From Zeus faber (lineage: Eukaryota; Chordata; Actinopteri; Zeiformes; Zeidae), in contig OY482846.1 in the NCBI GenBank assembly GCA_960531495.1, positions 38,469,065-38,533,064 of the forward strand: 64,000 bases of DNA. The letters run 5' to 3'. This document shows positions 1-64,000 of the stretch, one piece after another. Both the position numbers and the translations under genes were made by a program. How positions within the stretch are numbered: position 1 is the stretch's first letter; each line of letters begins with the position of its first letter. Below the pieces are notes generated by a model. It saw nothing but the letters and a program-made list of their open reading frames with translations, ran no database searches and was not told the origin of the DNA.

Positions 1-84
1 AAAGAGTTTGTTAATAGAAGGAATCCTTTTACTAAGTCACTCGTAAGGAGCCAAGTCTCCAAAAAGAGTCAAACTTCCCATCAC
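1..84 (+). mobile_element. hAT-like non-autonomous element, 3' end
   Basis: The window opens inside a dispersed element. The stretch TCACTCG...GGAGCCAAGTCTCC...AGAGTCAAACTTCCCATCACC matches, with some changes, the last ~80 bases of the copies ending near 33131, 53606 and 63496, all of which finish in CATCACTA or a close variant. The family has ends of the type TAGTGATG/CATCACTA and no visible coding region, which fits a non-autonomous hAT-type DNA transposon; the class assignment is an inference from the ends. Confidence 0.5.
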
Positions 85-1583
85 CAGCAGGCAAGACTGG
101 TATTTTGGCCTCTGGGCTGAGAAAACACCTTCCTCAGACGGACTGTCTCCCTGTCTCCTTACTTTCAGGGCAAATAATCATGAGACTCTGGGATGAGTTC
201 TGGACGCTCCACGGACCATTTTCCTCCCCCCCATCGGACAACTGACGTGGCTACGCTGTCATCCTTAGCGGCAGCTATAACAAAATCAGTATTTTAATTT
301 ACCACGGATGATCAACCTAAAAGAGCACTAGAATAATCGACTATAGATCAAACAGGATCATCCGTGGTTAAAAGTACTTGTTCAACATTGTGACTTGTCT
401 AATTGAGTTTTAGCCTGTTTACCGTTTGAGATTTCCCCCGAACATTCTTCCGATGATTTCCCACATTATTCAATGTTTTTGTGTTGCCTCTATTATCTGG
501 GTTTTTTGGAGAGTTTGAACGGCAGTGATCTGGCCTGTCTTTGCGTCTCCCCCTCCCATTCTAAGATATTCCCGCAGTAGGAAACGGTGACACAGTTCTA
601 GAATTTAGTGAAAAGGTTGTGTTCTGGTGAGGTGAGGCGAGGTTGAACTAAATTGGAAAACAGGAGCTTGTTACCCAGCAACGTACCCAAACCCATACCT
701 CCGCATAATCACAGCACACCAACGTTCTTCAGACAGTCAAAGACAGAACAAGCAAACAGGCGCAAAATCAAAACCCACTCTCGTCTGGCGGAGGGAGATG
801 AGTCGATGAGTTCCTCTCGATCCTTCTCGGAAATGCATGAGGTCCACTTGTGCACGGGGTTCTTTGTCTGAATACACTCATCAAAGTGGTTCCTTCAGAT
901 TCAGATTAGCACCACGCTGTGGAATCCGGTGTCGCGTTTCCTGTTGTTCTCTTTGAGCTGACTCACGGCGGCACCTACAGAACGTAACGCTTGGATGCAG
1001 ATTATTGTACGGCGGAGAGTGAATATATCACCATGTATAGCAATGCGGCGCAAAGACGCTAATATCTATCCTCCCAATTTCAGAGAAATTGAATATGATG
1101 TCGGGAGCCCAGTACACCCATGCCCAACGAATAGAAATACGGTCACGAAAAAATATGAGTAAAAGAACACAAGTTATTTATTTGCCGTACTGTTGCAATT
1201 GACATGGTGAAACCCATTCAGATTCCTTAATTTCTGCAGTTGCTATTTACCTAATCACAGGAACATAATATCACTGGTGAGAAAAAGAAAATTGTGACCC
1301 CGGCCAGCACAAGCCTAAACAGTGTTTACTGGTATAAGCTATATAATAATTCACTTAATAGCAGTTCATATTCAGTTATCCAAAGCCGTACATCTACCAT
1401 TATCATGACTGTGGAAATCTCCATTCTGATTGGTAAATGGAACAATCAATGGGCGACTCGAAGAGATCAATGCAGATATGTCAAATTTAAAATTAATAAC
1501 AGCAAATAAGCTTGATTTTTTTTTTTGTAAACGCATGTTCACTGTTTTTCTCAGCGCACCGTTAAATTATTAAGTGAGCAGCG
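85..1583. other. intergenic, no gene recognised
   Basis: About 1.5 kb of mixed composition. Only short unrelated open frames (about 70 codons) are present, with no recognisable motif. The only structure I see is the small palindrome at 301-368. Confidence 0.5.
301..368. repeat. small hairpin, 13-bp perfect arms
   Basis: ACCACGGATGATC at 301-313 is the exact reverse complement of GATCATCCGTGGT at 356-368, with a 42-base AT-rich loop. It could be a tiny MITE remnant or a chance stem; no flanking duplication is obvious. Confidence 0.55.
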
Positions 1584-1685
1584 GTGCAACCGGTCATTAT
1601 CGCAAATTAACCCCCTCCAGGGTGATGCCAAAGACCTGATCACCCTGCCGGGGGTTCATTTGCGATTCTGACCGGCTGGCTGCAC
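1584..1685. repeat. long near-perfect hairpin (MITE or pre-miRNA-like)
   Basis: The left arm (1584-1626, GTGCAACCGGTC...CAGGGTGAT) pairs with the right arm (about 1638-1685, ATCACCCTG...GACCGGCTGGCTGCAC). Each arm is about 43-48 bases with a few mismatches and small bulges, and the loop is only ~11 bases. A transcript from either strand would fold into a single ~100-nt stem. The size and short loop suit a miRNA precursor, but very short palindromic DNA transposons look the same, and I think a MITE is the likelier origin. Confidence 0.6.
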
Positions 1686-2019
1686 ATTATCCCTTTCACA
1701 TGGGTGGGTACTTCAGTGTTCTAGCTACAAGACATTGATTTTAGCCTGTGCAGCTATTCAATGTGTTTCCAGTAACAATTCCAGGTGGGCTAGGCATCCT
1801 AAGTGGCATAATACCGTTTCAACGGTTCAATCTTAAATTATTCACAAACAGATATTGCTTATGCGTGTCTTCGTGCACTGAGGCTGACGCAGCACTCTGC
1901 TTTAGTCAGCATGAGGAGCATTAGGAGTGATGTCTGTGTAGACTCTGGTTTTATTTGATTAATGAGCAATGCTTAATGTACAATAAATTACTCCATAGGT
2001 GATGTAATACTATAGGGTC

Positions 2020-2020
<1 letters not shown>
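1686..2020. other. intergenic, nothing recognised
   Basis: AT-rich sequence between the hairpin and the (TAA)n tract; no coding frame or repeat recognised. Confidence 0.5.

Positions 2021-2061
<41 letters not shown>
2021..2061. repeat. (TAA)n microsatellite
   Basis: About 13 uninterrupted TAA units directly abut the broken inner end of the Tc1 copy that follows. Confidence 0.9.
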
Positions 2062-2062
<1 letters not shown>

Positions 2063-2067
2063 ACAGG

Positions 2068-2631
2068 ATGCAGATTCCATTGCTCCATGGTCCAGTTTCG
2101 AGACTCACGGCATTGTAGGTGCTTTCAGAGGTGGACAGGGGTCAGCATGGTCTGACTCTGACCGGTCTGCGGCTACGCATCCCCATACGCAGCAAGCTGT
2201 GGTGCACTGTGTGTTCTGTACCTTTCTATCATAACAGCATCAACTTTTTCAGCAATTGGTGCTGAAGGAGCTCTTCTGTGGGATCACACCAGACGGGCAA
2301 GAATTCGCTCACAGGTGACAGGGTCATGGGTTTTGATAGGTCATGGGTCATGGGCTTTGATAGGTACTAACCACTGCATACCAGGAACACCCCACAGGAC
2401 CATCAGTCATTTTGGAGATGCTCTGACCCAGTCATCGAGCCAGCAAAATATGTTCGTTGTCAACGGTGCTCAGATCCTTACGCTGGTCCATTTTTCCTGC
2501 CTCCAACACATCAACTTCAAGAAGTGACTGTTCACTTGCTGCCTAATATATCCCACCCCTTGACAGGTGAGAAGATCAATGTTTTTCACTTCATCTGTGA
2601 GTGGTTTTAATGTTGTGGCCGATCAGTGTAT
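2068..2631 (-). mobile_element. Tc1-like transposon, 5' part, reverse strand
   Basis: Read on the reverse strand, it starts with the terminal sequence TACACTGATCGGCCACAACA and runs through the untranslated leader (AAGGGGTGGGATATATTAGG, AGTGAACAGTCAC) into the N-terminal, DNA-binding half of a Tc1/mariner transposase gene. The matching forward-strand phrases include GACCATGGAGCAATGGAATC near 2068-2100. The 3' half with most of the DDE catalytic core is absent and the element stops at the (TAA)n tract. A stretch near 2290-2365 is rearranged, with GGTCATGGG appearing twice. Known family: cut-and-paste transposons inserting at TA. It is dead. The same ends recur at 16296 and 27337. Confidence 0.85.
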
Positions 2632-2661
2632 AATTTCCATTCCATATCCAGGTATATACTG

Positions 2662-2665
<4 letters not shown>

Positions 2666-2693
<28 letters not shown>
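2666..2693. repeat. (AT)n microsatellite
   Basis: About 14 AT units just outside the Tc1 end; Tc1-like elements insert at TA, so the location is unsurprising. Confidence 0.85.
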
Positions 2694-2696
<3 letters not shown>

Positions 2697-2699
2697 GTG

Positions 2700-3240
2700 C
2701 TCTGTGATTATATGCGGGGACATTTGGTGCTGACTGAGGGACTCTGACCATGTTGAACCAGATGTCACGGAACATCGCTGATTCTTTCCTTAATCGCTCT
2801 CCTATTGCGGGAGCCGCGCCGGGCTTGGGTTGGGAGGACAGCGAGTTTTAGTTGTTGTTGTTTGAGGACGACCCGCATCAGCTCAGCAGCTTAGGGGGCC
2901 TCATCCCCGCTGCGCGCGTAGAGCAGAGGAATCACAACCGCTCCTGCTATACAATTGGCTGTTCATGTCACACGGTCATAAAGCATCTTACTCTAAATCT
3001 CATTTTGTTAATTTTGTTTACGAAGAGCGGCGTGTCAGTCAAGAGGATCAGCTGAATATTTTGGGTCAAAGTTTTTCGGTATTTCACACATTTCTGCTCC
3101 ATATGTGGATCGATTTGGATGAAACTTCAAGCACGAGGTATTTGTGACATTCTGATTCAAACAATACCGTGTTCGTAGCTTCTGCCATTCTTCTGTTTCA
3201 AAAAGTTTTAGATTTCAAAATTCTGAGAATTTGTGGGGAA
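2700..3240. other. intergenic, nothing recognised
   Basis: Mixed-composition sequence with a short GC-rich patch (2800-2930). Open frames of about 60 codons show no recognisable protein motif. Confidence 0.45.
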
Positions 3241-3246
3241 AAATAT

Positions 3247-3257
3247 CAATAATAATG

Positions 3258-3294
<37 letters not shown>

Positions 3295-3309
3295 TAATAA
3301 TAATAATAC
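3247..3309. repeat. (AAT)n microsatellite
   Basis: Interrupted run of about 20 AAT/ATA units. Confidence 0.9.
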
Positions 3310-3479
3310 TATAGCTGCAAGCAGCAATACACAAGGTCCAGTTTAGTCGTTTTAGGTATGTATTACAATTTTCTCGGTTCTGTGAAACACAGCACGAGTT
3401 GCAAATGGCAACCGCCTGCGTGTGGTCGCCAATCATGGTGTGTCACACACACCACAATATACTCATTAAAATACACTCA

Positions 3480-3715
3480 CTCATGGCGACGGACACACAC
3501 ACATACACGCCTCAAATGGTGGCCGGTGAAATGAGATCTCTGCTTTCGACCCATCCTGGCTTGTCCTTCCTTCAGGGGGCAGCCAGGAGCAGTGGGCAGC
3601 GTACAGCAATGCCCAGGGACCAATTAGGAATGTCCATCGCTCGTCCGATGACAATGTTCTGCATGTTTTTGGTGGGGTTCCTTACATGGAGGACTCCACG
3701 GGGGTTGGGTCATGT
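3480..3715 (-). mobile_element. tRNA-derived SINE fragment, reverse strand
   Basis: Phrases such as GGTGGCCGGTGAAATG, CCATCCTGGCTTGTCCTTCC, AGGAGCAGTGGGCAGC and ATGTTTTTGGTGGGG are shared with the copies at 7020-7455 and 7964-8326 and, reverse-complemented, with 61697-62131. The tRNA-like head is lost; only the body and part of the tail remain. It is more diverged than the other copies, so probably the oldest. The 122-codon forward open frame across it is incidental. Confidence 0.8.
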
Positions 3716-4010
3716 ATTGGCAGCCATTACATTTTGTGGAGGCTTTGTAAAACACATGTTTTTCTGATGACACAAATGACAATATTCCCCATTCTTCAAA
3801 TTTAAATGTAAGACCAGTCAAACATATAAAACTCAAATTTGTTTAATTTAATAGTTCGGAGGAATGATGACAAGACAGTTCAGATAATGGTTTTATTGAA
3901 CAGTTGTCCAAACCAGCTGGAAAAAACAACCAAACAAAATATCCCACTATTTATAAAGGTCACACGACATGTAATCATTTTCGATTACCAGAAATGGAAA
4001 TCTTCTGAAA

Positions 4011-4640
4011 TTACAAAAACATTCCCGTAGATAAAAATACAACTGTATTTAAAAACATCATGTTATATATGTCATCATTTAATACAAAAAGACAATGTAA
4101 AGAAAGATACTTTTTGTAATGACAGTTTGACATTTGTTCTATATTTATTACAAAAACTAGGCCATCTTCACAAAGGTAAAGTATCCAATTATTCACCTTC
4201 ATTTTCTGCTTTTCCATTTTTTCTACTTTTGTAATATTATTCACCATATTGCTGTTGGTGTAGGTGACACAAAAGAAGCCGCCTGTAACAAATTGTTGTT
4301 GGATGGCGGAAATGTTTGTCGTCACGTCGGTCCTTTTGTATTTTACCAGGTAACGGTGCATGGCAGACAGGGGAACAGTTACTGTAACGTCAAGATGAGG
4401 TTGCACTGCATCATTTGTAATTCCTAGTGCCACTAATGTTGCAGTTGTATTAATCCTTGTGTTGGAACTTATTACAATGTTGGCAAGTGTTCTCTTCATC
4501 ATCACTGTTGAAACTGTATGTGAACCTGTTTTTTCCACCGAAATAAATACAACTTTAATTAAAAGGAAGTACGTACAGGAATTTATGTTGTCTTTATTTT
4601 TAAAATAATGATTTCTTGGTTCAGGTGGTTCATAACACAA
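4011..4640 (-). CDS. hypothetical 209-codon open frame, unknown
   Basis: The longest non-LINE, non-microsatellite open frame in the window, and it lies in AT-rich DNA where stops should be frequent. The product (MCYEPPEPRN..., ending STGMFL) has a Thr/Val/Asn-rich middle (about residues 35-135, e.g. DVTVTVPLSAMHRYLVKYKR), no clear signal peptide and a lysine-rich patch (KVEKMEKQKMK). I do not recognise the family. It lies on the same strand as, and ~170 bases downstream of, the peptidase-like trace at 4814-5358, so both may be parts of one decayed mobile element. It could also be a chance frame: no splice sites, start context or poly(A) signal argue strongly for a host gene. Confidence 0.3.
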   Translation of the reverse strand: MCYEPPEPRNHYFKNKDNINSCTYFLLIKVVFISVEKTGSHTVSTVMMKRTLANIVISSNTRINTTATLVALGITNDAVQPHLDVTVTVPLSAMHRYLVKYKRTDVTTNISAIQQQFVTGGFFCVTYTNSNMVNNITKVEKMEKQKMKVNNWILYLCEDGLVFVINIEQMSNCHYKKYLSLHCLFVLNDDIYNMMFLNTVVFLSTGMFL

Positions 4641-4813
4641 CTAGAGTTTAATCTGCATTTCTTCACTGTACTGCCAGTATGACCAGTAATGACACTAAAT
4701 GATTCTTTATATTGTCACACGTCTTTGATGTCATTTTTGGCACAAAATGTGGCTTATCATGTTTACCTTTGAATTCTTTGGGCTGGAACGGTTGATTTTG
4801 GCGTATGCCTTTG

Positions 4814-5358
4814 CTACCCCGTAGAATTCACTAACTCGGTTCTGTCGTCGGGTGCCAATAATATCTGCCTGTAGTCCGGTGATTTCAAATATCGCTTGAC
4901 TTTAAATGAATGTGTAGTATCACGGAAATGACTAGAGACAGATTCGATCTCGCTGTGGTAAGCTGCAGAACCACTGGGTGAGTCATACTCTTGGTTTCCA
5001 ACGTTGCTCGTTGCGTGCGAATCAACAACTGCATACCACGATCCCTGCTTGATAATTGTACATGTATTGACAGTAATTGTAAATAAGCATGCGGCATCAT
5101 TTAGCATCTCCAGATTGCTTCATCAATTGGCATGGCTACATTATAAAATGCAGAGACATAGTGATCAACACCAGTACGGCCAGTAAATGACTGAGCATAC
5201 GTTATTTTGGATGTGGTCTGACAGAAAGTATGTTTGCTTGGCAATTCTGTTATTGTAATCCAATCTCTTCCTAAAACATTGTCTTCTATCCTACCAGACG
5301 TTTTCATGTCCTGATTAAGGCTTGTTGCCTCTCTCAAAACATCATCGAGGTCACTCGC
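4814..5358 (-). pseudogene. peptidase-like coding trace (mobile-element fossil), left copy
   Basis: Reverse-strand frames in this interval contain the stretches DLDDVLREATSLNQ, WITITELPSKHT, YAQSFTGRTGVDHYVSAFYN and SWYAVVDSHATSN. The combination of an 'ELP' segment, an aromatic-rich segment and a C-terminal 'DSHA' His motif resembles the cysteine-peptidase (OTU- or herpes-tegument-like) domains carried by some large eukaryotic transposons such as Helitron-type elements and by virus-like elements. Which of these is the source cannot be settled by eye. The trace is broken and incomplete; it is treated as a fossil. Its inner part is duplicated in inverted orientation at 5542-5830. Confidence 0.4.
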
Positions 5359-5828
5359 CGTTCATGTCAAAACATTTTGGCTCTTGCTGTTAAGTACTGC
5401 TGTCAAAGTGATAACTGCACGCTGCTTGTTCGCCCTGATGAAATGAGCTCCTTAAAACTGATATTTATGGGGAATGAACAGGTATATTTAAAGGCTTCTC
5501 ATCTACATTATCACTATATGTATATATATATGTATATTATCACTTTCTGTCAGACCACATCCAAAATAACGTATGCTCAGTCATTTACTGGCCGTACTGG
5601 TGTTGATCACTATGTCTCGGCATTTTATAATGTAGCCATGCCAATTGATGAAGCAATCTGGAGATGCTAAATGATGACGCATGCTTATTTAAAAATACTG
5701 TCAATACATGTACAATTATCAAGCAGGGATCGTGGTATGCAGTTGTTGATTCACACGCAACGAGCAACCTTGGAAACCATGAGTATGACTCACCCAGTGG
5801 TTCTGTAGCTTACCACAGCGAGATCGAA

Positions 5829-5830
<2 letters not shown>
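4941..5830. repeat. inverted duplication, 289-bp arms, 312-bp spacer
   Basis: Bases 4941-5229 and the reverse complement of 5542-5830 align end to end without a gap. I count 8 mismatches in 289 positions (about 97% identity). The match stops abruptly at both ends: the outer right end abuts an (ATT)n tract and the inner ends differ at the first base. Of the 8 differences, read in the shared peptidase-like frames, 6 change the amino acid and 2 do not, so there is no sign of selection on the protein after the duplication. The whole 890-bp structure could form a large cruciform or a long double-stranded transcript. Confidence 0.95.
5362..5829 (+). pseudogene. peptidase-like coding trace, right inverted copy
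   Basis: The right arm (5542-5830) repeats on the forward strand the YAQSF...HYVSAFYN and WYAVVDSHATSN stretches of the left copy. The spacer just before it, also read forward, contains SCQNILALAVKYCC (from 5362), a Cys-plus-hydrophobic-helix pattern of the kind that holds the catalytic Cys in such peptidases; this is a weak, eye-level resemblance. If it is real, the spacer and the left copy belong to opposite orientations of one ancestral region, i.e. an inversion breakpoint lies near 5350. Fossil, broken and non-functional as far as can be seen. Confidence 0.3.

Positions 5831-5893
<63 letters not shown>
5829..5893. repeat. (ATT)n-(AAT)n palindromic microsatellite
   Basis: About 11 ATT units switch to about 10 AAT units, so the tract is its own reverse complement and forms a hairpin. 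It begins exactly where the right arm of the inverted duplication ends. Confidence 0.9.
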
Positions 5894-6029
5894 TTATTCA
5901 TTAATTTTATTTATTCATTAATGTATTAATTTATTTTTGGTAGTAGTAGATATACTAGCACAGCACTCCCTGTCACTTTATACAATTTCATTCAATTAAA
6001 TAAATGGCTTCGCTCGGGTCTTCTCACAA

Positions 6030-6830
6030 CTCCATGCAGATAACTTTTCTCCCAGTCAACGCTGCCCGTTCACGGCCGCATGGCTTGGCGGGTTCCAGAT
6101 CTCTGCGGCGGCAACAATCACTTCTTTCTCAATATTGTTTTTCGTCTCGGCGGTCCTGGGCGCCGCCCCAAATGGAGGCTCTCAGCGAGGACAAGGTTTA
6201 ATTAGATGTGACTCTCTTCTCCACCTTCTTCGTCGTCAGTGACACCGACGACAACAACGACAAGAACAACAAAACACAATCAGCGGCCGGCTCCCGTTCA
6301 TTTCTCTTCCCTCTCTCTCTCTCTCTCTCTCTCGCTCGCTCGCTCGCTCTCTCTCTCTCCTCCTTATCGCAGATCTCCACTCGGTCTTTCTATCAACAGG
6401 GCCCCATCCACTCTCCCCCTTAAACACCTCTTTACTCAAGCCTGATCCTGGCTCCGCAGACAGCGTGGGAGGGGAGGGAAGGGCGGGGGAGAACGAGGGG
6501 AGGGGAGAGATCTGGCCCCTTTCATTTCCGCTGCTTTTCTGCGCTTCCGTGGTTCCGGAAAAAACGACCCCGCCATCTCTCCCCCATCTCTCCCCCTCCC
6601 CCGCTACCCTCGAGAGAACCCGGCCGGTCCGCAATCTGAGGCCTTACAATGCGGTCCATGGCCCGCGATGATAGATCGCACCGTATGTGGAACCGGTATT
6701 GTCCGACCCTCGCTGATAATCCAGCAGCGTCCGTGTCCGTGCGTGGCAGCGCACGTGCCTGGGTTTGCCACGAGCGCGGTCGTGCGAACAAAAACAGGCG
6801 CCCTGGCTCCGCGTTACCCTTCTCAATTCC
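6030..6830. other. GC-rich block, possible CpG island
   Basis: GC- and CpG-rich sequence in an otherwise AT-rich setting, interrupted by a (CT)n tract. Open frames on both strands (up to 132 codons) are low-complexity Arg/Ser/Pro products of the composition and not gene-like. It could be a CpG-island promoter or GC-rich repeat DNA; I see no TATA box or transcript structure that decides. Confidence 0.35.
6308..6360. repeat. (CT)n polypyrimidine tract
   Basis: CT repeat with CGCT interruptions (CTCGCTCGCTCGCTCG) inside the GC-rich block. Confidence 0.9.
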
Positions 6831-6837
6831 TCGCAGC

Positions 6838-7545
6838 CAACGATTCGTTCCCCGTGAACGAATCGCCTCACGACTCGGGGGTCACGAGTCGCGGAGGGGT
6901 TGCCCGCTTTGTGCTTTCGTGACTCGGAAACCGCAGCCGGGGCTCTCAGGTGTTCACCGAGACTCCGCTCTCGATTTTCGCCGAGAAAAAACAAAAACAA
7001 AAAAAAAAACGAGAGACACGAGGTAAACAGAACAGACTTTATTTATCACGCAACACACTATAACACATGCTTGCACACACACACACATGCTTTTGATGGT
7101 GGCCGGTGAAATGGATTCTCTGCTTTTGACCCATCCTGGCTTGTCCTTCCTCCGGGGGCACAGCCAGGAGCAGTGGGCAGCATATGTGGACGCCGCCCGG
7201 GGACCAGGTGATAAATGTCCATTGCTGGTCAGACGATGATGTGAGCATGTTTTTGGTGGGGGTCCTTACTGACGTGAGGTGGAGGAAACCCCATGTGAGC
7301 ACGGGGAGAACATGCAAACTCCACACAGAAAGGCTCCTATTCGGGAGATAACCCGCCGGAGCACGGTGCCAACAGCGCCCCAGGCGGGAATCAAACCCAG
7401 GACCTTCTTGCTGTGAGGCAGCAGTGCAATACACTGCGCCACCGTGCTACACAGTGACGGCCTACGAATGAACGTAGAGTCGGAAAATCCAACGACTTTT
7501 CTTAACGAATCGGTCGTAAAGACCCAAATCGCGAACGAGCCACTA
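6838..7545 (+). mobile_element. hAT-like non-autonomous element split by a SINE
   Basis: The left part (6838-about 7010, AACGATTCGTTC...GAACGAATCG..., GACTCGGGGGTCACGAGTCG) matches the 5' portion of the family. The right part (7456-7545, ACGAATGAACGTAGAGTC...CCAACGACTTTT) matches the downstream portion of the copy at 24345-24745 (AAACGAACGCAGAGTCTG...CCAACGACTCG). Between them lies the SINE at 7020-7455. This copy is unusually GC-rich compared with the others. Confidence 0.6.
7020..7455 (-). mobile_element. tRNA-derived SINE, near full length, reverse strand
   Basis: Read on the reverse strand: a tRNA-like head (GGTGGCGCAGTG as box-A region, GGTTTGATTCC as box B), then the fish-type segment AAGGTCCTGG, GTGTGGAGTTTGCATGTTCTC, a body ending CCATCAAAAGCATGTG, a CA-rich stretch, and a tail near the forward-strand ACTTTATTTATCACGC. 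RNA polymerase III promoters of this kind drive SINE transcription; mobilisation needs a LINE's enzymes. The insertion interrupts a hAT-like element, so it is the younger of the two. Confidence 0.85.
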
Positions 7546-7960
7546 TTGTTTGCAATTCCCGAGTGCCACGTCAGTCGGTTAGAAAAACAAGGCTGTTGAC
7601 ATGATACACAGTATATTCTATATTCAAACATGAAAAACAATACAATTAAAAAAAATACATATATATATAAAACATTTCTGAGCTGCCCTGTGATTTTCTA
7701 ATGAGATGATGCGGAACAAAGTAAAAATTTAATTACGTTAACTTTGACACCCCGTGATGTGACCTCACTAGTATATTTAGTTAATTATAATTAAAATATA
7801 AATAATTAATTGAAAAAATTAAAGAAGACTTAAAGAAAGATTTGTTTTGTTTCGTGGTTATTAACATTTCTACCATCTTAAAACTCCGGCAAGGCGTTCC
7901 TGTATGTCAAGTCGTCCGACTCTTCAATGACAGACGGGAATGGCGAATGTTTAAGCCGTC
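7546..7960. other. AT-rich intergenic, nothing recognised
   Basis: AT-rich sequence with an (AT)n stub near 7660; no coding or repeat identity seen. Confidence 0.5.
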
Positions 7961-7963
7961 AAA

Positions 7964-8326
7964 CAAGAAGAAGAACAATCTTTAATCGTCACGCAACACA
8001 CCACACTACAACACATGCACACACACGCATATGCACATGCTTTGGATGGTGGCCGGTGAAAGGAGGCCTCTGCATTTAACCCATCCTTGTCTTGTCCTTC
8101 CTCCGGGGGCACAGTCAGGAGCAGTGGGCAGCATTCCTGGACGCGCCCGGGGACCTGGTGACGAGTGTCCATCGCTGGTCAGACGATGATGTGTGCATGT
8201 TTTTGGTGGGGGTCCTTACTGACGTTAGGTGGAGGAAACATCTATTTGGGAGATAACCCGCTTGGAGCACGGTGCCAACAGCGCCCCAGGCGGGAATCGA
8301 ACCAAGGACCTTCTTGCTGTGAGGCA
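7964..8326 (-). mobile_element. tRNA-derived SINE, head-truncated, reverse strand
   Basis: Same family as the copy 0.5 kb upstream, ~85-90% similar by eye: GGTGGCCGGTGAAAGG, CCTTCCTCCGGGGGCACAG, GTTTTTGGTGGGGGTCC, GGCGGGAATCGAACC (box B). The forward-strand start AGAAGAACAATCTTTAATCG shows the tail (ATTAAAGATTGTTCTTC on the sense strand). The segment containing GTGTGGAGTTTGCATG is deleted. The 5' head is cut short and ends in a perfect 12-bp fold-back. Confidence 0.85.
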
Positions 8327-8335
8327 AGAAGGTCC
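8306..8335. repeat. 12-bp perfect fold-back at the SINE 5' end
   Basis: GGACCTTCTTGC (8306-8317), six-base loop TGTGAG, then GCAAGAAGGTCC (8324-8335). The first arm is ordinary SINE head; the second is its reverse complement and replaces the missing head. Confidence 0.9.
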
Positions 8336-8536
8336 AAACTGTCTACAAACTGTACAAACCGTCTACTTCACGTGAGCGGAAACTTCCCACAGATTCTTCC
8401 TGGATTCGTTTCCAGATAAGCCTCCCCTTGTCCATTCAGGCGCATCCCGTAGCGGCCGAGCATCTCCAGAGCATCTCCCGAGCTGCCAGGAATGACTTCG
8501 GAACATGACGTTTCGGAGTCTCGTTTTGTGCGCCCA
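8336..8536. other. unassigned spacer
   Basis: About 200 bases with no recognised identity, between the SINE and the (AAC)n tract. Confidence 0.4.
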
Positions 8537-8614
8537 CAAAACAACGAGAACAAGAACAGCAACAACAAGAACAACAAGAACAAGAATAACAAGAACAAGA
8601 ACAACAAGAACAAG

Positions 8615-8652
<38 letters not shown>

Positions 8653-8659
8653 GAACAGC

Positions 8660-8693
<34 letters not shown>

Positions 8694-8694
8694 C
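8537..8694. repeat. (AAC)n / (AAG AAC)n trinucleotide tract
   Basis: About 158 bases of AAC units with AAG and AGC interruptions, becoming purer toward the 3' end. The Asn-, Thr- and Leu-rich open frames over it are artefacts of the repeat. Confidence 0.95.
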
Positions 8695-9137
8695 CCTATA
8701 AAGGTGCAGATGAAACAAGGGAAAATAATGCTTCCTTTACCACGTTTTGACGAGTCTAAAAGTTCGATCCGTAATTTTTCTGTTGTTATCCGTGTTCATA
8801 TTCATATAATTTCACACATATTCATCCATTCCGTTTAAATGATATTCAACGACTGTATTTACAACTAGAAAAGAGTACGAGCAGCAACCGCCCCGCCATT
8901 CACACTGTTTTACAGTGGAACCCAGGAGTCGTTAAATCCCAGTTGGTACTTCCCACTTCGGAGCTAAATTAGTTTTCCAGTGCTTCGTTTGGAAAACGGG
9001 ACTCCGGCAGCGAGCTCGTGTTTGTTTGGCGAAGCTTGTAATTATATTGTAAATTTTAGGTGTTCGCACTAGAACTGAAATTACAGAGGATCTTGGAATC
9101 CCACTTAATTCCAGCTTAAACGGCCGTTCCCTTGCAC
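8695..9137. other. intergenic, nothing recognised
   Basis: No coding, RNA or repeat identity recognised before the LINE fragment that starts near 9138. Confidence 0.45.
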
Positions 9138-9655
9138 CTTTACAATAAAGACCTGCACGCCTCCAGGACCCTGAGGCGTGCAGGTAAGATGGTGGCTGAC
9201 CCCTCCCACCCCGGACACAAACCCTTTGAAACTCGTCCCTCTGGCAGGAGGCTGTGGTCCAACGAGGCCAAAACCTTCCGCCACAGGAGCAGTTTCTTCC
9301 CGTCTGCCACTACGCCTTAAATTGAATGTGTATGTCAATGCCTTACATTAACGCACATTCCTCATTCTGCTGGACTTTTATCCGTGAACACTGCACATAC
9401 TGTTACACTTTAAACGGAACGTTTGCACATTCCTGCACAAACTGTACAGCTTTAAAAAAAAAAAAAAAGCACAAAATTACTATTTTACATATTCTTTTAT
9501 ATTTCACTTGTATTTTACTTATTGTTTTACATTTATCATCCTTGCTCGTGTAAACTTACTTGGCAATAAAGAACACATCGTTAGCCCCTGCCATATACCC
9601 TTTCAATTTATCTTGCTCATAGAGCTGAAATAAAACCAATTCTGATTGTTGATCG
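9138..9655 (+). mobile_element. L2-type LINE, 5'-truncated 3' end
   Basis: The forward frame LYNKDLHASRTLRRAGKMVA, then DPSHPGHKPFETRPSGRR and SSFFPSAT, is the conserved C-terminal end of the reverse-transcriptase ORF of fish L2-type LINEs. The 3' UTR follows, with CTTGGCAATAAAG and ending near ATAAAACCAATTCTGATT, the usual tail of this group. Five-prime truncation to ~0.5 kb is typical of LINE copies. A (A)15 tract at 9451-9467 interrupts the UTR. Confidence 0.85.
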
Positions 9656-9720
9656 ATTCTGTTTGGAGGCAAAACAGTCAGTGCTGCAATGACAAATTGT
9701 GGACACTTCGCTCTCGGCGA

Positions 9721-9800
9721 ACGATTCGCTCGTAGCGAACGGCGACCAAAAAACAGTCAGACCACGCAGCAGGTCGCATAGGGTGTCACACTCTTTAAAC
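9721..9800 (+). mobile_element. hAT-like element, 5' fragment
   Basis: ACGATTCGCTCGTAGCGAAC is nearly identical to ACGATTCGTTCGTAGCGAAC in the copy at 24345; the match fades afterwards. Confidence 0.45.
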
Positions 9801-10929
9801 GCATTTCTGTTTTTCACGACCGCTCTCACCGTTTCGCGCCCACAAGCCGTGGCTGGTCTGAAGGAGAGCCGACAGCCTAAGCGACTCGGCAAAGCCAGAA
9901 AACAGATGTTAATTAGCCCTAAATTGCCTCCGTTGTCCCACTGCCAAGTCGGCTCGGAAAGGATCCTTATCACCATGTTTTTTTACTGTTCTTTTAATTT
10001 ATTCTGTTGCGTCCCTGACCCGCCATCACCCGTACACTCTGTACTCATTACGTGGTTATTTGCATCGGAGTAAAGCGGCTGATTGGAGCCTGCAATTTAT
10101 CCTCTTCTTCCTTCCGTGTTCTTCCTTCTCCGCTCTCCCCTTCGATTCCCCGCGTGGGGGCTTTAATGTCCTTTCCGCTTTGAATTCTTCAAAATTACAA
10201 CCTTATACAATCAGGCCTTGAGTGGGCTCAATGCATATGCAGAGAAACATTCTTGTTATTTCTCTTTGTTTTTATTAAGACGCGCTTTTTACAACACGGG
10301 GGAACAAAGACGCCGAGTAGCAGGCCTCGTAGGATATAACGCCATATTTGTTGAAACACATCTTTGATGCATTAGCGCAAGCAGCAAGGACGCCGGGGCT
10401 CTTTGAAGATGGCCCTTGCCGTCCATTAGTACCTCCCATGTGTTGAATCTATTTCTTTTCTCATTTCTTTGCGATCAATGCGCGTCTTTGTTGCGAGAAA
10501 CAACCTCGACGTTCTTTATGCAATGTTCTTTTTGTCCCATTTTTATTTTTTTCTATGAGGCATCAGGCATGCGATTGCGTGACTCACTGCGCTCGCTTTT
10601 CAGCCACGCCCATGATATTTGAGATGCTCTGCCCGCAAATATGCGGAAGAAGGTTAGCGCGGCGACCTTGCCGCTAATTAAATCCCAGATGACCATCATA
10701 TTTCAATCAACGTGTACCAGCGTACAGGAGGTAATGAATGGAGAGTAACTGGATTATTGTTGATACGCGGGCGGGGGAAGTGCTGGGCATGTGGCGAGGC
10801 AAAGCAAGCGGATCCATATCGCCGGAGGAAATGGCATATCCACAACATGATCTTCACCATTCATCACCTGAATGTTCCTCACGTAGGCAACTAGCCGCCG
10901 GCTAGCGAACTAGCCAAGCAAATGCACCA
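9801..10929. other. intergenic, nothing recognised
   Basis: Mixed composition, moderately GC. Evenly complex sequence with no repeat identity could hold conserved non-coding elements, but I cannot judge conservation from one sequence. Confidence 0.4.
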
Positions 10930-11365
10930 ATGAACTCACTTAAAGATTGAGAAACTATTAAAAAATATATTAGCATAGCATTATTTGGATGATTATTTGA
11001 GAATTGGTTTGGTTAATAATTTCAGTCCAGTTACTGGAGAAAGAAAATAATAATCATTGAAAATAATTTAAATTTGATGACCCAAAACAAAAATGTTATA
11101 TACAATTATTTTTTATTAAATGTATTTTGCTGTATTGTATTTATTAATTTTTATTTTTTAAATATATATATTATTTTTTTATTGCCCCCTATTCATGCAA
11201 ATCACTTTGAGCTGCATGTGGTGTATGGAATATGCTATAAAAAATAGATTTTTTTTTTATTAATATTACTATCCTTATTATTCCTTTATAATTATTAATG
11301 CTAGTAATAATCATAATATCATTATGTTGGCACCATTATTTTTAATTATTATATTATTATTTTTA

Positions 11366-11400
<35 letters not shown>
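10930..11400. other. AT-rich spacer with (TTA)n at 11371-11400
   Basis: Strongly AT-rich; it ends in a run of about 10 TTA units that directly abuts the 3' tail of the LINE on the reverse strand. Confidence 0.6.
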
Positions 11401-11905
11401 ATTCAAGAATCAAGATCCAAGAGGTTTATTCGTCACATACATATACATACTTTCATACAGATATGCAGTGAAATGTCAATGAAATGCACCCGGTGATTAC
11501 ACACAATATGTTCTAGACACAACACAATAGCTCCCTAAGAATTTCTATTTGACTAACTAACTGATTCCTAAAATGTAATGCAGTAAGTCGAATACTATAG
11601 AATAAAATAAAATATATAGAATAAAATAAAATAAGAACTCAAAGATAATACAGGGTGGGGGTACAAAAAAGACAAAGGGAATAGGCTTATGTATATGGGA
11701 AAGGCTATTTATGTATATACAGATATGTGCATTAAAGTGGGATGTGAATAAAGTGAGGTCGTGTTTGTGAGATATACAGCACAGTATACAACAGTATGGC
11801 GCAGCAATACGGTAACACCGAACAACCCAGAACAGTGACACAGTATGCTGTACAGTATACTACATACAGTACAGTAAGGTAGTGGAACCTATGTGTGTGG
11901 CTCAG

Positions 11906-13215
11906 TGAGGACCCCTGGTGAGGTCAGCATTGACAGTTCTTATGGCTTGCGGGAAAAAAATCCGTCTCAGTCCCTCTGTTCTCGCTGTGTGACTGCGGAA
12001 GCGTTTGCCTGACCGCAGCTGCTGGAACAGTCCGTTGTTGGGGTGATGAGGATCCTTCATGATCCTGCGGGCTCTGCTACTACACCTCCTGGTGTATAAG
12101 GCAGTGATGTTGCCTATCAGGAGGTTCTCCACTGCCCCAGAGATGAAGGACTTGAAAATTCTCACCGAGACCCGGATTTCCTAAGCTGCCTGTGGTGGTA
12201 AAGACGCTGCCTCGCCTTTCTCACCAGAATGTCTGTGTGTAAAGTCCATGTTAAATCCTCTGTGATGTGGACTCCCAGGTTCTTGAAGCTGCTCACCCTG
12301 TCGACAGAAGTCGCATTAAAGACCAAAGGCGCGTGCGTCCTTGGTTGTAATCCACGCCGAAAGTCCACAATCAGCTCCTTAGTTTTGCTGACGTTCAGGT
12401 GGAGGCTGTTGTCCTGGCACCAGAGTCGCCAGTCGCCGTCGGTGATCAGGCCCATGACAACAGTGTAGACAGCAATGTGTCTACAGGGAGTACAGTAGGG
12501 GGCTAAGGACACAGCCCTGGGGGGATCCTGTATTCAGGGTGAGGGAGCTGGACATGTGCTTCCCCACCCTAGCCACCTGGGGCCGGGCTGAGAGGAAGTC
12601 CAGGATCCAGGCACACAGCGTTCATTCAGTCGAGCTCCTTCAGCTTGACAGCCAGTCTGGTGGGGACCATAATGTTTAAAGCTGAACTATAATCGATGAA
12701 CAGCAATCTCACATAGGCCCCCTCCTGACCATCCAGGTGCGCGAGCGTGGTGTGCAGTACCTGGGAAACTGTGTCATCCGTGGATCTGTTCTGCTGGTAC
12801 GTGAACTGCAACGGGTCCAAGGTGCGGGGGAGGGAGGCGCAGATATAATCCTTAATCAGCCTTTCATCAAACACTTCATGACCAACGAGGTGAGGGCCAC
12901 CGGACGGTAGTCATTCAGGCAGGCAGGAGAGGCGATCTTCGGGACAGGAACGACGGTGGCCCTCTTGAAGCAGGACGGGACCACTGATTCAGCCAGGGAG
13001 ATGTTGAATATCCTAGTGAACACTAGGGCTAGCTGGTTATCACAGATCTTCAGTACTCGCCCAGATATGCCATCTGGGCCCGCAGCTTTTCTGGTGTTCA
13101 CCCACATCAGAGCTGACGTCATGCTCAGACACTGAGAGTGCGCGCTCATCCCCAGCAGTGTACCTCCAATTTGCCGGCGAGCTAGCGGTGCTGTTGCCAG
13201 ATTCAAACCACTCAT
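11906..13215 (-). pseudogene. LINE reverse transcriptase, interrupted
   Basis: Reverse-strand frames give, in order: [33 protein letters not shown] (RT motifs 1-2), DPLQFTYQQNRSTDD, LLFIDYSSALN (motif A with its catalytic Asp), [15 protein letters not shown] (motif B), then VVMGLITDGD and WCQDNSLHLNVSKTKELIVD, KNLGVHITEDLTWTLHTD, ARQRLYHHRQLRK, and at the end LYTRRCSSRARRIMKDPHHP. The sequence jumps from PLLYSL almost straight to TVVMGLITDGD. The motif C FADD box expected between them, with its two catalytic Asp residues, is missing. A second loss removes the region between RQLRKS and RIFKSF-ISGAVENLL-ITALYTRR that the copy at 17.5 kb still has. No activity is possible. Confidence 0.9.
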
Positions 13216-14316
13216 AAAAGGAGTTCAGTTGGTTGGCTATGGATGCGTCGACACTCGTGGCTGGGGAGGAGCTGCTCTTGTAGTTTGTTATAGTCTGCAG
13301 CCCCTGCCATAAGCATCTGGTGTCCCGTTGCTCCATCTGTAGCTCCACAGTCTTTCTGTACATCTGTTTAGCATCGTTCACCGCCCTCTGCAGATTGTAT
13401 GACGCTGCTTTGTAATTGTCCATATTTCCAGATAAAAGACCGTCGTTGTAAGCGGCCGTGCGAGCATTCAGAGCACAGCGGATGGATTTATCGACCCACG
13501 GCTTCTGGTTTGGAAATATCCGAACTTTCTCCGTGGGAACGATACTGTCCGCTAACGTAGCCACGAAGCTCACTGCTACGTCCGTAAACTCGCTGACGTC
13601 ACTTGAACTTGATTGGAACATGTCCCAGTCGACGTCAGTCAGAGCGGCCTGAAGCGCAGCCTCTGATTGGTCCGTCCACCGCTTCACTTCCCTCGTCACC
13701 ACCAATTCTCGCAGGATCAGGGGCTTGTAAACGGGAACCAGCGAAATGGTGGCGTGATCTGATTTCCCGAAAGCAGGGAGCGAGACGGTCTTGTACCTGT
13801 TCTTGTAAGGGGTGTAACAATGGTCCAAAGTTCTATCTCCCCTGGTGGCACACGTCATGTGTTGGTAGAAATTAGGCAGAACTTTTTCAATGTTGGCCCT
13901 GTTAAAGTCCCCACTCACCACCACAACCGCGTCGGGATGTTTGTTTTGAAATCCGCGCAACACATCATAGAGGTCCGATAATGCTGTGTCGGTATCCGCT
14001 TGTGGTGGAATATAAACGGCTCTAATGATGACGGTGCTGAATTCCCGGGGGAAGTAGAATGGATGGCATAAGAGGGTCAGCTGTTCCAGGTTCAGCGAGC
14101 AGGAGCGGGAGAGAGACTTGGTGTTGTTGGGGTTACACCAGCGGTTGTTTACCATGAGGCAGACGCCTCCACCTTTGGATTTCCCCAGCTCCCCCGATCT
14201 GTCGCCGCGGAACATGGAGAAGGACTCGGCTGGACGAATGGCTTCATCCAGCACCAGCGGGGTCAGCCATGTCTCTGTCAGGCAGAGGACCGAACAGTTT
14301 CTCGTGTCCAGTTGGA
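13040..14316 (-). pseudogene. LINE apurinic-type endonuclease domain
   Basis: A 404-codon reverse-strand frame (ATG at 14254), preceded in frame by LCLTETWLTPLVLDEAI up to 14316, shows the exonuclease-endonuclease-phosphatase fold motifs used by LINEs to nick target DNA. These are TETWL (catalytic Glu), GGGVCLMVN, the long strand with VVVVSGDFNRA, GDRTLDHCYT and KSDHATISL (catalytic Asp/His pair). It continues into the linker ([46 protein letters not shown]) before the reverse-transcriptase part in another frame. The N-terminal part lies in the gap. All the endonuclease motifs visible here are intact, so decay is recent to moderate. Confidence 0.9.
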
Positions 14317-14326
14317 ATTAAATCCT

Positions 14327-14526
14327 NNNNNNNNNNNNNNNNNNNNNNNNNNNNNNNNNNNNNNNNNNNNNNNNNNNNNNNNNNNNNNNNNNNNNNNNNN
14401 NNNNNNNNNNNNNNNNNNNNNNNNNNNNNNNNNNNNNNNNNNNNNNNNNNNNNNNNNNNNNNNNNNNNNNNNNNNNNNNNNNNNNNNNNNNNNNNNNNNN
14501 NNNNNNNNNNNNNNNNNNNNNNNNNN
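14327..14526. other. assembly gap (200 N)
   Basis: Exactly 200 undetermined bases. A round number usually marks a gap of unknown size between joined contigs. The LINE endonuclease on the left has no continuation on the right, so unseen sequence or a misjoin is likely. Confidence 0.98.
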
Positions 14527-16090
14527 TTTTCAAACTATGGTTTCAGACACACTAAACACTACTATGGCATACTAAGTAGTTAGTGAATGCCAGAACACCA
14601 TATGCAATGAATATGCAAATAAATAGCATAGAATATATTGATAGACAGACAATCAGATAGATAGATGGATAGATAACGAATAGCATTATTTTGTCCTTTG
14701 CAACCTTATCATGGACTTATTTTGTGAAATGATAATTGCCGAAATTGGCACAGAATTGCAGAGAAATTAAATAGCTATTTGATGCTTCTTAATGTGTGCC
14801 ATGTCATGTTGTTATAGGTATTTCATGGTTTTGTACATAACAAAAGTAATTTTGCAATGTTAAATTGCATGTGGGTATGCCATTTCCTATGCAGCACTCC
14901 AGTGTCTCTGATAAGTGGCTCGAAAGAACTCAAATGACTTTTTCATGCATGCACATCATCAAAAGTGCAGACATAACTAAATGATAGTGTGCCATGTCTT
15001 ACTCCTCCTGCAAGTTCTTCCAATACCTGCCCACCGCCGTGTCAGCCACAAGCAGGTATGTAATAACACCGCCTTCTTGGCCTCATTGGAAATAGCAGAT
15101 GTACTTATGCTCACAATGGTTAAGTACTATGCAAGAGCCGGGGTTGGAGTGCTTTGTACACTTACAAGGCCTCTCCATGGCTGGCTGCCCTTTGAAGGAT
15201 TATGGGCTAAAGTGGTGGTGAGGACCGGTGACGCCAGGGCAAACAGCTGTTAGAGCTCTCTTAACACTCTTACCGGCTCTTAGAGAGACTCCAGCTTCCA
15301 GGTGACTATTCCATAATCTCCACTTCGAATACCCCTTAGATAACCAAGCAAACATATGACATAATTATGAGCTAAAAAAGGCTCCTTGGCTGTTGAGTAT
15401 CACTGCATGGCATCCCTTGTCCAACTGGTGGAATATCCAATATATATAATATTTTTAAAGTCCCTTAGATCCTCACATATTTATCTTTGAGAGCTGAGTG
15501 GTACCTGGGGAATAAAAACTAATTCAAATCGATTGACCCAGGGAATTGTACTAACTGACCATTGTAAGTAAAATGACACACACATCTAAATAACTAAATT
15601 CATAATAGTCACAGATCAATTCTACGATTCTAAAATTGTACATAAAGGGATTATATTTCACCCGAATTCCAGTTCCATCCTTTTCAAGCATTATTATGGT
15701 TTCCATAACAATCTTTCCACTTGTACAGCATCCTTTTGAAAAAGGTTGTACTTGAAAATAATTAATCTACTTGTACATATTCATAGACCTTGAAAAGTCT
15801 CTTCATAGCGTAAATGGTCACATTTTATTGTGTAAAATGGATGAAATTTGGTTTCCATGAAAAAAAAGTATGACAATTATTATGCTTCAAAAACAGAGAA
15901 CATTTTTTTGTATAAAGGCTTCTAACAATGGTTAAAAATAGTCTGAGGGTCAATTTTTTGGGACTTTTTCAGTCTTTATTCATAAAAAAGGTTGGTACGT
16001 TATTTAAAATGTGTTATCTTCCATAATGATCGCTGATAACACAGCCATCAGGGCCTGCACTCTTTGGGGTTGTTTCGGGGGTTGTTTCGT
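14527..16090. other. intergenic, nothing recognised
   Basis: AT-rich, with a short degenerate GATA tract at about 14640-14675. Open frames up to 90 codons (14981-15253) have no recognisable motif. Confidence 0.45.
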
Positions 16091-16296
16091 CTCGCCATCA
16101 CAATTTGGTCCTTGTCAAAGTCGCATAGATCATTACGCTTGTCCATTTTTCCTGCTTCCAACACATCGACTTCAAGAACTGACTGTTCACTTGCTGCCTA
16201 ATATATCCCACCCCTTGACAGGGACCATTGGAACGGGATAAGCAATGTTATTCACTTTACCTGTCAATGGTTTCAATGTGGTGGCTGATCGGTGTA
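16091..16296 (-). mobile_element. Tc1-like transposon, 5' end, reverse strand
   Basis: The reverse strand reads from TACACCGATCAGCCACCAC through CAAGGGGTGGGATATATTAG, GAACAGTCAGTTCTTGAAG and CAGGAAAAATGGACAAGCG to the first ~20 codons of the transposase, then stops. Same family and same retained end as the copy at 2068-2631; about 85% similar by eye. Confidence 0.85.
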
Positions 16297-16360
16297 TATT
16301 ACATATTCTGCAATAAAAGCCTTTTTTTTAATTTTATTTAAACCTCTGTGAATAAAACTG

Positions 16361-16445
16361 TATTTCAATCTCTCTGATCGAATTTATTCTTGACACAAAA
16401 ATTACTTGACATTAACAGGTTAATTAACTGCATGTTGTGACATCA
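16361..16445. repeat. short dispersed duplication, copy 1
   Basis: ATTTCAATCTCTCTGATC...TTTATTCTTGAC is followed closely by ATTACTTGACATTAACAGG. The first half recurs at 16945-16981 and the second at 17237-17270, where a LINE-tail block separates them. Confidence 0.6.
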
Positions 16446-16749
16446 TCATCAAATTAGTTATAATTGTGCAGGTTGTGGCTCTGGGCAAGCATTCCCATCA
16501 TGCGAGCTGTGTGGTGTAGATTAGATCACTCTGTGGTGGTTACAAACTGCGTGTGTGTAGGTGTGTCTGTATCGTCTCACCTGCTCGACGTCGGCGCCGC
16601 TTTTGATTGATATTTTATATTTCTTACCGTTTTTGTAAATAAAGGCTTTCTGTTGGTTTTTTCCCTCCTTACTTTGCAGGATTCAAGGACGTTGTAAGAT
16701 ACAAACTAGGACCCGGAGAGTATAAATAAGAGAAGACAGAAAGTAGTCA

Positions 16750-16870
16750 CCGCTTCTGACGTCATTATGTCACTACATCATTGTTGGCCCACATGGCATC
16801 AAACGGTCAGGCTTCTGTGACTACGTCATCATTGCGACACGGCACCAAACGGTCACCTATCTGTCACTGA
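16750..16870. promoter_or_regulatory. CRE-like site cluster in a degenerate tandem duplication
   Basis: A perfect palindromic CRE, TGACGTCA, lies at 16757-16764, followed by TACGTCATC at 16822-16830 and further TGTCAC/TGTGAC half-sites. The block is two degenerate ~58-base units, each ending in CACCAAACGGTCA or CATCAAACGGTCA. CREs bind CREB/ATF-type bZIP factors. No gene start is visible nearby, so function is unproven and a repeat-borne coincidence is quite possible. Confidence 0.35.
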
Positions 16871-16998
16871 GAGTGCAGCTCTATTTCCACAGACACGTTG
16901 AGTTATAAACTGAACAAACAAACTGTAAAACTAAATAAATAATACTGTATTTGAATCTCTCTGATCATGTTTATTCTTGACGCTCACCTACTTTGTTG

Positions 16999-17235
16999 AG
17001 ATAGATACTTTATTCATCCCCGGAGGGAAATTGCAGACTGGCCCTTTCAATATATTATAGCCAAGGTATTACTTTGCTACATATGTATTTATATTTAAAA
17101 GGTGTATTTTATGATCAGACATCGACCATATCAGTTCAGGTCTTATTCCCAAACGGAATCATAGAACCATTCATATTCGACTAGACCGTAAACTGACTGT
17201 TATCTCACAGGCAGTGAGAGTTTGAAAATTCAGAA
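16999..17235 (-). mobile_element. LINE 3' tail (Rex3/RTE-like), reverse strand
   Basis: GAGATAGATACTTTATTCAT followed by CCCCGGAGGGAAATTGCAG is the reverse complement of the widespread fish LINE ending CAATTTCC...GATCAATAAAGTATCTATC. It sits between two halves of a short duplicated sequence (see 16361-16445), which suggests it is an insertion. The inner limit is approximate. Confidence 0.6.
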
Positions 17236-17497
17236 AAAATAACTTGACATCAGCAGGTTTATTAATTGTCACGGTTTGCCAATGTACGCTGATGTATTGA
17301 ATGCTCAATTTGGTAGATATTGTATATTTTGTATTAATTTGTATATGGTGCACTCTGATGACGATTTAATTTGCGCTGTGTCCCTATGTTCCTCTAACCA
17401 GGCGCTTAATTGGAGGACATTTCTTTATAAAAGTGTCCATATGTATGTGACAAATGAACCATGAATCCTGTTGGTAAAAGTTAATTATCATTTCTTA

Positions 17498-18349
17498 ACT
17501 TACCTTGAACTTATGTACATTACACATCACAGAGGATTTAACATGGACTTTACACACAGACACTCTGGTGAGAAAGGCGAGGCAGCGTCTTCCCCACCTC
17601 AGACAGCTGAGGAAATTCCGGGTCTCGGTGAGGATCCTCAAGTCCTTCTACTCTGGGGCAGTGGAGAACATCCTGACAGGCAACATCACCGCCTGGTTTA
17701 GGAACTGTACTGCTCAGGACAGGCGGGCCCTGCAGAGGGTGGTGCATTCAGCTGAACGTACCACTGGAACTACCCTCCCCTCCCTGCAGGACTTATACAC
17801 CAGGAGGTGTAGTAGCAGAGCCCGCAGGATCATGAAGGATCCTCACCACCCCAACAACGGACTGTTCCAGCTGCTGCGGTCGGGCAAGCGCCTCCGCAGT
17901 CACAGTGAGAACAGAGGGACTGAGACAGAGTTTTTTCCCGCACGCCATTAGAACTGTCAACGCTGACCTCACCAGGGGTCCTCACTGAGCCACACACATA
18001 GGCTCCACTACCTTCTGTACTGTATGTAGCATACTGTACCGCATACTGTATCACTGTTCTGGGTTGTTCGGTGTTACCATATTGCTGCGCCGTACTGTTG
18101 TATACTGTGTTGTATATCTCACAAATGCTATCGCACTATATTCACATGCCACTTTAATGCACATATCTGTATATACATAATTAGCGTATCCAATATACAT
18201 GAGTTATCCCATATACGTAAGCCTATTCCCTTTATCTATTCTATTTTTTTTATTTAATTTTATTTTATTCTATATATTTTTATTTTATTCTATAGTGTTC
18301 GACTTACTGCATTACGTTTTAGGAATCAGTTAGTTGGTCTAGTAGAAAT
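17498..18349 (+). mobile_element. LINE (same family as 11.4-14.3 kb), 5'-truncated, forward strand
   Basis: The forward frame at 17505-17951 gives HITEDLTWTLHTDTLVRKAR, LRQLRKFRVSVRILKSFYSG, NITAWFRNCTAQDRRALQR, LPSLQDLYTRRCSSRAR and MKDPHHPNNGLFQLLRSGKR. This is the C-terminal domain of the reverse-transcriptase ORF, here without the deletion seen in the larger copy. The 3' UTR follows (TATACTGTGTTGTATATCTC, CCACTTTAATGCACATATCTG, GTGTTCGACTTACTGCATTA) and is cut at ~18349, before the usual CCTAGGACATATTGTG end, by the start of a hAT-like fragment. Confidence 0.9.
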
Positions 18350-18352
18350 TCA

Positions 18353-18455
18353 ACAGCTCTTTTGAATGACTCAGGAGTCTGGAGTCACTCCGCCAAAAGA
18401 ATCCTTAGTTTTCGAAAAATACGGAACCGGATCTCCAAAAAGATACAATCTACAA
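18353..18455 (+). mobile_element. hAT-like element fragment
   Basis: GCTCTTTTGAATGACTCAGG, AGTCTGGAGTCACTCCG and CCAAAAGA match the 5' portion of the family (compare CTTTTAAAGGACTCAGGAGTC at 54775). It joins directly to the cut end of the LINE UTR. Confidence 0.55.
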
Positions 18456-18801
18456 CTTCAACACAAATCTGTTTATTGTCCTTGTATTTGCATATATTTG
18501 TAGAATAGGAACTTTTTTTGATGTGGAATTTTATCTAAATTTGAAACATTTTCTTGTGATGCATTAACACACATTCTGTTATGATGATTGTAGGTTTTTG
18601 GTGAGGAGGGGGCCGTTGGCACAAAATCCTCGCTGTCTGATCTGTTTGTGGGTGTGTGTGTTCTTTACAACACGTCAAGTCTGTAGTGGCCGCGGCAAAG
18701 TGACATATTGCATGACTGGTATTGTTTAGTTGGCATTCTGCATCAACAAAGAGAGAGAGATAAAGTACAACACAGTCATACTTTCTCTCCATCTTTCTCA
18801 T

Positions 18802-18802
<1 letters not shown>
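18456..18802. other. intergenic, nothing recognised
   Basis: No coding or repeat identity; the sequence leads into a long CA tract. Confidence 0.45.

Positions 18803-18869
<67 letters not shown>
18803..18869. repeat. (CA)n microsatellite
   Basis: About 33 uninterrupted CA units, with a second short CA run just after. Confidence 0.95.
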
Positions 18870-18872
<3 letters not shown>

Positions 18873-19415
18873 CTCACACACACCCCTGCTGAGAATACTC
18901 AAAATAAGCAGAGAAATTATTTGCAATATTTATTGCAAATTATATCAGAAAGTGACTTTTGACATATTTACAAATTGAAGATGTAAACTTCCAGTCACTG
19001 AAACCTTGAAGTCGAACATGATCTGTAAACATGTTAAAATACTCCTAGAAAGCCGTCCTCTGAGCAGTCTAAAGAAGGACGTGCCTCACCTTATGTTCAG
19101 TATTTATGTATTTATGTAGCAGACGCCATCATGCAAGTTTTTCATCAGCACACTTTTCAAAGTCATAAATAAAAGACATAAAAAGTAGTAAGTTTGAGGG
19201 TTTCTGGACCATATTTGTCATTGTGTTGGGTTGTTAATTGTCTTCCAGTAAACATACAAATGGTTAAAGCAAATTTGTCCACTCTAATGTTGATAATAGT
19301 GTTAATCACTTGAAAATGAGCCCTTCTAGGTACATTTTCAACAGACAAAAAAAAAAAGGTTGATAAGCGAGGACCCACCCCCTGACCGTTATTTGAGTCT
19401 TGGATATTCAAGTTC
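18870..19415. other. intergenic, nothing recognised
   Basis: Mixed AT-rich sequence without recognised features. Confidence 0.45.
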
Positions 19416-19480
19416 AAGTTCAAGTTAATTTGTCACATACGTATACATCTGGTCGCGGACGCTAGTGTAGTGAATACTGA
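19416..19480 (-). mobile_element. LINE 3' tail, reverse strand
   Basis: Three copies of TTCAAG and then TTAATTTGTCACATACGTATAC correspond to the forward-strand start of the LINE at 61548 (ATTCAAGATTCAAGAGG, TTATTCGTCACATACATATAC). Only the extreme 3' end is present; it may be a sister family. Confidence 0.6.
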
Positions 19481-19710
19481 CAGACTGCGGGACGGAGACT
19501 GAGACTGAGAAAGGGTGATGATGCGTGATGAGATGCTTGACGCTGAGACGCTGTGCACGGCGCTGTATTATACACAGCATACAATAGAGACTGGTCAAAG
19601 AGCTGGTTGTTAAGTGAGGAGTACCTGTATTAATTTTTGATTAATCACTATTAAATGTGGACAATGGCGCAATTAATCACATAAAATATTTTAATCAATT
19701 GACAGCCTTA

Positions 19711-19715
19711 ATATA

Positions 19716-19784
<69 letters not shown>
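19711..19784. repeat. (AT)n microsatellite
   Basis: About 36 AT units, one GT interruption near the left end. Confidence 0.95.
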
Positions 19785-19789
<5 letters not shown>

Positions 19790-20909
19790 ACCACATATAC
19801 TGTATATACAGTACTGCCTATGTATATATGCATAAACTGGATATGTTAATTTAAATATGTAAAAACTTCAAGGCAAGTAGCTGAAAATTCCTTCCATTTT
19901 CTTCAAATGTATTCACTTTTCAAAGCTCAACATCCCAAAGCTTTTTAATTCTTAAGTGGTCATATAGATAGTCACCCATACAAGATGATTTCACATGGTG
20001 TGGAGGAACCAGCCACTGATCTAAGACCAGCCCGCCCACTCCCAATATGCCTCACGCACGCGCCATCCCTCGTGGGGACAACACGGTCGTTAAGATTAAA
20101 TGGACTCGCTTCGGAGAGGCATGCGTGGCACAGTAATCGCTTGCTTAGTGCATTACAGCTTACAGCTACTTAAATTCACCGGCATTACCAGGCCATGCAT
20201 AATATCACGATCAGCCATCGCATGTACACAAAAGCATCTCCGGCTCTTAATTTCTTGAGAAGTCAGGGAAATGCACGACTTTCTCCACACCCCTTTTCGC
20301 TACACTAGATTTATCCTATTATGGCTGCCGCCTTCAAAAAAGCAACGTTTGGGGAAATAAAAGATAAAGCTTTCAGTGGCGATAATCCATCCGTCCGGCC
20401 TGGGCTCCCGTAATTATTCACGGTACATTACGCTGGATTACGGATTAACTCAAAATAAACAGAAATGAAGGAAAGAAAAAGCTACACCATAGAATGATAA
20501 ATTAACGATAACAAGTCACTTGCCCCCGTTCTGACCCAGAGACGATAACACATGCACATCCAGAAACAACACTAAAATGTCTGCATAGCTGCATTTTTAA
20601 CCTATAAAACAAGGGTGTATAAGTGTCAGTGTGTGTTTACATGCACTAACCCCCATAACTCAACTCCATTGTATGCAAATCTGCTCAGTAAGTCTGAAAA
20701 CAAAACTTTGTTCTTCTTTGTTGTATAATTATTTATGAATCTATTTTTTGTGGCAAATCTCACATCAGCAATTCACCAAATCTTTAACACGACAACTTCC
20801 CTGTGCTGTATATGAAAATGCGCTTGCACCCGAATATACTGATTCTGATTGTCTAATTGTGATATAAGTTAATCAAGGAAATATGTCCTGATTCAAAATG
20901 AATTATTGT
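19785..20909. other. intergenic, nothing recognised
   Basis: The section 19990-20420 is evenly complex and less AT-rich than its surroundings, which would fit conserved non-coding DNA, but this is only an impression. A short ACTGATTCTGATTG at ~20835 resembles a LINE tail. Confidence 0.4.
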
Positions 20910-21430
20910 TATAGGATAGTTATTCCACGGCTCTGTGGAATACTCCATTCCGATTGGTCAATAGCAGCCATCAGCGGTGAGTTATTTTTGAATAATGACT
21001 GACCTTCACCTAGACGCTAATGTGAACAGTAGCTGCGGCATCTTGTGACGCTACATGGAAACTGCAAATATACTTACAGAAGACTTGAACAGATGAGGAA
21101 GTGAATGCAGTTATGTCCAATTTCCCATTACCCCAACAGTAAATAGGTGTGTCATATGTAGAGCGAAGTGTTATAGTTTTTTGTTGGCCACGTTGCTGGA
21201 CATTTTTTTTTCTCAGCGTAAGCTCTCAAACAACATTAATTAAGTTAGGAAGCAACAAAATTATCACAAAGTAGTTACAAATTCAATTCAAAAGAAGTAA
21301 GTGTGCAAGCAACATAATGTACAAACGACCAATAATTTTTAAAAATAACCCCTTTCAGAGTTGTACATTACATCCTGATTGGCCCGTCACAGGTTATTTT
21401 GGATAACTTGTGCTGGCTGCACAGTGTAGA
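20910..21430. mobile_element. possible decayed non-autonomous DNA transposon
   Basis: TTATTCCACGGCTCTGTGGA, then ATACTCCATTCCGATTGGTC and AATAGCAGCCATCAGCGGTG, resembles the start of a widespread fish repeat. At the far side CATCCTGATTGGCCCGTCAC and GGTTATTTTGGATAAC echo it in opposite sense. No coding sequence remains and ends are uncertain. Confidence 0.3.
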
Positions 21431-22434
21431 AGTTTACTTATTAGTTCAGCAGGATCCCCCAATACCTACTGCAGCATCTACTCTTCCCAATTCACACCAC
21501 CACAGCTACAAGAAGAGATTCCTTTCCTTTTCCTATTTTGCGTGCGAAGCCAAGTCGACGTCCTTTGGGTGAGAAAATAAAAGTTTGCGCCGAAGGAGTC
21601 CAGAGGGAGGAAGGGCGTGGCGTCGAATTTAATTGGACCTACAATAATTACCGGCGCGATCGATCCTAAATTGAGGTGATATGCATCGTTCATGACTTAA
21701 CCAGATAGTGGATAGCAGTGGCGAGGGCTGCGTGGTAACGTGGGCGATGGGCCAAGGTGATAAGCAAGACACAATTTTTTGGAGGAGATAAGGAGCTAGG
21801 TAGTCTCCAAAATTATCTGATCTCATCTTCGGGGGTTTTGTTTTTAATGCAGAAACTGGCAACTTTCCCAACTCTGGGATTCGAGGACAAGCGGGGGGTG
21901 GGGGGTGGTTTGGGGCAGGGGGGTTGTATGTTTATTTTTATTTTTATTTTTTTATTGCCAGTACCGTACCTTGTTGAGTCTGTCACCCAGCCAAGATACA
22001 CGATGGAGTAAAGCCGGAATGTTTTTCTCTGAATGTCATTTTTAATTGAAAAATAAACTAGATGTGGCATCGCCCCTGGCGACGAGGCCGACTGCGTCAT
22101 CGTGGGGCAGCGCCTATGATGTCAAAATAATTATCCGTCGAGCGGTCGATGTGGGGGGGGGTGTAAAATGAAATAGAGAATACTGTTTGGCTTGATGGTT
22201 GATGGAAACTTCCAGCGGTTTGAGGATGCCAAAAGTGTCAATCCACTTTGGAGAGGAGACGAGTGGATGTGAAGTCGCCATTTTACAACTTGACAGGTGA
22301 TCGGAGAAAGTAGAGTGGTGGTGGGGGAGGGGGGTGACGTGAGGAGAACGTCTTCTTAATTAGAAAGTACCCAGAAAGCTCACAGGTTTTATTTCCTAAC
22401 AACTACAAAAGTATTATTTCCTGAAGGTATTCAT
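21431..22434. other. intergenic, nothing recognised
   Basis: Contains G-rich runs (21888-21925, 22150-22165, 22318-22335), one followed by (TTTTTA)n. Short open frames show no motif. Confidence 0.45.
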
Positions 22435-22505
22435 ATCAGAATAAGCTTATTCCACCAGGCACACTTCAATATACAAGGAATTTGTCATAGTGAGGATTAA
22501 GTCTG
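22435..22505 (-). mobile_element. LINE 3' tail, reverse strand
   Basis: ATCAGAATAAGCTTATTCC...ATACAAGGAATTTGTCATAG is a diverged form of the common fish LINE tail (AATCAGAATCAGCTTTATT, ACAAGGAATTTG in reverse). Confidence 0.5.
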
Positions 22506-22539
22506 GAAAATATTTAATTAATTAATGAATAAAAATTGA

Positions 22540-22760
22540 ATAAAAATTGCCAAATATACACAAAAAAACAATTGTTAATCGAAGCATTGTTTGCCAGGGA
22601 TGTTTCCATACAGACAGTTAGTATTTATAAAGAAATAATAAAAAGCTTAACAGTCCGAATAAAAAAGATGAAAATTTTAATTTGAATAAAATGAAAATAG
22701 CCAAATGTACACAAATAGCCAATATGATGTTTGTTTAGCAATGCTGGCCAGGGATGATTA
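22540..22760. repeat. degenerate direct duplication (~145-bp period)
   Basis: AAATTGCCAAATATACACAA...GTTTGCCAGGGATG at about 22542-22600 recurs as AAATAGCCAAATGTACACAA...TGCTGGCCAGGGATG at about 22686-22757. Confidence 0.5.
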
Positions 22761-22860
22761 AATAAACAGAGCTTCAAATAGTGCACCGTTAAATATAGTT
22801 GTTTCTTTGGATGTTCTTCTTTTTTCTTCAATATTCAGAAGTTTGAGACTTTGAAAAAGT

Positions 22861-22906
22861 CTATCCGTCTGTTTGTCTGTCAGTCTGTCTGCCTATCTGT
22901 CTGTCA

Positions 22907-22949
<43 letters not shown>

Positions 22950-22985
22950 AATCTATCTATCTATCTAGCTGTCTGTCTGTCAGTC
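22861..22985. repeat. (CTGT)n/(CTAT)n microsatellite
   Basis: About 31 tetranucleotide units, mostly CTGT with a CTAT block toward the right. Confidence 0.95.
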
Positions 22986-23583
22986 AAAATATGTAGGAAA
23001 ATGATGCACATTGACAATGGTAGACTTAGTGCCTTTGTTTTATCCACAGTGAATACTGTGTGAGGGTGTGTTGTTCTTTTCCAACAATCACACTTTGTCA
23101 ACTTCGCCAGGAACTTAGGAAAGTACATTCAGGTCGATGGATGATCGACAGGTACGAAGGAAAGTAGTTAAACAATGGGTGGCAGGGTTGGGAAAGTTAG
23201 ATAGATAGAAGACTTTATCAATCCCTGTGTTGTTGGAGGTTTTTTTTTACCTTCAAACATCTTGAGCCGGTCTCCCTCGGCCTGTCTGTGCAGTTATGTG
23301 TATGAATATGTGTATGTGTGAGTGAGCAGAACAGATTTGCTGAACAGATGCCGTACTGCAGTAGAGGGGTGCATCTTAAAAGAGAAACGAAATTTTTGTG
23401 ATTTTGTTTATTTGTGAGAGCTCGCCAGGTGTGCCGTCAAAACTTTTCAAATTCCACTTCAAATGAAAAATGGAAATGTACTTGTCTGTCGCAAGATCAA
23501 AATTGCAGTATACACTGCACTAATTAATATAATTCATCAGTTCCAGACATAGCAGGTTTCTCTCTGAGAATGGGGACTATTTG
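22986..23583. other. intergenic with a short LINE tail at ~23196-23245
   Basis: TAGATAGATAGAAGACTTTATCAATCCC is a diverged Rex3/RTE-type LINE tail in reverse; the rest is unassigned. Confidence 0.4.
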
Positions 23584-23800
23584 TAGTGGTGAAAGGTTCG
23601 ATGCATTTTTGAGATGCGGTCCTTGACGAGTCAAAATGAGTAAAATGAGGTAAAAAGAGTCGTTCCATTTTCTGCTCCTGACTCTTTCGACTCGTTCATT
23701 TGGTGCAACGCACGGAAGAGTTGGCACGGCTCTGTGCTGCGAATGGAATTCTCACAAGAATCATTTCATTCTGTCAAAATGTATTTTGGTGGAATGCAAA
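23584..23800 (-). mobile_element. hAT-like element, reverse strand
   Basis: It starts TAGTGGTGAAAGGTTCGATG, the reverse complement of the family 3' end. It then contains CTCCTGACTCTTTCGACTCG, GGCTCTGTGCTGCGAATGG, AATTCTCACAAGAATCATTT and GTATTTTGGTGGAATGC, all with counterparts in the copies at 24345 and 36926. Confidence 0.6.
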
Positions 23801-24344
23801 GTGTAAAAAACGATTCAATATTAATGGTGCCAAATGCATTGACTTCACTGCACTCTTAATATTTCTAGTTTATATTTTATATTATATATGTAATTACTGT
23901 TTAAAGTTGAAAAATCTGAGCGTAGGCCACGATAACAAGCACACTTATACATGTTTCCGAAGTTTTTAGTGGTAAAAGGCACAGTGGTGTGCCGTGAGAT
24001 TAGTTCTTTGTAAAAAAAAATGTATTGGGACAATGAGGATTAATAAAATAAACAACCGTGACGGCACAGCTGTACACGCTAACCTTTGTCGCCAATTATA
24101 TTTTGCTGTGTGTCCTCTCGTGCTCTCACAACACCGTCCAGAGCTGTGAAGCTGTGAAGTCAGACATCAAGACGTAGGGTCCTTTAGCCGAGTGATTCAT
24201 TTGCTTATCAAACCAGTGTTTCCCAAACTTGTTTTTCCGCCACGGTACATGATTTTCATTGAAGTAACGCTACAGCACGCTACTATCCTGTTAGTCACTA
24301 AAAACGTCAAAAACACATCGTGCTTATAATGGCCTGCGAGTAGT
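23801..24344. other. intergenic, possible dispersed-repeat start at ~24213
   Basis: ACCAGTGTTTCCCAAACTTG, then TTTTTCCGCCACGGTACATG, looks like the start of a known type of fish DNA-transposon repeat, seen here once. The rest is unassigned. Confidence 0.35.
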
Positions 24345-24745
24345 TAGTGATGCATGACTCCTTAACGATTCGTTCGTAGCGAACAAATCTTTTAAATGAC
24401 TCAGTCTCCTCAGTAATTGGTTTGTGAATCTTCAATTCACAAACTAATGATTGAGGACTAAATTCAAGTCAGAAAAGGCCAAGCATTCCACCAAAATGAA
24501 TACTGTTGACATAATGAATGATGACATTAAATGATTCTTGGGAGAATTACACTCACAACTTGAAGGCAAACAGACTCGTCTGACTCTCATTCTCATTCAC
24601 CCTCATCGTTCAGGAAATCCTCCCTCGCCAGCTGCGCGTTACAGCAACTGAACCAAACGAACGCAGAGTCTGAAAACCCAACGACTCGTTTCACTCGAAT
24701 CACTCGCCAAGAGCCGAATCTCAAAAAAAGTCACACACAGTCCAG
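24345..24745 (+). mobile_element. hAT-like element, near full length
   Basis: Starts TAGTGATGCATGACTCC, then ACGATTCGTTCGTAGCGAAC, AAATCTTTTAAATGACTCAG, a central part with GCATTCCACCAAAATGAATAC, then AAACGAACGCAGAGTCTG and CACTCGCCAAGAGCCGAATC. The final CATCACTA is eroded. This is the best copy for reading the order of family segments. No open frame of transposase size, so it depends on enzymes made elsewhere. Confidence 0.7.
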
Positions 24746-24926
24746 TTTCAGACAGAAACTTGTTCTGATGAACGCAGAGCTGCTCTTCCATCTGGAACTG
24801 ATGAATCAGATGAGGTGGTGCGGCATTTTTGATCTTGCCGCATAAAAAGCTCATTTCCATTTTTTTTTTAAATTCAAACTTGAAAAAAGGTCTCTCGGCA
24901 CAGTGTTAAGGTGTAAAAAAGGCATA

Positions 24927-24927
<1 letters not shown>

Positions 24928-25003
<76 letters not shown>

Positions 25004-25004
25004 A
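24928..25004. repeat. (CA)n microsatellite
   Basis: About 36 CA units with one CAAA interruption. Confidence 0.95.
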
Positions 25005-26869
25005 ATAATTCTCCCAGCAGGTGGGATCAGGCAGGGGTATCAAACTTGACAACATTTCAAAACACGACTCCACTCCAGCGGTTTGTATTTTTCTAATTTC
25101 TGCACAGGCGATCCCTTTTCTCAGGCCTTTAGAAAAGCCAGTGGATATTATTTTTAATGATTGTTTAGTGCGAGTAATCTGCCACCTTAATCATGCAGAC
25201 CTTTACAATCTGTTTTCTGGAACTTTGTATTCATTCATTTTCATTTTTCCTTTTGTTTATGCTGCTGGCAGTTTATGCAGAGGCTAGAATGCATTGATCA
25301 GCCAAATGCATTTTCAATCATTTTGAAAGACTCGTGTCGGGATAATAATGCAAATAAGGCGACTGGTAAGTGCTGCGGGAAAAGTGCACTGAGGTGCGGC
25401 CGTTTGTTGCAAATTCTTGTTTTTAGGTTTTGGGAGGTCATTTGGAGGACTTGGTGAATGGATCGGCCGAGACAGTCGATGAGATAAACTGTCAGACTAC
25501 TCCCATGGATGATTCCCTGTGGTAATAAACGGTGTGGGAAAACACTGTCAAACATTTGAGCAAGACGGTACGGGGGCTGGGGCATATTTTCGATGAATAT
25601 CAGTAAATTGGCAGCTTGTTTTGCCTTGAACTGAAATGGTAAATCACTGTAAAGGGAAGGGCAACTTTGTTTTGTGAGCTGGAGGATGACTTCACACTGT
25701 TCCAGTGCACTGAGCTGAGTTCTTTAACGTTCGATTCCAAAAGGACAGAGGTCCTTCAGGTTTGAATGCAGCAATGGCCGCAAATGGCAACACGTCCTTC
25801 GTGAATACTGTCTGGATACATTCTACCAGCTGTATGACGTTAACACCTTCTATGCAGTCGACCAAAAAAACTTTACTTTTTTTCTCATGAAACCGACCAC
25901 CTTTCTCTCAAAGGTGGCTAAGGATAATCCCTTTAAAAGTTGCTAGGAGCATAAACCCCCTCCACTCGAGTTCAACTTCGGGTGTAGAGGTGTTTTGTTG
26001 TGTAATTTGAGGCTCCTTGGACGTCCTTGCTCAAGTGGGCGGTAATGAATCATGCATCGGATCAAAGAAGGAGTGCCTTCATCCTCTTGGGGGGCCAAGA
26101 CTGTCCGGCCCCGTCATCCCTGTTCCACCTGCCATCCCCCTAGCAGCCACGGGTTGCCCCCCCCCCCCGCCCGAAATTTGTCTCGACGGCTGCTGTCCCC
26201 CTGTACTGGGAACCTGCTTGGCACTCCCCGTGTGAGTGGGTTTTACTTAGTTTCTCCGAAATGACGTGTCTCTTCCCCACTCCACTGCCTCCGCAGCTGG
26301 TACTTGTTGGCAAGCCATCTGTTAAGGGTATTGTTTATCGGGTTGGTGATCCAGAACTCATTACCATCCCACCTTACCCTATACTCTATTGTTCTTCCCA
26401 CTAATAGGGTAGCTCTGATGCAATCTGTCTGTTATTCCGAGAGAAACAAAAACTAGGGGGAAAGTAGCTGAGATTGATAAGGGGGAAAAAATTGTATCCA
26501 GGCGATTTGATGCCTTGTGTCGAGGAACGATACATTTAGAGGAAAACATTTTTAGGTATATATGTTTATTTTATATGAAATACAGTGTCAAAGTGGAATA
26601 CAACAGTGACGGGTAGTTTTGAGCTAGCCTTTGAGCTGTTGCATATATGACAAGTATTAGGCTAATAGCGTTTGGAAATTGAATAGTGAACTTGAACTGA
26701 ATAATCTGTCCCTTTCAGCAGCATCAAAATTCTTTCGGCTGGACTAGAACTTGGCTAGAACCCCCCACCATTGGGATTCTAGCCAAGGTTTGGCAAACAG
26801 CGACAGCAGTGGAACAGGATATAAGAGAGTTCTCAGACATGCTGTGCCCACCAAGGAATCAACTTGATA
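25005..26869. other. intergenic, nothing recognised
   Basis: About 1.9 kb without gene or repeat identity, apart from a C12 run at 26157-26168. Frames up to 95 codons (25298-25585 reverse) have no recognisable motif. Confidence 0.45.
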
Positions 26870-27337
26870 TGAGGCAACACTGCTGTTAGAGTATGCTGTA
26901 TGCTCAAGTGTGACCCATGGCAGTGAAAATGGCATGTCATTGTGTATCACCTGCTATTCAAGCCTCAGACCAGTCATAGTGCCCATGCGGCCCCTTGTCC
27001 ACCTCTGAAGCACCTACAATGGGCATGTGAGCATCAGAACTGGACCATGGAGCAATGGAGAAAGGTGGCCTGGTCTGATGAATCTCATTTTCTTTTAGGG
27101 TCCGATCAATCCGATAGGGTCAGATCGAGCATCTGTAGGATGGGGGGCCCAACTTGCAACTTATATGACTTAAAGGATCTGCTGCTAAGGCCTTGGTGCC
27201 AGATACTACAGGACTCCTTCAGAGGTCTCGTGGAATCCACGCCTCTACAGGTCAGAGTTGTATGGCAGCATAAGGGGGGCCTACACAATATTAGTGGTTA
27301 TTTGTGGTGGTTTTAATGTTGTGGCTGATCGGTTTAA
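26870..27337 (+). mobile_element. Tc1-like transposon, 3' half with internal deletion
   Basis: The forward strand carries AGACCAGTCATAGTGCCCATG and CACCTACAATGGGCATGTGA. The frame then reads HLQWACEHQNWTMEQWRKVA, then WSDESHFLL (the catalytic-core strand with its Asp region), and then jumps to AGATCGAGCATCTGTAGGATG and CTTAAAGGATCTGCTGCTAA, the C-terminal end. The central ~300 bases including the remaining catalytic acidic residues are gone. It ends GTTTTAATGTTGTGGCTGATCGGTTTA at 27337, the same terminal repeat as at 2631 and 16296. Confidence 0.85.
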
Positions 27338-28473
27338 GTGACCAGTATGCTGCCCTGAATCATTCATAACTTTCTGCAGTGCCCTGGTTCTCTGCCTCCT
27401 CCACCTGGTCCACCAAGCTGTTCCTGCCAGCCTCAGCCCACTCCCAACCATGTCAAGTCTCCCTGCTGCTATTTCCCGTTGGCAAAAAGAGCAGTGGTCG
27501 ACTGGCCCTTGTGGACTTTTATCAGTTGCATGGCTCATGAAGGCCAAAAATGCCTTTGGTGGTCAAGCACAAGTCGGCCTAATTTAAAGTCAATCTTCCA
27601 TTGAAGAAACCCTTTAATTTCAAGATAAATCATGGGTGATGATGTCAAAAATATGAAATTCTGTATTATGTACAAATGAGACGGTTGCTCCTGAAGATTG
27701 TGACACCAAACACAACATCTGTTTGTTGACTCTTAAATAAACTGTTTATAGATAGAAGTTGCCCTGTTCGTCCGATTGGTGCAGTTGACACTAATTACCC
27801 GTAATTGATTTGATCATTGGAGAGTAAACTGTTTTACATTGATTACCTGTCTATATGCCACATTTATAACACTTTGCATAACAATCATTGGAAATAGCAA
27901 ACATTGGCAAAATGCCACCCTTAACAATGCATCCTATGTACTTGTTTTGCACAACAAATTCATTTTATTGAGTTTATCATCTGTTTTTATTTATCTTACT
28001 GATTGTGATGGAAACTTTACCAGGCAGCGGCTTAGAAATCAACCAATTATGAGCCCATCGAGCTGTTGTCTTCAGCCCAAGGTCCCGGGTGTATATAAAC
28101 AGCGGTGGCTACTCAGCAAAGCACGCTCGGAGCAAATTGCCTCAGTAAATACCCCTGTATATATCTTAACAGGTAAAATTGTAAATTCAACATGGGCATG
28201 TCACCCTGGCCTTGATAGATGTGTCTGCTTCCGAGGTCGATGAATAATGCAAATGAAACTAATTCTCCCGGCCCCGATGCCAGCACTGATGCACATTTAT
28301 ATGCCTCATCAGTGAGAGATGGGGGAGATTCCTTACCATGCGAGGGAAGCAATCTGTGTATTTTAATAATAGAGCTAACGGACCTCCGCGCTCTGTGCTG
28401 CAAAGCCTTTTCCCCTTGCGATATCTAACTTCCCTTGGGGTTTAAAGGTGGGGATTATATCCAATAAGGAATC
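27338..28473. other. intergenic, nothing recognised
   Basis: The section 28050-28430 is evenly complex with AATAATGCAAATGA and TAATAATAGAGCTAA homeodomain/POU-like strings and might be conserved non-coding DNA; not testable here. Confidence 0.4.
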
Positions 28474-28493
28474 GGGGGGGGGGGGGGGGGGGG
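28474..28493. repeat. (G)20 homopolymer
   Basis: Twenty G in a row; length in the assembly is unreliable. A run like this can form a G-quadruplex. Confidence 0.9.
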
Positions 28494-28503
28494 ATTCCTG
28501 TGT

Positions 28504-28883
28504 CAAGTGTACAATCTGTGGTTATTATTATACACTTTATTACGAGTAAAAGCCACGTGGTAGAAATGCAGAGCGTGGTGCAAGTGATTAGTCAAATGGC
28601 CCCAAATAGGGCACTGTAACCTTCTTTGGCAGCATTGGCTTGTGTTGATTAGTCGAGATGCGAGTGCAAAGGTATGTTATGCCTCTCATTCTGCAAGTGT
28701 ACAATCTGTGGTTATTATTATACACTTTATTACGAGTAAAATCCATGTGGTAGAAATGCAGAGAGTGGTGCAAGTGATTAGTCAAATGGCCCCAAATAAG
28801 GCACTGTAACCTTCTGTGGGGCCATTAGCTTGTGTTGATTAGTCGAGATGCGAGTGCAAAGGTATGTTATGCCTCTCATACTG
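28504..28883. repeat. 190-bp tandem duplication, two copies
   Basis: Units 28504-28693 and 28694-28883 both begin CAAGTGTACAATCTGTGG (the first unit) and run through TATTATACACTTTATTACGA, GTGCAAGTGATTAGTCAAAT and GATTAGTCGAGATGCGAG to TATGCCTCTCAT. I count roughly ten substitutions and no gap (about 95% identity). No further copies. Confidence 0.95.
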
Positions 28884-31008
28884 CAATGTCAGTAGCCTTT
28901 AATCAAAAGGGAGCAGCACTATGCTAACTAGTTAGTCTAATATAGACAGCTGCTGGTGCGCAAAGCTAAATACAAATAGCAAATAGCAGCAGTGCATAGA
29001 AATAAGAGGCAATGATGCCTTGTACGAGGAAATATGCTGGTAAAGTCAATATGTATGTAAATAAATATGTATCTACTGTATAATATGGTGCAATAGCATT
29101 TTCATATTCGCCTCATTATGTTATTCTATTCCTGTTGTTCCTCTTTTACACGGATAACAAGGAGCAGCTATGTTATCAGCCATCCGGTTTGCTACAGTTA
29201 TGCAATAAGCTATAGAATTACATAATTGTCAATCCTGTGATGTGAGTTACACTGAGAGAACTCTATTTTGGTGTAGGCAGCCCAATTAGGAATTCCGCGA
29301 TCACTAATGAAATACAATCGCCGCTGTTCTGTCAGATTGAGTCGATTCTCTGTACTCATGAATGGCCTCAGATCCCACTTTATTCCTGGAAAGAAGCCAG
29401 CCTGTGGTTTTTATGTGTAAAACAAATTGAAAGTCTTTTTCAAACCAAAATTCCTCCACAGATGTTTAGACTCCTCCGAGAGCAAAACGAGTCGGACCAT
29501 GAATATCTATTTGATTTGTACATTTCCGAGAGACGCGTGGGGATAAATCTTCATCGACCGGGGATGTGCCACCTTCACAGAGAACGGGGTGTACAATGAG
29601 AGCCATGTTAACTTTTAGATTGGCAACGGCCCGACTGCCTAATATGCAGAACAATTGCTCCTTATTCCTCGCGGTGTTCAGTCGGGTGTCTGCTGATTTG
29701 CCTTAACAGTTCAGGATTGTGCTAACGGTGTTAATTTTACTGGACCGGAGTCGAGTGGATGTGCAATGAATCTGGTACCAATATGCTGCCCTTCATTTTG
29801 ATTTTAATTTTTCTCACTCTTCCTGCGACATTATTCGCTGGGGATCGAGGGCTGCCGTAGTGTAGGCACATTCAGGAAGAAATTGCACAATCCCAAAACC
29901 TGCCACTTCAGTTATTGAAACGCATAATTGTTGCCGGTAAACCCGGCTAGGGAGCTCTTTTTGTTGCATGAAAAAAAAAAAAGAATTTATAATTTATAAT
30001 TCCACCTCGAAAATAATGTTCATAACGACACAAAGGTATCAATAAACTGATTGAAGTGGCTGCAAAATATAATTTTAAATCCCAAATCCTTCCAATCCCA
30101 GTAGGAGTATGATCACTTCCTGGAAAAGTGATTGCGGTCCAGGATCCTGAAAGGTGTGTCGTATTGTATATTGATCTAAAAGTCAAAGAGAACAGCAAAG
30201 TGAATAGAGTAAATATTGCTGAAAAAATTGGAACTTTGAATAAAACAATGAAACCTAGCCAAAGACATGTTATGCCCGTTTCTTTATTGTTCTTTTAAAG
30301 GGGTGAGGTAATGGCTTAATCCATCTCTACGAGGCGGAAGCTCTGTCTGAGTCTAATTTTGAGAGAAGTTTCAAGGTGATGAAAATCTGGATATATTTTT
30401 TTGATGGCCTTGAACACATATCCTTCCTGCCGAAGTCTAAAGCATACTTCCTGAGAGCCTCTCATTATGTTCTGCGCAGGTTTAGAATATATCTGGGGTC
30501 TGTCACAGTGGCGCATACACATAAATGAAACGCTTCGCTGATGTCTCGACCTCTCGACAATGAGCATTGCCACTGGCCTTAACCTCCATTATGTCAACAA
30601 TAAGGGAGTTCAACAGCCAAAAGAAAACAATAACCATGATCATTAACATTGAATTTCAATGGATAATTAAATTGGAAAAAAATAAGAGAGAACAGTAAAG
30701 TAGGGTGCGCAGGTAGCAAGTTCAACTTTCATCTTGAACATCGAATAAACAGAAGTAGTTGAATGGATTAAAAAGGGGCCATTTGGACAACCTTTAACAT
30801 GAACTGAATATGAATAGCTTGAGTGTATGGATTTTGCACATCAATCAGTCTTTGATTGCTGTAGAAACTGTGTTCGGTGTCTGACAAGCGATTGATTGGA
30901 GGCAGCTTTTGGCCAATTTTATCTCATTACCTTATTTTCAGTAACTTTTTTAAATTACTCTTTGCTTAAATGACTGTTTACTTTATAACAAGATAAACTT
31001 GAACTTTT
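28884..31008. other. intergenic, nothing recognised
   Basis: More than 2 kb of evenly complex sequence without identified repeats. An 85-codon reverse frame at 30316-30573 (MAMLIVERSRHQRS..., ending SFRLVEMD) is Arg-rich, and I cannot match it to a family. The scarcity of repeats compared with the rest of the window makes this the best stretch in which to look for conserved non-coding elements. Confidence 0.4.
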
Positions 31009-31009
31009 G

Positions 31010-31975
31010 TGGCTCTGAGCGATGTAGTTTCGCAAGAAAGCTATGTGGAGTTGGGGGTTGTCAGATTAGCTGTGATAGGCAATTTTCTTAATTTGCCAAA
31101 TTTGAGAAAACAGGAGAATAAGAGGTTAAATCAGAGAGGCCCAAGAATCGAACCTTGGGGAGCTCCACACGTTGATATTTGTCCACTCAGATGCCTAGTT
31201 GCCGAGGGAGACAAAATAGCCCCTGTCTAACTAAATGTTTCAGTCTATCTAGCAGAATTGTGTTCTCGAGCACGTCAAATGCAGCGCTGAGACCCACTGC
31301 CCAGTGCTGTGATGTGGCCGGAATCCAGAATGGAAGTTGTCAAAGTAAATCGTTTGAGATTAGAAAGCTGTCAATTTGTTGGAAGACTGCTTTTTTCGAT
31401 AATTTTGCTCATGAAGGCTAGATTTGATTGACTGTGATTGACAATTACAGAGCTTCTCGGCTAATTTTTTTATTTTCTTTTTAACAGGGGCTTATAACTG
31501 CTGTTTTGGAAGTCTGCAGAATGCATGTAAATGCCTGATATGAGGGAGCTGAATACTATTTGCAATAAATCTGTCAGCAAGCGATTCAACTTTTTTTTTT
31601 TAAGAAACCTGTAGGTAGCTCATTTAAGGCAGCAAATGGGCGTCTTAAGATGCTGAACGAGAGTTTTGTAGTCAATGGCTTTTTCCGTGTTTACCAAGAT
31701 ACTTTTTTTGTATTCGTATTGATGATGAACACACCATTTTGTCAGAGAGGAAAAAATTCAGGAAGGTGGAGATACGATCTGTGCATACTGATAACCATCG
31801 TAAATTTATGCAAGTTATTATTTTTGTTCATGACGTGAGAGTGGAAGTAGGGGTTAGTGGTGAAGAGATTCTTGTTAATCTAACTTCTTCTTTCACAGCA
31901 TCTGAGACCTCCAAGGACACTTCCAAGAAAACCCAAAATGATCTTTCTACTTATCTAGGTGTCTAGGTATCTACA
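31010..31975 (-). mobile_element. decayed LINE reverse transcriptase (L2/CR1-like), reverse strand
   Basis: Reverse-strand pieces in several frames give, in order: SSYKPLLKRK (lysine-rich 'PLLKK' segment), FMSKIIEKAVFQQ-like segment, FHSGFRPHHST, SAAFDVLENTILLDRLKH (motif A region, catalytic Asp at FD) and GAPQGSILGPL (motif B). These are hallmark segments of non-LTR retrotransposon polymerases. The family differs from that at 11.4-14.3 kb. Many frame breaks show it is old. Motif C and the tail are not recognisable beyond ~31010. Confidence 0.75.
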
Positions 31976-31978
31976 GTA

Positions 31979-31980
31979 GG

Positions 31981-32053
<73 letters not shown>

Positions 32054-32058
32054 GTCTA

Positions 32059-32122
<64 letters not shown>
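31979..32122. repeat. (CTAT)n/(CTGT)n microsatellite
   Basis: About 36 units, CTAT first, then CTGT, then CTAT. It abuts the start of the LINE remnant. Confidence 0.95.
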
Positions 32123-32734
32123 TTGAAGTACAATATCCAACCATCCGTCTCTCCCTCCTTGGGGCTTCCACCCAAACCCATCTATTGCAAAAACACGGAA
32201 AAAATTCTGCTTCCTCTGCTCGTAGCGATTAAAAATTTGGGTCCAATTTAAAAATGTGTTGATACAATGAGATGCCAGATTTAATCTGTTTTCCTTGTCA
32301 GCAATGGTAGAGCCACTCCAAATTGTTAATCTTTTCAGCTTTCATTTTTGTTTTTGTATAGATAACAACCAACACATATAAATGATTCTGTAACGCCTTG
32401 TTGACAACTGCAGGATTAATGTAGGCTGGGTTTTCAATCATTTGCATTGTTTGCCTCCTGATTTTGTTTTTTTATTTCTATTTTTTCCTCATAGGGGAAT
32501 AAGAAGGCCACACTCCCCTTCTGACAACTCCTATTCATCTTGGACCTTTCTAGACTTCCTTCTCTCTCCATTCAGTAACATCTAGTAGCAGACGAAAAGA
32601 GACAAAGAAACATCAAATCATGGCAAAATTGAGAAGAAATAACAATCCTGCAGATAGCCAAATGAGGAAATTAGTCTGGATATTTAATTGTTTTGAGAAT
32701 GTTTCATTGGAAGATTAGGTTTTGTGTTCGTGAC
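32123..32734. other. intergenic, nothing recognised
   Basis: No recognisable gene or repeat. Confidence 0.45.
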
Positions 32735-33131
32735 TAGCGATACACGACATAGCAAACAAATCATTTAAATGACTCCAGCAAAAGAGTCATTCGTTCGTGA
32801 CCCTATAACTGCAGCCAGTCACACAGGCTCAATTGAGACTCGAATTTTGAACGAAAAGACCCGAGAGCCCCCCGTCGCGAGTCTCGCATGTGTCCCCAGA
32901 GGAGGCAGCGACTCCTGAACGACTCGGTTCACAAACGAGATCTGCGAGTCGCGGGTCACGCATGCGCATCAGCCTGTGAGAATTCCATTCCTAAATCAGA
33001 GCCGACTCTCATTTACCCAAAGTTACACCGACTGAATGAAACAAACAGAGTCTGAGAATTGAACAAATCGTCTTTACCGAGTCACTCGGAAAGAGTCAAA
33101 TCCCGAAAAAGACTCCATCTTCTCATCACTA
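32735..33131 (+). mobile_element. hAT-like element, full length
   Basis: From TAGCGATACACGACATAGC to TTCTCATCACTA, both family ends are present, about 397 bases. The interior shows AAATCATTTAAATGACTCC, GCAAAAGAGTCATTCGTTCG, AGAATTCCATTCCTAAATC, ACAGAGTCTGAGAATTG and GAGTCACTCGGAAAGAGTC. The interior is dense in CpG and GAGTC/GACTC strings. No open frame. Confidence 0.7.
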
Positions 33132-33166
33132 TTTTGTCTTCCAGCTAGAGTTCATTGAAATTGAAA

Positions 33167-33439
33167 TTAAGCCTGGGGGGCTAACCAGTCGTTTAAATTC
33201 ACTGTCAATTGTGTCAAGCCTAATCTAATCCATTTTCCATGGGGCTGTCGCGTCAATGCCACGATGTTCCCCCGGGCGAGGGAGTTAAATATAGCCCTCA
33301 ACAAGGGGTCCAGATAAACGAGTTCCCCGGATCGCAGGTAATATGCGATATTGTACGACCCCGCCACTCCAGCAAAATGAATCAACGTCAACGTGAAGCC
33401 CACACATGCAAGGGCCCTCGTCGGACCCCATCGGCGCAT
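33167..33439 (-). CDS. possible 90-codon first exon or small secreted protein
   Basis: A reverse-strand frame from ATG at 33439, with G at -3, in a locally GC-balanced patch. The product starts MRRWGPTRALACVGFTLTL, continues IHFAGVAGS and looks like a signal peptide: basic start, ~18 hydrophobic residues, small residues before a plausible cleavage site. It continues YNIAYYLRSGELVYLDPLLR and ends DWLAPQA. I do not recognise it. A promoter-like patch lies 150-330 bases upstream on the same strand. It could equally be a chance frame in conserved non-coding DNA. Confidence 0.2.
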   Translation of the reverse strand: MRRWGPTRALACVGFTLTLIHFAGVAGSYNIAYYLRSGELVYLDPLLRAIFNSLARGNIVALTRQPHGKWIRLGLTQLTVNLNDWLAPQA

Positions 33440-33579
33440 GACAACCTCAATGAGTTCACCCGACTTCCGATTTCAATCCAAATATCGGACACCTCCCCCA
33501 TCCACTCATTTAAAAAGCCACAAAATCAATTAATAACACGGATGGACGGTCCTTTCCTCCTCTCCCGTTTTGGGGATCC

Positions 33580-33830
33580 GGGCGTTCGGGGAAAGGGCCG
33601 TAATTCAACTACCGCTCTATAAATTCTATTACACCTTCGCCGGTCGTGTGTTGTGTTGTGTTGCTCCGTGTGAAAACCCACCCGCGCACCCCGGCTTAAT
33701 GAAGAGCTCGCAGTGGCTGGCAGCAGCAGCCCCGGCGCCGGTTGCTACGGCAGCAAACCAATCGAAACCGCGGGAGAGATGGAGAGAAAGGGAGGGAGAG
33801 AGAGAGAGAGAGGATTTGTAGGGTAACTTG
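33580..33830. promoter_or_regulatory. GC-rich promoter-like patch with X-box and CCAAT box
   Basis: GTTGCTACGGCAGC at 33741-33754 is close to the RFX-factor X-box (GTTGCCATGGCAAC type). CCAAT at 33758-33762 follows within four bases, an arrangement common in promoters. TCTATAAAT lies at ~33616-33624, the patch is CpG-rich, and it ends in a (GA)n tract at ~33774-33815. RFX factors control ciliary and immune genes in vertebrates. Without a recognised gene the direction is undecided; it is upstream of the small reverse-strand frame at 33439. Confidence 0.35.
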
Positions 33831-34123
33831 GGTCCTGGAAAAGATGATCACAAATGTATTGACACATAAGTCAGTGATTGTTTAAATTGCATGGTTGTAG
33901 GGACATATTAATAATAGAATTAATAATGCCACAAATAATAATATTGATAATAATATGACATAATATGAATACTACTGGTAATAATACAGTTGTACATAGA
34001 AGCAGACATGGCAAACAGCAATAAACAATACATTACAGCATCACAGACGACCTATGCCAGCGCACATGACAGTAGGAACATCACACATAGCAGCACATAG
34101 CAAAGAGGAGGTCGCCACAGGGG
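33831..34123. other. AT-rich spacer
   Basis: Degenerate AAT-rich sequence (33905-33990); no gene. Confidence 0.5.
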
Positions 34124-34390
34124 TTAGGAACTAGGCCATGACGAGGAGTGGACAGAGCAGCGGACAAAGGGAAGAAACAGAGAGGGGGGTGACAGGGCAG
34201 GGTACGTCATGCAAAGCATCTGCAGGTGTGCACCAGAATGCTCGTAATAGTGTCCCTGAAAAGGGGAAATGGGGATAAAAATCTCAATTTTTAGGGTTTT
34301 TTGCAGCTTGTTCCAGTCGTCCGCTGCAGTGAACTGAAAGGAACCGCGACCCAGAGACAAATGTGCTTTGGAGTAATAATGTTCGTTTGT
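34124..34390 (-). mobile_element. LINE ORF2 C-terminal fragment, reverse strand
   Basis: The reverse frame SLGRGSFQFTAADDWNKLQK followed by TLKIEIFIPISPF resembles the C-terminal 'SF...AA..WN.L...LK' segment that ends many fish LINE polymerases. The preceding polymerase domains are absent, as expected of 5' truncation. Confidence 0.55.
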
Positions 34391-35116
34391 AATGTGTTTA
34401 TAATAACAATAATAGATGTAATAACAATAATGGAAGAGCTAACAAATACTACTACTAATGATACTCCTTCAATTAATAATGTTTAGTTAAATTTTTTTTA
34501 AAAATGAATTTATATTTCTTTATTATATTTTTGGTAATTTTTTGGTAATTTTCTTGATTTATTTTTTCCCTTTTCCTTTATTTTAATTATTTTTTTTAAC
34601 CTGTGCTGTCAGCATGCTGGGCACACAACACAGAGCATTTGTTTGCCATTGCATCTAGGACAGAGTTAGTCTGCAAGTGGAGTTCAACTTCTTAACCTGC
34701 AATGACACTCTTTATTCATTCTTTAATCATCAAGAACTGCTGCAATAACTGTCCTGCGGACGCCCTGTAGGATGACAAGAGCACAGCTTTTTGTTGTACA
34801 GAACCACCACCAACCCCCATTTTTTCAGAACAATCTTACCATGTTCTAGTCTTTAAACAACTGATAATCATTACTACTCCAAGAAGGGGAGAATCACCAC
34901 CGGTGAGACAAATAAACACAGAACTAACCAACAACATGTACATGGGAAAAATAATCATAGAAACGTCAGACGACAACATGTCTCGACAATACAGTTAATT
35001 AATAAATGAGGGCGAAAAAGAGAAGGATGTAACCAGTAGGGTGTTGGGGTGTGTTCAGGGCGGGTGCTGGTGGTGTGTGTGTGCCTGTGATGTGCCTGAG
35101 ATGACCACCTGTATGT
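34391..35116. other. intergenic, nothing recognised
   Basis: AT-rich left half, mixed right half; no identity. Confidence 0.45.
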
Positions 35117-35126
35117 TTGTGTGTTT

Positions 35127-35173
<47 letters not shown>

Positions 35174-35209
35174 TGTGTGTGTGTGTGTGCGTGTGTGTGT
35201 GTGTGTGTA
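35117..35209. repeat. (GT)n microsatellite, interrupted
   Basis: About 45 GT units with GC and TAT interruptions. Confidence 0.95.
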
Positions 35210-35245
35210 TGGGATGTGTCCACCGGTGCGTGTACGGGACTTGTC

Positions 35246-35605
35246 TCAATTGCTTCTGGTGTATAAGGTCGGTATTTCATCGTAGCGCTTCCAAGCAGCA
35301 GAAAAGGCCCCGAAGCCAACCCTGAAGCCCGCGGCCATGCAAACTCCCCACGGGCGCAGGACAGCCCCGGACACCCTGTCCTGCATCCACAGAAGACCTC
35401 CTAGCCATCTGGGAAGCAACGCCCACGTACAGACGCCCACAGGTACAGAACGCGGGCCACGGACGCCAGGCACGGATTTCAGAGCCAGGTCCCGCGCCGA
35501 CAGACCAACACCCCTTACGAACCGTCCGTGGTAGTGCCCCTCCAGCTCATCCACTTCCAGACGCCCATCGCCGAATGTGCTCAGCGCAGGGCACCGAGAA
35601 GTCAC
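35246..35605 (-). other. GC-rich block with a 119-codon reverse frame, unidentified
   Basis: Abruptly GC- and CpG-rich sequence between a GT tract and AT-rich DNA. The reverse frame starts MTSRCPALSTFGDGRLEVDE and includes LEGHYHGRFVRGVGLSARD, VPGVRGPRSVPVGVCTWALL and WMQDRVSG. It is Gly/Arg/Val/Leu-rich, as composition alone would give. The forward strand reads as evenly as the reverse. I suspect a repeated element or a host exon but recognise neither. Confidence 0.3.
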
Positions 35606-36925
35606 CAGTTTTTCTCGTTTTCCAGTACCTTAATTGTCTTATACTGTACATTATGTGGAACTTGATGTGGTGGTGGGAACCCTCTTGCTTGCATAAATAT
35701 TTTTTGAAGAAGAAGAATAGAAAAATAGAATAAGAATTGTAGAAAACGAGCAGATATTGAAGATGTAACAAAATACAACTGAGTAGAAACACAAAATCAT
35801 ATATATACATATATACTGTATTTATATACATGTACATACATATATATATGTATATATATATATATATATACCTTATTACTCAAAAATTGTGAGCCGTTCC
35901 TGTACTGTTGGATTAAAAAGCTCATTGATTGTTTTGTCGCTCAATAGGAGTTGCTCAAGGCCACAAAGGGGCAAAACGGCTTCACAAATTGAAATTACGA
36001 CCTCTGCCACCGCTGAAAGTGAAACTCTGTTCCAATTTATTTTTGTTATTCTTTTTTCCCGCCACTTTTTCGAGTGAATGTCCATCCGTCAAACAAAAGT
36101 TGGGAGGGTTGAGAGAGAGCGAGAGAGAGGCTGGCGAGCGTACGGGATTCGTCAGATTTGGCATTTGCGGGGTTTTCTAGTTAAAATTACAAAGAAGTAA
36201 AAAAAAAAGCAGAAAACCAGCTCCCGGGTAGATACCCCCTCCGGGGAATAGCTCTCAATCATCACCCCAATTACTGTAGCTCCCGTGAAGAGGCTTGGCG
36301 GCCACCGGGAGGAAGGCCGTTGCGCTCCAAGAAGGTTCCCAGGCGATGAAAAGTCATAATAACTATATTATGCCACTTTCAGCTATAGGGTTAAAGCTCT
36401 GAAAATACCCCCATAGTGGGGGGAAAAAACAAGATACAATCTCGACAAATGAGCGGATTTGACCTCTGTGCTGAATTAGAACGCGAGTTACCGCTTGGGC
36501 TGGCGGGTCCATGGAGAGCTCCTTAGTGGGTAGATGCCCTTTGGGTGGCGTCAAACACAAATGGCTGACATTTTGTATCGCCAAATCAAAATGGCCCGTT
36601 GGTTCTTATTGGCATTTCTCAGCGCCACGTGCGTTGTCCGCCGTTCCGACGCCTCCTTCAGGTGGCGACGGTGCTTGTTTTTGAAAGTGAGTCGTGAGAA
36701 TCCTGACATTTGAGATGCTGGAGAGGAGACGCCGGTCCAGAGTGGTGAGGAGACTGAGGACTCGAGTGCGGACGTGTGAAGTGGTAAACAGTAAACGATA
36801 GATACTCAAAGACAGCCAGAAAAAAAACCCACCCAAAATAAAAACAATGCCACAAAAAACAGTTCAGCAAATCAATGGTGTTATATTTCTGGAGCTGGTC
36901 TGCTGCGAACATGGATGTTTGAATT
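35606..36925. other. intergenic, nothing recognised
   Basis: Contains an (AT)-rich stretch at 35797-35870. The remainder is evenly complex with no gene or repeat identity. Confidence 0.45.
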
Positions 36926-37110
36926 GGCGGTGAAAGTTTCGGCTCTTTTTAGAGATTCAGCTCTTTGCTCCCTGTAAAAACATTCCATTCTTTTTTCGAC
37001 TCTTCGTTCGTTTGATTCACTCAATTCAACGAGATGAGAGGAGTGGGCTCGGCTCTGAGCTGTGAATGGAATCCTCATAAGAATCCTTTAATTCCGTGAA
37101 AATGATCGCA
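36926..37110 (-). mobile_element. hAT-like element fragment, reverse strand
   Basis: GGCGGTGAAAGTTTCGGCTC, then TTTTTAGAGATTCAGCTC, then GGCTCTGAGCTGTGAATGG and AATCCTCATAAGAATCCTTT match the 3' half of the family in reverse. Confidence 0.55.
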
Positions 37111-37929
37111 ATCGCAATATGAATTACGACTCTTGGAGATTTATTCAGGTTAATTTAATCCTCTGTAATTTTGTTTCTGTATGTGTGTTTTTTAGTGTTA
37201 TTCTGTTAAGATGAAGATTCACTCACTTGCTGTGGGGTTTAAAGGCATCCCCAACCCACCGCCCTTTGCGCTTGAGTCTTGGGAATTGCTCAGTTTGAAC
37301 ACATTTTTTTGCGAGTCTTGTATCACGATGAATGTCTTTCTTTTTTTATTGTTTTGGAAGTTTTGTAGGAATCCCACATTTTTTATTATGTCGGGGTTCC
37401 TACAAAGTTGCGGCTGGGGTATGACTAGTTGAGAGTGACTGAGAGAGGGTCCCCGTTATGCACAGTTTTTATTTTCTATTTTATTTTGTTCAATTAGGCA
37501 ATAGAAAAATCGCTTACTAAAAACGCCTACTCCGCACGCCCACTTCTCCGGTGGGTTGTTCTCGTCTGCTTGCCTGATGTATGTACAACATATGTAAGCG
37601 CTGAAAACAAGTATATTGTTATTGTTATTATTATTATTATTTGAATTGTGCTGAAACTGCGACAATTTGGTCGTGAATGTGAAAAACCGGGACATTTTTC
37701 AGATGTTCTGTGTATGATGATATGTACGATTATCTGTCGGGACTCAGGAAACACAGCTGAAAACCAGGACACCCCTGGACACACCGGGACGCCTGGTCAC
37801 CACCGTACGTTGGACACAAATGAATGAAACCTAATTTCTGGTCACAAATGGGTGCAAATGTATTTCCTCTGCATCTGGAACGTAAACATGTGAGCTGACT
37901 GAGCAGGATTTTACTGCTGAGGCAACACG

Positions 37930-37930
<1 letters not shown>
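37111..37930. other. intergenic, nothing recognised
   Basis: Short TTA tract at 37618-37641; otherwise unassigned. Confidence 0.45.
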
Positions 37931-37967
<37 letters not shown>

Positions 37968-37977
37968 ACACACACAA
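37931..37977. repeat. (CA)n microsatellite
   Basis: About 22 CA units with one CC interruption. Confidence 0.95.
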
Positions 37978-38680
37978 AACCACCACCCTGGGGAAGAGGT
38001 CAGGGCGGGGTCGCGTCATTAACCCGTTTTCTGATCAGGCATTTTGCATTGATGCTAAATCTCCCGAGGCGGATCAATCACCAGCGTGTCTCACCCAGTA
38101 AATTGCGATTTCACGCGTGTGGGTGAATGTCTTTACATGCACCAGATATGAGTTTCGAGTGTGTGTGCGTGTGTGTGTATGTGTGTGTGTGTGTATGTAT
38201 TAAAAAAATCTAAATATTTATGAGTAATTATATTTTCATATTTTCTTAAATATTTTTATATTATAAAAAATTTTAATTAGATTTTAAACATATAATTTAT
38301 GATATTTTAAATAAAAAATAAATGAAATTAATTATTTTATTTATAATTAATTCAACAGTTTATTACTTTATACAGTACATATATATATATGTACTGTATG
38401 TACTCTAACTATAATAAGGTATATAGCTCAAATACTGTATCTACTTACACAATCTCATGACAATCGCCGGATCACAATTATTTTACCTAATCGCGATCAA
38501 AATCATAAAATGAAAAATCATTAAATTCTTCAGTCATGTGTTTCAATCCAAATTCCATGGCTTTTTGAACCAACGATGCGTGAAATGTGCGATAAATAGA
38601 TTGTTATCATCATTTGGTTTGAGGGAAATTGACAGGAAATGTCTTTCCAGGTGTGCATCATTACACAACAATATATATAT
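37978..38680. other. AT-rich intergenic
   Basis: Includes an interrupted GT tract at 38159-38200, very AT-rich sequence to 38400, and a perfect 28-base palindrome TACAGTACATAT...ATGTACTGTA at 38371-38398. Confidence 0.55.
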
Positions 38681-38685
38681 ATATA

Positions 38686-39002
38686 TCCACATGCCACTTT
38701 AATGCACATATCTGTATATACATAATTCTATTCCATATAAATAAGCCTATTCCTTCTATCTATTCCATTTTATCTCATTTTATTTTATTGTATTTTATTT
38801 TCTTCTATATATTTTTACTTTATTCTATGAGTATTCGACTTACTGTATTATGTTTTAGGAGTCAGTTGGTCTATTAGAAATACATTTTTCCTAGGACATA
38901 TTGTGTGTATTCACCGGGTGCGTTGCATTACATTTCACTGCATATATGTATGAAAGTATGTATATGTAAGTGACGAATAAACCTCTTGAATCTTTAATCT
39001 TG
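38686..39002 (+). mobile_element. LINE 3' UTR (11.4-kb family), forward strand
   Basis: CCACATGCCACTTTAATGCA, CATATCTGTATATACATAAT, GTATTCGACTTACTGTATTA, CCTAGGACATATTGTGTG and CATTTCACTGCATATATG, then AATAAACCTCTTGAATC, form the complete 3' UTR end of the LINE family. All coding sequence is truncated away; it is a (AT)n-flanked insertion. This copy shows what the cut copy at 17498-18349 lacks. Confidence 0.9.
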
Positions 39003-40170
39003 ATCAATATAGTAGTATTATGGGATACATGTGAACATAAAACTGAATTTAATTGTTAATTGATCAATCAAGTTGGAAAACTATTACTTTCTACTATCAC
39101 ATCCAAATTTCAATGTTAGAAATGTCTCAATAACTTCTCCATCAGTTGGGTTGAGGCAAATTAATGGTCGACCCAATTATTTTTTGGTTCTCTTTATACT
39201 GTACGTATTTTCTTCCAAACGAACAGCCGTGTATTATGACACTACGATGGTCCTATAAAATGAAGATAAAAATGATTAAATTGTTCATCATAGTGATTTG
39301 TATGACGATTAAAGCTGGAATTTAGGGATCGTGACAGCCATAGTGGTCAGCCATAGACCATAAGACAATTTATGATCATTGATTTGTCATCGATGTTGTT
39401 AAAAGCTGTCTGTGCTGGGTGGAGGAATCCAGAATACAACGGGAAAACTATAATGTTCTGGGATCTTTTTTTCAACACCGCTTTATTTTCTCATCAAGGC
39501 CACCTGTTACTTCTTGCACGTGGCCGATCTTTGCGTTGTCGCCAGGAGAGCCGGATGGAAACACCATATACAGGAAGCGCGCGTGCGACGCAAATACTTT
39601 GAATTGTTGTTTGATGCTGTAGGAAGCGCCAGTTGAAAAACAAAAAAAAAAGAACAAAAAATACAGGATTTCTTTATCAAAAGAACCTCGGGTATTACCA
39701 CTTAAATGCGGAAAAAAAAAACCCCAACACCATCGACTGCACGGAGAAGAGCGAATGCCTCGCGGAAATACATTGAACGTGTGCAAAAGCCCGCGAGGTC
39801 ACCATCCCCTTCCTGAAACGCCACGCCCAGGTTGAAACCCGTCATGTGTTTATCACCCGGTCTCGCTTTTCAGACGTCTCATGCGCTTCGCCCCTCGAGC
39901 CCTTAAGCCTGTGACATCCGCCGCAATCTTAAAAGCAAGCGCATTTCAATTTTTTTAATTAAAGTATGTGAATAAGAGGGAGAGCTAGACAGAGAGCTAG
40001 AGGGAGAGAGACGGAGAGCGATAGAGAGAGACTTGTAAGGTTCCTTTATTTGCAGGAGGTCACATCACCACAGCAGAAGCTTGACTATGAAGGAAACAAT
40101 TAAAAAAAAGAATAGAGTAATAAACCACAGGAAAATCACAGGCTAATAATGAGGGAATCATCCTGGACAG

Positions 40171-40175
<5 letters not shown>
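39003..40175. other. intergenic, nothing recognised
   Basis: No gene or repeat identity; a purine-rich stretch (39975-40035) precedes the (GA)n tract. Confidence 0.45.

Positions 40176-40205
<30 letters not shown>
40176..40205. repeat. (GA)n microsatellite
   Basis: About 15 GA units. Confidence 0.9.
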
Positions 40206-40207
<2 letters not shown>

Positions 40208-40617
40208 TGCTGAGAAATGGAGTGTTTTTCAGCCGTAGTTCATTTAGACTCTAAGGGGGTGTATACAGTAGCAACACTGCAATTAAAGAATTGCACGCTT
40301 GACCTTCCCACCGCTCCTCCGCCGCATGCTGTCTGGAAAAACAACAACAACAACCACCACAACAAGAAAAAGCAACAAACACAAACGTCCATGTCTGGGA
40401 AAAAAAGTAAGAGCTGCAAAGGAAGGCGAAGGGAAATAGCAACAGAGAATAGAGGAGCGTCCGCACCTTCGACCCGTTTAGTTTTTTGTTTTTTTTTCTG
40501 ATGCCCGGAGGGTCGGGTGAAGCGACAAACAAGTCGACTTCACAAAAGGAAAAATCACCAAAATGGGTTCATTCTGTTCTGACGAAAGTTCTGATTTGTT
40601 CAGGATGAGGACACTTT
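40206..40617. other. intergenic, nothing recognised
   Basis: A-rich, with a short AAC tract at ~40339-40352. Confidence 0.45.
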
Positions 40618-40700
40618 CCATCAGAATCAGTATATTTAGCTGAGTACATTTTCATGTAGCAGGAATTTGTCTTAGTGGAGCATTTGCATAAATGAGCATA
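40618..40700 (-). mobile_element. LINE 3' tail, reverse strand
   Basis: ATCAGAATCAGTATATTTAG...GCAGGAATTTGTCTTAG is the common fish LINE tail in reverse; it matches 22435-22505. Confidence 0.55.
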
Positions 40701-40769
40701 AACAAAGACTCACAATAAATGTATATATTATAGTATATCACACTACTATAGTATTAAGTACTAATCTGC

Positions 40770-41280
40770 TCCCAAACTATTATGAGTGACTGAAAAGTTA
40801 TCGTTATTAAACAGCTATTAGAAGTGACATTTTTATAGTATTAAACTACTTTTAATACTAAACTACTAAAAACTATAATAAAATGTGAATTTACAAAATC
40901 CTGAAGTAACCCTTTATTTAACAACTATGAAAAGAGATTTTATTTTTAATACTTTAAACGACTAATAACTCTAAACTTTTTCTTCTTTGGGCTGCTCCTG
41001 TTAGGGAGCAACTAATAACTCTGAACTACTACTGGAATAAAATACAAAGTGAATTTTACTCCAAAAAAACTGAAGTAAAACTTTATTTAACAATTATGAG
41101 GAGTGATCTATTTAGCATAAAAGGACTGTAACTATACTACTATTATTAAAAGTGAATATACCCCAAAAAACTGAAGTAACCCATTTTTAAAATAGTATGA
41201 ACAATTATATGTGAAAAGTTATTTTTGAATAATAATAAACTACAATAAACTACCATTAGACTACTATGAGAAGTAGAACT
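40770..41280. repeat. degenerate AT-rich tandem array (~100-160-bp period)
   Basis: CTGAAGTAACCCTTTATTTA followed by ACAACTATGAAAAGAG (from ~40902) recurs as CTGAAGTAAAACTTTATTTA...ACAATTATGAGGAGTG (from ~41070) and as CTGAAGTAACCCATTTTTAA...ATGTGAAAAGTTATTTTT (from ~41173). The same TATGAG(A)AGTGA and ACTACTA words appear before and after. Confidence 0.65.
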
Positions 41281-41930
41281 TGGCTAGTTGAGGGAATCAA
41301 AATAACGCAAAGGCATTGTTAAAAATAATCTAATTCAGATTTTTCACCTCCTTCTGATAAATATGTACATGTAAATGTAGGGATTGTACGCAATGCATTT
41401 TCCTGCATTTTTTTGGTTCTTCCCCTTTCAAACCTCGAAGAATTGAGGTGAGCCGGAATTGAGGAACGAAGGCGGAAAAAAGTCTAAAAACGGCTCCACC
41501 GCGGTCGGCAGATATTGCTCATTTATATAAATGAAATATACAAAAGCCGCTCGCCAACTCGCAGCACTCTGGGTCTTCTCTCGGTATTCATCCAAAACGC
41601 TCTTTTGTTCTCATCAAAAATTCATCATCGGTGAATACAAACAACGTGGGCTCTCTCTCCTCTCCGCCGCCGTTACGATTTTGGCCGAAACGAATGTGCT
41701 TCCTTCCCCAGTGCAACGGGTTCAGATGTGGCACCGCACCGACTGGACAATTTCTATCTTTTGCATATCCCCGATGAGCAGACAAGAATAAAAACAAATG
41801 GGTGTACACCACTTAAGATGTCTGGCCGGCTTGGCCACGGGCACAAAAAAAATGTGCCCGTGATGATCACAGAAGCACAGGTCTTTCCGATGCACTCCCT
41901 TTGCTTTGCTATCTGCAGTTATCATTTACT
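41281..41930. other. intergenic, nothing recognised
   Basis: No gene or repeat identity. Confidence 0.45.
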
Positions 41931-41933
41931 TAG

Positions 41934-41985
41934 AGCGGCTCGTCTGGTAAACGGGAGGTTGCCGGTTCAATCGTCGGCTCATTTT
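41934..41985 (+). mobile_element. tRNA-like fragment, probable SINE head
   Basis: GAGCGGCTCGTCTGGTAAACG...GCCGGTTCAATCGTCGGCTC reads like the second part of a tRNA-derived SINE head. The box-B consensus (GGTTCAATC) is at 41964-41972 and a partial box-A-like GGCTCGTCTGG lies ~25 bases before it. It is not the SINE family seen at 7, 8 and 61.7 kb. It does not fold as a complete tRNA. Confidence 0.4.
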
Positions 41986-42207
41986 TCCTGAATCTGTACT
42001 GACTTAAGTATACTCTGTTTAAATATATATATATAGTATGTATATAATATTTTAAATACATTTTTTTAAATATTTTTATTTAGTTAAGTATATTTGTAAC
42101 TATAACTAAGAAATGTATATGTAAATGAGCATTTTGTATATTGTAATCAGGAAGTGCATGGCTATACTGTTCTTTGTCTTTTGGAGCGTGACTTTGGCAT
42201 GGCTAGC

Positions 42208-42560
42208 GTTAGTTGTTGCTGCTGTGTTTCTGCTGTTGTTGCTGCTGTTGTTGTAGTTGTTTTTGCTGTTGTTTTGTTGCTACTGCTGGAGTTGTAGTTG
42301 TTTCTGTTGCTGCAGCTATCGTTGTTTCTGTTGCTGCTGCTGTTGTTGTTGTTGTTGTTGTTTCTGTTGTTGTCTCATTTGTTGCTGCTATTGTTTTTGC
42401 CGCTGTTTCTGTTGTTGCTGTTGTTGCAGCTTTTTCTATTGTTGTTTTTCGTACCGCTGCTGTTTCAGTTGTTGTTTCCGTTGTTTGTGCTGCTGTTGTT
42501 GCTGCTGTTGTTGCTGTTGTTTTTGTTAATGTTGCTGTTGCTTTTGTCGTTGCTGTTCTT
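42208..42560. repeat. (GTT)n/(GCT)n imperfect trinucleotide tract
   Basis: About 350 bases of GTT and GCT units with scattered substitutions. The poly-Thr/Ala/Gln frame (197 codons, reverse) and poly-Leu/Cys/Val frames over it come from the repeat, though unbroken frames on both strands show little frame-shifting. Confidence 0.95.
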
Positions 42561-42652
42561 TCAGCGGCATTCGTTTGAAATGCCCAGCTGACAACTATGT
42601 TCCTTTTTTTGATTGTATTTCTTTGTAAATCGCCAATACGTTTTCCACCACC

Positions 42653-42654
<2 letters not shown>

Positions 42655-42740
<86 letters not shown>
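42655..42740. repeat. (GT)n microsatellite
   Basis: About 43 pure GT units. Confidence 0.97.
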
Positions 42741-42741
<1 letters not shown>

Positions 42742-44438
42742 AAGGTACACCACAGCAATTCCTTGCAACACACAAACACTGTATGTCATTACATATTGAC
42801 ATTCATGGACACTCTAAACAGTTCATTCATTATTTATTTGCAGAGTGGTCCGGATGCAGGATGAAATTCACTTTTCCCCGCGCTTTATGAGCGGGACTCT
42901 CAACGCCGTATAGGCTAATGCTGCAATCATTTAGCGATTGTTCCTGCCCACCTCTGTGTAACTGCACCACCTAATTTCTATTGCCCTTCTGAGGCCGTTA
43001 CAGCTCCTAACCCAATAACGTAATTGACTCTGCACTCTGGGCTTCAGGGAGTGGAGCAAGCTGCAATATCCTCACTGATGGGGGGGGGGCTCAATGTGTG
43101 TGTGTGTGTGTGGGTGTGTGTGTCTCGTCTGACTGAATGAAATACCAGTGCTGTAATTTCCAATCGGGGCCGGGCTCTGGGAAAAAAAGAACAGACTGTG
43201 TCCTCTTAGCGCTGTTGTTTTTTCCCCAGCTCATATATATATATTTTTTAAGCTGATAGCTCTTCTTGGCAGGTTGCCGCTCCGTCCTCCAGAGGCTGTT
43301 TTCATTTGCTTGAAAATCACCCTTCTCATCCTAGTGTTTTCGACGCGACTCGAGTCAACGGTGTTGTTTTCGTCATTAAAGTGGATCTGAGTGAGAGTTC
43401 CTTGTTAAAAAAAATCCAGCTTTTTTCCAGCTCCAGCTGACTTTCATGTAGGAGTTTTTGAAGTTGTTGTTCATCGACAGTATGTGCTTCCTTCCTCACG
43501 CTGCCTTCCCGTTGTTGGTGGCGGGGTCCCCCTTTCCCGGCAAGAATGTTGATGCATGCGCAAAGGAAGTGAATTGGTGAATTGGATGACGCATACATGA
43601 AATGATGAACGTTCACAAAATAGAATAGTACCCTCAGATGAAAAACAATGTGAACATCTAACAGTGAAGACAAGGGTAAATTCAGATGTTGCAAAACAAA
43701 GATAATAAACACATTTTCCAACGGAATTCTCGGATTTGTAGCTTAATCCACCAAAAACATACAATCATACAGATTGCCACTTTAGTAATCACAAAAAAAT
43801 TTCATTTCATTTGACTCATTTGAAAATACCCTTTTATACTTAGGTATTTACTTTATTACTTTATTATGGTCCGATTTTTGACAAAGCAGAATATCTTGAA
43901 CATTTCAACCCACTAAATATCAGTGAAGCGACCTAGTGACCAACACAGGCCAGTGGGTAATGCAAGATGGGGCATGTCATTTCACCTAAACCCCCTTGGG
44001 GAGCGAAGGTCACTTAATTGAATTGATTTTTGTAGCAGCAAGTTTCCATTTGCCCGCGGCCAATCAATGGCGAGATCTCCTGCTCCGGCTGTCGGTTCCC
44101 ACGGATAGATCTTGATTAGCCGGTTTCTGATGAATTGTTGTGACAACAGGGGGGAAAACCGGCACCAGCACCGCCATTTTCTCTGGGACTGATTGCCGGG
44201 GAAATCATGTTTGATCCCCTGTGAGATTTTTATCGAGCCATTCGATATCCCCAAAGCGAAAAGGTCTTCAATCTCCCTCGAACGGTTCATAATCCCCCGG
44301 GATCCTCACCGCGAAGTCCACGCAACCACTTGACCCTGCGAGTGCAGAGCATTCATTTTTCATCTTGGTAGGTTGAGAAAAACTGGGTCAAAGGATTGGG
44401 GTTAAGTTATTGATAAGAGTTATTGATATCTGTTTGGA

Positions 44439-44440
<2 letters not shown>
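42741..44440. other. intergenic, nothing recognised
   Basis: Contains an interrupted GT tract (43096-43124) and G10 run (43080-43089). The section 43960-44330 is evenly complex. No gene identified. Confidence 0.45.

Positions 44441-44470
<30 letters not shown>
44441..44470. repeat. (AT)n microsatellite
   Basis: 15 AT units immediately followed by a transposon-like end. Confidence 0.9.
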
Positions 44471-44473
<3 letters not shown>

Positions 44474-44665
44474 TGGCATAACTATCAAAGGTGCAATCAG
44501 TGCAGCTGCACCGAGGCCCAGTGAGTGCAAGGGGCCCGTCCCGTCGGTGTGTCAGTGATGGGGCACCCTGAATCGGCACACCAGCGATGGCGTGGCCATG
44601 AACTGCGGTTTGCTGTGGATCCCCATGCCCCACTCCTCCAAAACGGAAAATGGTGTGTTTTTTAC
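44471..44665 (+). mobile_element. hAT-type element fragment (CAGTGGCATAACTA end)
   Basis: CAGTGGCATAACTATCAAAG, then GTGCAATCAGTGCAGCTGCA and CCGAGGCCCAGTGAGTGCAA, then GGGGCCC, is the start of a hAT-type fish element (ends of the CAGTGGCGTAACTA type). CCCCATGCCCCACTCC near 44622 may be interior. The opposite end is not found, so it is truncated. It is distinct from the TAGTGATG family. Confidence 0.55.
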
Positions 44666-44736
44666 TGTACATCTAGGCTATTTTATTTTACTCTGTTCCT
44701 CATTAAACAAAGTAAGGGACACTCTCTTACCACCCC

Positions 44737-44740
<4 letters not shown>

Positions 44741-44781
<41 letters not shown>
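44741..44781. repeat. (AT)n microsatellite
   Basis: About 20 AT units; with 44441-44470 it flanks the hAT-type fragment. Confidence 0.9.
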
Positions 44782-44786
<5 letters not shown>

Positions 44787-46820
44787 TGGGTAGTGGGGTA
44801 GCAGGTAGAGGCGTGAGGAGTCCAAAAAGGCTAAAAGATAATCAAATTTCTGAATTCACAACTTTTGCGACCTTTTGCCAGACCATAACTTTCAATCTGT
44901 ATGATCAGTCTTGTTTCTCGAGTGTCCCTTCATTAAGAAACGAACCTCATGTTCCACCGCCTTGGAATGATGGAGCAAAGATGGGCCATTCCAAGCAGCC
45001 GTTCTTTTGGGGATACCCTGGACTGATCATTATTTCATGGGCAGAATGCCCAGTCCACTAAATCGCTCGATGAAAAAGCATAACTATAAGCGTCATTACA
45101 AAAACAGAAAGGGGAGGAAGAGGGAAAAAATAAATAATAATGGAACATTATTCACACAGCAAAGGCCTTGGCGACCGACCCCTGGTGAAATATGTCGGAC
45201 AGCTGTCGGCTTTAATCACCGGCTCTCAAATCTGTCCGGACCTGCTGAGGTTAGGAGGTGAGAGATGCCTCTCTGGCCACGGTAGCACAGTCGCAAATTT
45301 GGCTTGACGTATGGAGACTGCTTTTACACCCTGAACCTGTCCGGTCTCCTGTAGCGTGAGATTGTAATCTATTAGGGCGGTGGGGGCAGCTTCGGCCAGT
45401 GGGATAACGGTCCAAAGCGCTAAAAATTCCCTGAACCAGAAATTATAAAGCGCAGATAGAGCCTGCCGCATGAAAGATCATTATCGGAAAGAGTTTGTTG
45501 GAAAAAAGGCCAAAGAGGAAGGAAGTGTGGCCAACTCCCCCGGGCATGGATTTCCACTGCGGCAACTTTTTTCAAAATGAATAAACAGGTGAATTATAGT
45601 CACTGCTTCATTAAAATGTATATCAGTGTTAGTTTGTTGTAATCTAATCGGAATGTGCACGGTCCGTTCATCACTTTGGAATATGTTAGTGAGAGTGCAT
45701 CACAGCGGCCAAACAATATTTCATATCGCATTTAAAAAAAACAAACACCATTTAAGAGCCTCACCTGTGGTTTAAGCTGGGGGCTGTTTTCTAGATTCCT
45801 TGAGATAATTGGTTGAGTCAGCTGTCAAATAAGCTGTGGATCAAAAGTCGCTCCCTCACTTACTTCCATTATGTGTTGTGAAGGCTCGGATGAGGCGAGA
45901 TCGAACGTGAAGCCACCTACACGTACGAACTCTCCGGGGAGCTTCCCGTGTCGACCTTGTCCCGATATGGATTTCCGGGGTTTCCAACTTGGTAGACTCG
46001 CCGCAAATTGCGCCAAAGATTTTGCCGATTCAGTCTCCCCGTTTGGAGGACTTGAGGCGAATTCTTCCTCCGCTGAAGGAGCAAAGACACAAATGAACGT
46101 TGAACGAATGGCATGTTTTTGTTTTTCCTTCCTCACATCTGAAGGCTATCTGCCCCTTGATGAGCTAGCACGAACACAGTGGCTAAGTACCAAGACTACA
46201 AGTCTGCTGATGGAACGCTCCCACCCCACCCCGCCCCACCCCGCCCCATGGCGCAGCGCGCACTAATGTCCAGGTTATGATGACAGATTGTCCGCATTAA
46301 AGGCTTGTTTACGTAAGCATTGTAATGCTGGCAGCTGGCTCTTACAAAATTAAAGTGCGTGATGGAATCGCAAGAAAAAGACTGTTTCAGATGTTTGGGG
46401 AGGAAGGACGGCTGCCAATGCGCTTTACCGTTCCGCTTGCCCTTGGAGCCAAGTGCCTCGAGCCCCCATGCGGGGCTGGATGTTGGCATCCGACGCCAAC
46501 GTTGATTGGATCCCCGCTGTGTCTGTTGTCTAATAAATCAACCGAACCCACCTCACCTCAACACCCATCCCCCACCCCGCCTCAACACCCAGCCCCCACT
46601 CGTTTCTGGTTTTCACCGCCGGTCAAAGTCAACCGACTCGGGTATTCCGTCCAGGAGCTTGAAGGATAAAGGTGTCAATTTCAACGCCATCGCTAGATAG
46701 ATACCATAAGCGCACGCCTCAGATTGGAATGTCTAGGTGATTTTTATGGTAGGTTTTTGAGAACCAGCGACTCTATTGGTACAAGACGGTAGGTTTGATG
46801 GTTCTTGGGGTAAGTCAATC
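44782..46820. other. intergenic, nothing recognised
   Basis: Evenly complex, with C-rich simple sequence (CCCACCCCGCC at 46216-46250; a ~25-base CCTCAACACCC repeat at 46553-46600). Frames up to 131 codons (45871-46266) have no recognisable motif. It may include conserved non-coding DNA. Confidence 0.45.
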
Positions 46821-47305
46821 ACAATGAAAAGATGTTCAGCTCTTTTTTTGGCGATTTAAATCTTTAGTAATGACTTGTAAAAAGATCCGATACATTTTGG
46901 CTCTTTTTGCATTTGATTTAGTCGTAATAACGGGGACCAAAAGAGTGGAGTTGTGAATGGAATTCCACATGAATCCTTTAATTCTGTCAAAATCCTTTAT
47001 TTTGGTGGAAAGGAACAATTGACTTGTAAAGAGCTGCAGCTGCCCTTTTCTATGTGAGGGCTGCAGAGCTTGAGGCGACTCACGGCTCCTCTCCTTCCCA
47101 AATCGATTTGGGATTCTTTTCCTCTGATTGAGGTACATGTGTGGCTCGCAACTCTTGGCTCTTTTCGTTTGCAAATCAAGATTCAAGTCTCAGGGAATGA
47201 GTCTGGCTGAGTGAGTCTGGCTGTAGTTATCGAGTCAAGAATGAACGGTGTCATTTAAAAGATTTGTTTGCTAAGAATGACTTGCTCTCGAGCCTTGCAT
47301 CACTA
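46821..47305 (-). mobile_element. hAT-like element, full length, reverse strand
   Basis: From ACAATGAAAAGATGTTCAGC (reverse of the 3' end) to GCCTTGCATCACTA (reverse of the 5' TAGTGATGCA). Between are GTGAATGGAATTCCACATG, CCTTTATTTTGGTGGAAAGG and GTCATTTAAAAGATTTGTTTG. At ~485 bases it is the longest copy and holds interior sequence missing from the 397-base copy at 32735. Confidence 0.7.
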
Positions 47306-47498
47306 CTGCTGAATTTCAATAGGTGTAAACCCTATTCAGGATTGTTGTGCAATGAATGCACATTTTCACTTCTTCGTTATTTATTCTACAGATGTTTTGC
47401 AGATCCTACAGATGTTAAAATCATATTTCAACATAGTAACTTTCCCCATGTTTTACCTTTATGTAATAATATATAAAATGCAATACACTATATATACA

Positions 47499-47502
<4 letters not shown>

Positions 47503-47575
<73 letters not shown>
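47503..47575. repeat. (AT)n microsatellite
   Basis: About 36 AT units. Confidence 0.97.
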
Positions 47576-47579
<4 letters not shown>

Positions 47580-48609
47580 AACATATTCAAAAACATAATG
47601 TGTTATAAAAATCTCAATCCCCCAATCTTCCTCCAGTTGACCAAATTTGGCAACCCTGCCTTGCTGCTGGTGCAAAGATGGATGTGGTTATGAATGATCA
47701 GAACGTGGCCTATTTTGGGAACCTGCACTGTTTGTCCGATTATGGCTTCCGATCGCATTTAGTAAATTATTTGAATATTTTAAGAACGGGCTTTGCATAT
47801 TTAAGCCATCCAATTTGTCTGCCCTGTGATTTATTTTGCATTTTTCCGATGACAAAGTTTCAATGGAAAGCAGAAACATCATTCATTTCATTAGAAACAT
47901 TGTGAGCAAAACAAACAAAACAATAACAGCAACAGCACGGTGCAACAACGGTACATCGCAAATATTTGTATGACAAAATGAATCGTCAACAAAAACGGCC
48001 ATTGTTATGACAGCAATCAAGAAGTCGGGTAGTTGGCCGGTTTTACCGCGCGGACACAGAAACCTCAGCCCCACATGTCTCTCTCTCGTAGAATATCAGT
48101 CTTCCAGATGGGTGGTACAAAGGAAACTCCATAAACTTTAACCCCAAATTTAAATGAGTGGCAGAAAGGACACCAATGGCAGCGGATGGCGGTTAATGGA
48201 AAGACGGAGGGAACGAGGGGCGAAAGAGCGAGTGTTTTGCAGAGAGTGATTGTGAGAGGACAGCGGTGGCAGAAGATGTCCTCTGCACAGTGATTAATTC
48301 CGGGCCCAATGTGATTTATGGCCCCACCATGGCTGTTTTGTAGGTCACTTTGGTGCCACATCACTCAAGCTGCGCAAACAACAAGTCTGATAGCGGCGAT
48401 GGTTAACTGTAAAGGAGTACACACAGGCATTTGTGCAAAAATTAAATGTTTGATTTGGGATTTCTGATAGCCTGTCCTGTCATTTAAAATAAAGGGAATT
48501 TACAAAATGATAAACTGGGAGGTAATTATCTATATGTGACATGTAAGCATACAAACCGAGCAACGGAGCATAAATTAATAACCTGCTAACGGAGCCACTG
48601 AACATCACA
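47576..48609. other. intergenic, nothing recognised
   Basis: No gene or repeat identity; frames to 99 codons without motif. Confidence 0.45.
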
Positions 48610-49500
48610 CGTCTTGCCTTTAGGGCTGGAACCGAGAAGCAAGGACCAATCAGAAACACAAGACAATCGGCGACAATCGGCGCCCCCTGAAGGTAGTCGT
48701 AGATACTACACCAAAATAACTGCACTAGACCACATTTTTGAGAAATGCTTGAACTTTTCCACACAATATTATGGTTGTGATTATGATTATAATCATCAAT
48801 AACATGAGATTGAACAAGGAACATTTTTTTTCTATCTGAAGTGCTGCACAAAACAGGGTTGGAAACTTCTCAGAAGTCAACTTCTTACATTCTAACAGTG
48901 CAAAAAAAAATCCACAGTTAAAGTAAAAAAACAACAACAACATAAATTTGTGACAATTACTGACAAATAGTGCCGCCTCCAGGAAGCCAAACCAAATGCT
49001 CCTCCACGAGGCTTCTTAGCTTTCGTAGCAGAGGGGTCTTGCCACGCAAATCTCTTCTTCACTCAAATGGCTCAGTAAAGCAAGCGGTAACAATCAGTTT
49101 CATTGTGCTATTGGTGATAAATAGCGCCCCCTAAAGGAAGCCACAGAACTGCACCACTCACACTCTTGGCCTTGGTAGCAGAGGGGTCTTGCAACGCTGG
49201 TTGTTTGGTTGCTAAAATGGCTATGGACCAATGAACAGGAAATTAATCACAATAATAATAATCGGTAGCCTTGGACAATTAGCAACAAATAGCGTCCGCT
49301 GAAGAAAACCATAGAAAATACACCAATGTTTCTGAACGTGACGCTCTTCTTCCACAAGGCCTCATAGTGGAGGGGTCTTGCAACGCCGGTCATTCGGTAG
49401 CTGGATGTCTGTCCCACGCTATTTGGGATTATAACAGTTGTCTGTCTGGCATTGATCAACAACATTTGAGAACCTCCGTCAATATATCACGGCTAATTTG
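48610..49500. repeat. unclassified element with internal ~150-170-bp units
   Basis: Recurring words are GGCGACAA...GCGCCCCCT, AGGAAGCCA, CTCCTCCACGAGGCTTCTTAG, GTAGCAGAGGGGTCTTGC and AACGCTGGTTGTTTGGTTGC. Units lie around 48670, 48965, 49117 and 49285, at ~60-80% similarity. The array ends with GGCATTGATCAACAACATTTG. The same units and the same end occur at 62480-63070. No protein is encoded. Class unknown: it could be a SINE-like or DNA element or an internally repeated satellite-like sequence. Confidence 0.7.
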
Positions 49501-51980
49501 CTCAACAAGCGAATATAATATTACAGATTGTACCTTCTTAATGGGCTCCAACCACTCGCAACCAATCTGGTAGTGAGTGGGAGTTGTCGCTGTAATCTTA
49601 CAAGTACATTAACAGCAAGGTCTTAATTGCACCAGTAAATCTCGATCATATAGACAGTGAACACATGTAGCGTTGTCTGCAAATGGCTTTTCGTAAGCTC
49701 AGTCAAAGTGTTATTTTGGAGCAGCATAGAGTAAGGTCATTGTACAGTTAACTGTACAACTTTTCACCTACGTAACGCAGGTTTCCAAAACGACTGGGAG
49801 CGTCGCTGGCAGGTTAGTCTCACTTACAAGTGATTGTTTTTTCGTCCTACGGCCCCTGTGTACGTATTAGCAGTGCGATTACATGCATTATTAACAGATC
49901 CGTCAAATTTCATCTATTTTTAGCGCGGATGAGGAATAGACCAACGCCGACGGTGTGTATAAATTTGGAGTGGCTTAATTGACTGAAATTAAAGCTTCCA
50001 TTAGGAACATCAATTAAGGTGTTGCTCGGCAACATCAACCCCCAAAATTCATTTCTTCAATTATTCTGCTGAAGTTAATTCCCTTTTCTCGATGTGCCAC
50101 TGGGATTATTAATGCAGATTTCAAATGGGAATAGTGTTCGAAATATTAAAGTCCTCCGAAGAATTTACTTAATGCAGAAATGATGTTCCAATTATTTTTC
50201 ACTGCGCGTATGTTGAAATATACTCTTTCAGGGACATTTTTTTTTTAAATCTGACTCGGCTGCTCAAATGTGTTCTATCTTTTCTGTGGATGTCTTTTTC
50301 TCTTCAGTGTGACAGCAGGAATATTCATGTGTATAAAGATAATTAGATGCACACATACATATATTCATAGATGTCTGTATTTTGTATGTACAGTATATAT
50401 TTTATATATACGTATATGTGTATATATATATCTATATATACATATATATTGTTACATTTCTGATGTTATATATTTATATATACATATATACAACAGTTCA
50501 GTTTTGTGTCATTTTTATAGATGCCGCTTGTATTCCAAACTGTTAATTTATTTTCATTTTATTATCTTTTACAATGTTATTTGTTAATATTATTATCATT
50601 TTATTTGTATTCATATTAATTTCAATATTATTTTGTATTTTATTAATTTCTATTTTGGATTTTTTAAACTTTTTCTCTATTTAGCTCTGTACCTCTCGGC
50701 TTCACCGCCAATGAGGGTGACCTCAGTGATGCATTGAGACTTAAATAAAGGTTGAATGGATGATAGGTAGGAAAAAAAGCCAACTGACATGAACAATTCA
50801 TGGACATGCTTCCCCATAAACAAAGCCCGTTCCCGCAGTCTGCAGCCTGGGACCCCCCGCCGCCGAGCACCGCACCATGGGGAAGTTTTGAAGTATTTTG
50901 ATCCAACTGAAGGCAAAACACACTCTTTATGAACAGTTTTTAAAAACTCAATTTGAATTGCAAATGTTTTGTTTGTTTTCTCGCAGACGTCTTTGTGAAT
51001 TGTGTGGCATGTAAGATTTGTAAACCCAAAAGAACTCCCAGAAGAGGGAGAGACGCAAACTCCCCCGAGTCCACTGCCACAACTGGATTATTCCAGCAAA
51101 AATGTTGTTTATTGTTTTAAAAAGCAGGCTTGACACATTTGGACGTGGTGTGGACCCTCTCATCATTACACAGGCAAATTGCATCGACTCACATATCATT
51201 GAATACCTGACTCATAAGCATATGGCTGTATATTTTGCCATTTGTCCAAATAACATTGTTGCGTGTGTGTGTGTACTTGCCTATGTGCTCCTTAACCCCC
51301 AAAGTTCCATTAGACGATTTTGTTTGTTTTGGGTTTAGATAGAAGCCGGTGCACGTCAAGCTGCCATCTAGGACGCAGCGGTAGGAAATCACGCGGGCCA
51401 GACAATAGAGCCGACTAACAGATGTTTCTTTACCCATGCGGTAGATCCAACCTGAAATGCACTCGGCTTCATTAACATCATCTGTCCAACTCATCTTGAT
51501 TTCATAATTCAAACCGAAGGCAAAGAAGGTCAGGCGTGCCTAATTAACCGGAGAACTCCGGTGATGAAGCATATACACACCTCTGTCATTGTACGTAAAG
51601 GATTTGTCTGGAACAGCTGAAGGGGCTGCTAGTCGGCAGCTGTGGACTAGAAAACAGATCAGTTGGGGAGGTAGCCCCGAGACCCCGGGTACCCAAACTA
51701 TCCCCTCAATCAAACCTTATTTAATCCAAGATACCAATTAATTTGGTCTGTGTGTATTTATTAGCAGCCAGTGGTCGTTTCTGTCTGAATTGGTTCTATT
51801 TTCATGAAAGAGGAAGCAACGTTTTTAGGGCGTCCGAGACATTAGGACAGATAGTCCAGGAATTTGTTCCAATTTCCATTTGCATTAACACTCCTGTTTA
51901 TATATATTCAAATATTTGTCTCTAAGGAAACATACGCCTTAAATCAGTGAAGGCCTCGTGACCCCATCGCTGTGATCTCT
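49501..51980. other. intergenic, nothing recognised
   Basis: About 2.5 kb with an AT-rich patch (50380-50500). GCATTGAGACTTAAATAAAGG at ~50731 resembles a LINE poly(A)-signal tail, uncertain. No gene identified. Confidence 0.45.
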
Positions 51981-51989
51981 GGGGTCCCC

Positions 51990-52340
51990 CTATTGAGGTC
52001 TAGCAGCCTAGATTGGATATCACTGACACTTTTACAGTATGATAGTGAGGGATGGACGTTAGGCCCACGGCGATGGCCCGTAGGGAAGCGGTTGCACAGA
52101 GCACGCGTGAATTGTGTCAGTGGGTCCAGTCACTAGATAGGCCCTATTGGTGGTGGCAGTTGGAGATGGATGGTAACCACCAAGTAGGTCTGTATGGTAT
52201 CGGTGCAACCAAGTAAGCCTAAAAGGTACCAGTGGTGTTAAGCCACTGGGCAGACCCGTACGTTATTCATGGTGGTAGTTGGGGCCTTCTTGGAGGAGTA
52301 GTGGGCAACCAAACATCGGTCAAAGAAGTTGTCCACTTGA
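51990..52340. repeat. degenerate short-period repeat beside telomeric repeat
   Basis: Words of the type TAGGYCTRTATGGT, GGTG, ACCAAG and GCCACTGGGCAGACCC recur with a period of roughly 40-50 bases (e.g. TAGGCCCTATTGGTGG, TAGGTCTGTATGGTATCGG, TAAGCCTAAAAGGTACCAG). The repeat is weak and I give the limits only roughly. Confidence 0.35.
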
Positions 52341-52425
52341 TACCCTCAGTGAAATGCCTGAAGCTCTTTCCTTAAGAGTAGGGACCAGTGTGTAAAATTG
52401 TTTGACTAAACTGGGATTCTGTGTG

Positions 52426-52471
52426 TTAGGGTTAGGGTTAGGGTTAGGGTTAGGGTTAACCCTAACCCTAA
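52426..52471. repeat. interstitial telomeric repeat, head-to-head
   Basis: Five exact TTAGGG units (52426-52455) run directly into TTAACCCTAACCCTAA (52456-52471), i.e. the complementary CCCTAA orientation. The junction GGGTTAACCC (52453-52462) is a perfect palindrome. TTAGGG is the vertebrate telomere unit. Confidence 0.97.
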
Positions 52472-53333
52472 TTATCAGCACAAGCCATCTAACCGCTTTA
52501 TAAGATTAAAGTTTGAAAGTTTGAGAGCTGATATCAAACAGTTGTTTTAGAACTATACATGTATTGACATCCCCCCTTAAACAAGCAAAGGGAGCAATGG
52601 ATTTTTTGCTCCCAAAGTTTGGAGATAATTATTTTGGTTATCTTCAAACCATGATAAAAGTTGGAGATCCAACTTGAATCCGGCTTTTTTTTTTATACTG
52701 AGGAATGTTTCGCTCGGGGTGACAGGGCTATTTTAGCCAAGATGTTTTTAATCATTTCTTTAAAACTTAGTTGTTAACTTGATGTATTACTTTGCTGCTA
52801 TCTTGGCCCCCGGACAAATGCTCCTTAAGCCTAAAAAAATGCATTTCTCTCCAACATTTGAAATATGACATGAAAAAGAATGGGCCAAACCATGCCATCA
52901 GAACTAGAAAGTTATTTTGTGTTATGTATTTTTAACATAACATTAGCGAAACAATAGATTATAATTCAAAATTTCTCCAAAGAAGAGGCATCTTGTGACC
53001 AAGATGACAAAATTACCTCGACATGAGAGTCACCGACCGGCACCGTTGAATCAGCATGTCTTTGTCTCTTTTGTTGTTCCTTAGATTTTTATCTATCACG
53101 ATTTATGGGATCTCATCGGATTTTATGCGTTGAAATGAGCTCATTCCTGTCAGGGTGTCGGCGGCCGGCTGACTTGTGGTGCCCCGTGGCGCCACCATAG
53201 TCATGTCTCAACCGGACAGTTCTCGGTACTGCTCCTGTCAGGGATATTGGCGGACCACGCCACGGGAGAGCGTAACACACGGAAACTCAGTGACAAGTCA
53301 CATGACGGGGGCTTGTGTGTAACTGGACTACTG
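52472..53333. other. intergenic, nothing recognised
   Basis: No gene or repeat identity. Confidence 0.45.
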
Positions 53334-53606
53334 AATCAAGGCTCGCAAACGATTCGTCCATAACAAATAAAACCTTGAAATGACTTGGGAGCCATGACTG
53401 CAACAAAAGAGTCATTCATTTGACTCTGAGTGAGTTCATCTTCTACTCGTGAACAGAAAAATAATTGCAGAGGATTAAATCAAAGGTGAAGACATTTCAC
53501 AAAATTCATATTTGATGTGACTTCGCCTTTCGCCCAAATAAATAATTGTGACAGGATTTAATGACTCTTGTGAGAATTCCAAAAAGAGCCAAACTTTTCA
53601 TCACTA
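53334..53606 (+). mobile_element. hAT-like element, internally shortened
   Basis: GCTCGCAAACGATTCGTCC, AACAAAAGAGTCATTCATTT, TGACTCTTGTGAGAATTCC, AAAGAGCCAAACTTTTC and the end CATCACTA at 53599-53606. Confidence 0.65.
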
Positions 53607-54718
53607 AATTGGACGTACATGGGGAGCATTCACATACTGTTCTCGTCTTGACAGGATCATTTTTGGCGCTTGAATCAAGTAAAATCCTGTAACAAACACA
53701 TGCCAGGTGACACACAGGGTGTTGAGGTCTTTGAAGAAAGACAGTTTAATGAATTAACAAAATCTGGAGTCGTACCGTGTAAGATTTATGTAAGCGGTGC
53801 ATGTTTTATTTATTTTTTATTTTTTTACCAACGCACTCGTTTTACCCTCTCAAAGGGTTTTTTTTTATTTTATTTTTTTGGTACTTAAAAAAAAAAATGT
53901 GATTAATAAATTCCCAAAGGGAAGACAGTGAGAGGTCAGAATCTGCATCAGAAAGTAGCAGATGCTCAAGTAAGGCTCGCTGCTCTTCCCTTTAGGCAAA
54001 GCGTGTAATTGGAGCTACATTAAAAGTCTGCTTTCACCCTGTGTATGACGGATCAAGTAAAACTAAAAAAATCACAATGACATAAAAACACACCAAACAA
54101 ATATAACATATTACACATACATATCATGTTAGCCGCCTAAAGTTTGACTGATATAGAACGCTATCTATCCTCTAGTGTAATTCTAGTCTTATGTTGTGTA
54201 TATAAGCATTTTAGCAAGCTTTCCTTTTAACAGAACAACCAAAAGATTTGAAATTTTCCAAAATTGACAAAAAGGTTTTTGTTTTTTTTAACCAGTATTT
54301 CTCAGTATAGGGTAATGGACCCTGTGGGTCCTCAAATATGTTCCAGTGGGTCCCCAGCAAAAAAGGTAAAAGTTGCATTTCAACATTGTTGAATTTACAA
54401 GAGGTAAGCGCTGTTAGAGAATGCACAAAGACGACTGATCCAAATGTCGCTGTTATCTCCATAAATATATTATAGCCAGTTATGGAAATTTGGATTAATT
54501 CATATCACATAATATGAATCTTCTAAGATTGCGATCCCATAGTCAAATTGTAATGAATGGGGATTGTTGTCTAATACAGTTCATATCAAACTGAGTGTAC
54601 TTGATGTGGAAAAGGTTTTAAATCACTTTTTGAATCCTGTAGCTGTAAATTGTTTATTCACAGGACGCTGCAAAATGCTTGCCGTCATATTAGTCATGAA
54701 GTGCCGGGCAAACGCTTT
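53607..54718. other. intergenic, nothing recognised
   Basis: T- and A-rich runs at 53810-53900; otherwise unassigned. Confidence 0.45.
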
Positions 54719-54990
54719 TGGGACTCATGAACGGTTTGTTTGTTTGTTTCAAATTGTTTGTAGCAAACAAATCTTTTAAAGGACTCAGGAGTCGGCAGTC
54801 ACTCCGGCAAAACACTCTTTTGCAGACATCAACATCTCTTTTTGCCAGAAGAGAACAGCCCTGAGCTGCCAGTCACACGTGTGCCTCAAGCTTTTTCGTA
54901 TTGATTTACACTTTCTGTGGATTGCTTTGAGAGTTCCCTTCACAACTTATTGTTCTTCATCGCTGACGGGAAGTCACCCGCCCCTTTTCT
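54719..54990 (+). mobile_element. hAT-like element, 5' part
   Basis: GTTTGTAGCAAACAAATCTT, TTAAAGGACTCAGGAGTCGG and CAGTCACTCCGGCAAAACAC match the start of the family. The 3' portion has decayed or is absent; the right limit is approximate. Confidence 0.6.
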
Positions 54991-56241
54991 CAATCTTCTG
55001 ATCCATTGATTTGGGATTCACGACTTAACGACACCTTGCTACGCTGCTTTATCTAATTCAATACGGCTGCCATACACTTATTTGCTGCATCATTGTGTTC
55101 TTGCCAGCAAAGGCGCATCCCGCCACCAACAATGGAAACGGCATATAGGACACGCATAGCACACATACATTGAATGGCTGTTTCTTATGAAGTGTCAGCT
55201 AAATTATATAACAAACATGATATTTTGTTTCGCAAAATAATCTCACGGATTACCACTTTAAGTGTCACCATTTCATATGTGGCGATTAAAAAAAAAATGA
55301 CGGCGCGACAGAATAAATATTACAAATCTGGCACCGTCACAGCAACTCAGCGGGGGGGTTGGACAAATAAATAAAAACAAAATATCCGACACGTATCAAC
55401 AGCAAAGCTCATTTTGCTTTGCCAAGAAGCCCTGGAACGCGGGTCCAGGGCTTCCTATTGGCCGCTGTATCTTTACTCACGTCAAAGCGAAAGGAATAAT
55501 TTTTTTGTTCATCCCTTTTGGCAAAGATCATCCCACTTTTTACGACACCCATCCTCTGGGGGCTCAACAAAAAAGCCAAGGACTCGATGAGATTCCGGCT
55601 TCCAAAACAGCTAAAGTTATTGCCCGGCGGTTCTTCCAGCGAGCCGTTATCATTTGACAACGGTCACTTGTTCTGAAGCCTGGAACACTGTGGGCACTCT
55701 CTGCTGATAATGTGGTTTATTTGACGTTTTTTTGTCCCTTATTGCTGCTATTTTTCCTTCATTTCTGGGTGTTATTTTTGTTGTCAACCTTCTCCAAGAA
55801 TTTAGAGAGAGAGAGACCGTTGATGGCTATGACAGTTTGAGCCGTTCGAGCTAAGCCCCCGAAACCCGAGCGACCGAAAGCCACATTTGTCTTCGGAGCC
55901 GGCAGACGCATAAGCGACCGGCACGTCCGGACATATTCTTGTAAAGCATGTAGTCTTCAGGGTCTGTTGGAGGGGCCGGGGTAACATATAATGTATTAAT
56001 AGACGCATGCCCAAACTTCAACTTGTTTCTGTTAATTAAAGCTAACGGCATTTACATATTCTTCTGTGAAGCTTTTTCGGTGCGTCGTTTTTCAGCTTCT
56101 AAGTCTCTGTGGTCTAGATGCAAGCTGCCAGCCTGAAGGTGATTCCTCCAAAAGCTTCCCAAGAGGAAGTGAATGGAGTCACTCGCAGCACCGCAAATCC
56201 GATCCCCCTGAAGCTTAAACAATCATTAGAAGGACAAAATA
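54991..56241. other. intergenic, nothing recognised
   Basis: No gene or repeat identity. Confidence 0.45.
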
Positions 56242-56247
56242 ATGATA

Positions 56248-56290
<43 letters not shown>

Positions 56291-56345
56291 TGATGATGAT
56301 GATGATGATGATCATAATGATGATGATGATGATGATGATGATAAT
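56242..56345. repeat. (AAT)n then (GAT)n compound microsatellite
   Basis: About 15 AAT units change to about 18 GAT units with an ATAAT interruption. Confidence 0.95.
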
Positions 56346-59300
56346 AATTATAGACATTGCCTGCAGTGTGACAGTAGAGGGCAGCTCATCCATTTGAGGC
56401 CATAACTTGGAAAACCTGTTATTATTACTATTATTATTGATATTATTATTATTTTAGATTTTTGACCCGAAAGAAAGGTTTTTCAATTCAAAAAGCAATA
56501 CCTTGACTCATAGGCATAGTCTGTTTTGATTATTGAGAACATTAACACAAAAAAATCTTCATTAAAATATATCTAATGGCATTTTCACAATACAGAAGCA
56601 TACATACACCGTTTTCAAGTTAATTGTAAATCTATCTGTCCTCTAGTAAATTCTTTGGTTTGTTGTACATTGTCATTGTCATTTTATTTTTTTGAGGGGG
56701 GGGCAGGGGTTCATTTTTATTGTTCATTGTAAATTGTAAAATGTCGGTGCTGACTAGAAAATGGGACTAAAACTCAATTTGATGCAGGTACGGTTCTTTA
56801 ACCTCAAAGACCAAAGGAAAAAAAAGAAATTACAACAGGGGTAAGAAATAAAGATTTACTGTATCTCCAGTTTGCCTGGCATGCAATTTCAGTTTACACA
56901 CACTTTTATAAGTTGTTAACTTTGAAATGAATACAGTCTTTTTCTTTGGCTCAGAGTGGCAGATTGAGGTCGTGACCTGAACCTTCATTTGAGTTCGCTG
57001 TTGGGAGATAGCAACACGGTGGGGGTGCGAGGGTAGTGAAACCAAGCAATTTTGTTTTTGAATGTTAGATACACACTCTCCTTCTTCCAGCCCCTAGGTC
57101 TATTTGCTGTTTGTCCTCGGGAATTCAAGTCAAAGAAAAATGTAATGCATGGAATGTGCACGTGTGACATGGTCCATTTTAATGGAAATGACTGTCTGGA
57201 GGGGTCAGCGTGAAAGTCATTATTCATCACATTCTTCTTCCGGACTGCTTCTTGATAGAGGCTTGACAGAGAGCGATGGAGGCCGTGACCTCGTGATGGA
57301 CTCATCGCCGGAATGCAAGCTGGTCTCAGAGCGAAGCCAACCTGGTTAATATCAAGCTTTCTAGTGCAGGGGGGGTCCTAATGGGGGCTCAAGGAAATGG
57401 TCATTTTGGTTGCAAAAAGACTTTCCTACAATCCCTACTATCTACAATATACATCTATCTAGCTCTTTATTTAACTAGCTAGACAGAAAGAGAGATGATT
57501 GTGTGGCTATATATATTTATTACGGCTGTTAAACAATGAAAATAATTACTTGCTAATAATAATGCAGTATGTGCTTTGTGCAAATACTCGCAATTTACAT
57601 ACTGTACGTTATCGGCTTTATGTGCTTGTTTTGGTCATGGAGGGTCTGAAATTTAAGGTGGCACATTGTGTCCTCATAAAGTGGTCATCCTATAATGTGT
57701 CTACCTTGAATTCCACTCCATGTTTTCACAAGTCTTCTATTCTCCTCCGTTTAGCAATTGAACACATACATTTGACAGTTCTACTTCCTGGCCAATCCAA
57801 CTCAGGAGTTGCAGCCGAAAACCTGGTCGAGGAAGCCGCAGATGTCCTAAAAGATGGCTCTCTGTCCCCAAAAGTGACTTTGCCCGTCTAAAAAACACCT
57901 TTTAAGATTATCTGATCAATCCGGTGGAGCTTTCCGGACCCTGCTGTCTTTAAATGCATCGTCATTTTAGCTGCATTTTCCTTGAAACGAGGGAGCTTGT
58001 ATTCCTTTCCTTTTTTTATCTCGGATTTAAGAGAGAGATGCTTCGCTGCTGTGACACAGGCGGATGAAGAGACAAACAGGCGGACGAAGACTAATGACTT
58101 CACACGCTGTTTGCGAATGTTTGTGCAGAATAAGAGAGAAGAGGATGAGAGAGAGAGAGAGGGGGAGAGAGAGGGGAAGGGGGGTGAATATGATAGTACA
58201 GCCATAATACCCCCCTTCCCCCAACCTCCAATTAATTTACAATTCGGCGAGCGGCGCATTCGCATTTCATCGGCAGACAAACAGTTTGTGTCTCTACGAA
58301 AAAGGCTCTCGGACAGATTACATATCTTTCCTTTGATAAAGATGCCATTAGTGTCTAGAGAGTAATGGAAGCTTCTTAATTTGATAGTCTGACCTTCAGC
58401 CATTCATCCGCTCTGAGGTTGAAGTGAAGGGAAGAATGGATGGTGTGCGGAGGTCGCATTATAATTTGACTACGGGATCCTCCGGTATGGTCTCATGAAA
58501 GTCTTAACTGGAGCAGCTTGCACAGAAACATGTGGGGAGATGCGTGGGGGGAGCAGGAAAAGCCGGTGCGAACAGGCCAGCCTGCAGCGGGAAAATGCAA
58601 CTCAAGTGTATGATCTCAGCAGGGCGGGAAGAGATGCATAAATCTAAAACTGCATCTATCTTTTTACAAATGGGCTGACTTCTGGCTTGTTTTTCGGAAT
58701 AACCGCCACCAGAGCAGTCGCTGGGAAGTGGCGGTGAAGGACTGGAATCATGACATTGGGATTGCGAACTGTGTTGATGATGGAAATATGAGACACTCAC
58801 AATCAGGGACCAAAAGGGATTCATTTTTAGCCCACGAGTTTCATGTTGCTCACAAGCCCACTTCAGTGAGGGGGCAGGGGGGGTCAATAACGCTCAGACT
58901 AGGTAGTACTAGGACATAAACTACATGCTGCACAGCCTCTTGATTTCAAAATAAAAGTTAAAAGACCTTTATTCTGAAATCCAAAGGCAAAACACGAGAT
59001 CCTATAAATATATTGACCTAGTTTGAGCGCTCCCATGACATAAAAAAGCTATCGAACGTCATAATTTATAAAACTGTTTTAATTTTGAAATTAAAAGCAT
59101 TATGCAAGATGTATATTATATCCCAGAAGCTAATGAACTTTGATAGTTGAGTTATGTAATTTATAGATGGGCCCTAACACGGCATTGAAACAACGACTCT
59201 CTCGAGGGTTAAGGTGTGTGCTGCTGCTGTTTGTGAAGCAGCACCTCATTCTGGGGAAGCCATCAGCTGCTCTCTGTTATATTATGTCTGTTATAACTTG

Positions 59301-61547
59301 ATGTTCATCACGTGATGAACATCACGGGTGAATACAATTTTCCCCGAATGAATGCTGCACTCTTCCGTAGTCTGGAGAACAGCTCTCATGCCCTATCAGC
59401 ATCCGGTGTTCGGTATGGGTGGGCTGTGCTGGTTTTTATCCGATGGGGCCATGTGGGGATGTGTGAAAATGTGAGGCAAACTGAGAAGTCACAGCAGCGG
59501 CTCTGCAGCAGGCATAGCAATGATAAAATCATTATGTGTTGTGAATGTGAATGTGATGATAACATTTAAATTACTACCTCATCACCAGGCTAATAACCAG
59601 CGGCCCACCGGGAATCTTCTGCTTCTCCCGATTAGCCACTCCAGGCCTGCTAACAGTTAAGAACTTCAGGTGCAAACCATCTCGCTTTAGGTCACTCCTA
59701 ATTTCCGGATGACCATAATTCATTCAGATATGCAACATATTATTGCATATTAATGTGTCAACCCATAAAAAGGTGTTTGGTGGCAATTTCACTACAAGTC
59801 CCAGAACTCCCCTGGAAACTGCAACATTTTGTCTCAACATCTGGATTTACAACGGTCACAACTCTTTCTTTGGACTGATTGATTTTGTTTTGTTTTTGTT
59901 TGGAAATGGGAATCATTTTTATCAATGTTGGAGTTATTTTTGTGAATGTTCATCAATATCGACAGTTAACTGACTACAATGAGTTCCCCTGCTTTATTAA
60001 ACCCAGCCGTGGCTGCTTTTCACATGTTAGATGGACCAGATTTTTGAGAAACGACATATAGTGGAGCATATTCGTAAAGCAAGAACTTAATGTAGCCAGA
60101 ATTGAATGTAGACAGAGAAGTACAATGAAGACGGAAAAAAAATGAGATGTGGGATTTATTTTAACAAAATAATCTTAAACGTACAGACTCACATGCACAG
60201 GCATGCATATTCACTTTGAAGCAGTTTACCGATGACTTAAAAAAAAGGGGCGCTTGTGGTTGGCATTTTGACTGCATCCCTTCAGCACAGGTGCCCTCAC
60301 AAAGAGAGGCGAACAAGGCTGATGAGGTGCTTACAAATCTGGACACGAATCTGATCAAATAAATGAATAATTGAGGCCCATTCTCCAATTCCCCCTCCTG
60401 CTACCCCGCCCCCTGTTTAAATCCCCATGGCCATTTTTGCAACATTAACATTGAAACGGGGCCAAAATGCAAACGAGGTAATGAGCGGGTGGCGGGCGGC
60501 GGTAGACGTGACACTCTATCAGTCTAAATGGAAAACCGAATCAAGCTGGTGTTTTTGTGCTGCGCTGCTTGAGATTTTTTTTATGTATTTTCACGAGAAC
60601 TTGTTGTTCTGAATCAGCTAAAATGACAAGCCAAGCACTTGTTATTTTGCCGCATCATGATCTGAAATCAATGACGGCCAAAAAGCTGCTGTATATCAAG
60701 CGCTGAATGCAACTGATCCCGTGTAATTCCAGAAAGCAACAGCATCTAAATGTACGGGCCATGGGGCGCCATTGAAAACCAATTGTCGTTCCTTCATTGT
60801 TTACGACCACATCAGTAGATTATGTGTCCTTCTGCAATCTGCAGAAAAAGCTCCCAGAGGCCTTTGAGACACTAACATGGCCATCTATCTATCATTACGG
60901 ATAGCTTCCATCGAGGCCAGCGCTCCCTGCCACCGCTACCACCAACCCCCCCCCCCCCCATCATGATGAATCTGTAGCCATTCAAAGAGTCATTTGGATG
61001 CTGTCGGCCGTGCTTCACATTCCTTCTTCCCCACCACCCCCCACCCTGCGCCACCGGGTCGGAACCCCTGTTCGGTCAGTGCATCAGTTCCTCTGCCCTT
61101 CCCTTCCCTCATCTGATCTCGGAAGGGTTGGTGATAGATGCACTGCACACCAGGGGCAATGCATTTTGGTCCTTCCAGGCAACCAGAGATGAGGTTTAAA
61201 TTATCTACTATGTGGGGGTTTGAAATCTCACTGATCAAATTTGCTGCTGGGGTGGGGGATCCTCTTCCCACTGCCACCAAACCATCTGTATCTTGGAGGA
61301 GTAATGGAGTACGTCATAACCACGGCCGACAAGCCTTTTCCTACCTTTATCGGTTCCGTCAAGGGATCCCACCGTTGGCTCGCTTTGCCGTGTCTCTCAA
61401 GATGCCGAGTCTCTTAAGGTGCAACCTGTCCGACAAAGACTTTGCGTGTTAAACTGTTCATACACTTTTTGCCAAGCATCATGAATAATGTTTTCAATCA
61501 TGTTTTCAAACACCACTCATAAATTATGTTGATATTGGAGGCACAAT
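56346..61547. other. intergenic, no gene recognised
   Basis: About 5.2 kb of mostly unique-looking sequence. It holds a short AAT/ATT patch (56420-56455), a (GA)n tract (58148-58182) and a C14 run (60946-60959). The 171-codon reverse frame at 57888-58403 crosses the GA tract and has no motif; I do not call it. Low repeat content makes conserved non-coding DNA plausible. Confidence 0.45.
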
Positions 61548-62303
61548 CAAGATTCAAGATTCAAGATTCAAGAGGTTTATTCGTCACATACATATACATA
61601 CTTTCATACATATATGCAGTGAAATGTAATGCAACGCACCCGGTGAAAACACACAATATGTCCTAGGAAAAAGTAATACAGTAAGTCCAATACTTACAGT
61701 GGCGCAGTGCATTGCACTGCTGCCTCACAGCAAGAAGGTCCTGGGTTTGATTCCCGCCTGGGGCGCTGTTGGCACCGTGCTCCGGCGGGTTATCTTCCAA
61801 AAACAGGAGCCTTTCTGTGTGGAGTTTGCATGTTCTCCCCGTGTTCACATGGGGTTTCCTCCACCTCACGTCAGTAAGGACCCACCACCAAAAACATGCA
61901 CCCATCATCATCTGACCAGCGATGGACACTTATCACCTGGTCCCCAGGCGCGTCCACGTATGCTGCCCACTGCTCCTGGCTGTGCCCCCGGAGGAAGGAC
62001 AAGCCAGGATGGGTCAAAAGCAGAGGAGCCATTTCACCGGCCACCATCAAGCATGTGCGTGCGTGTGTGTGTGTGTGCAAGCATGTGTTGTGGAGTGTCG
62101 TGTGACGATTAAAGACTGTTTCTTTCTTCTTATAGAACAAAGTAAAACTATATAAAATAAAATGGAATAGATAAAGGGAATAGGCCTATGTATATAGGAT
62201 AGGCAATTATGTATATACAGACATGTGCATTAAAGTGGCATGTGAATGAAGTGAGGTAGTGTTTGTGGGATAATACAGCACAGTATACAACAGTAACAGT
62301 GAC
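61548..62303 (-). mobile_element. LINE 3' UTR (11.4-kb family), reverse strand, split by a SINE
   Basis: Left part 61548-61696: repeated ATTCAAG, GAGGTTTATTCGTCACATAC, ATATGCAGTGAAATGTAATG, ACACACAATATGTCCTAGG and CAGTAAGTCCAATACTT. Right part 62132-62303: ATAGAACAAAGTAAAACTAT, GGGAATAGGCCTATGTATAT and GTGCATTAAAGTGGCATGTG. Together they match the uninterrupted UTR at 11401-11905, where CAGTAAGTCGAATACTATAG is continuous, so the SINE landed between ...AATACT and ATAGAA. Confidence 0.9.
61697..62131 (+). mobile_element. tRNA-derived SINE, full length, forward strand
   Basis: The best copy of the SINE family. It has a head CAGTGGCGCAGTGCATTGC (box-A region), box B GGTTTGATTCC at 61744-61754 and AGCAAGAAGGTCCTGG. 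It then has the GTGTGGAGTTTGCATGTTCTC segment, GGTTTCCTCCACCTCACG, a GAGGAAGGACAAGCCAGGATG body, a variable GTGTGT stretch (62058-62078) and the tail GACGATTAAAGACTG ending in TTCTTTCTTCTT. About 435 bases, unusually long for a tRNA SINE. The 137-codon open frame over it is incidental. Inserted in a LINE UTR. Confidence 0.88.
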
Positions 62304-62479
62304 TCAAGGCACATTGAACAACAACAATCTCAACTCAAGGCACAAATAATGACAAACAGTGACAGATAAATTAAGCCATAGAAAATATTCGCAATGATCG
62401 AAAATTTTGTTTCGGTAAAGCAATTTCTGCAGTTTTCCCTTTGATGTGTGAGTGAAAAAAAGAATGAATAACTAAAGGT
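62304..62479. other. unassigned spacer
   Basis: No recognised identity. Confidence 0.4.
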
Positions 62480-63070
62480 GCAATACGTAGCATTGGAGAA
62501 TTAAAGAATCACCCACTACAGGAAGCCAAAGGAACTAAACCAAAGTTGCTAAATATGACGCTACTCCTCCACAAGGCTGCTTAGCCTACGTAGCAAAGGG
62601 GTCTTGTGAAACTGGCCGTTTGGTCATTAAAATGGCTCTTTGAACTAACACAACAAGAAAGTAATCAGTATCGATGAGTAACATTGGATGATTGGCGACA
62701 ACTATTGCCCTCTAAATGAAGCCATATATACTACCCCAACGTTGCCAAACGTGATGCTCCTCCTCCATGAGGCTTCTTAGCCTTTGTTGCCTCAGGGTCT
62801 TGAAACATCGATTGTTCGGTAGCGGAATGTTCGTCCATGCAAAAATTAAATTAAACCAGTGCGGGGATACAAGCAATGTCGTTCAGGGCAATTGAGTGGA
62901 GATTGACTGGTCTGGGGGTAAGTGGTGTTTCTTCCTAAACGCAGAGTCCTGACCGGACTACCTGTGAGAGCTTACAGTATATCTCAGCAACCACGAGGTA
63001 ACAGTGGATTGACGGGCATTGACCGACAACAATTTGCGGACGCCATGATCAATTTGGGCCTCGGCCAAAT
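62480..63070. repeat. second copy of the 48.6-kb unclassified element
   Basis: Units at ~62510 and ~62705 share AGGAAGCCA, CTCCTCCACAAGGCTGCTTAG or CTCCTCCATGAGGCTTCTTAG, GTAGCAAAGGGGTCTTG and ATTGTTCGGTAGCGGAATG with the array at 48610-49500. The downstream GGCATTGACCGACAACAATTTG matches that array's end. The preceding AAAGGTGCAATACGTAGCAT may be the start of the element. Confidence 0.65.
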
Positions 63071-63436
63071 AAAATATACCTTATTGTACCATTTAACTGA
63101 TTTATTGTGTGATTTATTAAACCCAACAATAAGTAACAATTACTATTAAATAAATAGCAGTGTGAACGCATAAAACAAATAATCTCTTACAGGAGTCGTA
63201 CTGAATTTTCATTCCCTTTGTATGAGTGAGAAGAGCCACATCCATAGTAATGAACAGGAACTTAAGTCATCCAAAATAAGAGAAAAGGGAAATGAAGAGA
63301 CATGAAATAACAACAAAACCAACAACAATAAACTATCATAAATATTAACTTGTTCGATCCTGAAATATTTGACAAACTTGTGTTCTTCACATTTGTGAGT
63401 TGCGAATAACTCATGATTCATACTGAACACATATTT
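63071..63436. other. intergenic, nothing recognised
   Basis: No gene or repeat identity. Confidence 0.45.
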
Positions 63437-63496
63437 TTTTACTGAGTAAGTCATGAAGAGCCAAGCCCCCGAAAATAACCAATCTTTTCATCACTA
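63437..63496 (+). mobile_element. hAT-like element, 3' end
   Basis: CTGAGTAAGTCATGAAGAGCC, then AAAATAACCAATCTTTTCATCACTA, matches the 3' end of the family (compare 53570-53606). Confidence 0.55.
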
Positions 63497-64000
63497 CTTA
63501 ACGGCTGCAATGACGCTCCTTTTGGACGTAAATGTTTATAATACTGCGTTTCTCCAGCAACCCGGGCCCTATTTATTCTGTGTTTGAGTATCACAAGTTA
63601 GAATCCTGTTTCAGTTACTTTGGGAACACGGTAATAACTGATGAGGGATGTAGGAAGGGGAAAAAAAACGTTTTTATGGATGCTGCTGACCTTTGCGTGC
63701 CTCTTTTGTTTCATTTTCAAGTCTCGACTCTACCCTGTTTTACTGACATGTTGGAAAGAGCTTATTTGGTTGACGTTAGGTTAATGTACCCAGTGAGTAT
63801 GTTGCGGAACATTTGAAACATTTACGAATGTTTTCCGTAGCAATTATTCAAGAGACTCTCTCTAGAGAGCCCGGTGACAATCGAAGAGCTGTATTTGCAG
63901 GCGTAGCATCAATTCCATCCCCAGAATTTGCTAAAGTGATGGGGTTGAGGGTGCCTTTGAATAGCAAACAGGACTTGAGCCGATTATGCTATAAACCTAT
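63497..64000. other. intergenic, nothing recognised
   Basis: A 94-codon forward frame (63532-63816) has no recognisable motif. The window ends in unassigned sequence. Confidence 0.45.

Follow-up and report, generated by a model that had tools for sequence, protein, structure and literature searches.

The 64,000-nucleotide stretch of Zeus faber DNA analysed here, hereafter the window, contains a long and nearly perfect inverted repeat that very probably arose by a single local inverted duplication inside a dead, most likely Helentron-type, transposon fragment, the likeliest mechanism being a template switch or fold-back. Its left arm, the parental copy, lies at 4941-5229 (- strand) and is embedded in the decayed transposon fragment, and its right arm, the reversed duplicate of the left, lies at 5542-5830 (+ strand). 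Each arm is 289 bp long, the two differ by 8 mismatches and no indels, and they are separated by a 312-bp spacer (5230-5541, - strand). The arm ends are sharp, with 40 bases beyond either end showing no match, and the inverted duplication is thus as the initial annotation had claimed. A BLAST self-comparison matches arm to arm with an E-value of ∼1e-137, which excludes pairing by chance, and no third copy of the arm was found within the 64-kb window (E 1e-3). Directly outside the right arm, at 5831-5893 (no strand assigned), there is an (ATT)n(AAT)n tract that forms a perfect palindrome with arms of 30 to 31 bp. When the window and 20 fetched loci (229,455 bp in total) were scanned with simple repeats masked, nine inverted pairs with a minimum length of 60 bp and a separation of up to 3 kb were detected, among which the window arms are the only pair exceeding 90% identity and the only gap-free pair; the 20 loci were picked for carrying the family repeat described below, and the sample is therefore non-random. 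We consider it very unlikely that the repeat is an artefact of library or assembly, i.e. a palindromic read or a mis-join. Although the window does contain a 200-N gap (14327-14526), this is not nearby, and there are no N letters in or beside the inverted repeat. Moreover, the 8 substitutions, with no indels and with 4 per arm relative to the family, indicate two different sequences rather than one sequence read twice.

A search of the 803-Mb genome with the left arm returned 314 first-look candidates, 40 of which were scored. Apart from the two arms, which share 97% identity, these comprised 38 genome copies with 74-84% identity to the arm. From these 38, the best 20 were fetched and aligned to window positions 3000-9000, and the full comparison therefore covers 20 of the 314 candidates. 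In 16 of these 20 copies, a single alignment extends past the left arm on either side, and in the other four (L011, L015, L021, and L024) it passes one end only. By contrast, none of the 20 copies gives an alignment that continues over either end of the right arm. Because the family aligns through the left arm and not through the right arm, the left arm is part of a family copy, to which the right arm is a reversed addition. The alignments thus identify the left arm as parental and the right arm as its reversed sister, a direction of duplication that rests on the family alignment and not on an observed ancestral allele. The parental copy corresponds to a decayed transposon fragment at ∼4597-5530 (- strand). 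It belongs to a dispersed family, most likely of Helentron type, and has a weak coding trace of a viral-tegument-like deubiquitinase (VTD). Genome searches with either the spacer or the left flank as query are consistent with a continuous fragment over this interval. Up to ∼5530, the spacer consists of further 5'-ward sequence of the same fragment, in which the parental element is present once (single-copy), and it ends in an AT-rich junction of ∼11 bp. No sequence from the element's 5' part past 5541 adjoins the right arm, and either the copy had been truncated beforehand or the event also deleted sequence. On the outer side, matches elsewhere to the flank at 5896-6400 (among 40 scored of 323 candidates) all fall within a simple repeat at 396-488 of the query, which does not prove that the rest of the flank is rare. 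Separately, window positions 16435-16909 (+ strand) match the 5' part of the transposon family on the strand opposite to that of the fragment at 4597-5530; because of this orientation and the distance of 11 kb, they were not linked to the fragment as its displaced 5' part.

These comparisons also bear on where the arms come from. The initial annotation had placed them inside a mobile-element-like coding region rather than at the ends of a transposon, and had named their recurrence as terminal repeats of a family as the observation that would speak against it. This placement was borne out: the reversed piece is present in none of the 20 fetched copies, which rules out the arms as terminal inverted repeats of the transposon, and there is no other close opposite-strand pair among the 40 scored of the 314 candidates. 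Because the family is dispersed, as the 314 first-look candidates attest, two close relatives could have inserted independently in opposite orientations, the right one being a truncated fragment. This scenario is, however, highly improbable, since each arm resembles the other much more than it resembles any of the 38 other copies (among the 40 of 314 that were scored), both carry a 4-bp deletion that is absent from the 20 fetched copies, and right-arm alignments never extend past the arm.

The history of the two arms was reconstructed in a tree containing both of them and the 20 family copies. The arms are sisters with a support of 1.0, sharing a stem of 0.115 and having tips of 0.0148 and 0.0159. 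Both arms depart jointly from the family majority (defined as at least 60% of copies) in 41 alignment columns, and 14 of these 41 joint states occur in no other copy, including four that make up the 4-bp deletion. This deletion sits at a shift of the reading frame, and such shared frameshifting decay implies that the copy was already dead when it was duplicated. With the 20 copies (21 alignments) as reference, the 8 mismatches polarise evenly, as 4 changes derived in the left arm and 4 in the right, the least certain site being 5002 (13 of 21). Their spacing is random-like, both for the longest clean stretch (P = 0.66) and for the variation in spacing (P = 0.63). In a side observation, 6 of the 8 arm differences are transversions, including all 4 right-arm changes, which would be unexpected under neutral decay, although the sample is tiny. 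It had been proposed that the repeat was either young relative to its surroundings or kept similar by gene conversion. Youth relative to the host copy is upheld by the comparison of stem (0.115) and tips (0.015), but conversion is not needed to explain differences that are split 4:4 and randomly spaced. An old inverted repeat held similar by gene conversion or by template switching between its arms is accordingly unlikely in our judgement: arm-to-arm template switching can homogenise inverted repeats (PMC8604942), but unclustered mismatches, equal tips, and the 4:4 split are what plain divergence is expected to give. With only 8 differing sites, conversion of a whole arm would possibly be compatible with the data as well. 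As judged from these alignments and this tree, one in-place and fairly recent duplication of an already dead copy appears to account for the repeat.

Several features suggest that the family is most likely Helentron-type Helitron debris. Five family frames were scanned for PF04843 (herpesvirus tegument deubiquitinase), which was matched below the cut-off by L017 (1.7e-4), L018 (0.021), and L014 (0.11), and was not matched by L023 and L011. Downstream frames match the otubain family in L014 (E = 2.9e-4) and L016 (0.022), both again below the cut-off. In an alignment of 12 frames, the catalytic Cys is present in all five that cover the site, and Asp-Ser-His is found in six of the seven that cover the second site, the exception being L014 with Asp-Ser-Asp. 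Among frames that were listed and not aligned, Asp-Ser-His is found in L010, L016, L017, and L028, and its place is taken by Asn-Ser-His in L020 and His-Ser-His in L024. According to PMC9741609, the catalytic residues are a Cys and an Asp-x-His, most non-viral relatives of the tegument domain sit in Helentron-type Helitrons, with zebrafish among the hosts, and 121 of these also have OTU domains. Genome-wide, Helitron_like_N has 22 matches. One (C3:33259387, 30.6 bits) is on the same strand as, and no more than 1 kb downstream of, the L011 copy. Another (C17:3536534, 47.8 bits) is likewise on the same strand and no more than 1 kb downstream of the family sequence at C17:3535402, which is a match to the part of the element downstream of the deubiquitinase. 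A third (C2:21724561) lies in L024, ∼2.2 kb from the family copy and on the other strand. None of the 22 matches falls in the other 18 of the 20 fetched loci or in the window. Counting against a Helentron assignment, the PF04843 model run over the genome (E 0.001) gave no match, and 14 controls were likewise unmatched. A herpesvirus origin, as the name of PF04843 might suggest, was set aside in favour of Helentron on the basis of PMC9741609 and the Helitron_like_N matches; a literature search pairing Herpes_teg_N with transposon returned nothing. The family thus resembles the VTD-bearing Helentrons DrT1 and DrT2 of zebrafish (PMC9741609) in its weak VTD-like trace with Cys and Asp-x-His, its otubain-like piece, and the Helitron_like_N matches near two family copies. 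It differs from them in that the window fragment is dead and short, and in that neither the VTD nor the otubain scores reach their cut-offs.

Within the window copy, the VTD trace is split into two open pieces. The first (5104-5361, - strand) lies upstream of the shared frameshift and matches PF04843 with E = 0.011, below the cut-off. The second (4814-5119, - strand) contains the Asp-Ser-His motif, continues beyond the end of the left arm at position 4941, and has no Pfam match on its own. When frames were joined, the window query matched PF04843 with E = 1.6e-4, below the Pfam cut-off, and the right arm alone gave no Pfam match. Two window queries were thus unjoined and two had their frames joined by the analyst, with every PF04843 score below the Pfam cut-off. 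The peptidase-like coding trace of the initial annotation is therefore weak, with matches at 0.011 and 1.6e-4 in its favour and, against it, scores that are all below the cut-off and two of four queries unmatched. The presumed catalytic Cys codon (5419-5421, - strand) is TGT in all nine aligned family copies and encodes Arg in the window copy, in which the catalytic Cys has presumably been lost. Considering both the change of Cys to Arg and the broken frame, the window copy encodes no intact enzyme. Searches of other collections identified no relatives. In PDB, the joined query matched a WD-40 repeat protein (E 2.2e-4), in a stretch that failed when searched alone, and an iron-sulfur protein (E 0.34), and neither was taken as a relative. 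Among viral contigs searched with one 60-aa piece there were 10 candidates, none of which was confirmed, and among phage records there were only two matches (E 6 and 8).

The duplication was most likely caused by template switching during replication or by fold-back repair, in AT-rich sequence. In brief, the growing or broken 3' end of the top strand would have (i) halted in AT-rich sequence near 5541, (ii) switched or folded back onto the opposite strand ∼312 bp behind, and (iii) been extended by copying 289 bp in reverse, and (iv) the reversed copy would finally have been connected with the (ATT)n tract. The inner junction is indeed AT-rich and the outer junction is at the (ATT)n(AAT)n palindrome, and this context, together with a layout of single-copy spacer and reversed arm, fits template switching or fold-back. 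The inner junction has a possible shared 'AC', beyond which microhomology is unreadable without the ancestral letters. Arms of 289 bp and a spacer of 312 bp exceed the size that is usual for short-range template-switch events. Short-range switches are enriched at AT-rich tracts (PMC7954356) and, as argued in PMC8794818, can create reverse-complement hairpins, including microRNA loci. The window repeat is like the template-switch mutations of these two reports in being a reversed copy of nearby sequence made in one step, in forming a near-perfect hairpin, and in having an AT-rich switch site; it differs from them in the larger size of its arms and spacer and in a direction read from family copies rather than from an ancestral allele. 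It also shares the order of arm, non-duplicated spacer, and inverted arm with the fold-back inverted duplications of PMC3907307. In that report, all 21 sequenced junctions had a single-copy spacer; 13 showed inverted microhomology of 2-8 bp, 3 had longer repeats, and 5 contained insertions. However, the duplications in the table rows examined measure megabases and have spacers of 766-70,466 bp, compared with 289 and 312 bp in the window. Inverted triplications have been described as well (PMC13334657, PMC10766186), and the window repeat resembles the small ones of PMC13334657 in arm size (medians there of 148, 160, and 148 bp) and in being ascribed to a replication error, but their median spacer is ∼30 bp and not 312 bp. 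The 312-bp spacer therefore fits neither the fold-back nor the small-triplication range well. Moreover, unlike those triplications (PMC13334657), the window has no third, direct copy past the right arm, which rules out the remnant of an inverted triplication. LINE twin priming was discounted by argument: the family has matches to Helitron parts, and the overlap of the reversed piece with the forward one is complete. The repeat looks like a mutation scar of a known kind in transposon debris, a new example and an ordinary one. Its value lies in being a clean and relatively datable case of a long near-perfect hairpin made in one step within old transposon debris, in which the parent survives beside its product and the differences between them can be polarised with family copies.

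Such hairpins are raw material for hairpin RNAs, and the inverted repeat is a potential hairpin, for which a function is unsupported although not disproved. When folded, its RNA forms the stem, with an energy of -589 kcal/mol, whereas 20 shuffled versions average -224. The initial annotation had suggested that transcription would yield double-stranded RNA and a natural source of siRNA. This role was not corroborated: whichever strand is transcribed, 7 of the 8 substitutions disrupt pairing and one leaves a G-U pair, and the substitutions therefore provide no sign that stem pairing has been maintained. This test rests on n = 8, and preserved pairing would be a sign of maintenance and not a strict requirement. 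Of the 269 21-mers in the right arm, 38 have an exact counterpart in one or more of the 20 copies, which would make targeting of family copies by siRNA possible in principle; if up to 2 mismatches are allowed, a match to a right-arm 21-mer is present in an average of 3.5 of the 20 copies. The layout also resembles hairpin-RNA loci in fly such as hp-ODox2 (PMC10317233), which has arms derived from a transposon (BS2/Jockey) and is thus likewise an inverted repeat of transposon sequence. That locus is, however, a hairpin RNA, and the window hairpin is known from its sequence alone. Considering further that 7 of the 8 substitutions break pairing and that RNAi is constrained in mammals (PMC11239679), a functional hairpin-RNA locus with siRNAs silencing the family would be extremely improbable. 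The same slight chance is given to a newborn hairpin-RNA gene, produced in one step from a dead Helentron deubiquitinase gene and sending siRNAs against the remaining family copies. Any use of the window hairpin thus remains unsupported.

Additional observations were made in the fetched loci and elsewhere in the window. L027 (3890-4386) and L028 (3885-4384), which are ∼766 kb apart on C10, share a 502-bp block around the VTD region that is 95.6% identical, and no other close colinear match was found between these two loci; the block could reflect either ectopic conversion or a dispersed duplication of the same element piece. A minisatellite with a 51-bp period is present upstream of the VTD region in L028 (∼1561-3000) and in L023 (∼2485-2871). 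No Rfam match and no tRNA were found in the window. Positions 28504-28886 harbour a tandem direct duplication of 193 bp with 95% identity, and copies of one dispersed repeat, up to 91% identical, are found at 7029-7445, 7965-8326, and 61696-62131. Finally, a 425-aa open frame at 13040-14317 (- strand), which presumably resembles a LINE, ends beside the 200-N gap.
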